Assembly: GCA_031267965.1 (NCBI GenBank)
Contig: JAIRYC010000095.1
Location: forward strand, 1-64,000
From: Oscillospiraceae bacterium
Lineage (GTDB): Bacteria; Bacillota; Clostridia; Oscillospirales; Acutalibacteraceae
DNA: 64,000 nucleotides
Direction: 5' to 3'
The notes beneath the pieces were generated by a model. That model saw only the letters and a program-made list of their open reading frames with translations. It searched no databases and had not been told where the DNA came from. Of this stretch, positions 1-64,000 are shown one piece after another. A program made the translations under genes and the position numbers. Each line of letters begins with the position of its first letter. Position 1 is the stretch's first letter.

Positions 1-977
1 CGACTGCCATGCGTGAGCAGCGTCAGCTTGAACCCGTTGTGCAAAAGTACCGCGAGTACTGCGCTGCGCTGGAGGGCATGAAAGAGGCGCGAGCTCTGGA
101 GGAGGAATCTGCCGGTGACAAGGAAATGCGCGAGCTTGCCCGCACAGAGTATGAATCCTCTCAAGCGGATAGTATAAAGGCGCTGGAGGAACTGAAAATC
201 CTCTTGCTGCCGCACGATCCCAATGACGACCGCAGCGTTATCATAGAAATACGCGGCGGTGCAGGCGGCGAGGAAGCGGCACTCTTTGCGGCGGCGCTGT
301 TCAGAATGTACTCCATGTATGGAGAAACCAAGGGCTTTAAAGCAGAGATCCTCTCGTCAAACGAAACAGAACTTGGCGGATATAAGGAAATTAGCTTTTC
401 GCTCAGCGGCGACGGAGCGTACTCGCGCTTTAAGTTTGAGTCCGGCGTGCATCGCGTACAGCGTGTACCGGAAACCGAGAGCCAAGGCCGTATTCACACC
501 TCCACCGTCACTGTAGCGGTGCTGCCTGAGGCGGACGAAGTCGATGTGGATATCAACCCCGTCGACCTTGAGGTGGACACCTTCCGTGCCAGCGGTGCGG
601 GCGGCCAGCATGTCAACAAAACGGATAGCGCAATACGCATTACGCATGTCCCGACGGGTACGGTGGTTGAGTGTGACGACGAGCGCAGTCAGCATAAAAA
701 CCGCGAAAAAGCCATGAAATTGCTGCGTACGAGGCTCTTGCAGGCGGAGCGCGAAAAGCAGGAAGCGGCGATTGCGGGTGAGCGTCGGTCGCAGGTCGGC
801 ACAGGCGACAGAAGCGAGCGTGTACGAACATACAACTATCCGCAGAACCGCCTGAGCGACCACCGCGTTGGGCTGACGCTTTACCGTCTGGAGGCTGTAC
901 TGAACGGCGATTTAGATGAAGTGATTGACGCGCTTATTACGGCGGACACGGCGGAAAAACTGAAGGGCAGCGAGTAA
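1..977 (+). CDS. prfA: Peptide chain release factor 1 (5' end outside window)
   Basis: Class I release factor that recognises UAA/UAG in the ribosomal A site and triggers peptidyl-tRNA hydrolysis. The reading frame is open from the window edge. The first ATG (position 9) is internal, because about 35 N-terminal residues of the usual ~355-residue protein are missing on the left. The anticodon-like PxT tripeptide is PET (near nt 470), which identifies RF1 rather than RF2. The catalytic GGQ loop ([15 protein letters not shown]) lies near nt 595-640 and its Gln is the target of PrmC. PrmC is encoded here about 34 kb away instead of next door, so the common prmC-prfA pair is separated. No clear terminator follows. 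Identification is certain. Confidence 0.98.
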
Positions 978-1028
978 AATTATAATAATGTCCTATTTTT
1001 TCTATAGTTCCTTATTAGAAATACTCCT

Positions 1029-1058
1029 TTGAAAATTATGCTATAATATCCGTATAAT
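1029..1058 (+). promoter_or_regulatory. Sigma-A-type promoter for the secreted protein/sua5 pair
   Basis: A TTGAAA -35 (1029-1034) and a perfect TATAAT -10 (1053-1058) are separated by 18 bp, 40 bp upstream of the chosen start at 1098. A second TATAAT-like hexamer lies inside the spacer. Seen directly; activity is inferred. Confidence 0.6.
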
Positions 1059-1097
1059 CCAAACAGTTTGGCAATGCATATAAAGGAAACATTGCTT

Positions 1098-2342
1098 ATG
1101 AAAAGCATGCTTAAATTCGTCAGAATACTGCTTACGATGGTACTAATTGCAGGCGCCGCGTCCATTTTGACTGCTTACACACCTAAAGCAGAGGAAGCCC
1201 CTGCGGATAACACCACCTCTGCTGAAGAAACTACCACAAAGCCCACCACCGCCAAAACAATCACAACCGAACCTACAACCGCGCCGTCAAGCACCGCCAA
1301 GCTTGAGCCGATCAATATTAACCTTAACCCGAAAACGGACGAGGAGCTTGTGCGCAGCGGCGGGGAATTTGTGTTGCGTTTGCTTTGGGATGGGTTGCCT
1401 GTTGACGAGAACGACAGCACAAATGATGAGTATGGTAACAAGCTTTATCCTCTTGCTTCGGAATGGAAGCTACAAAGCAAAAAGAAACTAGACGAAGCCT
1501 TTAGTAAATTGTTTTCAAAAAAATCACAAAAAGCATTGACAGATCAATACAGTTCTGAAAACTACTCTCCTATGAATGTTTTAGCTTATAAAGACCAAAT
1601 TATTCCGCAGCAGCTTCTGCACAAGTTCCAGCTAACCGAAATAAACAGTAAGCTTTACCAATATTCGCAGTGGTATTCTCAACATGATTTTGCAAAACTT
1701 AAAGCCAAAAAAACTTCTACAGACAGTTGGCTAATTGCTGTTCCATTAAAAGATTTGGAAGATAAAGAAAAGCTTTCATCTTTGCAAGACTTGTTCCTAC
1801 TAACTTTGCAGGATAATAAAATTGATTCTATTCGCTGGATAGGCAGACGTGCACTCAAAGATGAATTTCCAAGTACCAATGAGCTTACTGATCTTCTACC
1901 CGCCGATGAGCAAATTTATAACAAATTGCGTATTGCACTGACATGGAGATTTGCAACACACGCATTGCCAAGTGATTTTATCTATGAATTTCTTGATCCT
2001 AAAGACCCAAGATATAGATATACCAAGGTTGACCCTGTACTTGGCTTAAAATCAGTTGATGCCCTAAAGAAGAAATTAAACGACCACCTTGCGCCCAATA
2101 TGTATCAATTTGACGAAACCCGCTACAAAACAATTAATAATGCGCTTTACAGAATCGATTCAGGTACAAGCTACGAGTGGCCCACTTGGACATGTGTGGC
2201 ATTATGGTTTGTCAGCGAAAAAGACGGTGTTACAACATATCGTTTTGATTCAACAACAAGTTCATTTGGTGAGGATTTTGCCTCCTCAAACACGGTCACC
2301 TTCAAAGACGGCAAATTAACCTCTATGGAAGCAATAAAATAG
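1098..2342 (+). CDS. Secreted protein with Thr-rich linker, unknown function
   Basis: Predicted 414-residue exported protein. I chose the ATG at 1098 rather than 1068 because an AAAGGA site sits 10 nt upstream of it and the product then starts with a classical signal peptide (MKSMLKFVRILLTMVLIAGA). There is no lipobox cysteine. Residues about 35-75 form a low-complexity Thr/Pro/Ala/Glu linker typical of surface proteins, and the rest looks globular. The two halves appear to share an architecture, a helical part then Tyr/Trp-rich strands near a DSWLIAVPL and a WTCVALWFV segment, which might mean a duplicated NTF2-like fold; that is only an impression. It directly abuts the sua5 start (TAGATG), so the two are probably co-transcribed. 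I do not recognise the family. Confidence 0.75.
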   Translation: MKSMLKFVRILLTMVLIAGAASILTAYTPKAEEAPADNTTSAEETTTKPTTAKTITTEPTTAPSSTAKLEPININLNPKTDEELVRSGGEFVLRLLWDGLPVDENDSTNDEYGNKLYPLASEWKLQSKKKLDEAFSKLFSKKSQKALTDQYSSENYSPMNVLAYKDQIIPQQLLHKFQLTEINSKLYQYSQWYSQHDFAKLKAKKTSTDSWLIAVPLKDLEDKEKLSSLQDLFLLTLQDNKIDSIRWIGRRALKDEFPSTNELTDLLPADEQIYNKLRIALTWRFATHALPSDFIYEFLDPKDPRYRYTKVDPVLGLKSVDALKKKLNDHLAPNMYQFDETRYKTINNALYRIDSGTSYEWPTWTCVALWFVSEKDGVTTYRFDSTTSSFGEDFASSNTVTFKDGKLTSMEAIK

Positions 2343-3353
2343 ATGCAAACTTTACGCCTAAGCAACATAAGTACTGATATTCGCCGCGCAGCGTCACTTT
2401 TGCGTGCAGGTGAAGTGGTTGCCATACCCACCGAAACCGTTTACGGCCTTGCCGCCAACGCCCTTGACGAAGTCGCTGTGGCTAAAATCTTCGCCGCAAA
2501 GGGCAGGCCTGCCGACAACCCACTGATTGTGCACGTACTCTCCCCGGAAGACGCTACTCCACTCATCCGACCCGGTGTGGTAGATAAACTGACTGCGCTA
2601 AGCGCTTTTATTCCCGGCCCACTGACGGTAATATTGCCAAAGGACAACAAAGTCCCCAGCATAGTTTCCGGCGGACTGGACACCATCGCCATACGCATAC
2701 CGGCCCATTCGGTGGCGCGCGCGCTGTTGCATGAGACGGGTATTCCACTCGCCGCGCCATCCGCTAACCGCTCCGGCTCCCCAAGCCCAACTTGTATGCG
2801 GCATGTTCTGGATGACATGGACGGCCGCATAGCCGCAGTGCTTGACGGCGGTGAATGCGCAGTCGGCGTAGAGTCCACCGTGTTGAGCCTATGCGGCGAA
2901 GTACCGGAGCTTTTGCGCCCGGGCGCAGTGACGCTGGAACAGCTTCGCGAGGTGCTGGGCGAAGTCCATGTAGCCCAAGCTGTGCTCTCCCCATTGCGTG
3001 AGGGACAGGCTGTCACCTCGCCAGGCATGAAGTACAAGCATTACGCGCCCAAAACGCGGGTTGTTCTGCTGCGCGGCGGGAGCGAAGCTTTTGCGGCTTG
3101 GTGCAACACGCGAGATTGTATGGCGCTATGCTTTGCGGAGGATGCGCAATATCTGCGTGTACCGTGTTTTTGCTATGGCAGCAGCGGCGATTATGACTCC
3201 CAGGCGCGCCTGCTTTTCGACGGCTTGCGTACACTGGACGAATCAGGCTTTGCCCCGCTGATTGCCGCACACGCGCCGGACGTTATTGGGGTAGGGCTGG
3301 CAGTGTATAATCGACTGCTGAGAGCGGCAGGCTTTGAATTGGTGGAGCTGTAA
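2343..3353 (+). CDS. L-threonylcarbamoyladenylate synthase (Sua5 type)
   Basis: Makes threonylcarbamoyl-AMP from threonine, bicarbonate and ATP, the first step of the t6A37 modification of ANN-decoding tRNAs. The 336-residue length indicates the long Sua5/YwlC form: an N-terminal YrdC domain (about 1-205) and a C-terminal Sua5 domain. Diagnostic motifs are PTETVYGL near residue 30, KGRP near 53, and SANRSGSPSPT near 145. The start codon follows the preceding stop directly and has only a distant purine stretch upstream, so translation is probably coupled. Firmicutes often keep this gene near prfA, as here. Confidence 0.95.
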   Translation: MQTLRLSNISTDIRRAASLLRAGEVVAIPTETVYGLAANALDEVAVAKIFAAKGRPADNPLIVHVLSPEDATPLIRPGVVDKLTALSAFIPGPLTVILPKDNKVPSIVSGGLDTIAIRIPAHSVARALLHETGIPLAAPSANRSGSPSPTCMRHVLDDMDGRIAAVLDGGECAVGVESTVLSLCGEVPELLRPGAVTLEQLREVLGEVHVAQAVLSPLREGQAVTSPGMKYKHYAPKTRVVLLRGGSEAFAAWCNTRDCMALCFAEDAQYLRVPCFCYGSSGDYDSQARLLFDGLRTLDESGFAPLIAAHAPDVIGVGLAVYNRLLRAAGFELVEL

Positions 3354-3374
3354 CACTAATTTCAGTAGTTCCTC

Positions 3375-3403
3375 TTGCAATCTCACCGCCAATCCTGTAT
3401 AAT
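3375..3403 (+). promoter_or_regulatory. Sigma-A promoter of yajC
   Basis: TTGCAA (3375-3380), a 17-bp spacer and TATAAT (3398-3403) lie 30 bp upstream of the yajC start. A GGAGG site at about 3421-3425 follows. A near-consensus match read directly from the sequence. Confidence 0.8.
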
Positions 3404-3432
3404 AGTGGCTTAATAAGATTTGGAGGCAACAC

Positions 3433-3843
3433 ATGAATTTGTTTTTTGCACTTTCTACGTCTACAGAAGGCAGCCAGCAAAACCCTTGGACAATGGTACT
3501 AATCATGGGGGCTATGTTTGCCGTGATGTACTTTGTGATGATCCGTCCCCAGCGCAAGCGCCAAAAAGAAGAACAGGCAATGCGCGACAACATTGAGATC
3601 GGTGACGAAATCACTACAATCGGCGGGATCATGGGGCGTGTCGTGACCGTCAAGGAGGACTCTATCGTCATCGAAACCGGCGCGGACAGATCCAAGCTTA
3701 AGCTTGCCCGTTGGTGCGTGAGCGTAAATAATACTGCCAATGAGAAGCTCCAAGCGGAACGTGACGCAAAGGCGGCAGAGCAAGAAAAAGCGCGCGGCAC
3801 AAAATCCGAAGGCAAGAAAAAGGGCAAAGACAAAAAAGACTGA
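3433..3843 (+). CDS. yajC: Preprotein translocase accessory subunit YajC
   Basis: Small single-pass membrane protein associated with SecDF-YidC at the Sec translocon. Of its 136 residues, a short extracytoplasmic N-terminus precedes one membrane segment (about 20-38, MVLIMGAMFAVMYFVMIRP). The conserved YajC core follows, with the RPQRKRQKE and IEIGDEITTIGGIMG motifs. The C-terminal 40 residues are a highly charged Lys/Glu tail. No secD or secF is adjacent. A good GGAGG site precedes the start. Confidence 0.95.
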   Translation: MNLFFALSTSTEGSQQNPWTMVLIMGAMFAVMYFVMIRPQRKRQKEEQAMRDNIEIGDEITTIGGIMGRVVTVKEDSIVIETGADRSKLKLARWCVSVNNTANEKLQAERDAKAAEQEKARGTKSEGKKKGKDKKD

Positions 3844-3920
3844 TATCTCTGCATTCATTTCCTTTGGGCGGACATATTAAGGTTCGCCCCTATGTTGTTT
3901 TTTAGAGGTGAAATCTTTCC

Positions 3921-4481
3921 ATGAGCGCTGATTGGGAATCCCTCCGCAGTGAATGCGAAGCTTGCCGCGCTTGTCCATTGGGAGAAACACGCGGAAAGTT
4001 AGTTTTTGGCACTGGCGTCCGCGATGCGAAGGTGCTTTTTGTGGGCGAAGGTCCCGGTGCGCGCGAAGATGAGTTAGGCGAGCCGTTCGTTGGCCGTAGC
4101 GGTCAACTGCTAGACCAATATTTTGCGGCAATCGGATTGGATAGGCACACGAATATCTACATTGCCAACATGGTCAAATGCCGCCCGCCTCTGAACCGCG
4201 ACCCCTCTCCCGCCGAGCAGGACGCATGTCTGCTGTGGTTGCGTGCGCAGGTCAAATTGTTGCGCCCAAAAGTGATTGTCTGTGTTGGCAGAATTGCAGC
4301 GCAGCGGCTTATCAGCAAAAGCTTTGCCGTCACACGTGAGCATGGGCAGTTTGTTCAGCGCGGCGAATTCTTGATGATGGGGACCTTTCACCCGGCGGCG
4401 TTGCTGCGGAATCCATCGCAAAAATCTGCCGCGCTGGAGGATTTTTTTGCGTTGCGCGATAAACTGGCGGAGCTTAAATAG
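3921..4481 (+). CDS. Family 4 uracil-DNA glycosylase, [4Fe-4S]
   Basis: Removes uracil arising from cytosine deamination, starting base-excision repair. At 186 residues it has the usual family 4 length. Motif A is GEGPGAREDE (about 43-52) and the C-terminal motif is FHPAALLRNP with His157. Cluster ligands are visible as closely spaced cysteines at 12, 15 and 18, plus Cys87 and Cys103. A GAGGTG site about 12 nt upstream supports the start at 3921. It could also be annotated as an SPO1 polymerase N-terminal-like domain protein, but the motifs favour UDG4. Confidence 0.92.
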   Translation: MSADWESLRSECEACRACPLGETRGKLVFGTGVRDAKVLFVGEGPGAREDELGEPFVGRSGQLLDQYFAAIGLDRHTNIYIANMVKCRPPLNRDPSPAEQDACLLWLRAQVKLLRPKVIVCVGRIAAQRLISKSFAVTREHGQFVQRGEFLMMGTFHPAALLRNPSQKSAALEDFFALRDKLAELK

Positions 4482-4585
4482 CCAAGATCATTATTCCGAA
4501 CACTATTGAAAACAATGATAACGCTTATATGCAGAAATACGACCATACCTCATTGAAATCAAACTACCTTAACAGGAGGCTCACC

Positions 4586-4852
4586 ATGCAAAAGCGCGGC
4601 GCGGGCGCACGGATTGTTGCCATTATATTGGCTGTACTGATGGTGCTCAGCGTGGCAGCAGCTGTGTTTGGCGTCGTTTCCGGCAACGCCAGCGCAACGG
4701 GACTAACGTCCTCCGCCATACCTCACACCGGCATTGAGGAAACCTGGATTTTCTACGTGCTTGGCGGCGCTGTTTTTCTGGCGGCGGTGTGCATTATCTT
4801 GCCGCGTGTGATTAAAAAAAAGCCGCCGATAGAAGATGACGATGAATTTTAA
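4586..4852 (+). CDS. Very small exported protein with IPxTG-type sorting signal
   Basis: 88-residue protein. The start at 4586 is set by an AGGAGG site at 4574-4579; the in-frame ATG at 4529 lacks one. It has an N-terminal signal peptide (about 1-29, basic MQKRGAGAR then Ile/Val/Leu-rich), only about 20 residues of Ser/Thr/Ala-rich sequence, and then IPHTGIEETW followed by about 20 hydrophobic residues and a positive tail (RVIKKK). This layout copies an LPxTG cell-wall sorting signal with Ile for Leu, so the mature protein would be almost nothing but an anchor. Alternatively it is simply a two-TM small membrane protein. It overlaps the start of mnmE by 17 nt. Confidence 0.75.
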   Translation: MQKRGAGARIVAIILAVLMVLSVAAAVFGVVSGNASATGLTSSAIPHTGIEETWIFYVLGGAVFLAAVCIILPRVIKKKPPIEDDDEF

Positions 4853-6236
4853 CAGCATACAATCCGCAAATAGTGACACAATTGCCGCCATTGCCACGCC
4901 TAACGCTGCAGGCGGTATTGGGATTGTACGTATATCCGGCGCAGACGCGCTGAATGTTGCGGCGCGTATTTTTGTTCCCAAAAGCAACGTTGACATCTTG
5001 CGGTCACCCGGATACTGCGTTTATTATGGCCACTTTCACAATGAGAACGGCGAAAAACTTGATGAGGTATTGTGCACAATTTTCCGCGCTCCCAAAAGTT
5101 ACACAGGCGAGGATTGCGCCGAGATTTCATGCCACGGCGGACTGTACATTACGCGCCGTGTGCTGAGTGAGGCGCTTGCAGCGGGGGCAAAACTAGCTCG
5201 AGTTGGTGAATTCACCGAGCGCGCGTACCTGAATGGGCGCATTGCGCTAGAACAGGCGGAAGCGGTTGCCGTACTGATTGCCGCACATAACGAAAGCGCG
5301 CTCAAGGCGGCGAATACCGCGCTTGGCGGCGCTTTGGGAGAAAAAATTACGGCGCTGGCAAACCTAATCGCCATGTCCTCTGCGGATGTTGCCGCATGGG
5401 TGGACTACCCGGACGAGGATATCCCTGAGCCTGACAGCGCGGGTTTACTCACGCTATTGCAACCGGCACAGGCCGAGCTTGCGGCTCTGCTTAATCACTA
5501 CGAGAACGGTCGTTTCCTGATGGAGGGTGCCGATGTCGTAATTTGCGGTAGGCCAAACACAGGTAAATCCACGCTCATGAACTTGCTTTGCGGAACTGAA
5601 CACGCGATCGTCACAGATATCCCCGGTACAACACGCGATGTATTGGACGCGACGGTGCGCTTGGGTGAAATCCCACTGCGGCTGGCGGACACCGCCGGTT
5701 TGCGCGATAGCGACAGCATTGTGGAACAAATCGGCATTAAGCGCGCGCATGAGCGCATTGCCGGATCTGATTTGATCTTTGCAGTATTGGATTGCTCAAA
5801 GCCGCTGGCACACGATGACAAGGAGCTTCTAGAAACATGCGCAGGGCGCAAAGGCGTGATAATACTCAACAAGGCAGACTTACCACAAGTAATAATTGCT
5901 GACGAATTGGTACAATACGGCAAACCGATTGTGCGCCTTTGCGCTAAAACCGGCAATGGGCTTGACGAATTGCGCACAGTGGTGGAAGATTTGCTCGGTA
6001 CCGCCGATTTTGACCCAAATGCCGCCGTGTTGATAAGCGAACGTCAGCGCAAATGCTGTGCTCAGGCGCAAGCAAATTTAGCGGAAGCAATCGCCGCGCT
6101 GCAAAATGGCGTTACTTTGGACGCAGCGCAAATCTTGCTTGACGATGCATTGAACGCACTTTTGGAGTTGCGCGGTCAAACTGCAACCGAGGCAGTGACC
6201 GCCGCAGTTTTTTCACAGTTTTGCGTGGGAAAATAG
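4836..6236 (+). CDS. mnmE: tRNA uridine-5-carboxymethylaminomethyl GTPase MnmE
   Basis: GTPase that, with MnmG, installs cmnm5U at wobble U34. The N-terminal tetrahydrofolate-binding domain begins with TIAAIATPNAAGGIGIVRISG. The inserted G domain has G1 GRPNTGKST (about 238-246), G2 TTRD, G3 DTAGLRD and G4 NKAD. The protein ends with the diagnostic FCVGK carrying the catalytic cysteine. At 466 residues it is full length. Start 4836 or 4842 cannot be separated; neither has a strong ribosome site, and both overlap the upstream gene, suggesting coupling. Its stop lies only 8 bp from that of galM. mnmG is not in the window. Confidence 0.97.
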   Translation: MTMNFNSIQSANSDTIAAIATPNAAGGIGIVRISGADALNVAARIFVPKSNVDILRSPGYCVYYGHFHNENGEKLDEVLCTIFRAPKSYTGEDCAEISCHGGLYITRRVLSEALAAGAKLARVGEFTERAYLNGRIALEQAEAVAVLIAAHNESALKAANTALGGALGEKITALANLIAMSSADVAAWVDYPDEDIPEPDSAGLLTLLQPAQAELAALLNHYENGRFLMEGADVVICGRPNTGKSTLMNLLCGTEHAIVTDIPGTTRDVLDATVRLGEIPLRLADTAGLRDSDSIVEQIGIKRAHERIAGSDLIFAVLDCSKPLAHDDKELLETCAGRKGVIILNKADLPQVIIADELVQYGKPIVRLCAKTGNGLDELRTVVEDLLGTADFDPNAAVLISERQRKCCAQAQANLAEAIAALQNGVTLDAAQILLDDALNALLELRGQTATEAVTAAVFSQFCVGK

Positions 6237-6244
6237 GCGTCAGT

Positions 6245-7258
6245 TTATTCAGTGCCAAAGCTGTAAACTGTGCGGGAACGGTATGGTCTTTCCGGCGCAA
6301 ACACGCAGTCCGCAGCGCTTGCGCTGTTAGGTGTATCCGGCGGGAATTGAGTTTCCAGGCAGAAGCCACTATGCATTGCGAGCGCCCTGCCGCCCTTTCC
6401 GGGTTTGCCGCTGAGAAAATTCCCCGTGTAAAGTTGAAATCCGGGCATGTCTGTTGCCATTGTTAGCGTACGGTCGGATTTCGGGTCATTGATGCGAACC
6501 ACGCCACCCTCATCTAGGCAAAAATGATGGTCGTATCCGCGGGCAATGTGCAGTTGTGCATCGCTCACATCAATATCACACCCGATTGCTTTTGGTGCGC
6601 GGAAGTCAAACGGAGTACCGTCAACCGAACAAAACACGCCATCCGGCAAAAGCCGCCAGTCAACAGGCTGATAAAACTTTGCATCCGCTTGCAAAATGTG
6701 GTCTAGGATATTCCCATTGCCGGAAAGATTCCAGTACGTGTGGTTCGTCAAATTCAGTACCGTAGATTTATCGGTTTCTGCAAAATAATCAATAGTGAGG
6801 GTGTTGCCATCAAAGGAATACCGCACCACCGCGCTGACGTTCCCCGGAAAGCCATAGCTTCCGTCCGGACTGGCATAGCTTAACGCAACAGTTTGCTCAT
6901 CAACAAGCTCCGCATCCCAAAGCGTGTGTGAAAATTCGCCGCCACCGTGAAGGAACACCGCATTCGCATCAGCCGGGACAGCATAAAACTCGCCGCCCAG
7001 CCGGAATCCACCGCTAATTCGGTTGGCATAGCGCCCCACCGTCTGCCCTTGATAATCAGAGTGCAGCAGATGCCCCTCTAATGTATCAAAGCCTTGAACA
7101 ACATCTGCCAAATCTCCGTTTTTGTCTGGCACAACCACAGTCTGCAGCGTGGCGCCATAGGTCAGCAGTTCGGCATAGCGACCGCCGGGCGCTTCAATCC
7201 TCCATAACTGTACAGGGCGGCCATCTGGCAAAACACCAAAATTTTCTTGGCGAATCAT
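6245..7258 (-). CDS. galM: Aldose 1-epimerase (galactose mutarotase)
   Basis: Interconverts alpha and beta anomers of galactose or glucose, feeding sugar catabolism. The 337-residue product has the family signatures NRISGGF near residue 75, the catalytic-His motif NLTNHTYWNL near 175, and the catalytic Glu region GFCLETQFPPDTPN near the C-terminus. The start at 7258 is preferred over the upstream in-frame ATG (7345) because a GAGGTG site, lying over the lysA stop, is 8 nt upstream. Only 5 bp separate it from lysA, so the two form an operon, although no metabolic link is obvious. Confidence 0.95.
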   Translation of the reverse strand: MIRQENFGVLPDGRPVQLWRIEAPGGRYAELLTYGATLQTVVVPDKNGDLADVVQGFDTLEGHLLHSDYQGQTVGRYANRISGGFRLGGEFYAVPADANAVFLHGGGEFSHTLWDAELVDEQTVALSYASPDGSYGFPGNVSAVVRYSFDGNTLTIDYFAETDKSTVLNLTNHTYWNLSGNGNILDHILQADAKFYQPVDWRLLPDGVFCSVDGTPFDFRAPKAIGCDIDVSDAQLHIARGYDHHFCLDEGGVVRINDPKSDRTLTMATDMPGFQLYTGNFLSGKPGKGGRALAMHSGFCLETQFPPDTPNSASAADCVFAPERPYRSRTVYSFGTE

Positions 7259-7263
7259 TACGC

Positions 7264-8571
7264 TTACACCTCGTTTGCCACAATCTGTGCCAGCGTTTGC
7301 GCCTTGCGTATACACACTAGCTTGCCGTCCGCCGTGTACAGCCACTCGGGCGCCTGCACATGCGAATTATAGTTGAACGGCGTCATAGCAGCACAATATG
7401 CCCCTGCCCCACCGATAACAAAGCTATCGCCAATCTGTGGCTGAGCCATGCGGCGCGTATTGATTTCGCCGCGCGGGTTGAGCGTTTGGCAGTCGCCGCT
7501 CTCGCAGCAACGGCCGGCAACTACAATTTCCGGCAGTATCTCGCCCTCCGGCAAGGCATAATCGGACGAACGCAGTTCACCTTGCCCGCTCACAACATAA
7601 AATGGGTGGCTCGAGCCATAAAGCAACGGACGGGCGTTCACTTCCATACCGCCGTCCAGAATGACAAAATCAAATCCGTCGCAGCCGGTGGACTTTGCAT
7701 CCAGCACCTGCGTGACAATATACCCCGCATTTGCCATGATAAACGTTCCCGGCTCAATTTCCGCCGTGAGTTTACGCCCAGTCTTTTTATAAAACGCCGT
7801 GATTTGCTGTTTTGCGTACTCGCCAAGAGATTGGATGTCTGCCCTGACCTCGCCCGGAAGGCGCGCTTCCTTCAATCCGCCGCCAAAGCTGACGGTTTCC
7901 GCATCCGGGAAAAATTCGTTAATGAAGCCAAGCATGGTGTCGATGTTGTGCCGCCATATTTCCGGATCACCACCGGAGCCGATATGGTCGTGCACCTGTG
8001 TAAAGCGCAACCCCTTTTGGGCGGCATATGCCAGCGCGGCAGAGATATCTGACTTGTGCACACCAAAGCAGGAATACTTGTCACCCGTGTTGCGGCTGGC
8101 AGATTCACCACTGCCAACGCCTGGGTGCACGCGAATGCTTAGCGTAATGCCGTGCTTTGCGGCAAAATCACCAACCAGATATAACTGCCGCAGCGAACAA
8201 ACATTATAACGCAGCCCCGAAAGCATAAGGTGCTCCAGGTTCTCGCGCTCCTCACCCTGCGGAACCTCCTGGCTGCTCAGCTGGATTTTCTCCGGCAAAA
8301 TACCCGCAAGAACAGCACGTCGCGCCTCGTTGAAGCTGGAGGCGTCAATATACAACCCTGCGCGGTCGATTGTGCGCAAAATGCGGCGGGTGGAGTTCGC
8401 CTTCATAGCGTAGCGCACATGCAGACCAAATGCGTTGGGCATGGCAAGTGCGGCAGCGCATTTCTCCAGAATTTGCGCCTCATCGTAGAGGTAAAAGGGC
8501 GTTTGTTCCATTTCGCGCGCTATGGCAATTGTTTGGGCCGTTATTTTTGAGAAGGTATTAAGGCTGGACAT
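7264..8571 (-). CDS. lysA: Diaminopimelate decarboxylase
   Basis: PLP enzyme of fold type III that decarboxylates meso-diaminopimelate to lysine. Visible features are the PLP lysine in YAMKANST (near residue 55), HDHIGSGGDP, the Gly-rich SFGGGLKE, EPGTFIMANAGY, and the second-subunit CCESGD motif. The 435-residue length fits. The start at 8571 is set by AAGGAG 5-6 nt upstream; the longer frame to 8631 would run through the promoter. A related alternative is carboxynorspermidine decarboxylase, which the length and the ESGD motif do not favour. Confidence 0.9.
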   Translation of the reverse strand: MSSLNTFSKITAQTIAIAREMEQTPFYLYDEAQILEKCAAALAMPNAFGLHVRYAMKANSTRRILRTIDRAGLYIDASSFNEARRAVLAGILPEKIQLSSQEVPQGEERENLEHLMLSGLRYNVCSLRQLYLVGDFAAKHGITLSIRVHPGVGSGESASRNTGDKYSCFGVHKSDISAALAYAAQKGLRFTQVHDHIGSGGDPEIWRHNIDTMLGFINEFFPDAETVSFGGGLKEARLPGEVRADIQSLGEYAKQQITAFYKKTGRKLTAEIEPGTFIMANAGYIVTQVLDAKSTGCDGFDFVILDGGMEVNARPLLYGSSHPFYVVSGQGELRSSDYALPEGEILPEIVVAGRCCESGDCQTLNPRGEINTRRMAQPQIGDSFVIGGAGAYCAAMTPFNYNSHVQAPEWLYTADGKLVCIRKAQTLAQIVANEV

Positions 8572-8596
8572 TGAAACTCCTTGCAACATTTTTTTT

Positions 8597-8605
8597 ATTA
8601 TAGCA
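8597..8605 (-). promoter_or_regulatory. Extended -10 promoter of lysA-galM
   Basis: On the minus strand TGC precedes a perfect TATAAT (complement of 8597-8602), 26 bp upstream of the lysA start. The -35 region is T-rich without a good hexamer, so recognition would depend on the extended -10. Confidence 0.55.
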
Positions 8606-8640
8606 GAAATAAGGGAAAAAGAAAAGCCCATATTACAGAA

Positions 8641-8671
8641 GAAAAAGCCGTCATAAAACTATGGCGGCCTT
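8641..8671 (-). terminator. Intrinsic terminator of recA
   Basis: Minus-strand stem GCCGCCATA/TATGACGGC (8647-8655 with 8660-8668, one G-U pair, 4-nt loop) is followed by TTTTTCTTC. It lies about 15 bp past the recA stop. Confidence 0.85.
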
Positions 8672-8686
8672 TGGTATTATACGCTC

Positions 8687-9772
8687 TTACTTCTTCCCAC
8701 GCCCTTTTGGCTTTGGTACTTCCTCATCTGTGCTCTCAAGCGGCGGCCGCTCAGCAGCGGTTGCCTTGGGCGCACTTTGGATCTTTTCGGCAGCAAGGGC
8801 CTCACGGATTTGCGCCTCTATATCATCCGCCGACTCTTTGTTATCACGCAGATATGCCTTAGCATTCTCGCGTCCTTGCCAGCGCAACTCCCTATAAGAG
8901 AACCACGCACCGCCCTTTTGTATAATCCCGTACTTAACACCAAGGTCAATCAGCTCACCCTCACGAACGATCCCCTGCCCATACATCACATCAAACTCAG
9001 CAATATGGAACGGCGGCGCAACCTTATTTTTCACGATTTTTGCCTTTGTGTGTGAACCAATGAACTCACCCTTGCTGTCCTTCAGGCTTTCCACACGGCG
9101 CACGTCAATGCGCACAGAGGCATAAAACTTGAGCGCGTTACCACCCGTAGTGGTCTCGGGGTTGCCGTACATCACACCGATTTTCATGCGCAATTGATTG
9201 ATGAATATGAGTATCGTATTCGATTTGCTGATGGCCCCAGCCAACTTGCGCAGTGCCTGACTCATCAAGCGGGCATGCAGACCCACGTGGCTGTCGCCCA
9301 TATCGCCCTCAATCTCACTTTTGGGTACAAGTGCGGCAACGGAATCCACAACAATCACATCCAGGGCGCCGGAACGCGTAAGCGCCTCGGTGATTTCCAA
9401 CGCCTGTTCACCATCGTCCGGCTGAGAAACCAGAAGGTTATCAATGTTTACACCAAGATTTCCGGCGTAGACTGGATCAAGCGCGTGCTCCGCATCAATG
9501 AACGCGCATTCACCGCCCATTTTCTGCGCCTCCGCAACGACGTGCAAAGCAAGCGTCGTTTTGCCGGACGACTCAGGACCATAAATCTCAATAATGCGCC
9601 CGCGCGGCAGACCGCCAATACCAATCGCGGCATCTAAGCCAATGGAGCCTGTGGGAATAGCCGCCACATTTAGCGCGCTGTTTTGCCCAAGACGCATTAT
9701 GCTTCCCTTACCATACTGCTTTTCGATTTGCAAGAGTGCTGTTTCCAGTGCTTTTTGTCTATCTTCCGCCAT
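8687..9772 (-). CDS. recA: Recombinase RecA
   Basis: ATP-dependent strand-exchange protein and co-protease for LexA. The 361 residues include Walker [10 protein letters not shown] (65-73), Walker [11 protein letters not shown], and the L2 DNA-binding loop in [23 protein letters not shown]. The C-terminal tail is Pro/Glu/Lys-rich, ending [15 protein letters not shown] site precedes the ATG. It is monocistronic, with its own promoter and terminator. I found no GAAC-N4-GTTC LexA box between the start codon and the -35, which is unusual for a Firmicutes recA. Confidence 0.99.
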
Positions 9773-9811
9773 GATACCCTCCGCTATTTTTCGTGGATAT
9801 TTTCACCAAGC

Positions 9812-9840
9812 AGTATACCAGAAATTGTGGTAAAATGCAA
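9812..9840 (-). promoter_or_regulatory. Sigma-A promoter of recA
   Basis: Minus strand TTGCAT (complement of 9835-9840), 17 bp, TATACT (complement of 9812-9817), preceded by TGG (extended -10). Confidence 0.8.
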
Positions 9841-9870
9841 GACGGCGAGAGTCAATCCCCCCGCCGCGCG
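9841..9870 (-). terminator. Possible weak terminator after the lipoprotein pair
   Basis: Minus-strand GGCGGGGG and CTCTCGCC can pair (two G-U pairs, 6-nt loop), followed by GTCTTGCATTTT. The T-tract is interrupted and overlaps the recA -35, so this is tentative. Confidence 0.35.
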
Positions 9871-9875
9871 TAAAT

Positions 9876-10799
9876 TTATTTTTGTTTTGCCGACATCGGT
9901 TTGTATTCTTTTGGTGTTTTGAACAGCGAATCGCTTGGTGAAAAATTAAAGGTCGTAATTGTTGCCTTAGCAAAGCTCTTGCTGCTCTCGGTTTCCAGAC
10001 CAATAACTGCCCCAAGTTTATTGTCATTTTTCTTTTGGAATATATAACGCTTTGTTTTGTCACCAAGCTTGTAGTGCTCAGCGATTGTGTCGCCCTCTAT
10101 TGTTGTTTTAACATAGATGCCATATTCCGTAAAATCACTGCTGATACTGCCGAAAGTTGCCTTACCCTTCTCGTCAAGTTCTTCAGCCAAATCCAATTTA
10201 ACCCCTGACATATTTACCAGCATATGCATTGTTTTTCCATCTGCGGTGTAATACGCTACAGAATTTTTCTCTCCCTTGACTTCAATTTTTGTATATTGCT
10301 TAATGCCGTCCGCAGCCATTGTCACGATTTGTAACTTTTTCTCGCCGCTTTCTTTGTTCGTGATTGCATTGCTGGCTTGCATATAAAACCGATTCGCCTT
10401 AATCGCCTTGTAAAAAGAGCAGCTTGGATACGTTGCAACCTGTGCGACCATCTGCGCTGGCTTTTCAGTCGGCTTTGTTGCCGCCGTGGACATAGGTGGC
10501 GCAGTTGTGATTGCGGACGGCTTTGTGGCAGTTGTTATATTATACGAATTAGTCGTGGTGGGGACTGCCCGCCCACTGCCTGTTGTCAGCGCAGCGGTTT
10601 TATTTATCGGTTCAGTGACAGTGCTTGCGTTGCTCTGTGACGGTTGGGCAGCAGAATCAGTTTGAGAAAGCTGATTATCAGACGCAGCAACGCTAGGGTT
10701 CGTGTTTATCCCGGGAGATGATTGTTTGGTAATACAGCCGGTGAGAGTCAATGAGAGCAGCATAATAGCCGCAAGAACGCATAACGTACGCCGTTTCAT
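9876..10799 (-). CDS. Lipoprotein, paralogue of the adjacent gene
   Basis: 307-residue lipoprotein. The signal peptide ends in the lipobox LTGC (Cys21), so the protein should be lipidated and outward facing. A Ser/Thr/Pro/Asn-rich linker covers about residues 25-115, followed by a globular domain starting near TYPSCSFYKAIKANRFYMQ. An AAAGGAG site fixes the start at 10799; the longer frame to 10895 is an artefact. It shares with its neighbour the pattern YP.S..YK..K...FYM..., a conserved AADG.KQY.K segment and the same total length, so the pair arose by tandem duplication. No known domain is recognised; a LolA/LppX-like fold is possible from the layout but unproven. Confidence 0.85.
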   Translation of the reverse strand: MKRRTLCVLAAIMLLSLTLTGCITKQSSPGINTNPSVAASDNQLSQTDSAAQPSQSNASTVTEPINKTAALTTGSGRAVPTTTNSYNITTATKPSAITTAPPMSTAATKPTEKPAQMVAQVATYPSCSFYKAIKANRFYMQASNAITNKESGEKKLQIVTMAADGIKQYTKIEVKGEKNSVAYYTADGKTMHMLVNMSGVKLDLAEELDEKGKATFGSISSDFTEYGIYVKTTIEGDTIAEHYKLGDKTKRYIFQKKNDNKLGAVIGLETESSKSFAKATITTFNFSPSDSLFKTPKEYKPMSAKQK

Positions 10800-10833
10800 A
10801 GTTTTCTCCTTTGTTCGGAGGATTTCATCGGGC

Positions 10834-10847
10834 GCTGAGCGCTCAGC
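10834..10847. repeat. Perfect 14-bp palindrome at the junction of the lipoprotein genes
   Basis: GCTGAGCGCTCAGC is a loopless palindrome overlapping the stop codon of the upstream lipoprotein gene (TGA, complement of 10843-10845), 35 bp before the start of the next. It could form an intercistronic hairpin or bind a dimeric regulator; neither is shown. Confidence 0.6.
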
Positions 10848-11766
10848 CGCCAAAAAGCTTCTGCAGCTGTTCAATTGTGCCGGAAACATAGCCAAACGGT
10901 ACTTTGAAGTATTTTGACTCGGCTTTTTCCTTAAGTACGGTTATGCTCGCCAGCATGCTGTCGCCATTGGCAGAAATAGACTGGACAAGTGAAACATCAC
11001 TACTGCCGGAAAGGAAATACACCTTATTGGTATTGCCGCTTTTTGATTTAAATGTTTCGACCTTGTACTTTTTGTTGCCGTAAGTTGCTTCCGAGGCGCC
11101 TTGGAAGGTACCCACATCCAAGAATGTGTCGTCAAATTCAGAGAGGTCAAAACCCATTACGCCGGAAGCCCCTGAGTTATCAATTTTTATTGCAAGGCCG
11201 GTATTTTTGCCAATATTAAAGATGTCGAAGCCGCTACCGCCACTCAAAAGGCTCGCCGGGAGCAGCATGGTCATTCCGGCTTTGTCCGTCAAAAGGGCGA
11301 CGTTCTTTCCTTCAACAAACATCTTCAGATATTGTTTATCGCCGTCTGCGGCACGGACAAGTGACATTTCAACCTTTTGCTTTTTACCGTTTTGGTCCGT
11401 TGCGCTACCGGTGTAGGCAAGCTCCATGTAAAAATTACCGGACTTGAGGTATTTATAAAGATTAGACGCAGGATACAGCGTTGCCTTTGGCGCCTCAGTG
11501 GGCTTTGGCTTAGTGGTTGTAACATTGGACTGCTGCTGCGCCGTTGTTGTTGGCGCAGGAGTAACCTCAACAGGCGGCTCGGTGACGATATCGGTCGGCA
11601 TGGTCACAGTGTTATCTACCGGATCACTTGGGTTGGTAACAATCGGCTTTGTTGAGAGGGTTTCACCCTCGCTCGTGGTTGGATTGTCGTGGCCCGGCGA
11701 GGTTACACAAGCCGCAAGCCCCAATGCCAGCGCCAGCACCAAAAACAGGCCGGTAATTTTTTTCAT
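10843..11766 (-). CDS. Lipoprotein, paralogue of the adjacent gene
   Basis: 307-residue lipoprotein with signal peptide and lipobox LAAC (Cys20). A Thr/Pro/Val-rich linker (about 25-95) precedes a domain beginning at LYPASNLYKYLKSGNFYMEL. The start at 11766 follows a GGAG site 9 nt upstream. It is upstream of, and in an operon with, the equally long paralogue (43-bp gap). The domain carries the shared RAADGDKQYLKM segment and later FKSKSGNTNKVYFL, reminiscent of outer-surface lipoproteins that follow a ligand-binding beta-sheet plan, but I cannot assign a family. Confidence 0.85.
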   Translation of the reverse strand: MKKITGLFLVLALALGLAACVTSPGHDNPTTSEGETLSTKPIVTNPSDPVDNTVTMPTDIVTEPPVEVTPAPTTTAQQQSNVTTTKPKPTEAPKATLYPASNLYKYLKSGNFYMELAYTGSATDQNGKKQKVEMSLVRAADGDKQYLKMFVEGKNVALLTDKAGMTMLLPASLLSGGSGFDIFNIGKNTGLAIKIDNSGASGVMGFDLSEFDDTFLDVGTFQGASEATYGNKKYKVETFKSKSGNTNKVYFLSGSSDVSLVQSISANGDSMLASITVLKEKAESKYFKVPFGYVSGTIEQLQKLFGG

Positions 11767-11818
11767 GATAGAAACTCCTTGCAAAATTAAGTAAGAGCTA
11801 AAAACTCTCTAGAATAAT

Positions 11819-11847
11819 ATAATATAGAAAATTCTGCGCAAAATCAA
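11819..11847 (-). promoter_or_regulatory. Promoter of the lipoprotein pair
   Basis: Minus strand TTGATT (complement of 11842-11847), 17 bp, TATTAT (complement of 11819-11824), in an AT-rich leader. Confidence 0.65.
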
Positions 11848-11891
11848 GCTTTTTATATTTCTAATGCATGACAGTTTTGTTACGGACTCAC

Positions 11892-12617
11892 TCAACCCTC
11901 TTGCCAATTGTGCCAAACGGACTGCACGTCATCATTGTCTTCCAGCGTTTCCAGCAGGCGTTCCATTTTTTTGATGTCATCCTCATTGCTCAGAGCAGTT
12001 TCCGTTACGGCGATATAAGCAATCTCAGCAGAAATGAACGTGTATCCCTTCGCCGAAAGCGTCTCTTGCACCGCAAGGAAGTCCACAGGCTCCGTGCGGA
12101 TATCGAACATGTCGTCATCGGCAAAAAAGTCTGTCGCACCCGCCTCCAGCGCGTCCTCCATGAGCTTTTCCTCGCTCACGCCCTCAGCCTCGACAATCAA
12201 CTGACCCTGCCGTGTAAACAAGAAAGCAACACATCCGTTTTGACCCAGATTGCCACCGTTTTTGTCAAAATAATGGCGCATATCGCCCGCCGTTCGGTTG
12301 CGGTTATCCGTCAGCGTTTCCACAATAACTGCCACACCTGCAGGACCGTAGCCCTCATAGAACAGTTCTTCATAGCTTGCGCCTCCGTTCTCACCGGCAG
12401 CCTTTTTGATAATGCGCTCTATGTTATCGTTGGGGACATTGTTTACCTTAGCCTTGGCAATAATCCCCGCCAGCTTGCTGTTTACGCTAGGGTCAGGACC
12501 ACTCTCGCGCACGGCAACCGCAATCTCGCGTCCAATTTTGGTGAATATTTTGGCACGCTGACTATCTGTTTTTTCTTTTTTACGCTTGATTGTACTCCAT
12601 TTTGAGTGCCCGGACAT
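11892..12617 (-). CDS. YebC/PmpR-family regulator or translation factor
   Basis: 241-residue protein starting with the family signature MSGHSKWSTIKRKKEK. The middle holds NVPNDNIERIIKKA and YEGYGPAGVAVIVETLTDNRNRTA, and the C-terminus is acidic. Members have been described as DNA-binding regulators and, more recently, as factors relieving ribosome stalling at proline stretches. The sequence cannot decide between these roles. A strong GGAGG site and its own promoter separate it from the rnf genes. Confidence 0.95.
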   Translation of the reverse strand: MSGHSKWSTIKRKKEKTDSQRAKIFTKIGREIAVAVRESGPDPSVNSKLAGIIAKAKVNNVPNDNIERIIKKAAGENGGASYEELFYEGYGPAGVAVIVETLTDNRNRTAGDMRHYFDKNGGNLGQNGCVAFLFTRQGQLIVEAEGVSEEKLMEDALEAGATDFFADDDMFDIRTEPVDFLAVQETLSAKGYTFISAEIAYIAVTETALSNEDDIKKMERLLETLEDNDDVQSVWHNWQEG

Positions 12618-12658
12618 GTGTGTTCTCCTCCGCTTTGGTAATACATTTTACCGTGTCG

Positions 12659-12687
12659 AGTATAGCAAAAAACAATGTGATTGTCAA
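12659..12687 (-). promoter_or_regulatory. Sigma-A promoter of yebC
   Basis: Minus strand consensus TTGACA (complement of 12682-12687), 17 bp, TATACT (complement of 12659-12664), with TGC before the -10. It starts just 12 bp beyond the rnfG stop, so yebC is independently transcribed. Confidence 0.85.
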
Positions 12688-12699
12688 ATTCAGTAGCGG

Positions 12700-13281
12700 C
12701 TAGTTCGCCCCTGTTTTTGACAAGTCCACTGTTTTTGCCGCCAGCAGTGCACGATTCACTGCCTGTGTTACGGCTTTGCTGGTAATCGTCGCACCGGTGA
12801 TCGCCTGAATTTTGTTATCTCTCGGCGCCTCCTTTGTGATCGCTATCCCAGTAACCTTGTTTACAAATTGCTCAAGAAAGTCCGAATTCTGTGCTTTCAT
12901 ACCGAGTCCCGGTGTTTCGCTAAGCGCGAGCAACTCGACCCCAAGCACCTTCGCCTTCATATCTGTCGCCGTCATAACGGATATTTCGCCGCCATAGCCG
13001 GTCGCCGAAGTTAAGAAAACATAACCAAGAAGCTCACCCTTGCTACCGCGCGCAATGTAAAACGAAACGTCAAATGTGCCGGAATCCTCCTTGATTGTAC
13101 GATTCTCTCTTTCGCCAAAATCGCTTGCTGACGGAATCAACTGATACATAACGCTTTCTTGATGAGAATTGTTTATATCCTCAATTCTCTGTCGCGTAAA
13201 GCTATTGGTTATTGCCAGCGCCACCACGCATACCAGACAAATCGCTGTCAGCGCGATTGCAGGAATTACCACTTTTTTCAT
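12700..13281 (-). CDS. rnfG: Rnf complex subunit G, FMN-binding
   Basis: Subunit of the membrane Rnf complex coupling ferredoxin:NAD+ electron transfer to ion pumping. The 193-residue protein has one N-terminal membrane helix (about 4-24) and an extracytoplasmic FMN-binding domain. The TGATITS motif (162-168) marks the threonine (T165) expected to receive covalent FMN from ApbE. The ATG overlaps the rnfD stop as ATGA, so translation is coupled. RnfE, A and B do not follow; yebC does. Confidence 0.95.
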   Translation of the reverse strand: MKKVVIPAIALTAICLVCVVALAITNSFTRQRIEDINNSHQESVMYQLIPSASDFGERENRTIKEDSGTFDVSFYIARGSKGELLGYVFLTSATGYGGEISVMTATDMKAKVLGVELLALSETPGLGMKAQNSDFLEQFVNKVTGIAITKEAPRDNKIQAITGATITSKAVTQAVNRALLAAKTVDLSKTGAN

Positions 13282-14243
13282 GCCGCCGCCTCCTCCTTCG
13301 TTTTTTGTCGCGCGCCAAATATTTTAGGCTGCGTGATACGCTCAATCAACGGCGTTAAAATATTCATCAGTAAAATTGCGTATGAAACGCCCTCTGGCAT
13401 GTTACCCCATGCGCGTATTGCCACCGTCACCAAGCCGCAGCCAATACCAAAAAGCAACTTGCCACCCTTGTACATTGGGCTTGTGACGTAATCCGTTGCC
13501 ATAAAGACTGCGCCCAATATAACGCCGCCGCTAAGTATTTGCTCAAGCGCATTGTGCCAGTCCAGTCCGCCGGCAAGGAACATTCCCACAGCGACTGTAC
13601 CGATAAAGCTGAGCGGAATTATAGGCGAAATTACCTTGCGGAACAGCAGATACGCACCGCCGAGCAACAGTGCCGCCACGCAGACCTCGCCATAGGAACC
13701 GCCGTGCTGCCCCAAAAACAAATCCCATAACGATGGCACATTGCCATCTGCACGGGCTATTGCCAACGGTGTTGCGCCAGTGACTGCGTCCGCTGTTTGT
13801 TGCGCTTCCGGAAGCGCCCAAGTCATCAGCACGGTTGGAAAGGAAAGGAGCAGGAAAATACGCCCGGCAATTGCAGGATTGACAAAATTTTGCCCAATAC
13901 CGCCAAAAAACTGCTTAGCAACTACGATTGCAAAAACGGAACCAATCGCACCCATCCATAGTGGCACATTGGGGGGAAGACAAAACGCCAGTAATACGCC
14001 GGTTACCACGGCTGATAAATCTCCAAGCGTTGCCGTGCGCTTAAATAACAAACGTATCAACCACTCCGAGAGCAGGGCTGCGGCTACACAAACCGCCGTC
14101 ACCAGAAGGGTGCGTGCGCCAAATATCCACACAGCGGCAACCTGCGCAGGAATTAGTGCGATGAGCACGCTCATCATGATGCCAGTTGTGGTGTCAGCCG
14201 CGCGGACATGCGGGGGTGCGCTGACTGTAAAAAGCTTGCCCAT
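13278..14243 (-). CDS. rnfD: Rnf complex subunit D, membrane flavoprotein
   Basis: 321-residue polytopic subunit homologous to NqrB. It starts with the family's SAPPHVRAADTTTGIMMSVLIAL and contains QNFVNPAIAGR. The TGATP motif (155-159) holds the predicted FMN attachment threonine (T158). About nine hydrophobic segments are visible, with YVTSPMYKGGKL near residue 260. An AGGAGG site precedes the start. It lies between rnfC and rnfG, in the order found in Clostridia. Confidence 0.96.
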   Translation of the reverse strand: MGKLFTVSAPPHVRAADTTTGIMMSVLIALIPAQVAAVWIFGARTLLVTAVCVAAALLSEWLIRLLFKRTATLGDLSAVVTGVLLAFCLPPNVPLWMGAIGSVFAIVVAKQFFGGIGQNFVNPAIAGRIFLLLSFPTVLMTWALPEAQQTADAVTGATPLAIARADGNVPSLWDLFLGQHGGSYGEVCVAALLLGGAYLLFRKVISPIIPLSFIGTVAVGMFLAGGLDWHNALEQILSGGVILGAVFMATDYVTSPMYKGGKLLFGIGCGLVTVAIRAWGNMPEGVSYAILLMNILTPLIERITQPKIFGARQKTKEEAAA

Positions 14244-14270
14244 TTTTGCTGAGCCTCCTGTAACTTAACA

Positions 14271-14295
14271 GTGGGCACACGGGTCGTGTGCCCAC
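14271..14295 (-). promoter_or_regulatory. 10-bp perfect stem-loop between rnfC and rnfD
   Basis: GTGGGCACAC and GTGTGCCCAC form a perfect 10-bp stem with a 5-nt loop, beginning 4 nt after the rnfC stop. On the transcribed strand it is followed by TGTTAAGTTACAGG and not a T-run, so it is better read as an intercistronic mRNA-stabilising or processing hairpin than as a terminator. Confidence 0.7.
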
Positions 14296-14299
14296 GCCT

Positions 14300-15640
14300 T
14301 CAGGTCAATTCCTTGATTGTTTCCTTTGCCAAGCGCATATGCTGCACAAGCGGCTTGCCCGCCGGGCATACGTAGGCACAACAACCACACTCCATGCAAA
14401 TATCCGTGCCGATTTTCTTCAACGTGCCAACATTTTTGAGAGTGATTGCTTCCTCTGCCATTGCCGGTACCAAGGAAAGCGGACAAGCACGTGTACACTT
14501 GCCGCAGTGAATGCATGCGCGTTCCGGCTTAACCTGCTTATCGCCCGGTGCAAACGCAAGGAGCGCATTGCTCTGCTTGAGAGTAGGGAAATCCGCACCC
14601 GGAAGTGCAAGCCCCATCATCGGTCCGCCCGCAATAAGCTTATATGGTTCTGCGGTCAGACCGCCACAAAAGTCAAGGATCGTAGATATTGGCGTACCAA
14701 TTGGCGCGCGGACGTTCTTTGGATCAGCCACTGCCGAGCCATCCACTGTAAGCGAGCGGCTTACCAACGGCTTACCTGTTTTTAAGTAGCGGTATAATGT
14801 AGAAACCGTGGTGACGTTGAGCACCAGACAACCCGCATCCGCCGGGAGTTTACCTACCGGAACCTTGCGCCCAGTCGCAGCGTAGACCATCATTTTCTCC
14901 GCGCCCTGCGGATAGCGGCTTTTCAACTTCATGAGGTGAACGGTATTGTCTTTATTGCGCAAGCTTTCTGCGATTTTGATCAGGTGATAGAATACGTCAG
15001 GTTTATTGTCCTCAACGCCGATGATGATTTGTTTGAAGTCAAAGTGCTCCAATAACGTGTAAACCCCACGCAAAACGTCCGTGCTGTGGTCAAGGCATTC
15101 GCGGTAGTCCACGGTAATATACGGCTCGCACTCCGCGGCGTTGATGATAAGAGTATCAACGTGTTTTTCCGGTGGCACGGCAAGCTTAACATGCGTCGGA
15201 AAGCCTGCGCCGCCAAGCCCCACAAGCCCGCTCTCACGCACCGCGGCAAGGAAATCCCCGCGCGTTTCGATTTTGGGCGGAGCAACTTCCGGGCACAGCG
15301 TCATTTGCCCGTCGGATTCAATTGTCACCGCCTGCGTGTAGATTGAGTTTGGCAGAAGTATCTCGCTGATTCCCGTCACTATGCCGGAAACGCTTGCGTG
15401 GATTGGCGCAGAAATAAGCGCGGAGTTGTCTGCGATTTTCTGCCCTACAGTGACATAGTCACCCGGCTTAACCACAGGTACGCACTCCGCCCCGATATGC
15501 TGGCGCATGGCAAGCGTAACGCGCTCGGGCGAAGGGATACGTGCAATCTCGGTGCCGGCAGTGTTCTTGCGGTGAGGTACCGGCACGCCGCCGTGTATGC
15601 GGTACTTTGCCTTAAAGACACCATGAGAGCTATTCCTCAT
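14300..15640 (-). CDS. rnfC: Rnf complex subunit C, NADH-binding iron-sulfur protein
   Basis: 446-residue peripheral subunit that binds NAD(H) and FMN and relays electrons. An N-terminal barrel-sandwich region (HGGVPVPHRKNT) is followed by the flavin/NADH site GLVGLGGAGFPTHVKL and the INAAECEPYITVDYR motif. Two ferredoxin clusters are CIHCGKCTRACP (376-387) and CMECGCCAYVCP (415-426). A GGAG site lies 9 nt upstream of the ATG. It is likely transcribed with the Gx-transporter gene upstream. Confidence 0.96.
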   Translation of the reverse strand: MRNSSHGVFKAKYRIHGGVPVPHRKNTAGTEIARIPSPERVTLAMRQHIGAECVPVVKPGDYVTVGQKIADNSALISAPIHASVSGIVTGISEILLPNSIYTQAVTIESDGQMTLCPEVAPPKIETRGDFLAAVRESGLVGLGGAGFPTHVKLAVPPEKHVDTLIINAAECEPYITVDYRECLDHSTDVLRGVYTLLEHFDFKQIIIGVEDNKPDVFYHLIKIAESLRNKDNTVHLMKLKSRYPQGAEKMMVYAATGRKVPVGKLPADAGCLVLNVTTVSTLYRYLKTGKPLVSRSLTVDGSAVADPKNVRAPIGTPISTILDFCGGLTAEPYKLIAGGPMMGLALPGADFPTLKQSNALLAFAPGDKQVKPERACIHCGKCTRACPLSLVPAMAEEAITLKNVGTLKKIGTDICMECGCCAYVCPAGKPLVQHMRLAKETIKELT

Positions 15641-15757
15641 GCAAAAAATCTCCTATAACTTTTGTATTGAAGATATGACTATTACTTATCTAAGCTGCCA
15701 TGTATGATTTTATGTGTCGCTTCATTTTTTCATCGTCCAAGTCCTATAATTTTCACT

Positions 15758-16300
15758 CTACGACGTACGCTCACTTAATTTTAGCCGCAGCAATACGGGC
15801 AAAACCGCCCGGGAAATGCAACCGGTCACAATCCCTGCTGCGAGTGAAAACAGCAACAGCACCGGTGCTGCAGCGACAAGCTTGACAGTACCAGTCAGTA
15901 AGCAAGCGGCGGCCAACTGCCCTGCGTTGTGGCAAACGGCACAGATAACACATACGCCAACAAGACCGAGCTTCTCTTGCCGTAGGAGCAGACACAATAC
16001 CACTGTACTGAGTATTCCGCCGGAAAGGCTCAGGAGTCCGGCGGTCACACCACGGGTTGCCCCGGCAAACAATGCCTTCAGCACAGCGATTGCAAACGCT
16101 TCCTTACAGCCAAGCTTGTGCACAGTAAAGAGTGTTGCGACGTTGGAAAGCCCTGGTTTTGCGCCTGGCGGCAGATATGGCATTGGCGGTAAAAGACCCT
16201 CCAAGAACGAGAGTGCCAGCGCCAGCGTACCCATCACGCCTAAAAACGCAAGCCTTGCGGCGGGGCGCGTAATTCTGAGGGCTTTGTTTTTGTTCGCCAC
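15758..16300 (-). CDS. Gx transporter family membrane protein (heptaprenyl diphosphate synthase component I-like)
   Basis: 180-residue integral membrane protein with five or six hydrophobic segments and the family motif YLPPGAKPGLSNVATLF, followed by KALFAGATRGVTAGLLSLSGG. The family carries the name heptaprenyl diphosphate synthase component I, but is often linked to flavin and Rnf genes and resembles ECF-type substrate-binding components, so a transport role is more likely. The start is GTG at 16300, preceded by GGAGGTG at 5-7 nt. It is the first gene of the apparent Gx-rnfCDG operon. Confidence 0.85.
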   Translation of the reverse strand: MANKNKALRITRPAARLAFLGVMGTLALALSFLEGLLPPMPYLPPGAKPGLSNVATLFTVHKLGCKEAFAIAVLKALFAGATRGVTAGLLSLSGGILSTVVLCLLLRQEKLGLVGVCVICAVCHNAGQLAAACLLTGTVKLVAAAPVLLLFSLAAGIVTGCISRAVLPVLLRLKLSERTS

Positions 16301-16324
16301 GCATTCACCTCCAGCTAACTGGTT

Positions 16325-16353
16325 ATTATATCACAATCGCGGCCAATAAGCAA
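16325..16353 (-). promoter_or_regulatory. Promoter of the Gx-rnfCDG operon
   Basis: Minus strand TTGCTT (complement of 16348-16353), 17 bp, perfect TATAAT (complement of 16325-16330) preceded by TGA (extended -10). Confidence 0.75.
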
Positions 16354-16491
16354 TGGCGGCACGGCTTTACCAAGCTGCATAAAAATTTTTCGCGGCCAGT
16401 TGGCGTATGACACAAAAACCGCCATTCATCAATAGCGTAAGCAAGATAAGATTTTCACATTACTCATTAGGGAATCACAATGATCACACCA

Positions 16492-17688
16492 TTAATTCCC
16501 GCCCCAAATCTTTATCATTTTTTGCACAAGCTTCCCATGATATGCCTTGTGCGCAATCCTCCACCACAGCGGCTCCATTGTTTTGCGCACAGCCTTCAGC
16601 TCATCAACAATCGCGATATTTTGCGGGCAGTGCCGTTCGCATTTACGGCAAGCTATACATGCCGCGGCACCTGTGTAATTTTCAGACATAAACGCGGCGT
16701 TCATCATGTATTGCTGTGTGCCGGTATAGTGGCTGATTGCATTGCGGGCATTATACGCCGAGAAGCACCCTGGAATATTCACGCCTTTAGGGCATGGCAT
16801 GCAATATGCACAACCTGTGCACGGCACCTTGGTTTTGCTGCGCAGGATTTCCACAACCTTGTCATATGTGGCACGCTCCTCCGGCGTGACCATGCCCACA
16901 AACGCCTCGTTTGCTGTGGCGATATTGTCCCGCCAAAACTCCGGCTTACCCACGCCGGAAAGGCAGAGCGTTACCTCCGGCTGGTTGTAGAGCCAGCGGA
17001 AGCCCCAGCTTGCCAGTGAGCGCTCCGGGTTCGCCTTGCGGAAGACCTCCTGCGCCTCCGCGGGCAGCGAATCCGCCAGCCGGCCGCCAAGCAACGGTTC
17101 CATCACCATGACCGGCAAACCAAGTTCCGTCGCTTTTTTCATTCCTGCCACGCCCGCTTGGTAGTTCGGGTCGCTGTAGTTATACTGAAGCTGGACAAAA
17201 TCCCAGTCGCGAATATCAAGCAGTTTGAGAAAATCTTCTTGCTTCCCGTGGAAAGAAAAGCCTAGCCTGCGGATTTGTCCGTTGGCGCGCTTTTCGGCAA
17301 TCCACTCCTCAAGCCCCAAAGATTGCAGCTTTACCAGTTGCTCTGGACTGACGAGCATATGCAGCAGGTAATAATCAATGTGGTCAGTCTTTAAGCGCTC
17401 CAGTTGGCGGTTGAAGTATTTGTCAAAATCCTCGCTTTTTTTCGTGAGAACCAGTGGCAGCTTCGTAGCAATGTAAAATTGATCGCGCAGCCCTGTTTCC
17501 TCAAGAACCTTGCCATACATTTCCTCACTGCCAGAATAGATATAAGCTGTATCAATATAATTCACGCCGGCCTTGTGCGCCTCCAGCACCATCTGCTTAC
17601 AGGTGGCGTAATCTTTTGGAATGCGCATTCCGCCAAGCGCAAAAACCGAAAGCTCTGTGTTGGTTTTCTTGTCTGTTCTGTACTGCAT
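16492..17688 (-). CDS. Aldo/keto reductase with C-terminal [4Fe-4S] domain
   Basis: 398-residue NAD(P)H or ferredoxin-linked oxidoreductase. The N-terminal AKR barrel has the catalytic tetrad context YIDTAYIY, ATKLP and LLHML. The C-terminus adds ferredoxin-like cysteines, CTGCAYCMPCP and CIACRKCERHCPQ. This fusion class is common in anaerobic Clostridia; the substrate is unknown. A GGAG site precedes the ATG, and a near-consensus promoter lies upstream. No clear terminator is seen after it. Confidence 0.93.
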   Translation of the reverse strand: MQYRTDKKTNTELSVFALGGMRIPKDYATCKQMVLEAHKAGVNYIDTAYIYSGSEEMYGKVLEETGLRDQFYIATKLPLVLTKKSEDFDKYFNRQLERLKTDHIDYYLLHMLVSPEQLVKLQSLGLEEWIAEKRANGQIRRLGFSFHGKQEDFLKLLDIRDWDFVQLQYNYSDPNYQAGVAGMKKATELGLPVMVMEPLLGGRLADSLPAEAQEVFRKANPERSLASWGFRWLYNQPEVTLCLSGVGKPEFWRDNIATANEAFVGMVTPEERATYDKVVEILRSKTKVPCTGCAYCMPCPKGVNIPGCFSAYNARNAISHYTGTQQYMMNAAFMSENYTGAAACIACRKCERHCPQNIAIVDELKAVRKTMEPLWWRIAHKAYHGKLVQKMIKIWGGN

Positions 17689-17722
17689 TGCATACTCCTA
17701 CAACCTTATAATAACAAAATGT

Positions 17723-17751
17723 ATTGTACGCTCAAATGCATCATTTGTCAA
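17723..17751 (-). promoter_or_regulatory. Sigma-A promoter of the aldo/keto reductase gene
   Basis: Minus strand consensus TTGACA (complement of 17746-17751), 17 bp, TACAAT (complement of 17723-17728). Confidence 0.8.
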
Positions 17752-17974
17752 TGGGGGCAACAAGTTGAGGCGGCCAATGACCACCTGTACGTATTTTTGC
17801 ACTATGCACACAATCTCGTCTGCACACTCCGCATATCAGACGTTTTTTTGCAAAAATGAGCGGCCGTAAAATCGCGTCGCAATAAATTCGCTTAAGCGGT
17901 CAACAAACAAAAATCCCGCGCTTAATATTACTTTGGCAAACCGGAATTTATCGCTACGTTTTCACCTTTTTGTT

Positions 17975-18652
17975 TTATCGGATCGGCATTTGAAAACCTT
18001 TAAGCGCTTTATTTAGGTAGTCGTTAAAGGGTTTCATCTTATGAAAAATTTTCGTTGCTTGTTTGAGAAAATCATCTTTGGTTTCAAACAGAATATCAGC
18101 AATAGGATATTCCAAATACCAACTTTTATTTTTCAGATACTCCGCTTGTGGGTGAGTGTCATCGTAACCGCGAGGAGTATTTTTTAAGGCTTCGCCTTTC
18201 ACGGAGAAACATTCCAAAAAATCCTTGTTGCGTATAATGGATTCAAACTCGTTTCCGTGACCCACAATATAATCTCGAATCATAGTTGTCGCGTCCTTGA
18301 ACATCGACGCAAACAGACCACCGCCTAAAAACGAACGATTGCCGGGGGCAATGGAAATAAAATAACCAACAGGAACAGGCAGTTTGCCCGCAGATGAAAT
18401 ATGCGCCCGAAATGTCGGATTATAGGGAGATTTATCATTACTGAATCGCGTATCACGAACCAATTTGAACGTCAATTCTTTCGGGATATTATGAACAATA
18501 CTGGAATCGAATTTTCCAATAGAGAAAATCAGTTCATCAATAAGCTGTTCAAATTCGGTGTTGGCTTCTTGATACTGTTTTTTGTTTGCATGATACCATT
18601 CCCTATTGTTATTGCTCTCTAAATCGGAGAGATATTTCATAATGTTGTTCAT
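17975..18652 (-). CDS. DUF2461 family protein
   Basis: 225-residue cytoplasmic protein of unknown function. Family hallmarks are FLSDLE..NNREWYHANKKQYQ at the N-terminus, LVRDTRFSNDKSPYNP, and the GYFISIAPGNRSFLGGG segment. I place the start at 18652 because GGAG lies 7 nt upstream; the longer ATG at 18673 lacks a site. The gene is more AT-rich than its neighbours and stands alone on the minus strand, so recent acquisition is possible. The flanking 280 and 200 bp hold no further gene I can support. Confidence 0.88.
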   Translation of the reverse strand: MNNIMKYLSDLESNNNREWYHANKKQYQEANTEFEQLIDELIFSIGKFDSSIVHNIPKELTFKLVRDTRFSNDKSPYNPTFRAHISSAGKLPVPVGYFISIAPGNRSFLGGGLFASMFKDATTMIRDYIVGHGNEFESIIRNKDFLECFSVKGEALKNTPRGYDDTHPQAEYLKNKSWYLEYPIADILFETKDDFLKQATKIFHKMKPFNDYLNKALKGFQMPIR

Positions 18653-18856
18653 CAGATTTCTCCTACTGTTCAAATTCTAATGTGTCAATTTCCTTTACCT
18701 CAACTATACGCAGAACAGACGATGAGCCTTTTCAGCCAATCGTTAAATTCTGTCAATTCGGCCTCACAACCCAAGCAACACAACAGTTAAATCAGCAGCC
18801 GTGCATGTCACTGATAATTGTATGGAGATTTAGGATTATGTTGCCGCTACGTCTTA

Positions 18857-19606
18857 TTATTTTCCCGTCAACGAGTTTAATTTCGACTGCGCCTTGATCA
18901 CCTGCGCCTGCGCATCCTCCAAATGCAGCCGTGCATCCTGCAGAATGCCGCCTGCATATGCCTCCGCCGATTCGCGCACCTGGGACGAATACTGCTCCGC
19001 TTCAGCCTTACGCCGCGCGGCATCATCTCTGGCCTGCTTCTGCACTTGCTCCGCCTGACGCACTGCGTCCGAAACGGTTTCGCGAGCCTTTTGCTTCGCC
19101 TCTTCAATCAACGACTTTGCTTTTGCCTCGGTTTCGCGGGCAAGCTCTGTGGCTGCTTTCTTCGCGTCGCGGGTGATTGCGCTTTCATCCACAAGGCGCG
19201 CGGCTTGCTGCTGAGCCTTTGCAACGACGTCTGCCGCTTGTGCCTCAGCCTTAGCAGCTGCCTTTTGCGCCGCTACTGCCGTGTCTTCCCTGACTTTTTT
19301 TGCCGCGCTTTCCGCCGCCGCCAGGCCCTCACGAATTTTTCGGTCCGTTGACTCTGTAAGCGCCGCCGCCTCTTGACGCGCCGACGTCGTCGCCTGAGAA
19401 GCCTCTTGCCGCGCAAGAAACAGAATCCGCTCCTTTTGCCCAAGGATTTCACGCGCCTGTGTCAGTTCGCTTGGCAATTGCAGACGGATATCCTCCGCGC
19501 ATTTTTGCAGTTGTTCTGCATCTACGCGTACCTTTGTGCTGAATGGACTGCGTGCGCCTTCCTCCAAAAGTGCGTCCATCTGAGTCAAAATATCTTCAAT
19601 TGCCAT
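18857..19606 (-). CDS. Ala/Glu/Lys-rich coiled-coil protein downstream of coaD
   Basis: 249-residue, almost wholly helical protein. After a short N-terminal part (MAIEDILTQMDALLEEG) comes a long coiled coil (about 50-245) rich in Ala, Gln, Glu and Lys. It resembles the DivIVA/ATP-synthase-E-like proteins that Clostridia often encode after coaD. There is no signal peptide or membrane segment, so a cytoplasmic scaffold role, perhaps in cell division, is plausible but not shown. GGGGG lies 8 nt before the ATG. It is the last gene of the rsmD-coaD operon. Confidence 0.75.
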   Translation of the reverse strand: MAIEDILTQMDALLEEGARSPFSTKVRVDAEQLQKCAEDIRLQLPSELTQAREILGQKERILFLARQEASQATTSARQEAAALTESTDRKIREGLAAAESAAKKVREDTAVAAQKAAAKAEAQAADVVAKAQQQAARLVDESAITRDAKKAATELARETEAKAKSLIEEAKQKARETVSDAVRQAEQVQKQARDDAARRKAEAEQYSSQVRESAEAYAGGILQDARLHLEDAQAQVIKAQSKLNSLTGK

Positions 19607-19654
19607 GATTGGTACCCCCTAAGTATTTTTTTAATTATTGACTATGTATATCGT

Positions 19655-20143
19655 CTATGTGGTTTCCGCAATTCGCGCGACTACCTCGTCTAAAATTTCC
19701 TCCGGCACAAAGCGGCGGATATCCCCGCCAAACTGAGCCACCTGCTTAACCACGCTGGAGGAGAGGAACATGGATTCCGACCCCGCCGTTAAAAACACCG
19801 TTTCAAGCTTTGGATTAAGCTGGCGGTTAATCAATGCCTGCTGAAATTCAATTTCAAAATCCGACACCGCCCGCAAGCCTTTTACAACAGCGTCCGCACC
19901 TTTTTCATACGCCAAATCTGCAAGCAATCCTCCGGATGACAGCACCTCCACATTAGGCAGCCCCGCCGCACACCGCCGGAGCATTTCCATGCGCTCCTCA
20001 GCGGAAAACAGCCGCGTTGGCTTATGGTAGTTTTCCATAACGGCCACAAGTACGCGGTCAAACAGCGCCGCACTGCGGCGGATTATATCCATGTGTCCGT
20101 TTGTGACGGGATCAAAACTCCCCGGACAGATTGCTGTACGCAA
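19655..20143 (-). CDS. coaD: Phosphopantetheine adenylyltransferase
   Basis: Fourth enzyme of CoA synthesis: 4'-phosphopantetheine + ATP to dephospho-CoA. The 162-residue nucleotidyltransferase has the GSFDPVTNGH signature at residues 8-17 and the SMFLSSSVVKQV segment (ISSS-type) near 130. The only suitable start is TTG at 20143 (TTG CGT ACA GCA), with GGGAGG 8 nt upstream. It follows rsmD by 20 bp, the usual Firmicutes order. Confidence 0.97.
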   Translation of the reverse strand: MRTAICPGSFDPVTNGHMDIIRRSAALFDRVLVAVMENYHKPTRLFSAEERMEMLRRCAAGLPNVEVLSSGGLLADLAYEKGADAVVKGLRAVSDFEIEFQQALINRQLNPKLETVFLTAGSESMFLSSSVVKQVAQFGGDIRRFVPEEILDEVVARIAETT

Positions 20144-20163
20144 AAAAGTAACCTCCCTTTATG

Positions 20164-20715
20164 TTAAGCCCTGTAGACAGACAATTTGGTTTTGCCGTGG
20201 CGATATTCTTTAGCGGAAAGCTTACCTAAAACCGTAGGCAGCGCCTGGTTCGCCGGGGACTCCGCACAAACAACCGCCTCCTCTTCCAACACACGCGGCA
20301 GGAGTGACAACGTTTCTTCCAGCAGTGATAGCTGACTATTGAAAGCTGCTTTTAAGTACGGTGGGTCAAGGAAAACCAGTGAAAATTTATCCAATGTGCT
20401 GCGCAAAAAACTCAATGAATCCGTTTGCACAAAGCTAGATAACTCCGCAAACCCGCAATTCTCTGCATTGCTGCGTGCGACTGTCAGCGCACGCTTATCG
20501 CGGTCTACAAAAACCACACTTTCCGCGCCGCGGCTAATCGCTTCAATCCCCAACTGACCACTGCCGGCAAACAAATCCAACGCGCGCCGCCCGCCAAGTT
20601 CAAATTGAATGATGGAAAACAACGCTTCTTTAACCCGTTCGGTTGTGGGGCGAACACGCTCACCCGGAAGTGTCCGCAAACGTTTGCCGCGTGCTATGCC
20701 TGTAATTACTCGCAT
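20164..20715 (-). CDS. rsmD: 16S rRNA (guanine966-N2)-methyltransferase RsmD
   Basis: 183-residue SAM-dependent methyltransferase. It starts MRVITGIARGKRL, has the SAM motif I region LDLFAGSGQLGIEA, and the catalytic LDPPY. Its ATG overlaps the stop of the upstream secreted-protein gene by one base (TAATG), so it is probably translated by re-initiation. coaD follows in the same operon. Confidence 0.96.
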   Translation of the reverse strand: MRVITGIARGKRLRTLPGERVRPTTERVKEALFSIIQFELGGRRALDLFAGSGQLGIEAISRGAESVVFVDRDKRALTVARSNAENCGFAELSSFVQTDSLSFLRSTLDKFSLVFLDPPYLKAAFNSQLSLLEETLSLLPRVLEEEAVVCAESPANQALPTVLGKLSAKEYRHGKTKLSVYRA

Positions 20716-21935
20716 TAGAACGGTCTCCCCGGTGTGCCAACGTCACCCCAATTGCTCAGCGTCCAGTTGACGGAATAATTGCCGGTTATGGATGAACTGA
20801 TGTTATCAAAGTTCTTGATAGTGCTGTTGAGACTCATCGTCCCATTGCTATTGCTACCCAAAGCCGAGCTTTGTTTAATTGAGGTTGGTAATCCCTGTGC
20901 ATTCAGCGTAACCTCTATGCGCGGATTTTGCCACTGAAGATTGAGGGCGTTAAAAGTCATGGTAACCTTAATGCCAGCGTCATAAACATAAGGACTGGCG
21001 CAAATCGCGTTTGTGTCAGGCATAATCATGGCACGGGTTATTGCAGAAGCAGACAGCGTAAATGAAATCGTTGCGCCACTGCCTGTTTTGTTATAATTAT
21101 AGGCAATCACATCATCCGCCGAAAATGAGGCAGGCGGCAAAAAGTTAGACGGCGAAGCTACTTTCGCCATTTTAAGGACGTCGGTTTTCCAAAGCATAGC
21201 GTTCAAGCTCGCGTGACTGACGCCCGAGCTGTTTTCTGGCGACAGGTTCCAATATTTGCTATCTTTGTATGCGACGGAGCCGCTTGTGCCATATTCCGCA
21301 TAGGCTTGCGGTTGCGGTTCTTGTTTATTGCTGAACACACTCAAGTTCGTGCGCTGGCTGACGAGGGACCAAGTACCACCGCCGTACTGATAATTACTGG
21401 TGCGCGGGCTGCTGACAAAATTATGAAAAAATTCATCCATACCAAAATCTATATTTATAGGGAAGGTCATAGTTACCCGCTCGCCGGTATGGATATTCAT
21501 GTTTGCAGTTTCGACCTTTTGGGCGTTGAACCCGGACGCTTTCTTTGCCTTAGCAATCGCGTCCACATATAGCTTCACAGCCGCGGCCTTGTTTGCGCTG
21601 CTCGGCAAAGCCCCGGCAGGAGGTGCTGCTGGCGGGAGCGTAGTAGCTACCGTTGGACGGTTTGTGCCCTGCTGCGGCCTTCCCGTTGTTTGGTTGTTGC
21701 CGGTTGTAACGCTTGGCTGCAGATTTCGGCTTCCGCTCGGGCGTGTAGTTGCAGGATTTGTTGACGTGGAGCTACCGATAGGTTCGCTTGGCAAATTATC
21801 TGCGCTAAAATCAGAGCCAGCAGGAAGCTCAGGCGGAGCGGAGAGCGGACTCTCCCCCACCGTTATCCATGTAAGCGCGAGCATAAGTACTGCCGCGCAA
21901 ATACATTGGAGTACTTTTTTGGTAACAGAATTCAT
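20715..21935 (-). CDS. Exported protein with Pro/Thr-rich linker, unknown function
   Basis: 406-residue protein with an N-terminal signal or anchor helix (about 8-26). A long Ser/Thr/Pro/Gly/Asn-rich low-complexity region covers about 30-115, with a globular C-terminal part (about 120-406) rich in Ser, Asn and aromatic residues. No lipobox and no recognised domain. The C-terminal region reads as beta-rich (ISFTLSASAITRAM, VTMTFNALNLQW, IEVTLNAQGLPTSI) and ends TGNYSVNWTLSNWGDVG. It heads the operon with rsmD and coaD, so a lineage-specific secreted gene drives two housekeeping genes. Confidence 0.8.
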   Translation of the reverse strand: MNSVTKKVLQCICAAVLMLALTWITVGESPLSAPPELPAGSDFSADNLPSEPIGSSTSTNPATTRPSGSRNLQPSVTTGNNQTTGRPQQGTNRPTVATTLPPAAPPAGALPSSANKAAAVKLYVDAIAKAKKASGFNAQKVETANMNIHTGERVTMTFPINIDFGMDEFFHNFVSSPRTSNYQYGGGTWSLVSQRTNLSVFSNKQEPQPQAYAEYGTSGSVAYKDSKYWNLSPENSSGVSHASLNAMLWKTDVLKMAKVASPSNFLPPASFSADDVIAYNYNKTGSGATISFTLSASAITRAMIMPDTNAICASPYVYDAGIKVTMTFNALNLQWQNPRIEVTLNAQGLPTSIKQSSALGSNSNGTMSLNSTIKNFDNISSSITGNYSVNWTLSNWGDVGTPGRPF

Positions 21936-21992
21936 TGAAATCAGCCTTTACCTAATAGACAGTAACGCAAAGCTTGCCAGCTTTACGTTTGT

Positions 21993-22021
21993 ATTGTAAC
22001 CTAAATTGCGCTGAAAGTCAA
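21993..22021 (-). promoter_or_regulatory. Promoter of the secreted protein-rsmD-coaD operon
   Basis: Minus strand TTGACT (complement of 22016-22021), 17 bp, TACAAT (complement of 21993-21998). Confidence 0.78.
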
Positions 22022-22099
22022 TAAATAAGCGGTTACAGTTTTGCAAATATTTGTGCATTATGGAAGATATTCACTAATAATGTCACGTTCTTTATCCAT

Positions 22100-22132
22100 T
22101 ATCTCAAAATCTCATCATATCATTTTGAGATA
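22100..22132. repeat. 11-bp perfect inverted repeat in a divergent intergenic region
   Basis: TATCTCAAAAT (22100-22110) and ATTTTGAGATA (22122-22132) are exact inverted repeats with an 11-nt spacer. They lie between the promoters of two divergent genes and about 60 bp upstream of the rightward -35. A separate 10-bp palindrome TGAACGTTCA follows at 22140-22149. The arrangement suits a regulator site, but no known consensus is recognised. The rest of the 325-bp region holds only the two promoters. Confidence 0.6.
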
Positions 22133-22194
22133 CAGCTCATGAACGTTCAAGTTTTTGCCAAGGAATTTTTTCAAAACAAACTGAGTCAAAAAAC

Positions 22195-22223
22195 TTGCAC
22201 TAAATTCCTCCGCATGGTAAAAT
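22195..22223 (+). promoter_or_regulatory. Promoter of the YhhN-rodA-hpt run
   Basis: TTGCAC (22195-22200), 17 bp, TAAAAT (22218-22223) with TGG before the -10, 37 bp upstream of the first start codon. Confidence 0.72.
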
Positions 22224-22260
22224 ATCTAATTATACGCAATACTGCAGTGGAGGAGCAAAC

Positions 22261-22953
22261 ATGACGCCCGTTATCATCATCGGCTTGCTGAGCGTCCTGA
22301 CCGTTACGTTGCGCGTGTTGACTGCTGCAGACAAAGGCAGCGTTTCCGGCGGATTTGCCGCAAAAGTAATCGCCTCTGTGCTGTTTTGCATGGCAGGGTT
22401 TGCCGCAGTGCTCGGACGTGAGATTACGCTGCCGCGCGCGGGCATGCTCGCCGCGTTTGTATTGGCCTTTATGGGGGATATCTTTCTTGGTCTTGGTCCC
22501 TTTACACACCAAAAACACACCAACTTCTTTTTCATGCTTGGCAGCGTACCGTTTCTGCTAGCGCAATTGATTTATATTGCAATCCTGCTGAGCCTTGCGC
22601 CGCTTAACTGGCGGTTGCTGCCCATCGCATTAGTTTTGCCGCTGCTCTACCTTGTGCTGATTGGGCACGGCACTTTGGCGTACCTCTGCAAAAATACCGC
22701 GCCAATACTGTGTTACGGCTCCATCTTGAGCGTGATGGTTATGGCGGCGGTAAATGCCTTTACCGCAGGGCACACAGCAGGAGCATTCGCGCTTCCCGCA
22801 GGAATACTTTTCGCCCTCTCGGACACCAGCCTTTTTCTTTACAACTTCGGCAGCGACCGCGTACGCACCCACGGCAAAGGCCTAACCGTGCTCGTCATGC
22901 TGCCTTACTACGCCGCCCAAGCGCTCTTTGCACTGGTGCTGGCAAAAATCTAA
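22261..22953 (+). CDS. YhhN family membrane protein (lysoplasmalogenase-like)
   Basis: 230-residue polytopic protein with about eight hydrophobic segments. Family signatures are AFMGDIFLGLGPF (about 69-81), FMLGSVPFLLAQLIYI, and LFALSDTSLF near the C-terminus with the second conserved Asp. YhhN proteins such as TMEM86 hydrolyse the vinyl-ether bond of lysoplasmalogens. Plasmalogens are common in anaerobic Clostridia, so the function is plausible here but unproven. A GGAGG site precedes the ATG, and rodA follows by 21 bp. Confidence 0.85.
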   Translation: MTPVIIIGLLSVLTVTLRVLTAADKGSVSGGFAAKVIASVLFCMAGFAAVLGREITLPRAGMLAAFVLAFMGDIFLGLGPFTHQKHTNFFFMLGSVPFLLAQLIYIAILLSLAPLNWRLLPIALVLPLLYLVLIGHGTLAYLCKNTAPILCYGSILSVMVMAAVNAFTAGHTAGAFALPAGILFALSDTSLFLYNFGSDRVRTHGKGLTVLVMLPYYAAQALFALVLAKI

Positions 22954-22974
22954 TCAAACCAAAAGGACACTCAA

Positions 22975-24171
22975 ATGAACGAATCCCGCCTTAAAACTAC
23001 GCTTAAGGAAACCAACCTCCCGCTGTTTTTGCTGTGCCTGGCAATATCGGCGTTCGGCACAATTACGGTAGTTTCCGCAACGATGCACCTCAACGCGCCC
23101 GGGCAACTGTTAAGCCGTGACGCAACGGTTATGCTGGCGGCCATCGGTTTGGGTATTGTTCTCAGTTTTATAATCTCGCTGCTGGATTACGAGGTGATGC
23201 TGCGGCAGTGGTTCGTTATTGGTATTTTTATTTTTTGCGTTGGTTTCATGCTCTCGCTCAAAACACCGATTGGCGTTGCGCCGCCTGGCCGACCGGACTC
23301 GCAGCTTTGGATAAAAATAGGCGGTATTTTCTTTCAGCCATCAGAGCTTGTCAAAATAGGTTTTATCATGGCGATCTCCGCCCATATTACCACTTTGGGT
23401 AAAGAGATCAATCGTCCGGCAAAGCTTGCACTGCTGCTGGTGCATGGGGCTGTGTATATTGGTCTCGTTACACTTACGGGCGACATGGGCAGCGCACTGG
23501 TATTCGTCGCGATATTCGGCGGCTTGCTCTTTATAGCGGGCATTAAATGGTATTACTTTTTGGCGGCGGTTATGCTTGTTTGCGCAGCACTGCCGCTTGT
23601 TTGGCTTAAAGTCTTTTCACCCATTCAAAAGGAACGTTTTATTGCCGTTTATCCCCGTTTTTTTGCAGCAATTGGCGAAACCCTGTCCCCGGAACGGTTC
23701 GACGCGGTTATTTATCAGCAACAGATGGGTGTGAACGCCATCAGCGGCGGTGGGTTACTTGGGCAAGGGCTTTTTAACGGAGAGTACACGCAAAGCAGCA
23801 CAGTTCCCATCAGTGAGAGCGATATGGTTTTTTCTGTGGTCGGTGAAGAAATGGGATTTGTGGGCGTTGCCGGACTTTTGGCGCTGCTGGCGGCCATTAT
23901 CATTGTCTGCATGCTATCGGGGCACAAAAGTAACGAGGAATCCGGCAAACTCATTTGCGGCGGAGTTGCGCTCATGCTTGGTGTGCAGGCGGTTATCAAT
24001 ATTGGCATGTGCATGAAGTTCCTGCCCTGCATAGGCATTACACTGCCATTCATTAGCTCGGGAGGCAGCTCCAATCTGTGCGTTTGGCTGGGTATCGGTC
24101 TGGTTATGAGCGTTTCGCGCCACTCTTGGGATCACGGTCCTTCAAGGGTCAGGTTTATAAAAAAGTATTGA
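22975..24171 (+). CDS. rodA: RodA/FtsW/SpoVE family peptidoglycan polymerase
   Basis: 398-residue SEDS glycosyltransferase that polymerises lipid II with a partner class B PBP. About ten membrane segments are visible. Conserved motifs are WIKIGGIFFQPSELVKI (about 112-128), the catalytic-loop region GLFNGEYTQSSTVPISESDMVF, GEEMGFVG, and the C-terminal LPFISSGGSSN. PISESDMVF and its overall length favour RodA over FtsW; no PBP gene is adjacent. AAAAGGA lies upstream of the ATG. Confidence 0.93.
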   Translation: MNESRLKTTLKETNLPLFLLCLAISAFGTITVVSATMHLNAPGQLLSRDATVMLAAIGLGIVLSFIISLLDYEVMLRQWFVIGIFIFCVGFMLSLKTPIGVAPPGRPDSQLWIKIGGIFFQPSELVKIGFIMAISAHITTLGKEINRPAKLALLLVHGAVYIGLVTLTGDMGSALVFVAIFGGLLFIAGIKWYYFLAAVMLVCAALPLVWLKVFSPIQKERFIAVYPRFFAAIGETLSPERFDAVIYQQQMGVNAISGGGLLGQGLFNGEYTQSSTVPISESDMVFSVVGEEMGFVGVAGLLALLAAIIIVCMLSGHKSNEESGKLICGGVALMLGVQAVINIGMCMKFLPCIGITLPFISSGGSSNLCVWLGIGLVMSVSRHSWDHGPSRVRFIKKY

Positions 24172-24189
24172 TCATGCAAGGAGGAACAC

Positions 24190-24711
24190 ATGTCACAAAT
24201 TCAACCTATCATCACCGCCGAGGCCATTGCGTCAAAGGTAGCTGAGTTGGGCGCACAAATCAGCAAGGATTATGGAGGTAAGGATCTGCTCCTGCTCTCC
24301 GTACTTAAAGGCAGCGTGGTTTTTCTTGCGGATATTATGCGGCAAATCACAATTCCTTGCGCGATTGATTTTATGGCGGTATCAAGCTATGGTAACAGCC
24401 AAACCAGTTCAGGCGCTGTCAAGATTAATCTTGACCTCAAGCAGGATATCGGCGGGCGGCATGTATTGATTATTGAAGACATAGTCGACAGCGGATTGAC
24501 GCTCGGCTACCTGATTGGTCTGCTGAAAGCACGCACCCCGGCGAGCCTTGAGGTCTGCGCGTTGCTGAACAAAAAGGCGCGCAATGAGATTAACATTAAG
24601 CCCAAATATCAGGGCTTTGACCTGCCGGATGCGTTTGTTGTGGGCTACGGGCTTGATTATGCCGAGAAATTCCGCGGTCTGCCGTATATTGGCGACCTGA
24701 AGGAAATTTGA
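24190..24711 (+). CDS. hpt: Hypoxanthine phosphoribosyltransferase
   Basis: Purine salvage enzyme converting hypoxanthine or guanine plus PRPP to IMP or GMP. The 173-residue protein shows the PRPP loop [14 protein letters not shown] (about 92-105), the flexible-loop [11 protein letters not shown], and the base-binding [22 protein letters not shown] very good AAGGAGGA site precedes the start. It leads directly into the damaged miaA. Confidence 0.97.
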
Positions 24712-24718
24712 GTTGCAA

Positions 24719-25648
24719 ATGAATTTCGTGGATAAGTCACCGCTAATAGGCGTTGTTGGCTACACTGGCACGGGTAAAACCTCGTTGGGGATTACGCTCT
24801 GCAAGACGTTTGGCGGCGAGGTCGTTTCCTGTGACTCTATGCAGGTTTATGCCAATTGCCATGGCACAGCCGGATGAAGCCGAACGCGGCGGCGTACCGC
24901 ACCACTTAATGGGTTTTCTGCCGCCTGACGAACCTTACAGTGTCGCGCGCTATTGTGACGACGCACATAACGTAATCGCAGATATGTTTTGCCGATAATA
25001 GTTGGCGGCACAGGGCTATATTACAATGCCTTAACACAAAATCTGCGCTTTTCGCCCGAGGAAGCCGATGCCCATATCCGCAAGGAACTGCATCACCAGG
25101 CTGAGATAGACAATGGCGCAGCTTTGCTGGAAAAGCTCCATGCAATCGACCCTGCCGCCGCGGAACGCCTGCAAACGGGCGGAGTGGGACGGATAGTTCG
25201 TGCGTGGGAACGCCATCTTGCCACCGGTTTGACGCCAACCGAGCATGATACGCTGTCCCGTGCGGAGGGGATCGCCTTACCATATATTGACGATCGGCCT
25301 TAATTGCCGCAACCGTGCCAAGCTTTATGCGCGGTTGGATAACCGGGTGGACACCATGCTTCGCGCAGGTATTTGGGACGAAACAGAGCGCTTCCTGTCC
25401 AGTGATTCGCCAACAGCACGGCAGGCAATCGGGCATAAGGAGCTTTTCCCGGCACTTCGTGGCGAAATCACCCGCGCTGAGGCAGTCGAGAATCTTAAAC
25501 GTGCCACGCGGCGGTATGCAAAACATCAGCGGACATGGTTCCTGCACCAAACCCCGGACGCGTGCACTGGCTTTATCCGGACGACTTTACGCATGCGGAG
25601 GATTTGCATACTGCGGCACTTGAAATTATCCGCGCCTCACAACTATAA
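24719..25648 (+). pseudogene. miaA: tRNA dimethylallyltransferase MiaA, four frameshifts
   Basis: MiaA adds a dimethylallyl group to A37 of UNN-decoding tRNAs. The whole ~310-codon gene is present but in five pieces that alternate between two frames. The pieces are the P-loop and DSMQVY (24719 to about 24865); [18 protein letters not shown] and EPYSVARY (to about 24985); PIIVGGTGLYYNAL to GRIVRAWERHLATG (to about 25295); TIGLN to AIGHKELF, TRRYAKHQRTWF (to about 25545); and VHWLYPDDFTHAEDL to the stop at 25646. No frame covers more than a third, so no full protein is expected. Neighbouring hpt and the next gene are intact, and there is only a poor ribosome site. Recent decay or local sequence error are the two readings. 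Confidence 0.92.
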
Positions 25649-25660
25649 GGAGAACCCTAA

Positions 25661-27052
25661 ATGCTTCAGGAAAACAACCCGAAACACAGCAAACTCAATA
25701 TTTTAAGAGTGGTTTTGGCTATCATTTTTGCGGTCGTTACATCCGGCATGATTTATCAGCTATATTCCGCCTTGCACTCGCCAATCAAAACGATTTCCGC
25801 TATTCCGGGCAACGGCAATGAGGGGGTTACACTAACCGCAATCGCCATACGCGAAGAAACCGCCCTCACATTGCCCGGTGCAGGCTACACCATCCTCGCC
25901 CGAGACGGCGCGCGTCTGGAAAAAGGCGCGGCTTGGGCGGCGGCTTTCAAATCGCGCGAGCAGGAGGCAGCTTACCGCCAGCTACAAGAGTGCGAAATTC
26001 TGCGCGAGCGCCTGCTTGCATTGCAGGGCAGTACGCTCACGGGACTGAGCACGCAAAAGCTGGAGGCCGAAATCTCCGGCTTGTTCCTTGACTTTCTAGA
26101 CAGCACCGCCGACGGCACACTTGCGCACGAGCCTGACGCCGCCGCCGCGTTGAGCGAAAAATGGGGCGTTCTCTCGGCACTCAGTTCAGGGGAATCTGAT
26201 TATGTCGGTAAAAAAATTTCAGCGTTAAAAAAAGAGATTAACCAGTTAACACAAAAAACAAAATCCGGCAAAAAACTTAATACGCCTGTATCCGGAATCT
26301 ATATCTCCGCAGCCGACGGCATGGAGGATAGCGGAAAAATGGCAACAAGGATAGCCTTAGCCGGCAGCGTCATGGAAAACGAAAACGGCAAAGCCAAAAA
26401 CGCACCGCTGACAGTGGCGGAAATCGAAAAGCTCATCGCGCAAAAAGCAACAACTTCCGGGCATTCCGGTGGCAAACTGGTCAGCGGGTTTATATGGTAC
26501 TTTGCCGCGGCAGTACCTGCGGAGGAGGCGCAGTTGCTTTCGGCCGGGTCATCCTATCACGCAATACTGGAACAGCTTGGCGGTAAGCGTATCACACTAA
26601 CCCTTGAGAGCATAGGCGTGCAGAAAGGCAGTCAAATTCCGCTGGTCTTCTCATGCTCCGCACAAGACGAGCAAATTCTGCGTCTGCGGGTAACACAACT
26701 TCGCGTCATACTCAAAGAAGATGATGGACTGCGCATCCCACGTTCGGCAATACACGTGTTGGACGGTGAAACCGGCGTGTTCGTGCGCATAGGGAACAAA
26801 ATCCGCTTCAGACGGGCACTTGTGCGCTGCGCAGGCGAGGATTATGTGATTGTACGCGCTCTGAGCCAAGCGGAACTGGAATCGCTTAACCCGGATACGC
26901 CGCCCGCAAACCGTTCGGCAATCGCCATGCGCGAGCAACAAATCAGCGAGGACGCCACTGCCGCCGGCAAAAAACGTCCGCCGTCAGTGCAGCGCTATGA
27001 CGAGGTAATCGTTGAAGGGCGGAATTTAGAGAAGAAAATTGTGAAACAGTAA
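25661..27052 (+). CDS. HlyD-like membrane fusion / periplasmic adaptor-type protein
   Basis: 463-residue protein with one N-terminal membrane helix (about 14-36), a short beta part (TAIAIREETALTLPGAGYTILARDGARLEKG), a helical region about 95-205 with heptad-like Leu/Glu/Lys pattern, and a C-terminal beta domain (LRIPRSAIHVLDGETGVFVRIGNKIRFRRALV). This is the HlyD/efflux-adaptor plan found in Clostridia as a lone gene near cell-division genes. No transporter is adjacent. AAGGAG precedes the ATG, directly after the miaA remains. Its stop abuts the stop of the convergent gene without any gap. Confidence 0.75.
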   Translation: MLQENNPKHSKLNILRVVLAIIFAVVTSGMIYQLYSALHSPIKTISAIPGNGNEGVTLTAIAIREETALTLPGAGYTILARDGARLEKGAAWAAAFKSREQEAAYRQLQECEILRERLLALQGSTLTGLSTQKLEAEISGLFLDFLDSTADGTLAHEPDAAAALSEKWGVLSALSSGESDYVGKKISALKKEINQLTQKTKSGKKLNTPVSGIYISAADGMEDSGKMATRIALAGSVMENENGKAKNAPLTVAEIEKLIAQKATTSGHSGGKLVSGFIWYFAAAVPAEEAQLLSAGSSYHAILEQLGGKRITLTLESIGVQKGSQIPLVFSCSAQDEQILRLRVTQLRVILKEDDGLRIPRSAIHVLDGETGVFVRIGNKIRFRRALVRCAGEDYVIVRALSQAELESLNPDTPPANRSAIAMREQQISEDATAAGKKRPPSVQRYDEVIVEGRNLEKKIVKQ

Positions 27053-28102
27053 TCAGTCATCCGAATCCGCACCGCTTTTTGGCTTACGTATAATCCCAAC
27101 AACTGCTGCGGCAATCAGCAACGCAAATGCCACTGCGAATGCCGCTATCCGCAAAAAGCCGCGCCCCGACCCATTATTTGCATCATCATTAAAAAGGGTA
27201 CTATCATCTATGGGCGCAAACAAAATTGAACTTGTATCTTCCTCCCAATCCGTTATCTCAAAAGTGTCTTCTTCGTGTTGCTGAGCATTTCCGCCATATG
27301 CGGCATTCGGTATATATTTTTTTGTATACGGCACAGCCGATTGGTTCGTCAAAGAGGCACTGTCATCGTTGGATGACGGTATAATGAGCGATGGCGTTGT
27401 GATCCCACTGATATTTTTGGAGATAGCGGAAGTAGTACCGTTGGAGGACTTTGATTTTGATGTATTGGAAGGTCGGGTTTTGGGTACCTTCGTCGTGCTG
27501 ACGGGAGGGTGTGCAGTGGTTAAAGCCGGCGGCGAGGTTGTGAACGCGGGTGCATTCTCATTTTCCAAAGTGAACGAAAACGGACGGCTTGGCTCACCAA
27601 CAGCGTCGAGTATTTGCACGGTTATTACCAGCTTTGCGGGGAATGCCCGTTTTAAATCAACCATTGCCTCAGCCGTGAATTCCTCCCCAAGTCCCGTGTT
27701 CCCCCGAGCTATCATTGCACTGCGTATATGTAAAAGTTCACCGTTATATGTAGGGTTTTCGGGGTCGCTAAAACCAAAGTGCAAAGCGCCTAAGCCTTCC
27801 AGTATGACCCGTATGCCTGCTGAACTGCCGGGTGTACAATCATCGCCTATCACGCTAAAAGCAAATGCCGCCCTACCCTTCTCAAAGTCAGGGAGACAGT
27901 AAAAATAAGCAAAAGACGTCCTATTTCCACTCTGCGCCATAGTAGAAAACAGCAATACTTTGTAGGTGCCATCCCATTCAATGTTTTTGGGGTCGCCGTC
28001 AATTGTCGGCATTGACACCGCCGCCGCAACAACTGCAAACCGCAACGCAATCAGTGCCAAAACCGATAGCAGCAGGGCAAGGAGTCGTTGCCCGCGCACC
28101 AT
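27053..28102 (-). CDS. Membrane-anchored surface protein with CBM9/DOMON-like domain
   Basis: 349-residue protein. The start at 28102 is chosen for a GAGG site and because it gives a normal signal peptide (MVRGQRLLALLLSVLALIAL). Residues about 30-190 begin PTIDGDPKNIEWDG, as in CBM9 or DOMON-like ligand domains. A Ser/Thr/Pro/Lys-rich linker (about 190-270) follows, then an acidic stretch, and a C-terminal membrane helix (IAAFAVAFALLIAAAVVGII) with a short charged tail. There is no sorting motif, so it is anchored by the helix. The ligand is unknown. The domain assignment rests on the ID-G-x-EW pattern and remains tentative. Confidence 0.75.
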   Translation of the reverse strand: MVRGQRLLALLLSVLALIALRFAVVAAAVSMPTIDGDPKNIEWDGTYKVLLFSTMAQSGNRTSFAYFYCLPDFEKGRAAFAFSVIGDDCTPGSSAGIRVILEGLGALHFGFSDPENPTYNGELLHIRSAMIARGNTGLGEEFTAEAMVDLKRAFPAKLVITVQILDAVGEPSRPFSFTLENENAPAFTTSPPALTTAHPPVSTTKVPKTRPSNTSKSKSSNGTTSAISKNISGITTPSLIIPSSNDDSASLTNQSAVPYTKKYIPNAAYGGNAQQHEEDTFEITDWEEDTSSILFAPIDDSTLFNDDANNGSGRGFLRIAAFAVAFALLIAAAVVGIIRKPKSGADSDD

Positions 28103-28176
28103 ATTTTCACATCCTCTTTCGACAAATTTCGCGGTGAACAGCGTCCGCAAAAAACGTCCATTACGTCACGGCTTCT

Positions 28177-29580
28177 TTACACCGCAAAAAACGCTTCGAA
28201 CGCTCTGTGCGCCATCCAGATATCCGCCTTTGCCGCCACCTCAAACGGAGAATGCATCGAAAGTACAGGTACACCGACATCAATAACGTCCATGCCCAAA
28301 TTTGCGAGGTATTTTGCGACTGTACCGCCGCCGCCCTCGTCAACCTTACCAAGCTCACCGGTTTGCCAAAGCAGATTTGCCGCGCGAAAAATTCCCAGCA
28401 CCTTTGCCGTGAATTCCGCGCTCGCGTCACTGGTATCCGCCTTGCCGCGCGAGCCGGTGTATTTAGTCACAACAACACCCTTATTGAGGAACGCAGCGTT
28501 ATTTTTCTCCATTACACTCGGCCAAGTCGGGTCAAACGCAGCGTTCACATCGGCGGAAAGACATTCCGTACTATCAATACAATCTCGCACGGGCACACTA
28601 GCCGCGCTGCAAATGGACTCAATGAAATGCATAAAATAAGCCGCCTGCAAGCCTGTGTTACCGTCCGAACCAATTTCTTCCTTGTCCGTCAATATGAGCA
28701 CACAGGTCTTCTGCGGTACTTTTTTCAGTGAGAACAGCGCGGTCAGCGACGGATACGCACAAATGCGGTCATCTTGTCCATAGCCGCCAATAAGTGAGCG
28801 GTCAAAGCCAATGTCACGCACAGGAAAGGTCGGGACAAGCTCCAACTCGGCGCCGAGGAAATCTTCCTCAACAATCCCGTACTTTTCACTCAACAACTGC
28901 AAAATGCGCAGCTTAACAAGCTCGCTACCGCCGTCCTCACGGAATGGGCGCGAACCCACTAATACATTCAGTTCCTCGCCCTTGATGCCTTGCGATAGAG
29001 TCCGCTTTGATTGCTCCGCCGCAAGGTGCGGAAGCAAATCTGTCACACAAAACTGTGGTTCGTCCGCTTCTTCGCCAATAGAGACATTGATTTTTTCACC
29101 GTCCGCGCGGATGATTACACCATGCAACGCGAGCGGAATCGCCGCCCACTGGTACTTTTTAATCCCGCCATAATAGTGAGTTTTTAGGAGCGCCAAATCG
29201 CCGTCCTCATAAAGCGGGTTTTGCTTTAAGTCCAAACGCGGACTGTCGATATGGGCTGCGGCAAGGCGCAAGCCCTCACACAAGCCAGCCTTGCCCATGA
29301 CGGCAAAAATCAATGCCTTGCCCCGGTTGTTGACAAATACTCTGTCGCCGGGTTTATATTTTTTTTCTGATTTGTATTCCTCAAAGCCCTGCTCTGCTGC
29401 CAGCTTGAGTGCGCATAAAACCACTTCCCGCTCGGTTTTACCCGCCTGCAAAAAGGCTTTATAGCCCTCGCAGTATGCCGCCGCCGACTCCCACTGCGCG
29501 TCGGTAAGAGCCTGTCCGGCATGAGGGCGCTTGCTGAATAATTTTTCCTTGAGCTTTTGTGATTCAGTCGTTTTAGGCAT
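28177..29580 (-). CDS. M18 family aminopeptidase
   Basis: 467-residue dinuclear-zinc aminopeptidase of the aspartyl aminopeptidase family. Metal and catalytic context is visible as AAHIDSPRLDLKQNP (first metal His), GYGQDDRICAYPSL (bridging Asp region), LTDKEEIGSDG (catalytic Glu pair), LSADVNAAFDP, and the C-terminal LSMHSPFEV (last His). It is cytoplasmic, with no signal peptide. GGAG lies 7 nt upstream of the ATG. It stands between two unrelated envelope genes and shares no obvious operon. Confidence 0.93.
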   Translation of the reverse strand: MPKTTESQKLKEKLFSKRPHAGQALTDAQWESAAAYCEGYKAFLQAGKTEREVVLCALKLAAEQGFEEYKSEKKYKPGDRVFVNNRGKALIFAVMGKAGLCEGLRLAAAHIDSPRLDLKQNPLYEDGDLALLKTHYYGGIKKYQWAAIPLALHGVIIRADGEKINVSIGEEADEPQFCVTDLLPHLAAEQSKRTLSQGIKGEELNVLVGSRPFREDGGSELVKLRILQLLSEKYGIVEEDFLGAELELVPTFPVRDIGFDRSLIGGYGQDDRICAYPSLTALFSLKKVPQKTCVLILTDKEEIGSDGNTGLQAAYFMHFIESICSAASVPVRDCIDSTECLSADVNAAFDPTWPSVMEKNNAAFLNKGVVVTKYTGSRGKADTSDASAEFTAKVLGIFRAANLLWQTGELGKVDEGGGGTVAKYLANLGMDVIDVGVPVLSMHSPFEVAAKADIWMAHRAFEAFFAV

Positions 29581-29821
29581 AATATTCTCCTAGAAAAATC
29601 ACATATTTTCTGCACCAAGCAATAACGTGATTAAGCTCCCGAAACTATCCATTTTGTTTGGCTGCAATATATATTAGGTTAGTATGCCATTTAGGACGAA
29701 AAAAGTCAAGGGCAAACTGCAAAAAATGTCGTGCAAATTAAGTATATGTTTGACAGAAAAATCGACCGATTGTAATGAACATAATTGTATCCAACTAAAA
29801 TTGCAGCTTTCATTCGAGTGC

Positions 29822-29859
29822 AAAAATAAGTGTGTGGGCGACAATTTGCTGCCCACACA
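29822..29859 (-). terminator. Intrinsic terminator of dacA
   Basis: Minus-strand stem TGTGTGGGC/GCCCACACA (29831-29839 with 29851-29859, perfect 9 bp) is followed by CTTATTTTTG. It begins about 8 bp past the dacA stop. Confidence 0.87.
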
Positions 29860-29866
29860 TATAATA

Positions 29867-31198
29867 TCATTTCAGCGCTTTAAGCAAGCGCATAAACATC
29901 TCGCCGAATGTCATCTTACTAACCGCTTCAGGCGCGATGAGTGGATACTCCGCCAGTGTCTTGCCATCCAAGGTATAAATCACCTTGCCAAGTGCCTGAC
30001 CCTGCTCCACCGGCGCCTGAACATCCACCGCCAGCTGGATTTCCTGCTTCAGCTTACTCTCCTCTCCCTTTTTGAGCACAACCGGCATAATCTGCGGCAC
30101 AGCAGGTGTGATTTTTTCCTCTGTCCCACGCAGGATGGTAACCGGTGTTATCAGTGTCGGGTCAAGCTTAGGCGTGAGCGCGGCAAAATTGCTGAAGCCC
30201 CAATTGAGCAGCGCCTTTGCGCCATCAAAGCGGTCATCGCTTGTTGGACTGCCCATAACCACCGCGATGAGGTGTAGGTCGCCACGCTTAGCGCTTGCTG
30301 AAACGCAGCAACCTGCCTTGTTCGTCGTGCCTGTTTTAAGCCCTGTTGCTCCCTGATAAAACCGGATGATTTTGTTTGTGTTGACCAATTGAGTCGTGCC
30401 GCCGCGCAGATAATCCATCCATACCGTGGTGTAATTTAATATTATCGGGTACTTGAGCAACTCGCGCGACATCACCGCTACATCGTTCGCGCTCGTCCGG
30501 TGATTGATGACGGTGTCGTCCAGACCGGTGCCGTTCTCAAAGTGGCTCTCATTCATGCCAAGCTCGGCTGCACGCTCGTTCAGTTTTTGCACAAACGCTT
30601 CCTCGCTGCCGAATAAGTGCTCGCCAAGCGCGGTACACGCATCGTTTGCGCTATAGATTGCCGTCGCCTTCAAGAGGTCGTCAACGCTCATCGTTTCGCC
30701 CTCTTTGAGCCAAATTTGCGACCCACCTTTTCCGGCCGCATTTTTGCTTGCCGTTACTGTATCCCGCAAGGTGACGTCACCTTTGTCTAGTGCTTCCATG
30801 ACCAACAACAGCGGCATTATCTTGGTAATAGAGGCGGGATAGACCTTCTCATGCGCGTTGCTCTGAGCAAGAATCTGTCCACTGCCTGCGTCCATGAGCA
30901 CAGCGCTTTTGGCGTTGACGGGTACGGGCAAGGCGACCGGCATTTTGTTGTCCGCCGGAGTTTTCATGTTTTCTTTGTCGCTTTGTGCTTTTGCCGGATC
31001 CGTTGTTTGGCTGGCGTTTACAGCTTTGCTGGTCGGCTCCGCCGATGGGCTAGCCACCGCCTGCGTACTGCTAGGCTGCACGGATGCGGCGACAGGTTCA
31101 ACAGGTTCACCATCGCCTGCAAAAGCCGCTATAGGCGCAACGGCAAGCAAAAATAAGGTTAAGATCAAGCACAGTGTTCGTTTGAATGGCTTATCCAC
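29867..31198 (-). CDS. dacA: D-alanyl-D-alanine carboxypeptidase (S11, DacF/PBP5-like)
   Basis: Low-molecular-weight PBP that trims the terminal D-Ala of peptidoglycan stem peptides. The S11 triad is clear: SITK (in YPASITKIM), SAN (in IYSANDACTA) and KTGTT (in GLKTGTTNKAG), followed by a C-terminal beta domain and an amphipathic tail (FGEMFMRLLKALK) for membrane association. I set the start at GTG 31198, which gives a signal peptide (DKPFKRTLCLILTLFLLAV) and has AAAGGA about 12 nt upstream. The long frame to 31372 would add 58 residues without signal character. A Ser/Thr/Pro/Ala-rich spacer of about 60 residues follows the signal peptide. Confidence 0.92.
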   Translation of the reverse strand: MDKPFKRTLCLILTLFLLAVAPIAAFAGDGEPVEPVAASVQPSSTQAVASPSAEPTSKAVNASQTTDPAKAQSDKENMKTPADNKMPVALPVPVNAKSAVLMDAGSGQILAQSNAHEKVYPASITKIMPLLLVMEALDKGDVTLRDTVTASKNAAGKGGSQIWLKEGETMSVDDLLKATAIYSANDACTALGEHLFGSEEAFVQKLNERAAELGMNESHFENGTGLDDTVINHRTSANDVAVMSRELLKYPIILNYTTVWMDYLRGGTTQLVNTNKIIRFYQGATGLKTGTTNKAGCCVSASAKRGDLHLIAVVMGSPTSDDRFDGAKALLNWGFSNFAALTPKLDPTLITPVTILRGTEEKITPAVPQIMPVVLKKGEESKLKQEIQLAVDVQAPVEQGQALGKVIYTLDGKTLAEYPLIAPEAVSKMTFGEMFMRLLKALK

Positions 31199-31394
31199 AG
31201 TATCCGACCGTCCTTTACATTGTTCTGTGGAAGAGTATGCAAGGGAGGGATGGCAGTATACCTCCTCCCTCTTTCCCCGTGCCGCCGCACAAACCTTGAC
31301 AGCGAACAGACAGATCATGCTGGATTTACAACTGCATACTTTCAAGGTCAAGGGTGCTTTTAGCGCGTCCATATCATTTTAGATTCATGCAAAA

Positions 31395-31431
31395 ACAAAA
31401 GCTGTGCCGCTTGCCGCTGCGCAGCTTTTGT
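31395..31431. promoter_or_regulatory. Inverted repeat overlapping the thiN promoter
   Basis: ACAAAAGCTG (31395-31404) and CAGCTTTTGT (31422-31431) are a perfect 10-bp inverted repeat with a 17-nt spacer that contains the -35 of the thiN promoter. It may be a repressor site or a hairpin; the region lies between divergent dacA and thiN. Confidence 0.55.
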
Positions 31432-31439
31432 GCTATAAT
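31411..31439 (+). promoter_or_regulatory. Promoter of thiN and following genes
   Basis: TTGCCG (31411-31416), 17 bp, perfect TATAAT (31434-31439) preceded by TGC, 35 bp upstream of thiN. Confidence 0.75.
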
Positions 31440-31474
31440 TAATATGTATACGCCTGTGTACGTCTGGAGGACTT

Positions 31475-32095
31475 ATGATGCGGAGGGGTATTTGCCATAT
31501 CTTTGGCGCATCGCCGGAGTTTGTGCCTGTGCCGGACATCAAACCGGGCGACCTATGCATTGCGGCGGACGGCGGTTGGCAGACGCTGGAAAAGCTGGGT
31601 GTTTCTTCTGATATGGCTATCGGTGACTTTGATTCGTCCTTACCGCCGGAAGGAATCCCCATAGCGCGCCTTGACCCCGTAAAAGACATAACGGATCTTT
31701 ATGCGGCGATCCAAATTGGCAAGGAACGCAGCTTCCGCAGCTTTAGGCTGTACGGCGCGCTTGGAGGGTCTTGGGGGCACAGCGCAGCAAACCTGCAAAT
31801 TCTGGCAGGACTTGCGAAGGAAGGTTACAATGCCATCATCCTTGCAGAAAACGCGCGCGTGTATGCGCTTCGCAACAACCACTTACTTCTGTCTGCTTTG
31901 CATGGCCGCCGCGTGAGCATACTGGCGTTTGGTGGCAGCGCAAGCGGTGTGACGCTCAAAGGCATGCGCTATCCCCTCCATGACGCCGAGCTGGATTGCT
32001 TCTTCCCTCTGGGTGTGAGCAATGAACTTACAGGCGAAGCTGCCGAAATTGCCGTAGCGCATGGTACTCTATTGGTAATACAGGAAGTATTGTAG
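31475..32095 (+). CDS. thiN: Thiamine pyrophosphokinase, variant active-site motif
   Basis: Transfers pyrophosphate from ATP to thiamine, giving TPP. The 206-residue product has the conserved CIAADGGW (about 26-33), AIGDFDSS, and DPVKDITDLYAAI metal-site motifs. The usual GGRxDH motif reads GGSWGHSAANL here, so the Arg and Asp are Ser and Gly. This may reduce or alter activity, or mark a divergent clade. Two adjacent ATGs (31475, 31478) follow GGAGG by 4 and 7 nt; the second has better spacing. No TPP riboswitch is seen upstream. Confidence 0.88.
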   Translation: MMRRGICHIFGASPEFVPVPDIKPGDLCIAADGGWQTLEKLGVSSDMAIGDFDSSLPPEGIPIARLDPVKDITDLYAAIQIGKERSFRSFRLYGALGGSWGHSAANLQILAGLAKEGYNAIILAENARVYALRNNHLLLSALHGRRVSILAFGGSASGVTLKGMRYPLHDAELDCFFPLGVSNELTGEAAEIAVAHGTLLVIQEVL

Positions 32096-32141
32096 CAGTT
32101 GTAGTCTGACACTGATTGAATGCCGGGAGGAGGCAGAGCAA

Positions 32142-33656
32142 ATGGCGGAAAGCAGTAAAAGAGCAAGGGAAAAACTCCAGCAACTCATGCACAGCCGTCC
32201 GCAGAGTATTACCAAACGCTGGGCAAAAAACACCTTGGGCACAACCCTGCTGGTGCTGTTTATTTTATGCTCTGTGCTTCTTTTTGCGGTCCAACAGAAC
32301 TACTACGGCTCGGTGCGTATAGCGCTTGAGGATGCTGCGGTTAACCCGAATGCCCCGGTGGTGTTCCTAAATAATAGCAGCAGCGGCACCCTGCTGAAAA
32401 ACGGCGTGGCTATGCTAAAAAGCTTCCCTGGGCGCAGCCGCATGGCTGTTTGGGTATATGACGCTTCCGGAAGTATTATCCTCACGTCGGACGGCATGAT
32501 AAAAGGCGACGCCGAAATACCCGAAGCGCTAGGGGCACTGACTGGGTTAGGCACAACCAGCATTCTTCGTCTGCCCTCCAGTGAGCAGGTGATGACGCTT
32601 GTTACGCCGCTGAAGGACGCGAACAGCAACCCTATCGGCTCTGTGCGGTATTTGGTTTCGCTCCAGGCAGTTAACCGCCAAATCTTTATGATTGGGATTG
32701 TAATGCTGGCTTTTTGCCTGATTATACTGGGTTTACTTATGTTTACAGGCGTGCATTTCGTCCGCACAATTTTGATGCCAATCGGCGTGTTGGCGGAAAC
32801 TGCTGAGAAAATCGCCGCGGGCGACATGAAAGCCCGGGTACCGTCGCTTTCGCGCAGTGATGAGTTTGCCCGCCTTTGCGCCACCGTCAACACAATGGCG
32901 GATAACTTGGACGAATCTAACCGGCTTAAAAACGACTTCATCTCCACCATCTCCCACGAGCTGCGCACGCCGCTCACCGCAATCCGCGGTTGGAGTGAAA
33001 CCCTGCGGCAAATTGGTACGAATGATGAAAGTACGATGCGGCGTGGACTGACAATCATCCTCAACGAGTCCACACGTCTTGGCAAAATGGTAGAGGAACT
33101 GCTGGACTTCTCCCGTATGCAGTCAGGTCGCATGACCCTGCGTCAAGCGCCGCTGGATATCTTTGCCGAACTGGATGAGGTTGTTTTTACAATCAAGGAA
33201 ACCGCGTTGAGAGCGGGCGTTTCCGTTCACCAAAGGGTCCCGGAATACCCTGTGCGTATGCTTGGCGATGCTGGCAGGCTCCACCAGGTGTTTATTAATA
33301 TTATTGAAAACGCCGTCAAATATAACCACCCCGGCGGCTGGGTTGAAGTCTTGGCACAGGCACTATCGCCAACCGAGATTGAAATCACTGTGAAGGATAA
33401 CGGGCGCGGCATTCCTGAGGAACACATTGAACATGTTAAGGAAAAGTTCTACAAGGTAGACAACGGCGTCCGAGGCTCCGGTATCGGGCTTGCCGTTGCC
33501 GATGAGATTATCCGCATGCATGGGGGCACACTGGTTGTAGAGAGTGCCGAGGGAAAGGGCACGAAGGTAACCATTACACTGCGCGTTGACAAAATTCAGC
33601 AGCCGGAACGTCCCGGCGAAATTATGACTTTTTTGGAGGAAGAAAGTGCCGAATAA
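32142..33656 (+). CDS. Sensor histidine kinase without adjacent response regulator
   Basis: 504-residue membrane sensor. TM1 (about 30-50) and TM2 (about 183-205) flank an extracellular domain of about 130 residues, followed by HAMP, a dimerisation domain with SHELRTPL (phospho-accepting His272), and an HATPase domain with N-box NIIENAVKYN, G1 DNGRGIPEEH and G2 GSGIGLAV. The layout is PhoR/ResE-like. No response regulator lies on either side, so the partner must be elsewhere. GGGAGGAGG is 9 nt upstream of the ATG. Its last codons overlap the GTG start of the next gene by 11 nt. Confidence 0.93.
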   Translation: MAESSKRAREKLQQLMHSRPQSITKRWAKNTLGTTLLVLFILCSVLLFAVQQNYYGSVRIALEDAAVNPNAPVVFLNNSSSGTLLKNGVAMLKSFPGRSRMAVWVYDASGSIILTSDGMIKGDAEIPEALGALTGLGTTSILRLPSSEQVMTLVTPLKDANSNPIGSVRYLVSLQAVNRQIFMIGIVMLAFCLIILGLLMFTGVHFVRTILMPIGVLAETAEKIAAGDMKARVPSLSRSDEFARLCATVNTMADNLDESNRLKNDFISTISHELRTPLTAIRGWSETLRQIGTNDESTMRRGLTIILNESTRLGKMVEELLDFSRMQSGRMTLRQAPLDIFAELDEVVFTIKETALRAGVSVHQRVPEYPVRMLGDAGRLHQVFINIIENAVKYNHPGGWVEVLAQALSPTEIEITVKDNGRGIPEEHIEHVKEKFYKVDNGVRGSGIGLAVADEIIRMHGGTLVVESAEGKGTKVTITLRVDKIQQPERPGEIMTFLEEESAE

Positions 33657-34701
33657 CAAACCAAAAACAAAATATGCTGCCGTTGGCGGCCAAGCTTTGA
33701 TTGAGGGTGTCATGATGATGGGCAAAGCCGGCGCGGCAATAAGCCTACGTAAGCCGGACGGCTCCATCGCCACACGGATGAAACCCTTCCAGCGCGCTAG
33801 GGAGAAGCATAAGTGGCTGGGGCTGCCGTTTATCCGAGGCATTGTAAACCTGATTGAATCACAGGTTTTTGGCTACAAGTGTATGATGGAGTCTGCGGAA
33901 GCCGCAACAGAAGGTGTGGCGGACGAAGGAGAATCGCAAGGCAAGCTGGACGCATGGCTGGAGAAGCATCTTGGCGAAAAGCTCATAAGCGTTGTTGGGG
34001 CGATTGCTCTGGTGCTGGGCTTTGCGCTGGCGTTTGGGCTGTTTGCGTGGATGCCAACATGGCTGTTCAGTATGCTTGATGAATCCGTCGCAGTTGACTT
34101 GCACACTTGGAAAGCGCTTTTTGAGGGTCTTTTACGCGTGGCGCTTTTTGTGGCGTACCTGTTTGCCGTTTCCCGCACAAAGGATATCCGCAGAGTGTTT
34201 ATGTACCACGGCGCGGAGCACAAGACAATATTCTGCCTGGAAGCCGGCAAGGATTTGACTGTGGAAAACGTGCGCCGTCAGGGCCGGTTTCACCCGCGCT
34301 GCGGGACAAGCTTCATCTTCCTGACAATCACGCTCAGCATTGCCGTCAGCGCGCTGGTGTTGTTCTTCTTCCCATGGCTCAAGGATTACGATGCGCTGTG
34401 GATATGCGTAAAGCTGCTGCTCCTGCCTCTGATTGTGGCGGTTGGCTACGAGTTGATTCAACTTGCGGGCAAACACCAAAACGCCTTTACCCATGTGCTG
34501 ATTTTGCCCGGCCTTTGGATGCAAAGGCTCACCACGGTTGAGCCGGACGATGGCATGATAGAGGTTGCTATAAAGGCACTCAAGGCTGCGGAGGGTATGC
34601 TCCCGCCGGAGGAGCTTGAAGAGGATGAGCCGGCGCCGGAAGAAATCCCGCTGCATGTTGTGCCAGAGTTAAACAGTGCGCAGACTACAAATGAGTGCTA
34701 A
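33646..34701 (+). CDS. DUF1385 (YqhQ-like) membrane protein
   Basis: 351-residue protein. It begins KTKYAAVGGQALIEGVMMMGK, the DUF1385 signature, followed by LPFIRGIVNLIES and MYHGAEHKTIFCLEAG, with further VENVRRQGRFHPRCGTSF. Four or five membrane segments lie between. The family is widespread in Firmicutes, often next to prmC and prfA, and its biochemical role is unknown. The start is GTG 33646, with GGAGGAAGAA just upstream inside the kinase gene. It overlaps prmC by 11 nt. Confidence 0.92.
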   Translation: MPNNKPKTKYAAVGGQALIEGVMMMGKAGAAISLRKPDGSIATRMKPFQRAREKHKWLGLPFIRGIVNLIESQVFGYKCMMESAEAATEGVADEGESQGKLDAWLEKHLGEKLISVVGAIALVLGFALAFGLFAWMPTWLFSMLDESVAVDLHTWKALFEGLLRVALFVAYLFAVSRTKDIRRVFMYHGAEHKTIFCLEAGKDLTVENVRRQGRFHPRCGTSFIFLTITLSIAVSALVLFFFPWLKDYDALWICVKLLLLPLIVAVGYELIQLAGKHQNAFTHVLILPGLWMQRLTTVEPDDGMIEVAIKALKAAEGMLPPEELEEDEPAPEEIPLHVVPELNSAQTTNEC

Positions 34702-35584
34702 GTCAGTTGCCGCACTGCGGCGGTGGGGCAAGGAATTGTTGTGCAAAGCGGAGGTAGAGAACGCGGTCGCCGAATGTGACTGGCTTTTGTGTCACGCGTT
34801 AGGGTGCACCACAACGGAAATGCTGCTAATGGAGACCGCTGCATCTGATTCAAACGCCCGCTTTACAGAGCTTATCAACCGCCGCGCCGCAGGTGAACCC
34901 GTGCAGTACCTGCTTGGCAAATGGGATTTTTATGGTCTGACCTTTGACGTTGGCGAGGGCGTGCTGATTCCCCGGCCGGAAACGGAGCTTTTGGCGCAGC
35001 GGGCGGTGGAAATTGCCAGCGAAATCCCAACTCCTGTTATTGTGGATTTATGCGCCGGCACAGGTTGTATCGGCCTGACAATTGCGCGCCAAGTGCCGCA
35101 AAGTCAGGTTTGGCTGGTGGAAAAATCTTCCGAGGCGTTCGCCTATCTCCAACAAAATGCCGCAAGATTTGCCGCAACGAATACCACGCTTCTTCAAGGG
35201 GATATCCTCACCCACGATTTTTGTGGCATTCCGCCTTGCGACATCATCTGTGCAAACCCGCCTTATATTCCAGCCAGCAAACTCCTAACCCTCCAGCGTG
35301 AAGTCCGGTGCGAACCTGCAATGGCGCTGAATGGCGGTGCAGACGGATTGGATTTCTACCGCGCCATTGCCGCAAGCTGGACAGGCGGACAACGCTTGCG
35401 GGCGGACACTCAAAGAAACCGAACGCCCATCAAGCCGGGCAGCACAATCCTGCTGGAGCTGGGCGACGGGCAATACGAAGCGGTCGCACATATGTTCAAA
35501 GAGAAGGGCTTTGAGGTTTCGGCAATCTCAGACAATGCGGGACATCTGCGGGTGCTGGAGGCAAGAAAAAAGGAGAACACTTAG
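34691..35584 (+). CDS. prmC: Release factor glutamine methyltransferase
   Basis: Methylates the Gln of the GGQ motif in RF1/RF2, the protein encoded at the left edge of this window. The 297-residue product has the N-terminal helical domain, FDVGEGVLIPRPETELL, SAM motif VDLCAGTGCIGLTIA, and the catalytic ANPPYIP (NPPY). A stretch RLRADTQRNRTPIKPGS before LLELGDG is slightly longer than usual. ATG 34691 fits the family start best. The upstream in-frame GTG (34676) cannot be excluded, as neither has a good ribosome site and both overlap the previous gene. Confidence 0.94.
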   Translation: MSAKSVAALRRWGKELLCKAEVENAVAECDWLLCHALGCTTTEMLLMETAASDSNARFTELINRRAAGEPVQYLLGKWDFYGLTFDVGEGVLIPRPETELLAQRAVEIASEIPTPVIVDLCAGTGCIGLTIARQVPQSQVWLVEKSSEAFAYLQQNAARFAATNTTLLQGDILTHDFCGIPPCDIICANPPYIPASKLLTLQREVRCEPAMALNGGADGLDFYRAIAASWTGGQRLRADTQRNRTPIKPGSTILLELGDGQYEAVAHMFKEKGFEVSAISDNAGHLRVLEARKKENT

Positions 35585-35676
35585 CGTGAAAAATAAAATA
35601 AAGAAAGGATGCGAGGGAAAAGCGCAGAGTTTTTATAACTTTTTGTGCACGACCTCTCTCGCACATGGTGAATAAC

Positions 35677-36384
35677 ATGATTTTGGAATTGATTCGTACT
35701 ATTTTAGGAAGCGGCGAGTTTGGTGGGGATGCCGTTCTCATTGCGCTGGTTCAGCTTATTGCGCTGGCATTTATATTGCTCTGTTGCCTGCCTTTCCACG
35801 AGTTTGCCCATGCATGGATGGCGAACAAGTTGGGCGATGAAACGCCCCGCTTTGCCGGTCGGCTGACACTCAATCCGTTTGCGCACCTTGATTGGCTGGG
35901 CGCCGCTATGATGCTTTTGGTTGGCATTGGTTATGCAAAGCCGGTGCCGATTAATCCACGGAATATGCGCTGCGGCACCCAAAAAGGTCTTGCGCTCACG
36001 TCGCTGGCGGGACCTGCTTCTAATATTCTGCTCGCGTTTGTGATTCTGCTGATAAGCAATATTATCAAGGCCTTTGCCGGCAACGGGAGCAATGAAACCG
36101 TGGATTTGATCAATTATTTTCTTGGCTTTGCCGCAAGAATTAATATCACTCTGGCCGTGTTTAACCTGTTGCCGCTCCCACCGCTGGACGGCTTCAATAT
36201 TCTGCAAATTTTTCTGCCATACAAAGCCATGCGTTTTGTTTCGCAGTACCATGCCTATATTCGTTATGCCTTGCTGGCTGTGCTTTTGCTTGGCTGGCTT
36301 AGCCAACCAATCTATTTCCTTTCCGGCATGCTTGAACGCGGACTGAGCTGGCTTGCAGATCTGCCGTTTGCGCTGATTGGGTGA
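35677..36384 (+). CDS. Site-2 protease-type M50 metallopeptidase
   Basis: 235-residue intramembrane zinc protease. It shows HEFAHAW (HExxH) in the first conserved helix, the GPASN turn (LAGPASNILLAF), and NLLPLPPLDGFN with the third-ligand Asp. Five or six membrane segments and no PDZ or CBS domain, so it belongs to the small YwhC/Rip-like group often beside scpA in Clostridia. GGTGA lies 5 nt before ATG 35677, favoured over ATG 35665. scpA starts 6 nt after its stop. Confidence 0.92.
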   Translation: MILELIRTILGSGEFGGDAVLIALVQLIALAFILLCCLPFHEFAHAWMANKLGDETPRFAGRLTLNPFAHLDWLGAAMMLLVGIGYAKPVPINPRNMRCGTQKGLALTSLAGPASNILLAFVILLISNIIKAFAGNGSNETVDLINYFLGFAARINITLAVFNLLPLPPLDGFNILQIFLPYKAMRFVSQYHAYIRYALLAVLLLGWLSQPIYFLSGMLERGLSWLADLPFALIG

Positions 36385-36390
36385 TTGTGA

Positions 36391-37131
36391 ATGATAACAT
36401 CCAATCCACAGTATAAGTTGGGTGACTTCGAGGGTCCGCTGGATTTGCTGCTACACCTTGTGAGCAAACACAAGGTAGATATTTGCGATGTGCCGATCCT
36501 TGCGCTTATCTCGCAGTATTTGACCTATGTGCGGACTGCGCGTAATGAGGATTTAGACACTGCAAGCTCGTTTTTGGAGATGGCCGCACGCCTTGTCTAT
36601 ATCAAATCCCTCACGCTTTTGCCACGCCAAGAGGAATTGGAGGACCTGACACAGGAACTGCGCGAGGAAATTCTCGGCTATCGCGACTGTAAGTTGCTGG
36701 CGAATAAACTCCGCACCTCTGTGGGAGGGTTTGACTATGTCCCGCGCGAAGGTGAACCGACCATTGTCGCCGACATGACCTACAACCGCCTGCACGAGTC
36801 CTCGGAGTTGCTGCGCTGGTATATGGCGGCTGTCGGGCGGAAAAAGCGCAAGCTTCCGCCGCCGGTGCAGGCGTTTAACGGGATTTTGGCGCATAAAATC
36901 GTATCCGTGAGTGAGAAAGCGCGGATATTGCTGGAATCCTTTGTGAAGGGCGGTAAAACGTTGCTGAGCAAGCTGTTCCGCACGGCACAAAGCCGCTCAG
37001 AGCTTGTTGCTACGTTCCTCGCAATCCTTGCACTGGCCAAATCACGCAACGTACGCATTGAGGGCGAGGGGGCCAAAGTCGGTGCTGTACTCCTAAAACG
37101 CGAATGGGTAGATGACGGCGGTTTTAGTTGA
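36391..37131 (+). CDS. scpA: Segregation and condensation protein A
   Basis: Kleisin subunit of the SMC-ScpAB condensin. The 246 residues start with YKLGDFEGPLDLLLHLVSKHKVDICDVPI, the ScpA signature. They include LEMAARLVYIKSLTLLPR and a C-terminal winged-helix region with FLAILALAKSRNVR. GGGTGAT near the M50 stop acts as its ribosome site. smc is not in the window. Confidence 0.97.
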   Translation: MITSNPQYKLGDFEGPLDLLLHLVSKHKVDICDVPILALISQYLTYVRTARNEDLDTASSFLEMAARLVYIKSLTLLPRQEELEDLTQELREEILGYRDCKLLANKLRTSVGGFDYVPREGEPTIVADMTYNRLHESSELLRWYMAAVGRKKRKLPPPVQAFNGILAHKIVSVSEKARILLESFVKGGKTLLSKLFRTAQSRSELVATFLAILALAKSRNVRIEGEGAKVGAVLLKREWVDDGGFS

Positions 37132-37228
37132 TCGCCAGCCAACATTTCGCTGGATTACGACTGGATACAATGCATTCTCTGTAAAGGCAAATGCCTTGAC
37201 ACAAAAAAGGATCAAGAAAGGATAATAT

Positions 37229-37759
37229 ATGCCATATTTGGGCGACGATAGCTTTTTAGCGGCACTGGAGGCCATATTGTTTACCGCTGGCGAACCTCTG
37301 ACGGTCAAGCGTATATCCGATGCGCTGGATGCGCACCGCGAAGCCGTGCAAGAAGGTCTTGAAACCTTGCGTGAGCATTTGAACGAGCCTTCGCGCGGGA
37401 TTTGCCTTCTGCGGCTTGGTGATGCATGGCAGCTTTGCGCTAAGCCGGACTATGCCGGTCAGGTGCGCGAAACACTTGAAATCAAGCGTAATGTGCCGCT
37501 TTCCGGCGCTGCGTTTGAGGTGCTGGCAATTATCGCTTACCATCAACCTGTCACCAAATCCTACTGTGAACAGGTGCGCGGTGTGGACTGCGGCGGTGTG
37601 GTGAATACGCTCTGTCAGCGCGGCCTCGTTGAGGAAAAAGGCAGGCTGGAGTTGCCCGGCCGCCCGATTACATACGGTACAACGCCGGACTTCCTGCGGT
37701 GTTTCTGTCTTGCAAGCTTAGATGACTTGCCGGAACTTGAAACCGAAGAATCATATTAA
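37229..37759 (+). CDS. scpB: Segregation and condensation protein B
   Basis: 176-residue partner of ScpA with two winged-helix domains. Visible signatures are AALEAILFTAGEPLTVKRIS (N-terminal), AAFEVLAIIAYHQPVTKSYCEQVRGVD (central), and LPGRPITYGTTPDFLRCF (C-terminal). AAAGGA precedes the ATG. The 97-bp gap after scpA shows no clear promoter or terminator, so both are probably co-transcribed. Confidence 0.97.
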   Translation: MPYLGDDSFLAALEAILFTAGEPLTVKRISDALDAHREAVQEGLETLREHLNEPSRGICLLRLGDAWQLCAKPDYAGQVRETLEIKRNVPLSGAAFEVLAIIAYHQPVTKSYCEQVRGVDCGGVVNTLCQRGLVEEKGRLELPGRPITYGTTPDFLRCFCLASLDDLPELETEESY

Positions 37760-37774
37760 TAAAAGGAGACAGTA

Positions 37775-38548
37775 ATGTCAAACCTCATCTATGTTTTTAC
37801 CGGAACAGGCAACAGCCTGTACGCCGCGAAAAAAATCGCTGCGGCGCTTGGCGACACCCAAATCTGTTTGATGCGCAACGTGCCGGCGGCTATTGGCACG
37901 CATGAGCGCATCGGCTTTGTTTTTCCGTGCTTTGGAGCGGGTGCCCCACAGGCTGTTATTGATTTTGTCCGCAAGCTGGATATTACCCCGCACAGCGCAA
38001 ATTACTTTTTTGCTGTGGCAACGGCCGGGGACAGCGGCGCAAACTCAATTCCAATGCTTTGGCGCGAGCTTGAGCGCAAGGGCATTGTGTTGGATTATGG
38101 TGCGGATGTTCAAACGGTTGGTAATTACATTGCGCTTTATCGAATGTCCAAGCACCCTGAGCCAAAGCTAATTGCAGCAAACGAGAAAGCGGAAAAAATC
38201 GCTCAGCAGATTGCTGGCGGCGTACGGCTTGGAAAGAATGCTCCCGTGTTCCATTTTCGTCCGCTTTCGGTCGCATTTTATAAAATTGCCAACAATGTTT
38301 TTGCTGCAAAGGGCAAAAAATTGTGTGTGACTGACGCGTGCACCAGCTGCGGACTGTGTGCAAAGCTTTGTCCGGTTGAAAATATCCGTATGGTAGGCAG
38401 TAAGCCAAACTTCACATATGGAAAATGCGCACAGTGCATGGCATGTGTGCAGTGGTGCCCTAAAGCTGCCATCGAGTGTGGGAAATCAACTGTGGGGCGC
38501 ACACGGTGGCATAATCCGGACATAAAGGCAGAGGAACTGTATAAATAA
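37775..38548 (+). CDS. EFR1-type flavodoxin-ferredoxin fusion protein
   Basis: 257-residue redox protein. The N-terminal flavodoxin-like domain begins YVFTGTGNSLYAAKKIA, with an FMN phosphate loop TGTGNS (about 9-14). The C-terminal domain has two [4Fe-4S] motifs, CTSCGLCAKLCP and CAQCMACVQWCP. Such proteins are frequent in anaerobic Firmicutes as electron carriers of unknown partners. A strong AAAAGGAGA site precedes the ATG. It follows scpB by 15 bp but is functionally unrelated. Confidence 0.92.
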   Translation: MSNLIYVFTGTGNSLYAAKKIAAALGDTQICLMRNVPAAIGTHERIGFVFPCFGAGAPQAVIDFVRKLDITPHSANYFFAVATAGDSGANSIPMLWRELERKGIVLDYGADVQTVGNYIALYRMSKHPEPKLIAANEKAEKIAQQIAGGVRLGKNAPVFHFRPLSVAFYKIANNVFAAKGKKLCVTDACTSCGLCAKLCPVENIRMVGSKPNFTYGKCAQCMACVQWCPKAAIECGKSTVGRTRWHNPDIKAEELYK

Positions 38549-38631
38549 CCACCGCCCCCTCACCTGTGACAGTGGGTATGTCAATTCTATGAAGTTGTGC
38601 AATGTGTCGCTTGAATGCGTCTGGTTGAAGC

Positions 38632-38660
38632 TTGCATAGTCGTATCGAATGCTGTATAAT
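38632..38660 (+). promoter_or_regulatory. Promoter of the phenylacetate-CoA ligase gene
   Basis: TTGCAT (38632-38637), 17 bp, perfect TATAAT (38655-38660). Initiation near 38667 would give a leader of about 230 nt, much longer than elsewhere in the window. A small hairpin CCAGA-GGTA-TCTGG and the palindrome at 38857 lie in it; no known riboswitch is recognised. Confidence 0.72.
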
Positions 38661-38856
38661 AAATCGTAAGAGTGGTTTCTTTGACCTCCTATCCCAGAGG
38701 TATCTGGTGTTTACATCTCCAAATTCTCGTGCTTATGGCGTGTATCATTTTGGCATTTCGTAAGAAATATCCGCCCATATGGCACGGCAGCGCCTATTTC
38801 TATTCAGTTCCACCGCTCTGCGTCTCATATTATGCACAAATCCTTTTTGTTTCTCA

Positions 38857-38876
38857 AATGTTTTTGCAAAAACATT
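38857..38876. repeat. 20-bp perfect palindrome before the phenylacetate-CoA ligase gene
   Basis: AATGTTTTTG followed by its exact reverse complement CAAAAACATT. It ends 6 nt before the GGGAGG ribosome site of the gene at 38900. In DNA it could be an operator; in RNA it would be a near-loopless hairpin beside the ribosome site. Confidence 0.65.
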
Positions 38877-38899
38877 ATCAATAGGGAGGAATCAGGTTA

Positions 38900-40198
38900 A
38901 TGCATTACTATCAACCCGAAATCGAGTGCGCAAGCAGAGAGCGATTGCGCGAAATTCAGTCCGACCGGCTGCACAAAATGGTGCGCAACTGCTACAGCAA
39001 TGTACCGTTCTACAAGCGTAAGCTGGACGAAATTGGCTTACATCCCGAGGACATCCAATCCATTGACGACATCGTCAAGCTGCCCTTCACCGTTAAGCAG
39101 GACCTGCGCGACAATTACCCATATGGACTGTTCGCAGTTGGCAGGGATAAGCTTGTGCGCATTCACGCCTCGTCCGGCACTACCGGCAAGCAGACGGTTG
39201 TCGGCTACACAAAAGAGGATCTGCTCCACTGGGCGGAGGGTGCGGCGCGTGCAATCGTCGCGGCGGGCGGCAGCGCAAACGATTTTATCCACGTCAGCTA
39301 TGGCTACGGGCTGTTCACCGGCGGGCTTGGCCTGCATGACGGCGCAGATCTGCTGGGTGCAATTGCAATCCCCGTCAGCAGCGGCAACACCAAGCGGCAA
39401 GTGCAGATTTTACAGGATTTCCAGTCGGATATCCTCTGCTGCACGCCGTCGTATGCCATGTTTATTGGTGAAACACTGCGCGAAATGGGGATCAGGCCGG
39501 ACGAAATTCCCTTGCGCGCCGGCATCTTTGGCGCGGAGGCATGGAGCGAAAACATGCGCCATGAGATTGAAAAAGCGCTGGGAATCAAAGCATACGATAT
39601 CTACGGACTGAGCGAAATCGCTGGGCCCGGCGTGTCCTACGAATGCGAAGAGCAAACCGGCATGCACGTTTGCGAAGACTATTTCTACCCCGAAATCATT
39701 GACCCCGATACGCTCCGGCCCCTACCGGACGGAGCGTATGGCGAGCTGGTATTCACCTGCATTGGCAAAGAAGCACTGCCGCTTGTCCGCTACCGCACGC
39801 GTGATATTTCCTGCCTGACACGGGAAAAATGCTCATGTGGGCGTACGCTTGTCAAAATGAAAAAGCCGCGTGGGCGCAGCGACGATATGCTGATTATCCG
39901 CGGCGTAAACGTATTCCCGTCACAGGTGGAGCACGTCATTTTGTCGCTTGGCATGGAACCAAACTACCAAATTGTCATTGAGCGCGAAAACAATCTTGAC
40001 GCTATGACAGTCTGCATTGAGATGAGCGATAAAATGTTCAGCGACGAAATCAGCGAGATTACCGCGACCGAAAAACGGATTGCCGCGGCCATGCTTTCAA
40101 CGCTGGGCGTGGGTGCAAAAGTAAAGCTTGTGGAGCCACGTACATTGCCGCGCAGCGAGGGCAAGGCGGTGCGTGTTGTGGATAAACGCAAAATTTGA
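38900..40198 (+). CDS. Phenylacetate-CoA ligase (PaaK-like)
   Basis: 432-residue member of the ANL adenylating superfamily making aryl-acetyl-CoA from acid, ATP and CoA. Signatures are the P-loop ASSGTTGKQT (about 91-100), YGLSEIAGPGVSYEC (aromatic-acid class), VRYRTRDIS, and GRSDDMLIIRGVNVFPSQVE. Together with the double-ACT protein that follows, this is the pairing often seen with indolepyruvate oxidoreductase in anaerobes degrading aromatic amino acids. The oxidoreductase itself is not here. Confidence 0.93.
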   Translation: MHYYQPEIECASRERLREIQSDRLHKMVRNCYSNVPFYKRKLDEIGLHPEDIQSIDDIVKLPFTVKQDLRDNYPYGLFAVGRDKLVRIHASSGTTGKQTVVGYTKEDLLHWAEGAARAIVAAGGSANDFIHVSYGYGLFTGGLGLHDGADLLGAIAIPVSSGNTKRQVQILQDFQSDILCCTPSYAMFIGETLREMGIRPDEIPLRAGIFGAEAWSENMRHEIEKALGIKAYDIYGLSEIAGPGVSYECEEQTGMHVCEDYFYPEIIDPDTLRPLPDGAYGELVFTCIGKEALPLVRYRTRDISCLTREKCSCGRTLVKMKKPRGRSDDMLIIRGVNVFPSQVEHVILSLGMEPNYQIVIERENNLDAMTVCIEMSDKMFSDEISEITATEKRIAAAMLSTLGVGAKVKLVEPRTLPRSEGKAVRVVDKRKI

Positions 40199-40266
40199 CT
40201 TTATAACAATTCCTGAGCATCCGTGGTGTAAATACCGAGCGAACATAAAATAGAGGAGGAATTCTC

Positions 40267-40692
40267 ATGGAAATTCTGCAACTATCTATCTTTGCCGAGA
40301 ACCGTCCGGGTCGCTTGGCGGAGCTGACTGAAAAAATAGCCTCACTGGGCATTGACGTCCGCGCACTTTCGCTGGCGGATTCCGCTGACTACGGCGTCCT
40401 GCGTCTCATTGTTGCGGAACCGGAAAAAGCACTCGCTTGCCTGCGCGCGCAGCAGCTTATGGCTACAGGTACACCTGTGCTTGGTGTTGCGGTTGATGAC
40501 GACCCCGGCAGTTTTGCCAAGGTGGTGCGCGTTCTGGCGGATGCGAATATCAGCGTGGAGTACGCCTATGCTTTCCTCACGCCGACCCGCGGCAAAGCGG
40601 GGGTTATCTTGCGTGTTAAGGATAACGCCGCGGCGACCGCCGCACTGCAATTGGCAAAAATTGAGTTGCTCTCACAGGAACAGATTTTCTAA
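40267..40692 (+). CDS. Double ACT-domain protein
   Basis: 141-residue protein made of two ACT domains: LSIFAENRPGRLAELTEKIASLGID (about 6-70) and VAVDDDPGSFAKVVRVLADANISVEY (about 74-140). ACT domains bind amino acids, so it may sense an aromatic amino acid or its product for the preceding ligase. AGGAGG precedes the ATG. Co-transcribed with the ligase and ended by a clear terminator. Confidence 0.92.
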   Translation: MEILQLSIFAENRPGRLAELTEKIASLGIDVRALSLADSADYGVLRLIVAEPEKALACLRAQQLMATGTPVLGVAVDDDPGSFAKVVRVLADANISVEYAYAFLTPTRGKAGVILRVKDNAAATAALQLAKIELLSQEQIF

Positions 40693-40720
40693 ACGGCGGT
40701 CTGACTGTTTATACAAAATA

Positions 40721-40754
40721 AAAATTAGCCCCGGATTTCTCCGAGGCTAATTTT
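40721..40754. terminator. Bidirectional intrinsic terminator
   Basis: AAAATTAGCC (40721-40730) and GGCTAATTTT (40745-40754) form a perfect 10-bp stem extended by CGG/CCG inside. A/T flanks allow termination in both directions, serving the ACT gene (+) and the convergent gene at 40764 (-). Confidence 0.9.
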
Positions 40755-40763
40755 GTCACCGTG

Positions 40764-41684
40764 TTATTTTTTCAAAGCGGCCAAGTCTTTTGCAACAGTA
40801 ATTTCCGCATAGCAGATTAGGTTAAAATCGTCGTCGTAACGCTCAACAATCAGCGGCGTGTTGGTTTTGCTGTCGTTCTCCAGCTCCAAGGCGTAGAAAT
40901 AACGCTGAGTTTTGCCGGGATATGTTTTCTCGGTCCACTTGTATTCAAGCGCGGAGGGGTCCAAGCCCTTGAGCAGACTGGTTAGGCCTGTAAGCGGCTT
41001 CAACTCCTTGCTATCACCCTTAAGATAAAAGTACGTTATGTCAAAATTCGGCGCTGTGTCCTGAGAGCCGGTGTTCTTGTGGTCAAAATAAAGCACAACA
41101 GCCTTGTCAATGCTGCTTTCAGCAAGGTGCGCGCCCTTAAAGGTGATTGTCCCGTCGCCTATGCTGATTGTGCCGTCAGCGCTGCTCGGCTCCTCCGAAG
41201 GTGTAAACGGCTCGGCCTTGCTCGCAAGAACATCAAGTACTGTCTTCTTTTTATTATCCTCCGTCCAATAAACGTGTCCGTTCAACTGGGCGGTAACTTT
41301 GTAATATTTGTTCTTTTCAAGCGGCTTTTCCAGATTGCGCACGTCCAGCGCAAACGAATTTTCGCTGCGGGAAATATAGGCGGTCTGGTATTTGTGAACG
41401 ATGTCCCCGTCCTCGTCCTCAAAGGTTTCCTCAAAAACCTCACCGGCAATATACACCGAGACGGTGAATTTTTCGGTGAGGCTCGAGCTGCGTTCCGGAC
41501 TGCTTATTGCGGAATCAAGCAGTCCGTAAACCTCGTTGGGACTTTTTGTTGTTTCACCGCTGATGATCTTTTTAACGTCGCCCCAAGGTGACGGCACCAC
41601 ACCAAATAGCGAGGCAATGCTGTAACCTCCGAGTACCAGTACGACAAAAATCACGGAAACGATGATTGAGCCTCTTCTGCGCAT
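40764..41684 (-). CDS. Membrane-anchored extracellular protein, DUF5067-like
   Basis: 306-residue protein with an N-terminal membrane helix (about 6-26, no lipobox) and an extracytoplasmic part. The region about 150-280 (IGDGTITFKGAHL..., VVLYFDHKNTGSQDTAPNFDITYF) resembles the immunoglobulin-like fold of DUF5067/DUF4352 proteins, which describe electrostatic or protein-binding surface domains. No more precise role can be given. GGAG lies 6 nt before the ATG. Single gene with its own promoter and terminator. Confidence 0.75.
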   Translation of the reverse strand: MRRRGSIIVSVIFVVLVLGGYSIASLFGVVPSPWGDVKKIISGETTKSPNEVYGLLDSAISSPERSSSLTEKFTVSVYIAGEVFEETFEDEDGDIVHKYQTAYISRSENSFALDVRNLEKPLEKNKYYKVTAQLNGHVYWTEDNKKKTVLDVLASKAEPFTPSEEPSSADGTISIGDGTITFKGAHLAESSIDKAVVLYFDHKNTGSQDTAPNFDITYFYLKGDSKELKPLTGLTSLLKGLDPSALEYKWTEKTYPGKTQRYFYALELENDSKTNTPLIVERYDDDFNLICYAEITVAKDLAALKK

Positions 41685-41716
41685 ATAAAACTCCTATTTC
41701 TGATAAAATTCGGGTA

Positions 41717-41745
41717 ATTATACCACGATTATTGTCAAAAAGCAA
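41717..41745 (-). promoter_or_regulatory. Promoter of the DUF5067-like gene
   Basis: Minus strand TTGCTT (complement of 41740-41745), 17 bp, perfect TATAAT (complement of 41717-41722) with TGG in front. Confidence 0.72.
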
Positions 41746-41778
41746 GTATAATATATAACCTGCCGCAAGATATATTTT

Positions 41779-42353
41779 TCAAGTGTTTGTTCTATCAAAA
41801 ACAACAAATTCAGTAATTATATCGCGAAGGCGTATATCGTCAATGTCATGGATGTTCATCATATGGTTTGCTCCTTTGTAATATTTTGTTGCGCTCATAT
41901 CGAAAGGACCATTCATGGGCGGTCCGGGATTAGAAAGGCCAAGTGACCAATCTATATCACGAGGATTAAGATGTTCTTTTTGATTTCCATGGTTAGAGTA
42001 ACGCGTTTCTCTGTATGCACGCCCGCCTTCTCCATAATGGGCGGCTCAGTCGTATCCTAATGGAACTTCGGATTTTTCTGATGTGCTTGGTTCGCCTAAA
42101 AAATCGCTTATCGTCTTCTTTTGAAGGTTTCCATTCTCCACCACGAAAACTACTAATTCCATTTAAAATCATCTTTTTGATTAATTATATCATCTTTTCC
42201 GCTTTTTACACGGTCAAAGCCAATAAATCGGAGATTGTTAAGGTCATCACTTGAAAAATAAAAAACGGGGATTGTCAAAAGTTTCCACTGATTGTTTCCT
42301 AAAAATTGATTTCTCAAGAAATATGGACTAATTCTATAATTTGAAATTTTCAA
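41779..42353 (-). pseudogene. Decayed, unidentified AT-rich gene
   Basis: Reading leftward on the minus strand, one frame gives ISDFLGEPSTSEKSEVPLGYD, a TGA (complement of 42046-42048), then AAHYGEGGRAYRETRYSNHG, HLNPRDIDWSLGLSNPGPP and MNIHDIDDIRLRDIITEF, ending at 41779. Upstream in other frames lie LNNLRFIGFDRVKSGKDD and GISSFRGGEWKPS. The protein-like composition across frames suggests a gene broken by at least one stop and one frameshift. An AAAGGAG-ATG inside (start complement near 41860) could still give a 27-residue peptide. I do not recognise the family. Low GC suggests foreign origin. Confidence 0.5.
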
Positions 42354-42444
42354 TAGTCAATAGTCACTGCTTCCTCTTAGAATACTATAATACCTTTATT
42401 GCAGAACTTTTGTTCTGATTTGTTAAGTACCCCCTCACATTAAT

Positions 42445-42473
42445 TTGCATTTTCTCACAAAACATGGTAAACT
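42445..42473 (+). promoter_or_regulatory. Promoter of the XRE-cupin/acyl-CoA synthetase pair
   Basis: TTGCAT (42445-42450), 17 bp, TAAACT (42468-42473) preceded by TGG, 28 bp upstream of the regulator start. Confidence 0.65.
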
Positions 42474-42501
42474 ATTTTATCCTTAAAAAAGGGGCGTTAT
42501 C

Positions 42502-43056
42502 ATGAACAATAATTGGCTGCAAATCCCCAAGCGAATCCGGGAACTGCGCGAAGTGCTGGAGATCCCACAGGAGTCGCTTGCCCAAGCGCTGCGAGTCCCC
42601 TTGGGGGACTATATTGCAATGGAAAACGGGGAAAAGGACATCCCAATCAGCCTGCTATACAACATCGCGGAGGAACTGGGCACCGACTTCACTGTGCTTT
42701 CTACCGGCGAAGAGCCGCGCATGAACCAATATACGGTCGTCCGTCGTGGCGAAGGCGATCGCTTTGACCGCTTTGCAGGATACCATTTTGAGGGTTTGGC
42801 GGATAACTTTCAAAGCCGCGTGATGAAGCCTATGCTGGTGACGCTTGAAGCGGAGGAACCGGATCCTGAACAGGTAGTCCACAGTGGGCAGGAATTCAAC
42901 TATGTGCTTGAAGGGGAAATTCTCCTCAGGCTCAGCAGTTCCAAAATAAAGCTCAATGTTGGCGATAGTGTTTACTTTAATTCCACGCTGCCGCATTCTC
43001 AAAATGCAATTGGTGGCAAAGCTCGCTTCCTGGCTGTGATTACTGACCAGGGATAG
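42502..43056 (+). CDS. XRE-type regulator with C-terminal cupin
   Basis: 184-residue transcription factor. An N-terminal helix-turn-helix (about 8-62, IRELREVLEIPQESLAQALRVPLGDYIAMENGEKD) joins a cupin domain (about 100-180) with HSGQEFNYVLEGEILLRL and VGDSVYFNSTLPHSQNA. The cupin probably binds a small effector. It sits 25 bp before an acyl-CoA synthetase gene, a pairing common in Clostridia, so it most likely controls that gene and itself in response to an acyl compound. GGGG at 7 nt acts as the ribosome site. Confidence 0.93.
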   Translation: MNNNWLQIPKRIRELREVLEIPQESLAQALRVPLGDYIAMENGEKDIPISLLYNIAEELGTDFTVLSTGEEPRMNQYTVVRRGEGDRFDRFAGYHFEGLADNFQSRVMKPMLVTLEAEEPDPEQVVHSGQEFNYVLEGEILLRLSSSKIKLNVGDSVYFNSTLPHSQNAIGGKARFLAVITDQG

Positions 43057-43081
43057 AGCTTGTTAGAAAGGATTTTTACAT

Positions 43082-44770
43082 ATGTATGAAATACTCAAGC
43101 GCTTCTGTCCGCGGACGGAATTTTCTAGTTACGATGAGATGAAGCGCAAATTCCAAATCATCGTACCGGAGGATTTCAACTTCGGTTTTGACGTCGTGGA
43201 CGCATGGGCGCAGCTGGACCCGGACAAGCCTGCCTTGCTCTGGACGGACGACAGCGGCAAAATGCGCTCGTTCACCTTTGGCGATGTGCGAGCCGAAAGT
43301 AACCGCGCTGTCAACTTTCTACGCGATAAGGGAATCCGCAAAGGCGATGTGGTTATGCTCATCCTTAAGCAACGCCCAGAGGTATGGTTTTTGCTGACAG
43401 CGTTACATAAATTGGGTGCGGTAGCGCTTCCCGCAAGCTACCAATTGACACCAAAAGATTTGCGTTACCGCTTGGAGCTTTCCGAGGCGAAAATGCTTAT
43501 AACAGTGAGCGACGATGATGTAGTAGCGTATGCTCAGGAGGCGCTTGAGGACAGTCCCGGCGTTAAAAATTATGCAACAGTGGGCAATAAGGCCGTCCCC
43601 GGTGCAATTGACTATCGCCGCGTGGTTGGCGCTTATTCACCGGAATATGACCGCCCAACCGGCGCGGAAAATACCACAGTTGCCGACCCAATGCTCATCT
43701 ATTTTTCCAGTGGCACAACAGGCTTGCCAAAGATGGTACGGCACGATCATTCCTCTCCGCTGGGGCATATCACCAACGCGCTCTTTTGGCAACGCGTTGG
43801 CGACGGCAAGGTTCATCTGACACAAACTGACAGCGGCTGGGCAAAATTCGCCTGGGGCAAAATCTACGGTCAGTGGATTTGCGGTGCATGCATAGGCATC
43901 TACGACACAGAGAAGTTTGTCCCACAGGCCATGCTGGAAGCGATCGGGCGGCTTAAACCCTACACGTTCTGCGCTCCGGCAACGATCTACCGCTTCCTCA
44001 TCAAGGAGGATCTAAGCGGGTACGATTTCAGTTATATCAGTCATGCAAGCCTTGCCGGCGAGCCGCTTAATCCGGAGGTTTTCCGTCAGATTGAGACAAA
44101 AACCGCTCTGCGGATTTACGAAGGCTTTGGACAGAGCGAGGGCAGCGTCTTGCTGGCAAATTTTCCGTGGGACAAAATACGCCCGGGAAGTATGGGCAAG
44201 CCTTCACCCATTTACAATATCTTTCTGATGCGCGAGGATGGCACTGCCTGTGAGGACGGCGAAGTGGGCGCAATTTGCATCCGTAACGCACGCGATAAGC
44301 ACCCAACAGGTCTGTTCCGCGAATACTGGAAGGATACGGCGGCAACTGACAAAGCGTTCGCATATGGTCACTACAGCACCGGCGATACTGCTTGGCGTGA
44401 CGCGGATGGCTACTATTGGTTCGTTGGGCGCAACGACGACGTGATTAAGTGCTCGGGCTACCGCATTGGACCGTTTGAGGTGGAAAGCGCGCTGATGGAG
44501 CACCCGAGTGTGCTTGAATGTGCCGTCACCGCATATCCCGACCCGTTGCGTGGTGAGGTTGTGAAGGCGACTATTGTGCTGGCGCGCGGCTTTACGGGCA
44601 GTGATGATCTGAAAAAAGAACTGCAGAACTTAGTCAAGCATGTGACTGCGCCGTATAAATATCCACGTGTGGTGGAATTTGTGGACGAACTGCCCAAAAC
44701 CAGCAGCGGTAAAATCAGGCGCACGGCAATTCGCGCGGCGGATATGCAAAAACTGCAGGTGAGCAAATAA
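43082..44770 (+). CDS. Acyl-CoA synthetase (AMP-forming, medium-chain type)
   Basis: 562-residue ANL enzyme activating a carboxylic acid to its CoA thioester. The adenylate-forming P-loop is YFSSGTTGLPKM (about 207-218). Other motifs are YEGFGQSEG, YSTGDTAWRDADGYYWFVGRNDDVIK, and the C-terminal catalytic Lys in KTSSGKIRR. Sequence layout is closest to ACSM-type medium-chain or benzoate-like ligases; the substrate is unknown. GAAAGG precedes the ATG. Co-regulated with the XRE-cupin protein. Confidence 0.93.
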   Translation: MYEILKRFCPRTEFSSYDEMKRKFQIIVPEDFNFGFDVVDAWAQLDPDKPALLWTDDSGKMRSFTFGDVRAESNRAVNFLRDKGIRKGDVVMLILKQRPEVWFLLTALHKLGAVALPASYQLTPKDLRYRLELSEAKMLITVSDDDVVAYAQEALEDSPGVKNYATVGNKAVPGAIDYRRVVGAYSPEYDRPTGAENTTVADPMLIYFSSGTTGLPKMVRHDHSSPLGHITNALFWQRVGDGKVHLTQTDSGWAKFAWGKIYGQWICGACIGIYDTEKFVPQAMLEAIGRLKPYTFCAPATIYRFLIKEDLSGYDFSYISHASLAGEPLNPEVFRQIETKTALRIYEGFGQSEGSVLLANFPWDKIRPGSMGKPSPIYNIFLMREDGTACEDGEVGAICIRNARDKHPTGLFREYWKDTAATDKAFAYGHYSTGDTAWRDADGYYWFVGRNDDVIKCSGYRIGPFEVESALMEHPSVLECAVTAYPDPLRGEVVKATIVLARGFTGSDDLKKELQNLVKHVTAPYKYPRVVEFVDELPKTSSGKIRRTAIRAADMQKLQVSK

Positions 44771-44787
44771 AAAATATGTAATTTAAT

Positions 44788-44824
44788 ATAGAGGTGCAAC
44801 AAGTGCTGCGCCTCTATTATTTTT
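44788..44824. terminator. Terminator between convergent acyl-CoA synthetase and ABC genes
   Basis: ATAGAGGTGCA (44788-44798) pairs with TGCGCCTCTAT (44807-44817, one G-U) and is followed by TATTTTT on the plus strand. A-rich sequence on the other side may help termination in reverse. Confidence 0.85.
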
Positions 44825-44848
44825 GCAGCTTTGCGCGGCAGTTGTGCC

Positions 44849-46297
44849 TTAGAGCGGCAAATCCTTCTCCTTAAACACTTTAATGCCGATTGTATACAGC
44901 GCAACGCCCAGTGCGGCCAGTATTGCGAATTGCGGCCAGAATGTGCCGCCGCCCGTGATACTGTCGGGGTCAAACAGCGTGTTTAGTGACAGATATTTGA
45001 AATTCTCAAGGCTGCTGCTGACCTGCGACATGATTTGGAAGATGAAAAACGCAACCGGAATTCCTGCGCCAAGCGCCAGCGAGTTCTTTGACAGATTAAA
45101 TACACAGGAGAACAGGAAAGAAATTCCGGCTATAGCAAACATCAGCAGGAAAACACCGAGATTCAGCAATAAGTAGTCCTTTACGCTGAAAGCAATCCCT
45201 TTGTCCAGCGCGATTTCATCATTTGCGAGCTGTCCGTTAATAATTTTCAAAAACGCGGTTTCATTCATTTCGACAATCGCCTCTGTGGACGTTCCACTAG
45301 GGAGCGTTTCAGCAGGAACCAAGGCGGCAGCCTGTGCGGCGGCGGTCAGCGCCGTTGGGTTTGCCTTGATTTTGCCCATATTCGTCGCTAGATCGCCGGG
45401 ATCAACATCCAACACCACAGCGGCGGCGGTTATGCCTGCCATAAACTTAGTTTGCATTTCTCTGGATTGTTCGGCGGAGAGAGTGTGCTCTGTGGCCATG
45501 ACTTGAGAAAGCTGCGCGCTGTATACTGCAGATTCTATGCCCATTACATCCGCAGCGGCTTTCAATGCTTCCTCATTCTTTATAATGAGTGTGAGGTCAA
45601 CGCTCACTTTGTCCGCATTAACACCCAATACCTCTGCGGCAGCTTCATACGCCTTATTGCTGAGTTTTTGATTCAGATAAGTGATGTATACGTCCTCTTT
45701 GATGCCCCGCGCCTCGGATCCGGCCTTCACGGCTGCTTCATTGTTCAAAATGAGTGTGAGATCATCCGCAACCGCATCCTTATCCAGATTCAGTACCTCA
45801 GTCACCGCTTTCACATCCTTGGTATAATCCGTTCCCCAAAGACCGTGATGGGCAATCTGTATCGTGGAAAGTCCGACAACAGTAATAACCATAAACATAC
45901 AGAAAACGCTTGAAATCAAGTAGAGCGCCTGTGTGCGCACAACCTTTGTGCGTTTGATCGGCGTGGATAACAGGTATGCCATAGAGCCGCGGTCCACCTG
46001 TGAAGCTACAAGTGTGTTTGCAGTCATAATCACAAAAATCAGCGAGAGAATAATGCCCTGCATCCCATAAAAGCTCTGCCCAAGCATACCGAGCAGGGAG
46101 GTCATGCCGTCCATGCGGTCGCCCATCATGTCTGCCATGCCCGGCATATCCTTCACCATATCCATCATGCTCTGAATCATTTTGGGGTCGTACACCACGA
46201 TGACCAAGGCGCTCAGGACGGCCATAATCGCGGTGAAAATGGCCCAAAGCTTCCAGTTGGAGCGAAGCGTCTGCTTAAAAATCGTTTTAGAAAACAT
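44849..46297 (-). CDS. ABC-2 type exporter permease with repeated extracellular insert
   Basis: 482-residue membrane subunit. TM1 lies at about 18-36; TMs 2-3 at about 80-150, with ASQVDRGSMAYLLSTPIKR between them, as in ABC-2 permeases. A large insert of about 190 residues (about 165-355) follows, then three C-terminal TMs. The insert contains three diverged copies of a ~50-residue unit of the pattern EVLxLDxDxVxxDLTLIxxNExAxKAxxxxxGI. A GGAGG site precedes the ATG. It is the last gene of the operon with two ATPases. The cargo is unknown; antimicrobial peptide or lipid export is typical for this class. Confidence 0.9.
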   Translation of the reverse strand: MFSKTIFKQTLRSNWKLWAIFTAIMAVLSALVIVVYDPKMIQSMMDMVKDMPGMADMMGDRMDGMTSLLGMLGQSFYGMQGIILSLIFVIMTANTLVASQVDRGSMAYLLSTPIKRTKVVRTQALYLISSVFCMFMVITVVGLSTIQIAHHGLWGTDYTKDVKAVTEVLNLDKDAVADDLTLILNNEAAVKAGSEARGIKEDVYITYLNQKLSNKAYEAAAEVLGVNADKVSVDLTLIIKNEEALKAAADVMGIESAVYSAQLSQVMATEHTLSAEQSREMQTKFMAGITAAAVVLDVDPGDLATNMGKIKANPTALTAAAQAAALVPAETLPSGTSTEAIVEMNETAFLKIINGQLANDEIALDKGIAFSVKDYLLLNLGVFLLMFAIAGISFLFSCVFNLSKNSLALGAGIPVAFFIFQIMSQVSSSLENFKYLSLNTLFDPDSITGGGTFWPQFAILAALGVALYTIGIKVFKEKDLPL

Positions 46298-46311
46298 AAT
46301 AAATTCCTCCC

Positions 46312-47193
46312 TTAATAAAGGCTCTTGAAATATTTCTCAAGAGAGTATTTGATCTCGGCGATGAACTTAACCCGGTAGCGTTTGAGCACACCCGTGAATC
46401 GGTCGATTTCATTGTCATGCACGTTTACCAGCACTTGGTTCTGTGCTTCACGCCGCTCCGAAAATTCAAAAGCTTCGGCAATGAAGCGCCGGTAATCTTC
46501 GTTGAACAAAAATTCAATCTTATAGACTTTATCTTGGTTATGCTTGATTTCGCGGGTAGCTTTTACTGCGATGATTTTCCCGTCCTTAATCAGCGCTACC
46601 TTGTCACAGGTGTCCTCCACTTCCTCAAACATGTGGCTGGACATGAAAATTGTCTTGCCCTTTTTCTTTTCGTCATTCAAAATGTCCACAAACTCCGCCC
46701 GCATAAGTGGGTCAAGCCCTGTTGTTGGTTCATCCATGATGAGGATTTCTGAATCGGCCATAAAAGCGGCGACAATAGCCGTCTTTTGCTTCATGCCTTT
46801 TGACATGCGTTTTAGATTGGCAGTTGGGTCAAGCTGGAGCTTTCCTATCATGGACTCTGCATAAGACGTGTCGGCGAGTCCCAAAAGCTCTGCCTGCCGC
46901 CGCAAGAATTCGGTTCCTGTGGGCGCATCCGGAAAGGCGATTTCGCCGGGAATATAGCCCACCATTCTTTTAATTTCAGCGGAATCATTCCATGAATCCA
47001 GACCTCCTATCGCAGCACTTCCGCTGTCCGGCTTCAAAAAGCCCATCATTTGCCGGATGAGGGTGGTTTTACCCGCACCGTTAGTGCCAACAAAGCCGAA
47101 TACCTCGCCCTTTTCGATAAACAGGCTTACGTCAAAATTGCCGCGTCCGTCGCCGTAATCCTTTGTAATGTTCCTTATTTCAATTAACGGCAT
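46312..47193 (-). CDS. ABC transporter ATP-binding protein
   Basis: 293-residue ATPase with Walker A GTNGAGKTT, signature MSKGMKQKTA, Walker B LIMDEPTTGLDP and the switch His in MSSHMFEEVE. The C-terminal ~70 residues (KVYKIEFLFNEDYRRF...) match the regulatory extension of multidrug-type exporters. Start 47193 is supported by GGAGGT; the longer frame runs into the upstream gene. It overlaps the other ATPase gene by 14 nt, and the permease gene follows by 14 bp. The two ATPases probably form a heterodimer. Confidence 0.95.
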   Translation of the reverse strand: MPLIEIRNITKDYGDGRGNFDVSLFIEKGEVFGFVGTNGAGKTTLIRQMMGFLKPDSGSAAIGGLDSWNDSAEIKRMVGYIPGEIAFPDAPTGTEFLRRQAELLGLADTSYAESMIGKLQLDPTANLKRMSKGMKQKTAIVAAFMADSEILIMDEPTTGLDPLMRAEFVDILNDEKKKGKTIFMSSHMFEEVEDTCDKVALIKDGKIIAVKATREIKHNQDKVYKIEFLFNEDYRRFIAEAFEFSERREAQNQVLVNVHDNEIDRFTGVLKRYRVKFIAEIKYSLEKYFKSLY

Positions 47194-48121
47194 TTGCGCC
47201 ACCTCCTTCCATGTTTTGATTCCTGTCATAAAACTCCATAAAATAATCCTCCAAGGTGAACTTGATTTCGGAGAAGAAAAGCAGATGATAGTCCGAAAGA
47301 ATGGCAATCAGATCATTGACGTCCGCATCGTTAATCAGCACCCTTGCTTGATTCCGATGACGTTTTACCGAAATGACGTCCAGCTTTTTCGGGTACTCCG
47401 CCTGCTCGCGGAAACGTTCAAATTCTTCTTTGGACGCAAATCCGATTTTGAAAATCTTACTCTCACTGTGCCGCAGGTCATTGGCCACAAAGGTGGAAAC
47501 TAAACGCCCCTCTTTGATGATTGAAATGCGGTCACAGGTCGCGTCCACTTCGGAAAAGATGTGAGAGGACAGCAAAATGGTTTTTCCTCGCTCCTTTTCC
47601 TCTAAGATGAAGTTAATGAATGTGTCCTGCATCATGGGGTCAAGTCCGCTGGTCGGCTCATCCAACACCAGTATTTGCGGGTCATGCATGAACGCGGTGA
47701 CAATGGCCAGCTTGCGCTTCATGCCCAATGACATTCGCTTTAGTCCGCCTGATGGCTCCAACTCAAACTTCTTGATGAGCGTTTCGGTGTAAGACATATC
47801 TGTCATACTCCGCAGTTCCGCCATCATTTTGATGAACTGTGTTCCGGTGAGTGACTCTGGCAATGCGATTTCACCCGGCAGATACCCTACATCCTTTTGA
47901 ATGACATAATGATTTGCCCAACTATCCAGCCCATTTACCGAAGTGTGACCCTTCTGCGGGCGAGAGAAGCCCATAATGTGGCGTATCGTTGTCGTTTTCC
48001 CAGCCCCGTTAGGACCGAGAAAACCAAAGACTTCGCCTTTGTTTACCTCAAAAGATACATCGAATACCCCACGGTTGTGTCCGTAATCCTTTGTCAGATG
48101 CTCAATTTGCAATACTGACAT
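47180..48121 (-). CDS. ABC transporter ATP-binding protein (first gene of the operon)
   Basis: 313-residue ATPase with Walker A GPNGAGKTT, signature MSLGMKRKLA, Walker B LVLDEPTSGLDP and switch His in LSSHIFSEV. It is a clear paralogue of the next gene (shared GEVFGF, GYxPGEIAxP, SSHxFxEVxxTCD and the same C-terminal extension), so the ATPase genes arose by duplication. AGGAGG precedes the ATG. Its leader carries the putative TetR operator at 48148-48163. Confidence 0.95.
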   Translation of the reverse strand: MSVLQIEHLTKDYGHNRGVFDVSFEVNKGEVFGFLGPNGAGKTTTIRHIMGFSRPQKGHTSVNGLDSWANHYVIQKDVGYLPGEIALPESLTGTQFIKMMAELRSMTDMSYTETLIKKFELEPSGGLKRMSLGMKRKLAIVTAFMHDPQILVLDEPTSGLDPMMQDTFINFILEEKERGKTILLSSHIFSEVDATCDRISIIKEGRLVSTFVANDLRHSESKIFKIGFASKEEFERFREQAEYPKKLDVISVKRHRNQARVLINDADVNDLIAILSDYHLLFFSEIKFTLEDYFMEFYDRNQNMEGGGANAVN

Positions 48122-48147
48122 TGCAATACCTCCTAAATTAATTTACA

Positions 48148-48163
48148 TGATTGAATTCATTCA
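48148..48163. promoter_or_regulatory. Putative TetR operator before the ABC operon
   Basis: TGATTGAATTCATTCA, an imperfect palindrome with the core TGAATTCA. It matches the site in the tetR promoter (48876-48891) at 15 of 16 positions in the other orientation. A weak -10 (TAAATT, with TG in front) lies next to it on the minus strand. Confidence 0.7.
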
Positions 48164-48193
48164 CGAACTTTGCAAATGAAAATGACTGCCGAC

Positions 48194-48781
48194 TTACCGA
48201 GGCGGCATTGGCTCCACATCCAAAATACGGAAAATAATATTTGCGAATGCTTGAGTTTTAGCTTCATCAGGCGCCTCAGAATCGGGAAGCCCGATTAGTC
48301 CGCTGAAGCCCTGTAATATGAATACGGCGGTTTCTTTCGGATATTCACAGTTCCACGAGCCATCAGCATTTCCACGCTCAATCAGTGAGAACAAGAGTGG
48401 CAGGATGGATGCTGTCATTTTTTGGGTGCAATACTCAAGAATCGCCCGGTCGCTCTTTAGGCTTGGAATTAACTTGTCGTGCGCTTCAAAGTCTAGACGG
48501 CAATTAAAAAGCAACGTCAATCCCTCAAGCGCAGAAGCACTGTTGGTTTCCATTTTTTGCTTCATTCTTTCAGTTTGTCCTGCAGCTATTTGGTCAATGA
48601 CAGCGTATAAAATATCTCTTTTTGACTTGAAATAGTGATAAACAAGCCCTTGCGCCGCGTTCATTCTGTTTGAAATATCCGCCACTTGGGTTTTATCAAA
48701 CCCTTTTTCTTTGAACGACTTCTGCGCGGTATCAATAATTTCCTGCCGCCGTTCTTCAACCGGTTTAGTAATCCTTGACAC
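48194..48781 (-). CDS. TetR family repressor
   Basis: 195-residue regulator. I chose GTG 48781 because AAAGGAGG lies 7 nt upstream and the product then starts SRITKPVEERRQEIIDTAQKSF, the usual TetR N-terminus. The longer frame to 48997 would run through the promoter. The helix-turn-helix is FKEKGFDKTQVADISNRMNAAQGLVYHYFKSK (about 20-51), and the C-terminal part is the ligand-binding domain. It lies directly upstream of the ABC operon in the same direction, and near-identical palindromes are found before both, so it probably represses itself and the exporter until a toxic ligand binds. Confidence 0.93.
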   Translation of the reverse strand: MSRITKPVEERRQEIIDTAQKSFKEKGFDKTQVADISNRMNAAQGLVYHYFKSKRDILYAVIDQIAAGQTERMKQKMETNSASALEGLTLLFNCRLDFEAHDKLIPSLKSDRAILEYCTQKMTASILPLLFSLIERGNADGSWNCEYPKETAVFILQGFSGLIGLPDSEAPDEAKTQAFANIIFRILDVEPMPPR

Positions 48782-48863
48782 AGGAAGACCTCCTTTCAGT
48801 TCGCCAATCGCTCTGCAGCTTTTTTCGGCCAAACAGTCAAAGCAATTCATCGATTGCTTCACT

Positions 48864-48892
48864 AGTATAACATATTGAATGAATTCAGTCAA
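48864..48892 (-). promoter_or_regulatory. Promoter and operator of tetR
   Basis: Minus strand TTGACT (complement of 48887-48892), 17 bp, TATACT (complement of 48864-48869). The spacer and -35 are occupied by an 18-bp palindrome (48875-48892; TTGA-N-TGAATTCA-N-TCAA), so a bound repressor would block polymerase directly. Confidence 0.82.
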
Positions 48893-48907
48893 TAATCTTT
48901 CAAAAAT

Positions 48908-48923
48908 AAAATGTAAACATTTT
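48908..48923. repeat. Palindrome AAAATGT-AA-ACATTTT upstream of the tetR promoter
   Basis: Perfect 7-bp arms with a 2-bp centre, 15 bp upstream of the tetR -35. Could be a second regulator site. Apart from this and the hairpin at 49122, the stretch 48893-49268 holds no gene I can support. Confidence 0.45.
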
Positions 48924-49121
48924 GTGACTGTGTTGCTGTCCATCTGAATCGTATCATGTCGCCAATTTGCGATTTTCATCGACCAAATGACAGGCAAACC
49001 TTCCCACCCTATGACCGCTGGCGGTGGGTGACGCCGACTGCCCCGGCGCAGATTCTATATCAAAAAATGAGCCTATCACGCCTAAGATACGGCCCATTTC
49101 AAAAAAATTGTATGATTTTAA

Positions 49122-49146
49122 GAGGGCCGGCACTTAAGCGGCCCTC
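49122..49146 (-). terminator. Hairpin after the beta-propeller gene, probable terminator
   Basis: Perfect 8-bp stem GAGGGCCG/CGGCCCTC with a 9-nt loop, 120 bp past the stop. On the minus strand it is followed by TTAAAATCATACAATTTTTTT, so the U-tract is interrupted. Confidence 0.45.
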
Positions 49147-49268
49147 AACATTCAGGTTATCAAGGAACATCAACCATAACACAAAAATCTCAATCAAAGC
49201 ACTTGTTTTACAGTGTCTTTTACGGATTTCCAATCATTGGCAAGGGCGTTTTTGATCGCCGATACTAT

Positions 49269-51710
49269 TTATCCGGGATTATATGCTTGGCTTGGCTTCT
49301 CTTCAGGAACCGCAGTCTCTCCTTCCTCTGGGAAGGCGTTTGGCGGGTCAATGACCGGCGGAGCGATTTTTGGCTGTGGTGCATCAGGGAGAGTGGTTTT
49401 ATCTAAATCAATTGTGCCCAGCCGCTTGGCAGTCTTCAGATCAAAGCTGAAGAGTTTGCCGTATTGCCGCGTATAAATTGTGTTGTCCACGTACGTCGCC
49501 CGTTCCGCGGCATAGTTGGTGTTATTAGTGTACCAGTTGCCGTAATCGTATTCGCCATTGCCCGGGCCGCTCTCCAAATAAGCGCTGTAGTTTAAGGCCT
49601 TGACGAGCTTACCGTCTTTCACACGGAAGGTATAGAGTAGAAACTCCTGTTCCGATTTTGTGATGTGCCCATCATAAATCGTGTATTCTGTAGAGGTTCG
49701 ATATATCGGCAAACCGAAAAGTCCTTCTTCCGGATAACTGAAAAATGCCTTATGATCCCACTGGGCGTCGGTGCTATAATTTTTAGTTACTTCCGTCGAT
49801 TTTTTGCCGGCGACGGCAGTTGTGTAATTCTCAAAAATTATGCTGTTCACTTCTTTTGGCTTCTTTGGGTCCCGCACGTCAAACAGGCTGAGCTTTATGC
49901 CGCCTGTAGCGCCTTTTTCGTTACCGGGAACACCTACGCCCAACAGCCAGCCGTCGCCAACGGGGTGCAGGTAGGACGAAAAGCCCGGGATCTTAAGTTC
50001 ACCCACAACCTTGGGTTTGTTTGCGTTCGCTAAATCCAGAACAAACAACGGATCGGTTTGCAAAAAGGTGACGACGTAGCCGGTTGCGCCCACAAAACGC
50101 ACAGACTGTATTTGCTCACCGGGCGCGACGTTATTCACTTGGCCAATGGTTTTTAGCTTGCTATCCAGCACAAAGACCGCGTTGGCTTGATCACGGAGCA
50201 TTTTGCCTTCTTGGTATTCCTCATACTTACTGCCGTCTGGAGTCGTGTGCGTTGTTTCTTTGCTAGGTGCGTAAACCGGGTCTAACTGTGTGGCAATACG
50301 CAGATTACCCTGATATTCGTCCATGCTGAATTGATTGAGAGTGCGCCCAGGCACCGATCCAGAACAGATAAGGCGCGGCTTGCCGTCCAGCGCAAACTTA
50401 TAAATCTCCGTTTCGGTCTGGCTCTTATTATCATAGGTTGTGCGGCCCACATACAGTGTGTCGCCGGAGCAGTAGAGGTTCTCACCGGCACCCAGCACAG
50501 CACAATGCTCAGCGTTTAATTCCTTGGCGTTCAAGTCAAGGTTGGCCACTACCAAATAAGATGGCGTTGGGCTGTTGACGGTGCTGTAGATCTTATCCAG
50601 CGTAAGATTTTCCTCTTTGCCGTTTTTAAGAATTTGCGGATACATATCACGCGACGGAGTAAACCCTTGGCTCCAAATTTGCACGGCTGAGGTCGTCGTC
50701 ACGGTGATGCGCCCGTTATACAGGCGGCTGGAAAGATGTGTGCCATCCTGACCGGAGGTGTAGAGCAGCTGAGGATTTTCACCATCTGCGTCAGAATAAA
50801 CACGGACAATGGTGCGTATTTTCTGATTGTTGTATTCAAATACCTGCCCTTGCAGAAAATACCCCTGCGTTTGACTGATGACGATGAGCTTGCCCTTGTG
50901 CAGGAACATGCCAACGACTTCCTCGCACTCATTCACATAGCGCCAGCCTTGGTAGACGATAATGGGGCTAATTTCCTTCATTTTACCACCAGGCAGTAGT
51001 TGCACGCGGCGCACGCCAACAGTCACGGTTTGCTTATCGTCCTCGCCGCTCACATGCCCGGGCGAGGCAATAAATAGCGTCTTGCCGCTGTTTTTGATGA
51101 TATCCTGCTCGTCAATATCGGCAATCTGGTTGTTTGTTTGCCCAACAGCTTGATTTTGGACGTTTTGTTGCGCACTGTCACCGCCGGTCGGATTGCTTCT
51201 TGGTGAAGTATCTATCGCTACTTCGTTGGATTCGGCATTAGGTGGAGAGCTATTCTCGAAGTAGTTGTAGTTGCCGCTGGATTTATTGCTAAAAATTCCG
51301 TCAAAAACGCCGCCGTATTGCTTGCGCAGCGCATCCCAAACAGTGCCGTTGCCGCTATCTTTAAACCAGCGGAACAGAGCTTCCAACTCAGCCTCGCTCT
51401 GCGGGTGGACTGCAAGCTTATCCTCGGCACTGCTTTCAACCCAATCGGGCGGAGCGGGCGTTTTAAGCGTCAATCCGGTGGAATACAGCGCGGCGCCTAG
51501 CGCAACGCAGAACACCAGAACCGCCGCAACGGCGGAAATCATAGGCTTTTTCCAATGGATTTTGTATTTACGCGGCTGGGTGAACTGTTCCCACTGTACG
51601 GTGTTGTCGGTCTCTTTTGGTGAAATGCGGGTCGGTATTTGGGTATCGTGCAACGCGGCGCGGAATTCACGGCGCAGGCGCTGTGCTGTGTGGATATCTT
51701 TACGATTCAT
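49269..51710 (-). CDS. Membrane-anchored beta-propeller domain protein
   Basis: 813-residue protein with a cytoplasmic basic N-terminus (about 1-55), one membrane helix (about 57-77) and a large extracellular part. The region starting TNNQIADIDEQDIIKNSGKTLFIAS (about 195) is the signature of the secreted beta-propeller family (Beta_propel), and the rest reads as repeated blades ending in a Pro/Glu-rich tail. It follows a sigma factor gene by 75 bp in the same operon, the place where an anti-sigma or sensor is expected. The short cytoplasmic N-terminus could be the sigma-interacting part, but no zinc anti-sigma motif is present. Confidence 0.88.
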   Translation of the reverse strand: MNRKDIHTAQRLRREFRAALHDTQIPTRISPKETDNTVQWEQFTQPRKYKIHWKKPMISAVAAVLVFCVALGAALYSTGLTLKTPAPPDWVESSAEDKLAVHPQSEAELEALFRWFKDSGNGTVWDALRKQYGGVFDGIFSNKSSGNYNYFENSSPPNAESNEVAIDTSPRSNPTGGDSAQQNVQNQAVGQTNNQIADIDEQDIIKNSGKTLFIASPGHVSGEDDKQTVTVGVRRVQLLPGGKMKEISPIIVYQGWRYVNECEEVVGMFLHKGKLIVISQTQGYFLQGQVFEYNNQKIRTIVRVYSDADGENPQLLYTSGQDGTHLSSRLYNGRITVTTTSAVQIWSQGFTPSRDMYPQILKNGKEENLTLDKIYSTVNSPTPSYLVVANLDLNAKELNAEHCAVLGAGENLYCSGDTLYVGRTTYDNKSQTETEIYKFALDGKPRLICSGSVPGRTLNQFSMDEYQGNLRIATQLDPVYAPSKETTHTTPDGSKYEEYQEGKMLRDQANAVFVLDSKLKTIGQVNNVAPGEQIQSVRFVGATGYVVTFLQTDPLFVLDLANANKPKVVGELKIPGFSSYLHPVGDGWLLGVGVPGNEKGATGGIKLSLFDVRDPKKPKEVNSIIFENYTTAVAGKKSTEVTKNYSTDAQWDHKAFFSYPEEGLFGLPIYRTSTEYTIYDGHITKSEQEFLLYTFRVKDGKLVKALNYSAYLESGPGNGEYDYGNWYTNNTNYAAERATYVDNTIYTRQYGKLFSFDLKTAKRLGTIDLDKTTLPDAPQPKIAPPVIDPPNAFPEEGETAVPEEKPSQAYNPG

Positions 51711-51785
51711 AAGGTGACCTCCGGTCCTGTGTGTCTGGTAAAAAAATTGATATGATTGTTCTGCATAATGGGAAAGGATATATGT

Positions 51786-52298
51786 TTACTCATCTTCGTC
51801 AAGATATTGGCGGATTTTTGCCAGCGCCCGCGAGCGTTTGGAGCGCAGTGTACCGTGGTTTATGCTCAATGCGGCGGCGGCTTCCTTGCCAGAGAGTCCG
51901 GTGAGCACGCACAGCATTACAATTTCGCGCTCGTCATATGGTAAAGCGTTGAGCGCGTTGCGGGTTTCCTGTGAAAGCATAATGCTGTCCGGCGCGGCAG
52001 TGTCAGGGATTATTTCATCGCCCAACGACCGAACGCGGCCTTCTGATCGGATAATTGTGCGGCAGCGGTTTGCTAGAATCTTAAAAAGCCACTTTTCAAA
52101 GCTAGGTTCACTGTGCAAAGAAGCCATCTGACGCCAAGCAACAAGCACACTATCCTGTACGGCTTCTTCCGCCAGCGCACCGGAGCGCAGACAGATACAC
52201 GCGTAGGCGTAAAGGCGCTTATGGTACAACTGGTAAAGCTCCCCGAAGGCCAGGGAACTGCCTTCTTTTGCCTGCCGCACCAAACTTGTTTGGGGCAT
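51786..52298 (-). CDS. ECF-type RNA polymerase sigma factor
   Basis: 170-residue sigma-70 family protein with region 2 (SLVRQAKEGSSLAFGELYQLYHKRLYAYA... AVQDSVLVAWRQM... FEKWLFKILANRCRTIIR) and region 4 (LPYDEREIVMLCVLTGLSGKEAAAALSINHGTLRSKRSRALAKIRQYL). The start at 52298 has AAGGAG 7 nt upstream; the longer frame is spurious. Its target promoters are unknown. It is paired with the beta-propeller membrane protein downstream, which probably senses an envelope signal. Confidence 0.94.
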   Translation of the reverse strand: MPQTSLVRQAKEGSSLAFGELYQLYHKRLYAYACICLRSGALAEEAVQDSVLVAWRQMASLHSEPSFEKWLFKILANRCRTIIRSEGRVRSLGDEIIPDTAAPDSIMLSQETRNALNALPYDEREIVMLCVLTGLSGKEAAAALSINHGTLRSKRSRALAKIRQYLDEDE

Positions 52299-52416
52299 GT
52301 TGTTGCTCCTTGTGTTGGTTTTGCTGTCCGCACTATGGGCTTTTGTATGAACAGAGTGGGGAAACGGCTGTTTTGTTGCGTAAAGTGATAAATTTAAACG
52401 TTTATTTGCTATCTCT

Positions 52417-52445
52417 ATTATAAACGATGGACGTGTATAAGTAAA
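52417..52445 (-). promoter_or_regulatory. Promoter of the sigma factor operon
   Basis: Minus strand TTTACT (complement of 52440-52445), 17 bp, perfect TATAAT (complement of 52417-52422). Confidence 0.62.
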
Positions 52446-52463
52446 GCTGATGAACATTAGTCG

Positions 52464-52502
52464 ACACAAAAACAGGACGCAGCATATTCGCAATACTGCG
52501 TC
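52464..52502 (-). terminator. Intrinsic terminator of spoIVB
   Basis: Perfect 7-bp stem GACGCAG/CTGCGTC (52476-52482 with 52496-52502) followed on the minus strand by CTGTTTTTGTG, 36 bp past the spoIVB stop. Confidence 0.78.
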
Positions 52503-52538
52503 TCGTTGTAAAACTGTATCAAGTTGCGGTCTTTCAAT

Positions 52539-53768
52539 CTACGCTGCGGGCGCAAGCATCTCCGCCGTCTGCCGTACCGCAAGTGCGTCTGCTGTTTCGA
52601 GCATTGTTTCGGCAAAAATGCCATAACCCTGCAACGGGTTGTTGACAAACACATGCGTCACCGCACCAACCAGCATGCCATCCTGTAAAATAGGGCTGCC
52701 GCTCATACCCTGCACAATACCGCCCGTCAAGGCGATCAATTCCGGGTCGGAGACCTGAATAATCAGGTTCTTTCGGCTCCCCGCGCTGATTGGGTACACT
52801 TTTTTTATTTCTGCGTCAAAGCAGCGCGCTTTGCCATCGTCCACGGTGGCCATAATTTGCGCTTTGCCCGTTTTGACCTCCTGCTTTAGTGCGACAGGCA
52901 GCTTCAATGGTTCATCGCCCGGCGATTGGTATAGCTTGCCATAAACGCCCGTATCTCCATTTTGTAACAGCCCTGCAAACGATGAACCGTTAAACACGCC
53001 GCAAAGCTCACCAGTCTTGCCGTTTATACCCTTATAGCAACCCTTTACCAGAGCTGGAACCGCTTCGCCCGCACTGATTGGAATTACCGCGCCACTGTCC
53101 ACATCACAGATTGCGTGCCCCAAGCCCGCAAGCATGTTCGTTTGCGGGTCGGTGAATGTTACAGTGCCAATGCCTGCCGAAGAATCACGCACCCAAATCC
53201 CCGCCTTGTATGTGCCGTCGCTGCACCTGGCAGGCGCCAATGTCAGCGTTTTTTGTGAACCTTCGCGCTCAATCAGCAGAGAGAGGTTCTTGCCGCCGCT
53301 TGCAGAAACCGCCTCTGATACCTGCGTGTTGCGTGTTACAGCTGTGCCGTCAATCTCAAGAAGAAGATCGCCCGGGCGCAGGTCAGCATGCACCGCAGGG
53401 CTTTGCTTACCCTCAACGCCCGCAACGCTGTCAACCGCCACGACCACTACGCCTTTTGCGTAAAGCTTAAGACCAAAAACCTGTCCGCCGGGTATAACAT
53501 ATCGTCGCTGGTTGGCCTGTGCAGAGGCATTTTTGACCGGAAATAGTCCGAACAAACGCATTTGGGAAGTATTTACAGCACTGCCAGAAACAACTGCTCC
53601 CACTGTTGTGTTTTTGGATGAACTTGTCAATACCGAAAAGAAAGGCTCCACAGTTTGCAAATAAAGCCCACCTTCTGGTAAAAGCAACTGCGCGTAAAAC
53701 ATCAGGCAGAATAAAGGCAAAAGCAGCGTTGCGGCGACGAGGCTCACACTGCGCAGAAGCCTGCGCAT
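52539..53768 (-). CDS. spoIVB: SpoIVB serine peptidase (S55)
   Basis: Forespore-secreted protease that signals across the intermembrane space to trigger pro-sigma-K processing. The 409-residue protein has an N-terminal membrane or signal segment, a PDZ domain (about 95-185, LRPGDLLLEIDGTAV), and the S55 domain with GLGHAICDVDSG and the catalytic Ser in VQGMSGSPIL. ATG 53768 is preferred (GGGTG 8 nt upstream) over an upstream in-frame TTG. spo0A, its usual neighbour, is absent; the sigma factor operon follows instead. Confidence 0.95.
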   Translation of the reverse strand: MRRLLRSVSLVAATLLLPLFCLMFYAQLLLPEGGLYLQTVEPFFSVLTSSSKNTTVGAVVSGSAVNTSQMRLFGLFPVKNASAQANQRRYVIPGGQVFGLKLYAKGVVVVAVDSVAGVEGKQSPAVHADLRPGDLLLEIDGTAVTRNTQVSEAVSASGGKNLSLLIEREGSQKTLTLAPARCSDGTYKAGIWVRDSSAGIGTVTFTDPQTNMLAGLGHAICDVDSGAVIPISAGEAVPALVKGCYKGINGKTGELCGVFNGSSFAGLLQNGDTGVYGKLYQSPGDEPLKLPVALKQEVKTGKAQIMATVDDGKARCFDAEIKKVYPISAGSRKNLIIQVSDPELIALTGGIVQGMSGSPILQDGMLVGAVTHVFVNNPLQGYGIFAETMLETADALAVRQTAEMLAPAA

Positions 53769-53922
53769 ATATAACACACCCTTTCTGCGCAAAGAGAGCG
53801 CATGAAAAGATTGTGCCCGGAAGGGATCAGAATTATGAATTGGTGGAATTTGGAAGATAATTTTACATGATTTCTGGCGCAGCTTTTAGCATTTCTATTC
53901 TCAAACAAAAAGCTCCATACAT

Positions 53923-54198
53923 ATGGCAATATTAACAAAGCAACAGGAAGACATAATGCTATACGAAGCTATACAGAGGACTATAGAGGGTGAAGACTCC
54001 GTGATCATTAAATCGGCAACGTTGGCAAATTATCTGTATCAGTATATTTTGAAGTCTGGAAGAAATATATCTTACACTTTACTCGACAAAATTATTGAAG
54101 ATAATATTAGCTTAGATATAACAGACAAAGTAAACGAATACGTATATAGCAACTTTGGTCATGGAACTAATGACCTCAATATTGTGACAAGAGCTTAG
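53923..54198 (+). CDS. Small hypothetical protein next to vsr
   Basis: 91-residue soluble protein, mostly charged and helical, with LANYLYQYILKSG and ISLDITDKVNEYVYSNFG. No recognised domain. An alternative start at 53956 has AGGAAG 5 nt upstream and would give 80 residues. It lies 41 bp before vsr in the same direction and shares its low GC, so it probably came with it. Whether it is part of a restriction or repair system cannot be told. Confidence 0.55.
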   Translation: MAILTKQQEDIMLYEAIQRTIEGEDSVIIKSATLANYLYQYILKSGRNISYTLLDKIIEDNISLDITDKVNEYVYSNFGHGTNDLNIVTRA

Positions 54199-54239
54199 TT
54201 TTGGCGTAGATTGCGTAAGATCTAAGAAAGCGGGCAATT

Positions 54240-54647
54240 ATGGCTGATGTTTTTGATAGTAAAAAGAGTTCTGAAATAATGAAAAGAGTTCATTCTAAAA
54301 ACAATAAATCGACAGAACTAAAGCTGATGCAGATATTTGATGAAAATCATATAATCGGTTGGAAAAGAAACTATCCAGTAAAAGGTCATCCTGATTTTGT
54401 CTTTCTTGATAAGAAAGTCGCTATTTTTGTTGACGGTTGTTTTTGGCATGGACACGATTGCAGAAATACGCGACCTTCTGATAATTCGGAATATTGGTCA
54501 AAAAAGCGAGAACGGAATATAAAACATGATGAGGAAATAACAGCTTTATTTGAACGGCGAAAATGGCAAGTTATACGCATTTGGGAGTGCGAACTAAAGA
54601 AAAAGAACAGAGATATTCTTATAGAGAAATTTAATTGTTGCCAGTAA
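54240..54647 (+). CDS. vsr: Very short patch repair endonuclease (Vsr)
   Basis: 135-residue endonuclease that nicks 5' of T in T:G mismatches arising from deamination of 5-methylcytosine. The family pattern is clear: IMKRVHSKNNKSTELKLM, YPVKGHPDFVFLDKKVAIFVDGCFWHGHDC (active-site Asp and zinc-site Cys/His), YWSKKRERN, and WQVIRIWECELK. Vsr normally accompanies a Dcm-type cytosine methyltransferase; none is in the window. AT-rich like its neighbour, pointing to transfer. It starts without a strong ribosome site (GAAAGCGGGC is nearest). Confidence 0.9.
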   Translation: MADVFDSKKSSEIMKRVHSKNNKSTELKLMQIFDENHIIGWKRNYPVKGHPDFVFLDKKVAIFVDGCFWHGHDCRNTRPSDNSEYWSKKRERNIKHDEEITALFERRKWQVIRIWECELKKKNRDILIEKFNCCQ

Positions 54648-54773
54648 CATTTTGGCAAAAAACTCAGAGAAACATCCATTTTTCTCGCGCAAAAATAGAG
54701 AAGCAGTTATTTGTATATCATGCTATTGTTTTTATAATTTGAGCGTAGAAAAAACGTAAAAATCATGCTATAA

Positions 54774-55070
54774 TTAATTTGTTGATAACAGAAGTTCGGC
54801 ACATACCGTATGAGATGAATAATTGTAATCAAAATTAGTAGTAACACTTTGGTTGCTGTTGAGCTTAGTGATAATAGAAGATACAAGTCCTGCCTTTTCT
54901 TTGAGTTCACGCTTTTTCATGTCCCGGTCTATCAGCAATTCCCACAATCTTTTATAGCTTACACCCCCATATGCTCCAACTCCATTTTTACACTTCAATT
55001 CTCGCTTCCGTTGTCTTTGGAGAGTACGTTTACAATAAACCCAGTCAACATTGTGGTTTGACCAATCCAC
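54774..55070 (-). pseudogene. Remnant of an XRE-type helix-turn-helix regulator
   Basis: Minus-strand frame whose part 54837-54959 reads YKRLWELLIDRDMKKRELKEKAGL and SSIITKLNSNQSV. This is the start of the small HTH regulators (pattern YxKLWKLLIDKxMxKxELxxxAGIS) that accompany restriction-modification genes. The expected C-terminal VLxKIxxxLxCxxxDI helix is missing; after SVTT the sequence turns into NFDYNYSS, so the gene is truncated or frameshifted. The frame begins over the spoIIP stop and has no clear start. With vsr it looks like the remains of an R-M locus. Confidence 0.5.
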
Positions 55071-56242
55071 TATCCCTTAATTACCTCCGCCAGTGCCCGC
55101 CCCAGTAAGCGCCCGCTATACGCCGCTTCATCTAGTGTATTTGAATCCGTGCCGATTTCCACCAGCAAATTGTTCTTGCCTATATCCATATTATAAACCC
55201 GCTGACAAAAAAATACCGGGCGCGCCAATCCAGGGTAATTATCCGCAAGCGCCTTCTGCAAATGCAACGCAAATGTCAGATTACCCTTCCAGTTTGCAAA
55301 ATGAGTGATGCTGCCCTCCTCTGCACCGGTGACAATCATCAGTTGTGCCGCCTTTTTGCCGTTAATCTCTGTGACCGGTTTTTGGCGCGTAGCTTCAGAG
55401 CGAATCGCATCGCGGTGAATATCCAAAATAACCTGTATCTCCGGATGCTCCTCAAGGTGCTTTTTTATGGTAACTGCCGAGCGTGAATACGAGCCGTTAT
55501 ATGATGTGTCGTGAATCTTTGTGTCATGAATAACAGTGTATCCGGCCTGCTCCAATTGGGCGGCAATTTCATCCCCTACACGCGCCATATTACGCGCCGG
55601 GTCGTTGCTGCGCCCACTGTCCTCTGCGGTAAAATAGTCCTTATCAAAGAGCATATAGCTCTCCGTTGTGTGGGTATGAAAAATTAATACGGCCGGCTTT
55701 TTTTTGTTTTTTACCTTGATATCCGTTTTTTTTGCCAGCTCTGCCTTAATGTCAACTGACTTCGTTTCCGTTGTGTTTTTAACCCGCACATTACCAAATA
55801 TATTTGTCGCGCCCGCATTGGAAAAATCGCCTTCAATCACCGAGCCGAGCTTTTTGGCTTTTGCAGCAGACTCCGCTTGGGCAGCAAGTGCAGCAATATC
55901 CGCCGGCGTTGCGCTCAAGTCCGGTGCCTTTGCGCTGACTGTAAAATCCGGTTGCTTTGGCGGCTCATTGGCGGGCGGATGCGTTTGTATAACGCTGTTT
56001 TCTTCCATCTGTGTTGTTGGCGGCGGCGGTGTGTTTTCAGGTATGGGTGTACTCGGTGAAGCATACGGCTCATCGGGTTCCTCACCGTGGAGCAGTACCT
56101 GAATTCCGCCGCTGGGAACTGCAAGGCCGGTACCCAACAGTGCGGCATTCTCCAGCCCGCGCCCCCAAAAGAGCAACACCGCCGGTAGCAATATGGCGGC
56201 AAGTGCAGCAAGCAAGCCGCTGCCGCGTTTTTTGTTTTGCAT
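55070..56242 (-). CDS. spoIIP: Stage II sporulation protein P
   Basis: Cell-wall hydrolase of the DMP complex needed for engulfment; SpoIIP has amidase and endopeptidase activity. The 390 residues have an N-terminal membrane segment (about 10-27), a Pro/Thr/Glu-rich linker (about 50-130), and a catalytic domain with FHTHTTESYM (metal His), DIHRDAIRSE and LLVEIGTDSN. spoIID and spoIIM are not nearby, and gpr, the common upstream partner, is missing. The ribosome site (GGGG at 8 nt) is moderate. Confidence 0.95.
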   Translation of the reverse strand: MQNKKRGSGLLAALAAILLPAVLLFWGRGLENAALLGTGLAVPSGGIQVLLHGEEPDEPYASPSTPIPENTPPPPTTQMEENSVIQTHPPANEPPKQPDFTVSAKAPDLSATPADIAALAAQAESAAKAKKLGSVIEGDFSNAGATNIFGNVRVKNTTETKSVDIKAELAKKTDIKVKNKKKPAVLIFHTHTTESYMLFDKDYFTAEDSGRSNDPARNMARVGDEIAAQLEQAGYTVIHDTKIHDTSYNGSYSRSAVTIKKHLEEHPEIQVILDIHRDAIRSEATRQKPVTEINGKKAAQLMIVTGAEEGSITHFANWKGNLTFALHLQKALADNYPGLARPVFFCQRVYNMDIGKNNLLVEIGTDSNTLDEAAYSGRLLGRALAEVIKG

Positions 56243-56325
56243 AGCACAGCCCCAATGTTGTGGTCTGTGCCATATTTATGGCGTTGGCGTTGCGCTTATG
56301 ACAACCAAGGCGAGCCGGACACTTA

Positions 56326-56739
56326 TCACAATGCCAGCAAAATTGTCCCGGCGGTAATCAGCAAACCGCCAATAATGCCTTTACCCCCAACGTTTTCGCG
56401 CAGGATCACCGCCGCCAACACCATAGATATAACCACGGATAGCTTGTCAATCGGCACAACCTTTGAGGCGCTGCCAAGCTGCAGCGCCTTATAGAAAAAC
56501 AGCCACGAAAGCCCCGTCGCAAGCCCGGAGAGCACCAAAAACAACCAGCTTTTTTGTGATATATCCGCAATATTGTGCTGTTTGCCAGTCAAAAATACAA
56601 TGCCCCATGCCATTAACAAAACAACCGCCGTACGGATTGCCGTCGCGAGGTTGGTGTCCAAACCATTCAGCCCGGCTTTTGCCAGGATTGAGGTCGCCGC
56701 CGCAAACAGCGCAGACAGGATTGCGTAAATAATCCACAT
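56326..56739 (-). CDS. Half-size EamA/DMT-superfamily transporter
   Basis: 137-residue protein of about five hydrophobic segments making a single EamA domain, half the usual ten-TM transporter. Markers are AILSALFAAATSILAKAGL at the start, ATAIRTAVVLLMAW, SGLATGLSWLFFYKALQLGSASKVVPIDKLSVV and a final LITAGTILLAL. Single-domain forms act as dimers. The substrate is unknown. It starts 6 bp after the aminotransferase stop, so it may export a product or amino acid linked to that enzyme. Confidence 0.88.
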   Translation of the reverse strand: MWIIYAILSALFAAATSILAKAGLNGLDTNLATAIRTAVVLLMAWGIVFLTGKQHNIADISQKSWLFLVLSGLATGLSWLFFYKALQLGSASKVVPIDKLSVVISMVLAAVILRENVGGKGIIGGLLITAGTILLAL

Positions 56740-56745
56740 GACGGC

Positions 56746-57912
56746 TCAGCTCCGCATCTTGCTTCGTATGCTTTCCAACCTGTTCAACGCTTCAATTAGG
56801 GTTTCTTCTTTTTTAGCAAAATGGAAGCGGATCATGTTCTGCACGTCCTCGCGGAAAAAGCTTGACCCCGGCACCGCGCCAACGCCCACATGCTCTGCGA
56901 GCTTTTCGCAGAACGCAAGGTCACTCGCGCAGTCAAATTCGCTGATATCCGCCATGACATAATACGCGCCTTGCGGCTCGGCAAACGGCAAGCCGATCGC
57001 TCGCAGACCATCAAGGAAAAGCTTTCGCTTAGCCGTGTAGACGGACGTAAGCTCGTCATAGTAATGCTGTTCAAAACGCAGTGCTGTGACTGCTGCCGCC
57101 TGCAATGGAGCTGCCGCACCCACTGTCAGGAAGTCATGCACCTTGCGCGCGGTTTCCGTCACTTCCGGCGGCGCGATGATGTAACCCAGCCGCCAGCCGG
57201 TAATGCTGTACGTTTTGGAGAGCGACGAGCAGGAGAGCGTGCGCGCCCGCATTCCCGGCAGTGACGCAAAATATGTGTGCACATGCGGCGCATAGAGAAT
57301 GTGCTCATAAACCTCGTCAGTGATTATGTATGTATCGTGCTTTTCGGCAAGCTGCGCAATGAACGCCAACTCCGCCCGCGTGAAAACCTTGCCGGTCGGG
57401 TTGCCGGGATTGCAGAGAATCAGCGCTTTGGGCTTTTGCGCAAACGCCGCCTCAAGCTCATTTTGACGGAAATTGAATTCCGGAGGATGAAGCGGTACAT
57501 AAATCGGCTCCGCGCCGGAGAGAATCGCATCCGCGCCATAATTTTCATAGAAAGGAGAGAATACGATCACCTTGTCGCCTAGGTTGCAAACAGTCGTCAT
57601 CGCGCACATCATCGCTTCCGTACTGCCACAGGTGACGACGATTTCCGTCTCTGGGTCAATCTCAAAACCCATCAGGCGCGACTGCTTTTCGGCAAGCGCC
57701 TGCCGAAAGTCCTGTGCACCCCAAGTGAGCGCATATTGGTGCGGACCCGTTGCTGCCAAATCCGCAAGGACGGCGGTAAGGGCGGCGGGCGGGTCAAAGT
57801 CCGGAAAGCCTTGCGAGAGGTTCACCGCATTATATTGGTTGGAGATACGCGTCATACGGCGGATGACGGAATCTGTGAATCCAGCTGTGCGGACTGATAG
57901 CGGCTGCATCAT
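56746..57912 (-). CDS. PLP-dependent class I aminotransferase
   Basis: 388-residue fold type I enzyme. It starts SVRTAGFTDSVIRRMTRISNQ, then NLSQGFPDFDPP, NPGNPTGKVF (near 170), TDEVYEHILY, and the PLP-lysine motif SSLSKTYSITGWRLGY (near 235). The C-terminal Arg context is IRFHFAKKEE. The group includes aspartate, methionine and kynurenine-type transaminases, and specificity cannot be read from the sequence. GGGG lies 4-7 nt before two adjacent ATGs. Confidence 0.93.
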   Translation of the reverse strand: MMQPLSVRTAGFTDSVIRRMTRISNQYNAVNLSQGFPDFDPPAALTAVLADLAATGPHQYALTWGAQDFRQALAEKQSRLMGFEIDPETEIVVTCGSTEAMMCAMTTVCNLGDKVIVFSPFYENYGADAILSGAEPIYVPLHPPEFNFRQNELEAAFAQKPKALILCNPGNPTGKVFTRAELAFIAQLAEKHDTYIITDEVYEHILYAPHVHTYFASLPGMRARTLSCSSLSKTYSITGWRLGYIIAPPEVTETARKVHDFLTVGAAAPLQAAAVTALRFEQHYYDELTSVYTAKRKLFLDGLRAIGLPFAEPQGAYYVMADISEFDCASDLAFCEKLAEHVGVGAVPGSSFFREDVQNMIRFHFAKKEETLIEALNRLESIRSKMRS

Positions 57913-57965
57913 TTTCCCCTTAGTCTAGTTTGTCTATAGGTGCTTGCAATTGATTATTCCACGCA

Positions 57966-58811
57966 TTATGCCCGGCATTCTGCGGCGTCATGCTTTAATT
58001 GAACCGTCAGTTCCTCGGCATTCGCAAAGGTGCGCTCCTCACGCGTGAAGCGTAATAGCGCCAACGGCAGGTTTTGACCATACAGATCGCCGGAAAACCC
58101 GAAGATATGCGTTTCGCTGATAAGCTTGCCACCCTCAAAGGTAGGGCGCAGACCAATGTTTGTCATGGCGGAATATAATTTGCCGCCAACCTCTGCACGG
58201 GAAGCATAAACGCCCCTGCGCGGCACGAGGAATCCCACCGGGAAGGACTGGTTAGCTGTAGGATAGCCCAGCAAGCGCCCGCGCGCATCGCCATGCAGCA
58301 CAGGAAAATCATAACCAAACGCGCGCCCAAGCATGTCGTTTGCAACGGCAATCTGCCCAGCAAGCAATACTTCGCGGATTCGCGTGGCACTTACAGGCAC
58401 ACCGTCGAAAAGAATTGGCGGAACAATGCGGCACGCAATCCCTGCGGTTTTGCAAAGCCGGAAAAGAATATCCGTGTCTCCGGCGGCATGAGAACCAAAA
58501 CGGTAATTATAACCACAGATAACGCCTGTTGCAGCAAGCTTTTTCAAAAGGATTTCTGTGACGAATTGCTGCGGAGAAATCCCACGCAACTCGGCGAATG
58601 GCAGGACTATCGGCTTAATGCCCATTTTGCGCAAAAAAACGTCACGGGTTTCGTCAGTCAGCAGACGCAACGGTTGTATGCCGGCAATAGTGCACCGCGG
58701 GTGCACATCAAACAACAGGCAATGCGTCGCGGGCAGTTCCGCGTCACGCAGAACTGCCGTGTGTCCAATATGCAGCCCGTCAAAGCTCCCAAGGGCAATA
58801 TTTCGGCTCAA
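57966..58811 (-). CDS. ribF: Bifunctional riboflavin kinase/FAD synthetase
   Basis: 281-residue enzyme making FMN and FAD, cofactors needed by RnfG/D and flavodoxin domains in this window. The N-terminal nucleotidyltransferase has ALGSFDGLHIGHTAV (about 6-20) and VSATRIREVL. The C-terminal riboflavin kinase domain has GRLLGYPTANQSF and the GVYASRAEVGGK strand. The start is TTG 58811, with GGAGG 7 nt upstream and no better ATG or GTG. It lies 13 bp beyond the stop of the amino-acid ATPase gene. Confidence 0.95.
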   Translation of the reverse strand: MSRNIALGSFDGLHIGHTAVLRDAELPATHCLLFDVHPRCTIAGIQPLRLLTDETRDVFLRKMGIKPIVLPFAELRGISPQQFVTEILLKKLAATGVICGYNYRFGSHAAGDTDILFRLCKTAGIACRIVPPILFDGVPVSATRIREVLLAGQIAVANDMLGRAFGYDFPVLHGDARGRLLGYPTANQSFPVGFLVPRRGVYASRAEVGGKLYSAMTNIGLRPTFEGGKLISETHIFGFSGDLYGQNLPLALLRFTREERTFANAEELTVQLKHDAAECRA

Positions 58812-58824
58812 CGGATTACCTCCG

Positions 58825-59589
58825 TTATTGCGGCAAAACGCTGTTCAAAAACTGCCGCGTGCGTGGATTCTGCGGATTGGTGAATATCTCCTCCGGCGGC
58901 CCGTCCTCGGCAACAATGCCGTCCGCCATAAACAACACCCTGTCGGCAACTTCGCGGGCAAAACCCATCTCATGGCTAACGACCAGCATCGTCATACCCT
59001 CGGACGCAAGCTGCTTCATAACAGCGAGCACACCGCCCACAAGCTCCGGATCAAGCGCGCTTGTCGGCTCATCAAAGAGCATGATCTTCGGCTCCATAGA
59101 GAGAGCACGGGCAATCGCCACACGCTGCTGCTGACCACCGGAGAGCCGTGACGGGTATTCGTCCGCCTTCTCCGCCAACCCAACCTTGTCAAGTAGGTTG
59201 CGGGCGGTTTCTTCAGCCTGCTCTTTGGATATTTTTTTGACCTGTATAGGCGCAAGCGTTATGTTTTGCAGCACAGTTTTATGCAGGAACAGGTTAAATG
59301 ACTGAAAGACCATGCCCATTTGCAACAGGAGACGCTTATAATCCTCCTTGCTTGCCCTTTCAACTGTGGCGTTGCTCTCGCGGTGAAGGAGGAGCTGCTC
59401 TTCAATAAGGATTTTTCCGCTGTCGATCGTTTCCAACTGGTTCAGGGAGCGCAGAAACGTACTTTTGCCAGCACCGGACGGGCCGATTATACAAATAACC
59501 TCGCCCTGCTGCACAGTTACGTTAATATCTTGCAAAACGTGCAGGGCGCCAAAGCTTTTGAACAAGCTTTCTGTCTGAACCATCACCAT
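58825..59589 (-). CDS. Polar amino-acid ABC transporter ATP-binding protein
   Basis: 254-residue GlnQ-type ATPase with Walker [11 protein letters not shown]-loop in [16 protein letters not shown], signature [15 protein letters not shown], Walker [14 protein letters not shown] and switch His VVSHEMGFA. Start 59589 is supported by GGAG 10 nt upstream; a second ATG lies at 59583. It overlaps nothing and follows the permease by 22 bp. No substrate-binding protein is encoded nearby, so the amino acid is unknown. Confidence 0.95.
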
Positions 59590-59611
59590 AGCGGTTTTAC
59601 TCCTAAACATA

Positions 59612-60349
59612 TTATTCGTGCTCTGCGAGTTTTTTCTCAATTTTATTAAATATGATCGTGAAAAATGCGGAGAGAACCAAATAGATTAGCATAGCGGGTA
59701 TGTAAACAAGCTGGCTCTCCCTTAGGGTTGAGATTTGCCTGGTCTGGTAGGTCAAATCCATCAAAGAAATAATGGACACGAGCGAGGTATCTTTGAGGAC
59801 CATAACAAACTCGTTGCACACCGGCGGCACCATGCGGCGGTATGCCTGCGGAATTACAATCAACCGCATGCCTTGCCCATATGTTAAACCAAGAGAGCGT
59901 GCCGCTTCCATCTGCCCTTTTGGTATGGACTGGATAGCTGCGCGGATGATCTCCGCCAGATATGCCGCAATGTTAAGGCTAAAGGCAAAATACGCGGCAA
60001 AAAAGCGGTTGTTCAGCGGGCTATTATTCAGGGCATTGGCAAAGCCGTCCCAAAACCAGCCTTGCAACCCAGGGTTGTCTGTAATGCTTACCGCAACGCC
60101 TTGCAGCATTTTTTGCACTGTGTAATAGATAAAAAACAGTTGCAGCAACAGCGGCGTGCCGCGAAAGAAGAAGACATATGCCGAACTCAAGCTGCGAATA
60201 ACGCGCTTTTTGCTGAGCTTGCCCAGAGCAAGAAACACGCCCAAGAAAATAGCAGTCGTCACAGAAGCGGCGGTCAGTTCCAGAGTGATTGCAGTGGACT
60301 CCAGCAGGGCAGGCAACCAGCCCCAGATTTTTTGAAGAGCTTCCAGCAT
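59612..60349 (-). CDS. Polar amino-acid ABC transporter permease
   Basis: 245-residue HisM/GlnP-type permease with about five membrane helices. [18 protein letters not shown] is the hallmark N-terminal motif, and [29 protein letters not shown] is the EAA loop docking the ATPase. It contains a slightly long periplasmic loop (about 88-110). AGGA precedes the ATG. First gene of the permease-ATPase-ribF run. Confidence 0.95.
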
Positions 60350-60380
60350 TCAACAATCCTTTAATAACAACGATAAATCT

Positions 60381-60405
60381 GTGTGTGTCCATCTAAAACA
60401 CACAC
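60381..60405. repeat. (GT)4/(AC)4 inverted repeat in the permease leader
   Basis: GTGTGTGT (60381-60388) and ACACACAC (60398-60405) are separated by 9 nt, between the promoter and the start of the permease gene. May fold as an mRNA hairpin. Confidence 0.5.
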
Positions 60406-60425
60406 GAACCCATGTATCGGTCAAT

Positions 60426-60454
60426 ATTTTACCATGTGTGGCGAGCAATGTCAA
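60426..60454 (-). promoter_or_regulatory. Promoter of the amino-acid transporter-ribF operon
   Basis: Minus strand consensus TTGACA (complement of 60449-60454), 17 bp, TAAAAT (complement of 60426-60431) preceded by TGG. Confidence 0.78.
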
Positions 60455-60478
60455 TCCATAGAACAATTTGGCGGACAA

Positions 60479-61636
60479 TTAGTTTTTTGTTTTCTTGCGC
60501 GCATGGGAAGCAAGTGCCATTAAGGCGCCGCAAAGCACAAACAGCGTCGACCAAAATACAAGGTGCGCGGAATCCCCCGTGCCTGGCTGATTGTTGCCGT
60601 TTTCGCCCAACATGTCACCGTCCTTGAACCGCGTGGACTGCTGTTCGGACAGATCACTCCGCGCAGTCGTTGTTTCGTGCAAGTTGCCGCTTGACTCTAT
60701 AGTTTTCAAGACGGTAGTTTCCGGCGCGGCTTCAGTTTTGGGCAAAGTGACAACCGCTGTAATTCCAGCGCTTGATCCATTTATTGTTGCAGATGCAGTA
60801 GTTGGTTTTTCTATGTTTGTAAAATGAATCGTTGACAGTGCTGTTGTGGACACAAATGTAGTCAGCGACTCGGTTTCTGCTGCCGACGTAGTTGTCGGTT
60901 CTGTGGTCGACTCCAAAGTTGTCGGCAATTCTGTGGTAGGCGCCAATGTCGTTGGCGGTTCCGCAGAGGGCAACAACGTAGTCGGTGGTTCAGTTGTCAG
61001 CACAGGCGTCGTCGGCGCTTCTGTCATCAGCACAGGCGTCGTTGGCGGTTCGGTGGTTAATTCCGCAGTGGTCGTCGGCGTGGTTGTCGTATCAGCAATC
61101 GTAGTTGTGGGCGCGGTCGTGCTCGACTGCACAATTACCTTGCCATTCGTGACGGCAAACGGCACATTCTCTAAATCAATATTATATGTGTTTTCCCAAT
61201 CATAACTGACACTGACCGCCGCATTGCCAAGCGGCGCGCCGGCCCTCACTTCAAACTCCAGCGTATAAAGCACACCGTTGGCGGCGGTATTCTTTGCGGC
61301 ACTGCTGTCGAGATAATTAATTTTATAGGGGACGGCGCCTAATTTGTTCCCGGCAGACATTAATTTTGTGTTAAAAATAGCGCCATTTGCAACTTTCGTC
61401 AACCTCAGGCGTGTAGTGTCATAATTAATATCGGTGAAAAGTGAGATAACGCCGGGATTATTTGCTACCATGACAGTAACTTCGACATTTTCACCTTCAC
61501 TGGCGTTCGCATCACCAACGGTGATTGCCGGGTTTGGCGCGGCAATCACAACCGCAACACTGGCAGAAATCGCTAAAATCGTTGCCGCTAACACCATCGC
61601 CAACCATTTTGAGCGAATATAATTTACATATTTCAC
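60479..61636 (-). CDS. Cohesin-domain cell-wall protein with Thr-rich repeats and sorting-like signal
   Basis: 385-residue surface protein. GTG 61636 is the likely start (GAGGGTG 6 nt upstream, then KYVNYIRSKWLAMVLAATI as signal peptide). A cohesin domain follows (about 35-165: ITVGDANASEGENVEVTV, VISLFTDINYDTTRLRL, then GVLYTLEFEVRAGAPLG). Then comes a repeated Thr/Pro/Glu linker (about 170-260) and a further Ser/Thr-rich part. The C-terminus NQPGTGDSAHL, a hydrophobic stretch and HARKKTKN match a non-canonical sortase signal. Cohesins bind dockerins in cellulosomes, but a single copy can also act in other surface complexes. No dockerin is seen in this window. Confidence 0.88.
   Translation of the reverse strand: MKYVNYIRSKWLAMVLAATILAISASVAVVIAAPNPAITVGDANASEGENVEVTVMVANNPGVISLFTDINYDTTRLRLTKVANGAIFNTKLMSAGNKLGAVPYKINYLDSSAAKNTAANGVLYTLEFEVRAGAPLGNAAVSVSYDWENTYNIDLENVPFAVTNGKVIVQSSTTAPTTTIADTTTTPTTTAELTTEPPTTPVLMTEAPTTPVLTTEPPTTLLPSAEPPTTLAPTTELPTTLESTTEPTTTSAAETESLTTFVSTTALSTIHFTNIEKPTTASATINGSSAGITAVVTLPKTEAAPETTVLKTIESSGNLHETTTARSDLSEQQSTRFKDGDMLGENGNNQPGTGDSAHLVFWSTLFVLCGALMALASHARKKTKN
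60885..61095. repeat. Degenerate tandem repeats coding the Thr/Pro linker of the cohesin protein
   Basis: Short imperfect units coding for variants of TTEPPTTPVL/TTELPTT in the cohesin gene. Copy number may vary between strains. Confidence 0.7.
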
Positions 61637-61831
61637 AGCATTCACCCTCTTGATTTTTATGAAATTAAGTTGTTGTAGTATATCACAAATTTTACGGTAA
61701 AACAAGGTAAAAATTCATTTTTCGACAAATTTCTTCAAAATGCTGTTTAAAAATGAATGACAACATTTTGTATAATTACTCCATGCTCTTTATGCAACTA
61801 AATGCCGAATGATATCCGCCGATACAGCGCC

Positions 61832-61860
61832 TTGCGATTCTTCTTAAAAAGTGCTATAAT
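61832..61860 (+). promoter_or_regulatory. Promoter of gyrA
   Basis: TTGCGA (61832-61837), 17 bp, perfect TATAAT (61855-61860) preceded by TGC, 49 bp upstream of the start. A further TATAAT further up (about 61770) lacks a good -35. Confidence 0.75.
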
Positions 61861-61909
61861 TACCTTCAGAGAGACGCAATCTGAACAGCAATTTGGGAGT
61901 TAATTTATA

Positions 61910-64000
61910 ATGGCTTTTACTGAAGAATCACTGGATTTGCAAAAAATAATCCAAGTGGATATCAACGCGGAAATGCGCAAATCTTTTTTGGATTACTCTA
62001 TGTCTGTCATCACATCGCGCGCCCTGCCGGATGTACGCGACGGTCTTAAGCCCGTACATAGGCGAATCCTCTACACCATGTTTGAGAATTCGCTTTATCC
62101 GGATAAGCCCTATCGTAAGTGTGCGGACACCGTCGGTGCGGTTTTGGGCCGCTATCACCCACACGGTGACGCTTCCGTTTATGATGCCATGGTGCGCCTT
62201 GCACAGGATTTTTCCATGCGCTACATGCTTGTGGACGGACATGGCAACTTCGGCTCAGTGGACGGCGACCCCGCCGCTGCCTACCGATACACTGAGAGCC
62301 GCATGAGCAAGCTTTCGCTTGAACTGCTGACTGATATTGATAAAGAAACAGTCGATTATATTCCAAACTACGACGACCGCCTGCAAGAGCCTATTGTGCT
62401 GCCCTCCAGATTTCCGAACCTGCTGGTCAACGGCTCCGCCGGCATTGCCGTGGGTATGGCGACCAATATTCCGCCGCACAATCTTGGCGAGGTGCTTGAT
62501 GCTTGCTTTATGGTTATCGACAATCCGGACGTGTCGCTAGAGGAACTGATGTCCGTTTTGCCGGGACCGGATTTCCCGACAGCGGGAATCATCATGGGCC
62601 GATCAGGCATACGCGCGGCCTATGCTACGGGCAAGGGCAAAATCACGCTGCGCGCCGGCACTGAGATTGTCGAGGACAAGAACGGGCGTTTTAAGATTGT
62701 TGTTACGGAACTGCCGTATCAGGTTAACAAGGCAAAGCTGCATGAATATATTGGCGAATTGGTCAAGGAAAAGCGCATTGAAGGCATTGCGGATGCCAAT
62801 GACTATTCCAGCCGCGAGGGTATGCAGTTTGTCGTCACGCTCAAGCGCGACGCAAACCCACAGGTTGTGCTCAACCAGTTGTTTGCGCTGACGCAAATGC
62901 AGGTTACCGTTGGCGTGAATCTGCTGGCGCTTGTAAACGGTGAGCCGAAAGTTCTTACGCTCAAGCAAATGCTGGAGCATTACATCAAATTCCAGTGTGA
63001 GGTTATCACCCGCCGCACAAGATTTGACTTGCGCAAGGCGCAGGAGCGCGCGCACATACTTGACGGCTTGCTGATTGCGCTAGACTTCATTGACGAAGTT
63101 ATCGCATTGCTGCGCGCCGCAAAAAGTATCCCAGAGGGCAAGGCAGGCTTGATGGAGCGCTTTGGTCTGGATGATGTGCAGGCGCAGGCGATTGTTCAGA
63201 TGCGGCTTGGTCAGTTGACTGGGCTTGAACGCCAAAAAATCGAGGATGAGATGGCCAAGCTCAAAGAACTTATCACTGCTTTCCTCGAATTGCTCTCCAG
63301 CGAAGTGAACATCCTTGCAAAGGTTAAAGAAGAGTTGGGATTAATCGGTGCGAAATACAAGGACGAACGCCGTACAAAGATTGTCAACGTGAGCGGAGAA
63401 GTGGATATTGAGTCGCTAATCCCCGAGGAAACCTGTGTTTTCACACTGAGCAACATGGGCTACCTGAAACGCGTACCTGCCGAAACCTACCAAACGCAGC
63501 ACCGCGGCGGGCGCGGCATAGTCGGCATGGCGCACCGTGAGGAGGACGCGACGCGTACACTCTTTACTGGCTCTACGCATGAATATGTGATGTTCTTCAC
63601 GAGCAAAGGGCGAACCTTCCGGCTCAAGGGCTACGAAATCCCCGAAGGTAGCCGCAACGCCAAGGGCATGAACGCGGTCAATCTATTGCAGCTTGAGGCG
63701 GATGAAACGCTCTCCGCCATGATTCCGTTGCCAAAGGAGCAAGACGGTCTGTATGTCTGCATGGCAACGCGGCATGGCGTAATCAAGCGTACCGCGCTGG
63801 ACGAATACAAAAATGTGCGTAAGAGCGGCTTACGCGCTATCAACCTTGATGAGGATGACGCGCTTGCTTGGGTTCAGTTGACCGGCGGCAGCGACCAATT
63901 GATACTGGCCACAAAGAGGGGCATGGTTATTCGCTTTGCAGAAAGCGATGCGCGTGCGCTTGGACGCACGGCACGTGGTGTGCGGGCCATTCGCCTGAAA
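61910..64000 (+). CDS. gyrA: DNA gyrase subunit A (3' end outside window)
   Basis: Breakage-reunion subunit of gyrase; with GyrB it introduces negative supercoils. 697 codons are present. The start ATG 61910 has GGGAG 10 nt upstream. The N-terminal domain has the catalytic Tyr127 in [11 protein letters not shown]. The quinolone-determining stretch is [12 protein letters not shown], with Ala88 where E. coli has Ser83; Asp92 matches Asp87. The C-terminal domain begins with blades and carries the GyrA-box QHRGGRG near residue 525, which supports GyrA over ParC. gyrB is not in the window. Confidence 0.97.

Follow-up and report, generated by a model that had tools for sequence, protein, structure and literature searches.

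As a general rule, TetR-type repressors of efflux modules control both their own gene and the adjoining one (PMC3511530). FhtR of Enterococcus faecalis, which senses heme, represses hrtBA, and its 14-nt palindromes of the TTATCAATCGATAA type both lie in the hrtBA promoter (PMC7858072). In Clostridium thermocellum, the operator TGACCACGTGGTCA of TetR_0692 was identified by DAP-seq and gel shift, and the only conserved target of this regulator is its own gene (PMC8457756). SbtR of Thermus thermophilus has a 14-bp operator, TGACTGGCCAGTCA (PMC4948773). Computational prediction of operators for uncharacterised regulators has been validated by experiment in the case of Snowprint (PMC10858194).

We analysed a window (the whole stretch of 64,000 nucleotides from an Oscillospiraceae bacterium, contig JAIRYC010000095.1) in which an earlier note had proposed that a TetR regulator directly controls itself and an adjoining ABC exporter operon. 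As in TetR/TetA and QacR/QacA, a small repressor composed of a helix-turn-helix and a helical domain is combined with a palindromic operator on a promoter and an adjoining exporter (PMC3511530); however, tetR and the exporter genes of the window are co-directional and have two separated operators, whereas the classical pairs are divergent and share one. The locus resembles FhtR-hrtBA as a predicted TetR-family repressor of an ABC exporter with two near-identical palindromes (PMC7858072), but the palindromes here span 16 bp, and one is located at the tetR promoter and the other before the first ATPase gene, ABC1. Like TetR_0692, the window regulator is a clostridial TetR whose own gene is preceded by a genome-unique palindrome (PMC8457756), although the operator sequences differ. 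The SbtR half-site, TGACTG..CAGTCA, is very close to the TGACTGAA..TTCAGTCA of the window, but the SbtR operator is two bases shorter between its half-sites and the likeness is of operator sequence alone. None of these three regulators (FhtR, TetR_0692 and SbtR) has the window operator, and no paper describing it turned up in literature searches for the full sequence and for each half.

Results

A palindrome on the tetR promoter is repeated ahead of the exporter genes

The genes tetR, ABC1, ABC2 and the ABC-2 permease gene follow one another in this order on the minus strand, all co-directional (Table 1). The limits of the tetR coding sequence were set by its start, a GTG at 48781 behind an AGGAGG ribosome site. 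The N-terminal helix-turn-helix of the product scored 51.1 bits against TetR_N (PF00440; cut-off 24), and its AlphaFold2 model (pLDDT 83) was all-helical, with ten helices and the family fold. By TetR_N, the all-helical C-terminal domain (predicted to serve ligand binding and dimerisation) and the modelled fold, the predicted protein is assigned to the TetR/AcrR family. In a Foldseek search its best PDB match was 3b81 (E 9.4e-8), a clostridial TetR/AcrR regulator annotated merely as predicted, followed by QacR, EilR, EthR2 and others; FadR of Bacillus subtilis (3whb) was also among the structural matches, below 3b81. No NCBIfam equivalog attained its cut-off for tetR in a profile search. The best NCBIfam name by score was FadR (Bacillus type, NF053878), an identity that we rejected, as the score of 44.7 fell below the curated cut-off, which is 200; the match was confined to the first ~97 residues, identity over the fold match to 3whb was 22%, and no fatty-acid degradation genes were found in the window operon. 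FadR of B. subtilis has the half-site TGAATGA.

Table 1. Coordinates of the tetR-exporter locus and its putative regulatory sites, as positions in the window.
Feature	Coordinates	Strand	Evidence
Operator 1, TGACTGAATTCATTCA on the minus strand, over the -35 box and spacer of the tetR promoter	48876..48891	.	Exact match; conserved in orthologues
tetR promoter, TTGACT-17 bp-TATACT	48864..48892	-	Best promoter-like site of the region, 10/12; hexamers and spacing conserved in orthologues
tetR, TetR/AcrR-type repressor, 195 aa	48194..48781	-	Pfam TetR_N 1.1e-13; TetR fold model
Possible weak ABC-operon promoter, TTGCAA-17 bp-AATCAT, with -10 box within operator 2	48147..48175	-	Read from sequence, 8/12
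Operator 2, TGATTGAATTCATTCA, between tetR and ABC1, 27 bp 5' of the ABC1 ATG	48148..48163	.	Exact match; core conserved in L036/L037 amid diverged spacer
ABC1, ABC transporter ATP-binding protein, 313 aa	47180..48121	-	Pfam ABC_tran 6.7e-24; 84-88% identical in L036/L037
ABC2, second ATP-binding protein, overlapping the ABC1 end	46312..47193	-	Pfam ABC_tran 1.9e-22
ABC-2 type permease, 482 aa, with ~210-aa insert	44849..46297	-	Pfam ABC2_membrane_2 1.1e-11

When the window and the assembly were searched for TGANTGAATTCANTCA, exact matches were found at operators 1 and 2, the two positions at which the earlier note had placed sites sharing a 16-bp core. The plus strand reads TGATTGAATTCATTCA at operator 2 and TGAATGAATTCAGTCA at operator 1; because the reverse complement of the latter is TGACTGAATTCATTCA, the description of operator 1 as a reverse-oriented match to TGA-N-TGAATTCA-T-TCA was correct. 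Once one is reversed, the two palindromes are identical at 15 of 16 bases, and their start-to-start spacing of 728 bp agrees with the separation of about 730 bp given before. The position of operator 1 had been described as within the -35/-10 spacer of the tetR promoter, which holds for the 11 bases of the palindrome that extend into the 17-bp spacer but not for its TGACT, which coincides with bases 2-6 of the -35 hexamer TTGACT. In silico, a palindromic operator that overlaps the promoter of the regulator's own gene is present and is conserved on the -35 box. Just 3' of the tetR -10 box, at 48841-48863, there is also an inverted repeat with perfect 7-bp arms (AAGCAAT-cgatga-ATTGCTT), which would be located near the 5' end of the tetR mRNA.

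Downstream of tetR, ABC_tran was found twice and ABC2_membrane_2 once in a single operon, all above their cut-offs for an ABC-2 type exporter, and the operon is predicted to encode one of the drug type. No NCBIfam equivalog attained its cut-off for the ATPases ABC1 and ABC2; they scored 189.4 and 175 against the 312.45 required for the daunorubicin-resistance ATPase DrrA (TIGR01188). The permease insert occupies residues ~150-369, between the conserved halves, and contains imperfect repeats (residues 163-192 resemble 218-247). Permease homologues elsewhere align at residues 1-153 and 368-482 only; within the class, the homologues mostly measure ~270-290 aa and have no insert, and the permease of locus L037 (Propionibacteriaceae) lacks about 70 of the insert residues.

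The stop codon of tetR and the start of ABC1 are separated by 72 bp on the same strand, and this gap contained no promoter at the scan threshold and no terminator call. These features would fit a TetR that only autoregulates, with the ABC genes transcribed from the tetR promoter in one operon and operator 2, instead of serving a promoter of its own, reinforcing repression as an auxiliary looping or roadblock site, and we regard this as a substantial possibility, if the less probable reading. A weak promoter can, however, be written at operator 2, although it was under the promoter-scan threshold and was not convincingly conserved in L036 and L037, the two other loci with these four genes. In addition, the interval from tetR to the site contains hairpins in L036 (z -1.6) and L037 (z -2.6) that would fit a separate transcription unit; the window's own gap has no such hairpin (z 0.14), which left a conserved attenuator between tetR and ABC1 unsupported.

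Several other genes were noted around the locus. An HTH-cupin regulator gene followed by a gene for an acyl-CoA synthetase-like AMP-binding enzyme (42502-44770) is convergent with the exporter operon. At 49269-52409, the gene of a Beta_propel domain protein (PF09826) adjoins that of an ECF sigma factor in the same orientation, possibly as a sigma/anti-sigma-like pair. A sporulation gene for a SpoIVB-type S55 peptidase with a PDZ domain, at 52539-53792, suggests that the host is a spore former or is descended from one. A Vsr mismatch endonuclease gene is located at 54240-54647; Vsr genes often accompany DNA cytosine methyltransferases.

The site accompanies close relatives of the regulator

Conservation of the sites in related genomes, which the earlier note had named as a check, was evident. 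A scan of genome contigs for relatives of the window TetR yielded 11 distinct loci, L036-L045 and L047, with TetRs 46-71% identical to that of the window; L046, which mirrors L045, and L132, which corresponds to L042, were not counted separately. The site, with at most one mismatch, was present at all 11 of these loci having a TetR at least 46% identical, and at none of 67 control loci of less related TetRs (495,541 bases). In most of the 11 it is located 59-129 bp upstream of the tetR start codon. At L043 and L044 it precedes an SDR-tetR operon, of which the short-chain dehydrogenase (SDR) gene is the first; at L036 two copies (with one and two mismatches) lie ahead of a flavodoxin-tetR operon in which the flavodoxin gene comes first; and at L047 it is 3' of tetR, ahead of the next genes. 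The 11 upstream regions align as TTGACTGAATTCATTCAATGTGTTATACT, with TTGAC invariant and the palindrome's left arm serving also as the -35 box, so that promoter and operator are conserved as one block.

We also compared the exporter genes with and without the regulator. The tetR, ABC1, ABC2 and permease genes all recur in L036 and L037, with ABC1 88% and 84% identical, respectively, to that of the window, and the site ahead of ABC1 is retained in both as a conserved core, the rest of the gap having diverged in sequence and length. Two small genomes (L149 and L152) encode ABC1-ABC2-permease, with ATPases 56-59% identical, but no adjoining tetR, and there the site was absent; the site therefore goes with the regulator. 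It was also absent from the more distant single-ATPase relatives (L145-L148, L150 and L151). Since the gene adjoining tetR at several orthologous loci does not encode an exporter, the exporter is not a fixed partner, a point that weighs against joint control of the two.

The presence of further TetR genes in the genome would allow the palindromes to belong to another regulator of both promoters rather than to the neighbouring TetR, whose binding we infer. We consider this very improbable, as the motif tracks orthologues of this TetR across many genomes, is missing from the 67 other TetR loci, and does not track the exporter in genomes where this tetR does not accompany it.

The tetR-exporter cluster, 66-88% identical to that of the window, occurs at L037, which is binned as Propionibacteriaceae (Actinomycetota), and at L036, on an Oscillospiraceae contig; the sampled genomes of the window's own genus are without this tetR. 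This distribution suggests horizontal transfer, or mis-binning of L037. No orthologue of the window tetR was found in the sampled genus or family, where the best matches were about 30% identical, and neither the site nor an exporter of similar type was seen at such matches in L006 and L007.

A motif-first search of 391 class-level genomes for TTGACTGAATTCANTCA returned two matches, both directly upstream of tetR homologues: one in the window tetR promoter, and one immediately before a tetR in another family (L125) whose product is 34% identical. L125 has two exact sites, one before this tetR and a second, TGAATGAATTCATTCA, between it and a MacB-type ABC pair, and in sequence it repeats the putative two-operator layout with a different exporter. 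The site was absent from L048, with a 37% identical TetR, and from several TetRs of about 32-36% identity. At L131 (1813-1861), the gene of a 31%-identical TetR is closely preceded by two variants of the palindrome, TGACTGATGTCAGTCA and TGACTGACATCAGTCA, and an ABC pair comes next. Such variants suggest drift of the operator core among the more distant members. An exact site in genome G013 was taken as a chance occurrence, because no TetR or transporter was near it among the open reading frames seen there.

The two palindromes are the only close copies in the genome

The two palindromes were the sole exact copies in the window and in the assembly (1,954,578 bases, 123 contigs), and no one-mismatch palindrome was found elsewhere in a search of the whole assembly. 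Under a first-order Markov model of the window, whose base composition was used for all genome-wide expectations, 0.010 exact and 0.40 one-mismatch palindromes are expected in 1.95 Mb. Random scatter of the motif across the genome, the outcome that would have counted against the earlier note, was not found. Two-mismatch palindromes were at background level (10 observed versus 7.3 expected, 7 of the 10 within open reading frames), which leaves a wider regulon in this genome unsupported, and a looser symmetric pattern gained a single extra site, inside an open reading frame; the regulon in the host genome most likely consists of just the two window sites. That background level would be compatible with a chance likeness of two AT-centred palindromes (GAATTC core), an explanation that we dismiss, as two exact copies at one locus far exceed the expectation and conservation at orthologous loci refutes it in practice.

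Discussion

Our comparative evidence favours the direct control of tetR and the exporter that had been proposed: the site, within a conserved promoter, separates all close TetR loci from all controls, and it stands before ABC1 in L036 and L037 and is missing from the exporter that has no adjoining tetR. We consider it very probable that an autoregulated, ligand-released TetR repressor controls itself and an ABC-2 exporter through two operators. A TetR dimer would bind the 16-bp palindrome. Occupancy of operator 1, which covers the tetR -35 box, would exclude RNA polymerase and result in negative autoregulation. Occupancy of operator 2 would silence ABC1-ABC2-permease, either by covering the weak promoter or by blocking read-through transcripts from tetR; as no clear terminator separates the genes, operator 2 could act on transcription through tetR. 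By TetR-family precedent, a small molecule, probably the exporter substrate or a chemical likeness of it, would release the repressor, and regulator and exporter would then be made together. The switch probably turns the exporter on when some compound arrives, and in its mechanism it is an ordinary TetR-type system.

The one less usual feature is that the operator hardly varies from genome to genome, whereas the target genes beside it do (exporter, flavodoxin and SDR genes). We tentatively suggest that an unnamed, mostly Firmicute TetR lineage retains TTGACTGAATTCATTCA-N6-TATACT as an almost unchanging promoter-operator and that its target genes are swapped from lineage to lineage, among them those of flavodoxins, short-chain dehydrogenases and exporters of the two-ATPase ABC-2, MacB and HlyD-linked types. 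This would make the regulator a sensor of one toxic, perhaps redox-active, compound class with interchangeable responses.

Target-gene turnover beneath an operator that stays fixed illustrates, on a small scale, how regulons are rewired. For an unstudied TetR lineage, the locus provides a regulator-operator pair that can be tested, the operator being defined well enough for a reporter and inducer screen, and the inducer, once found, would point to the cargo of the exporter.
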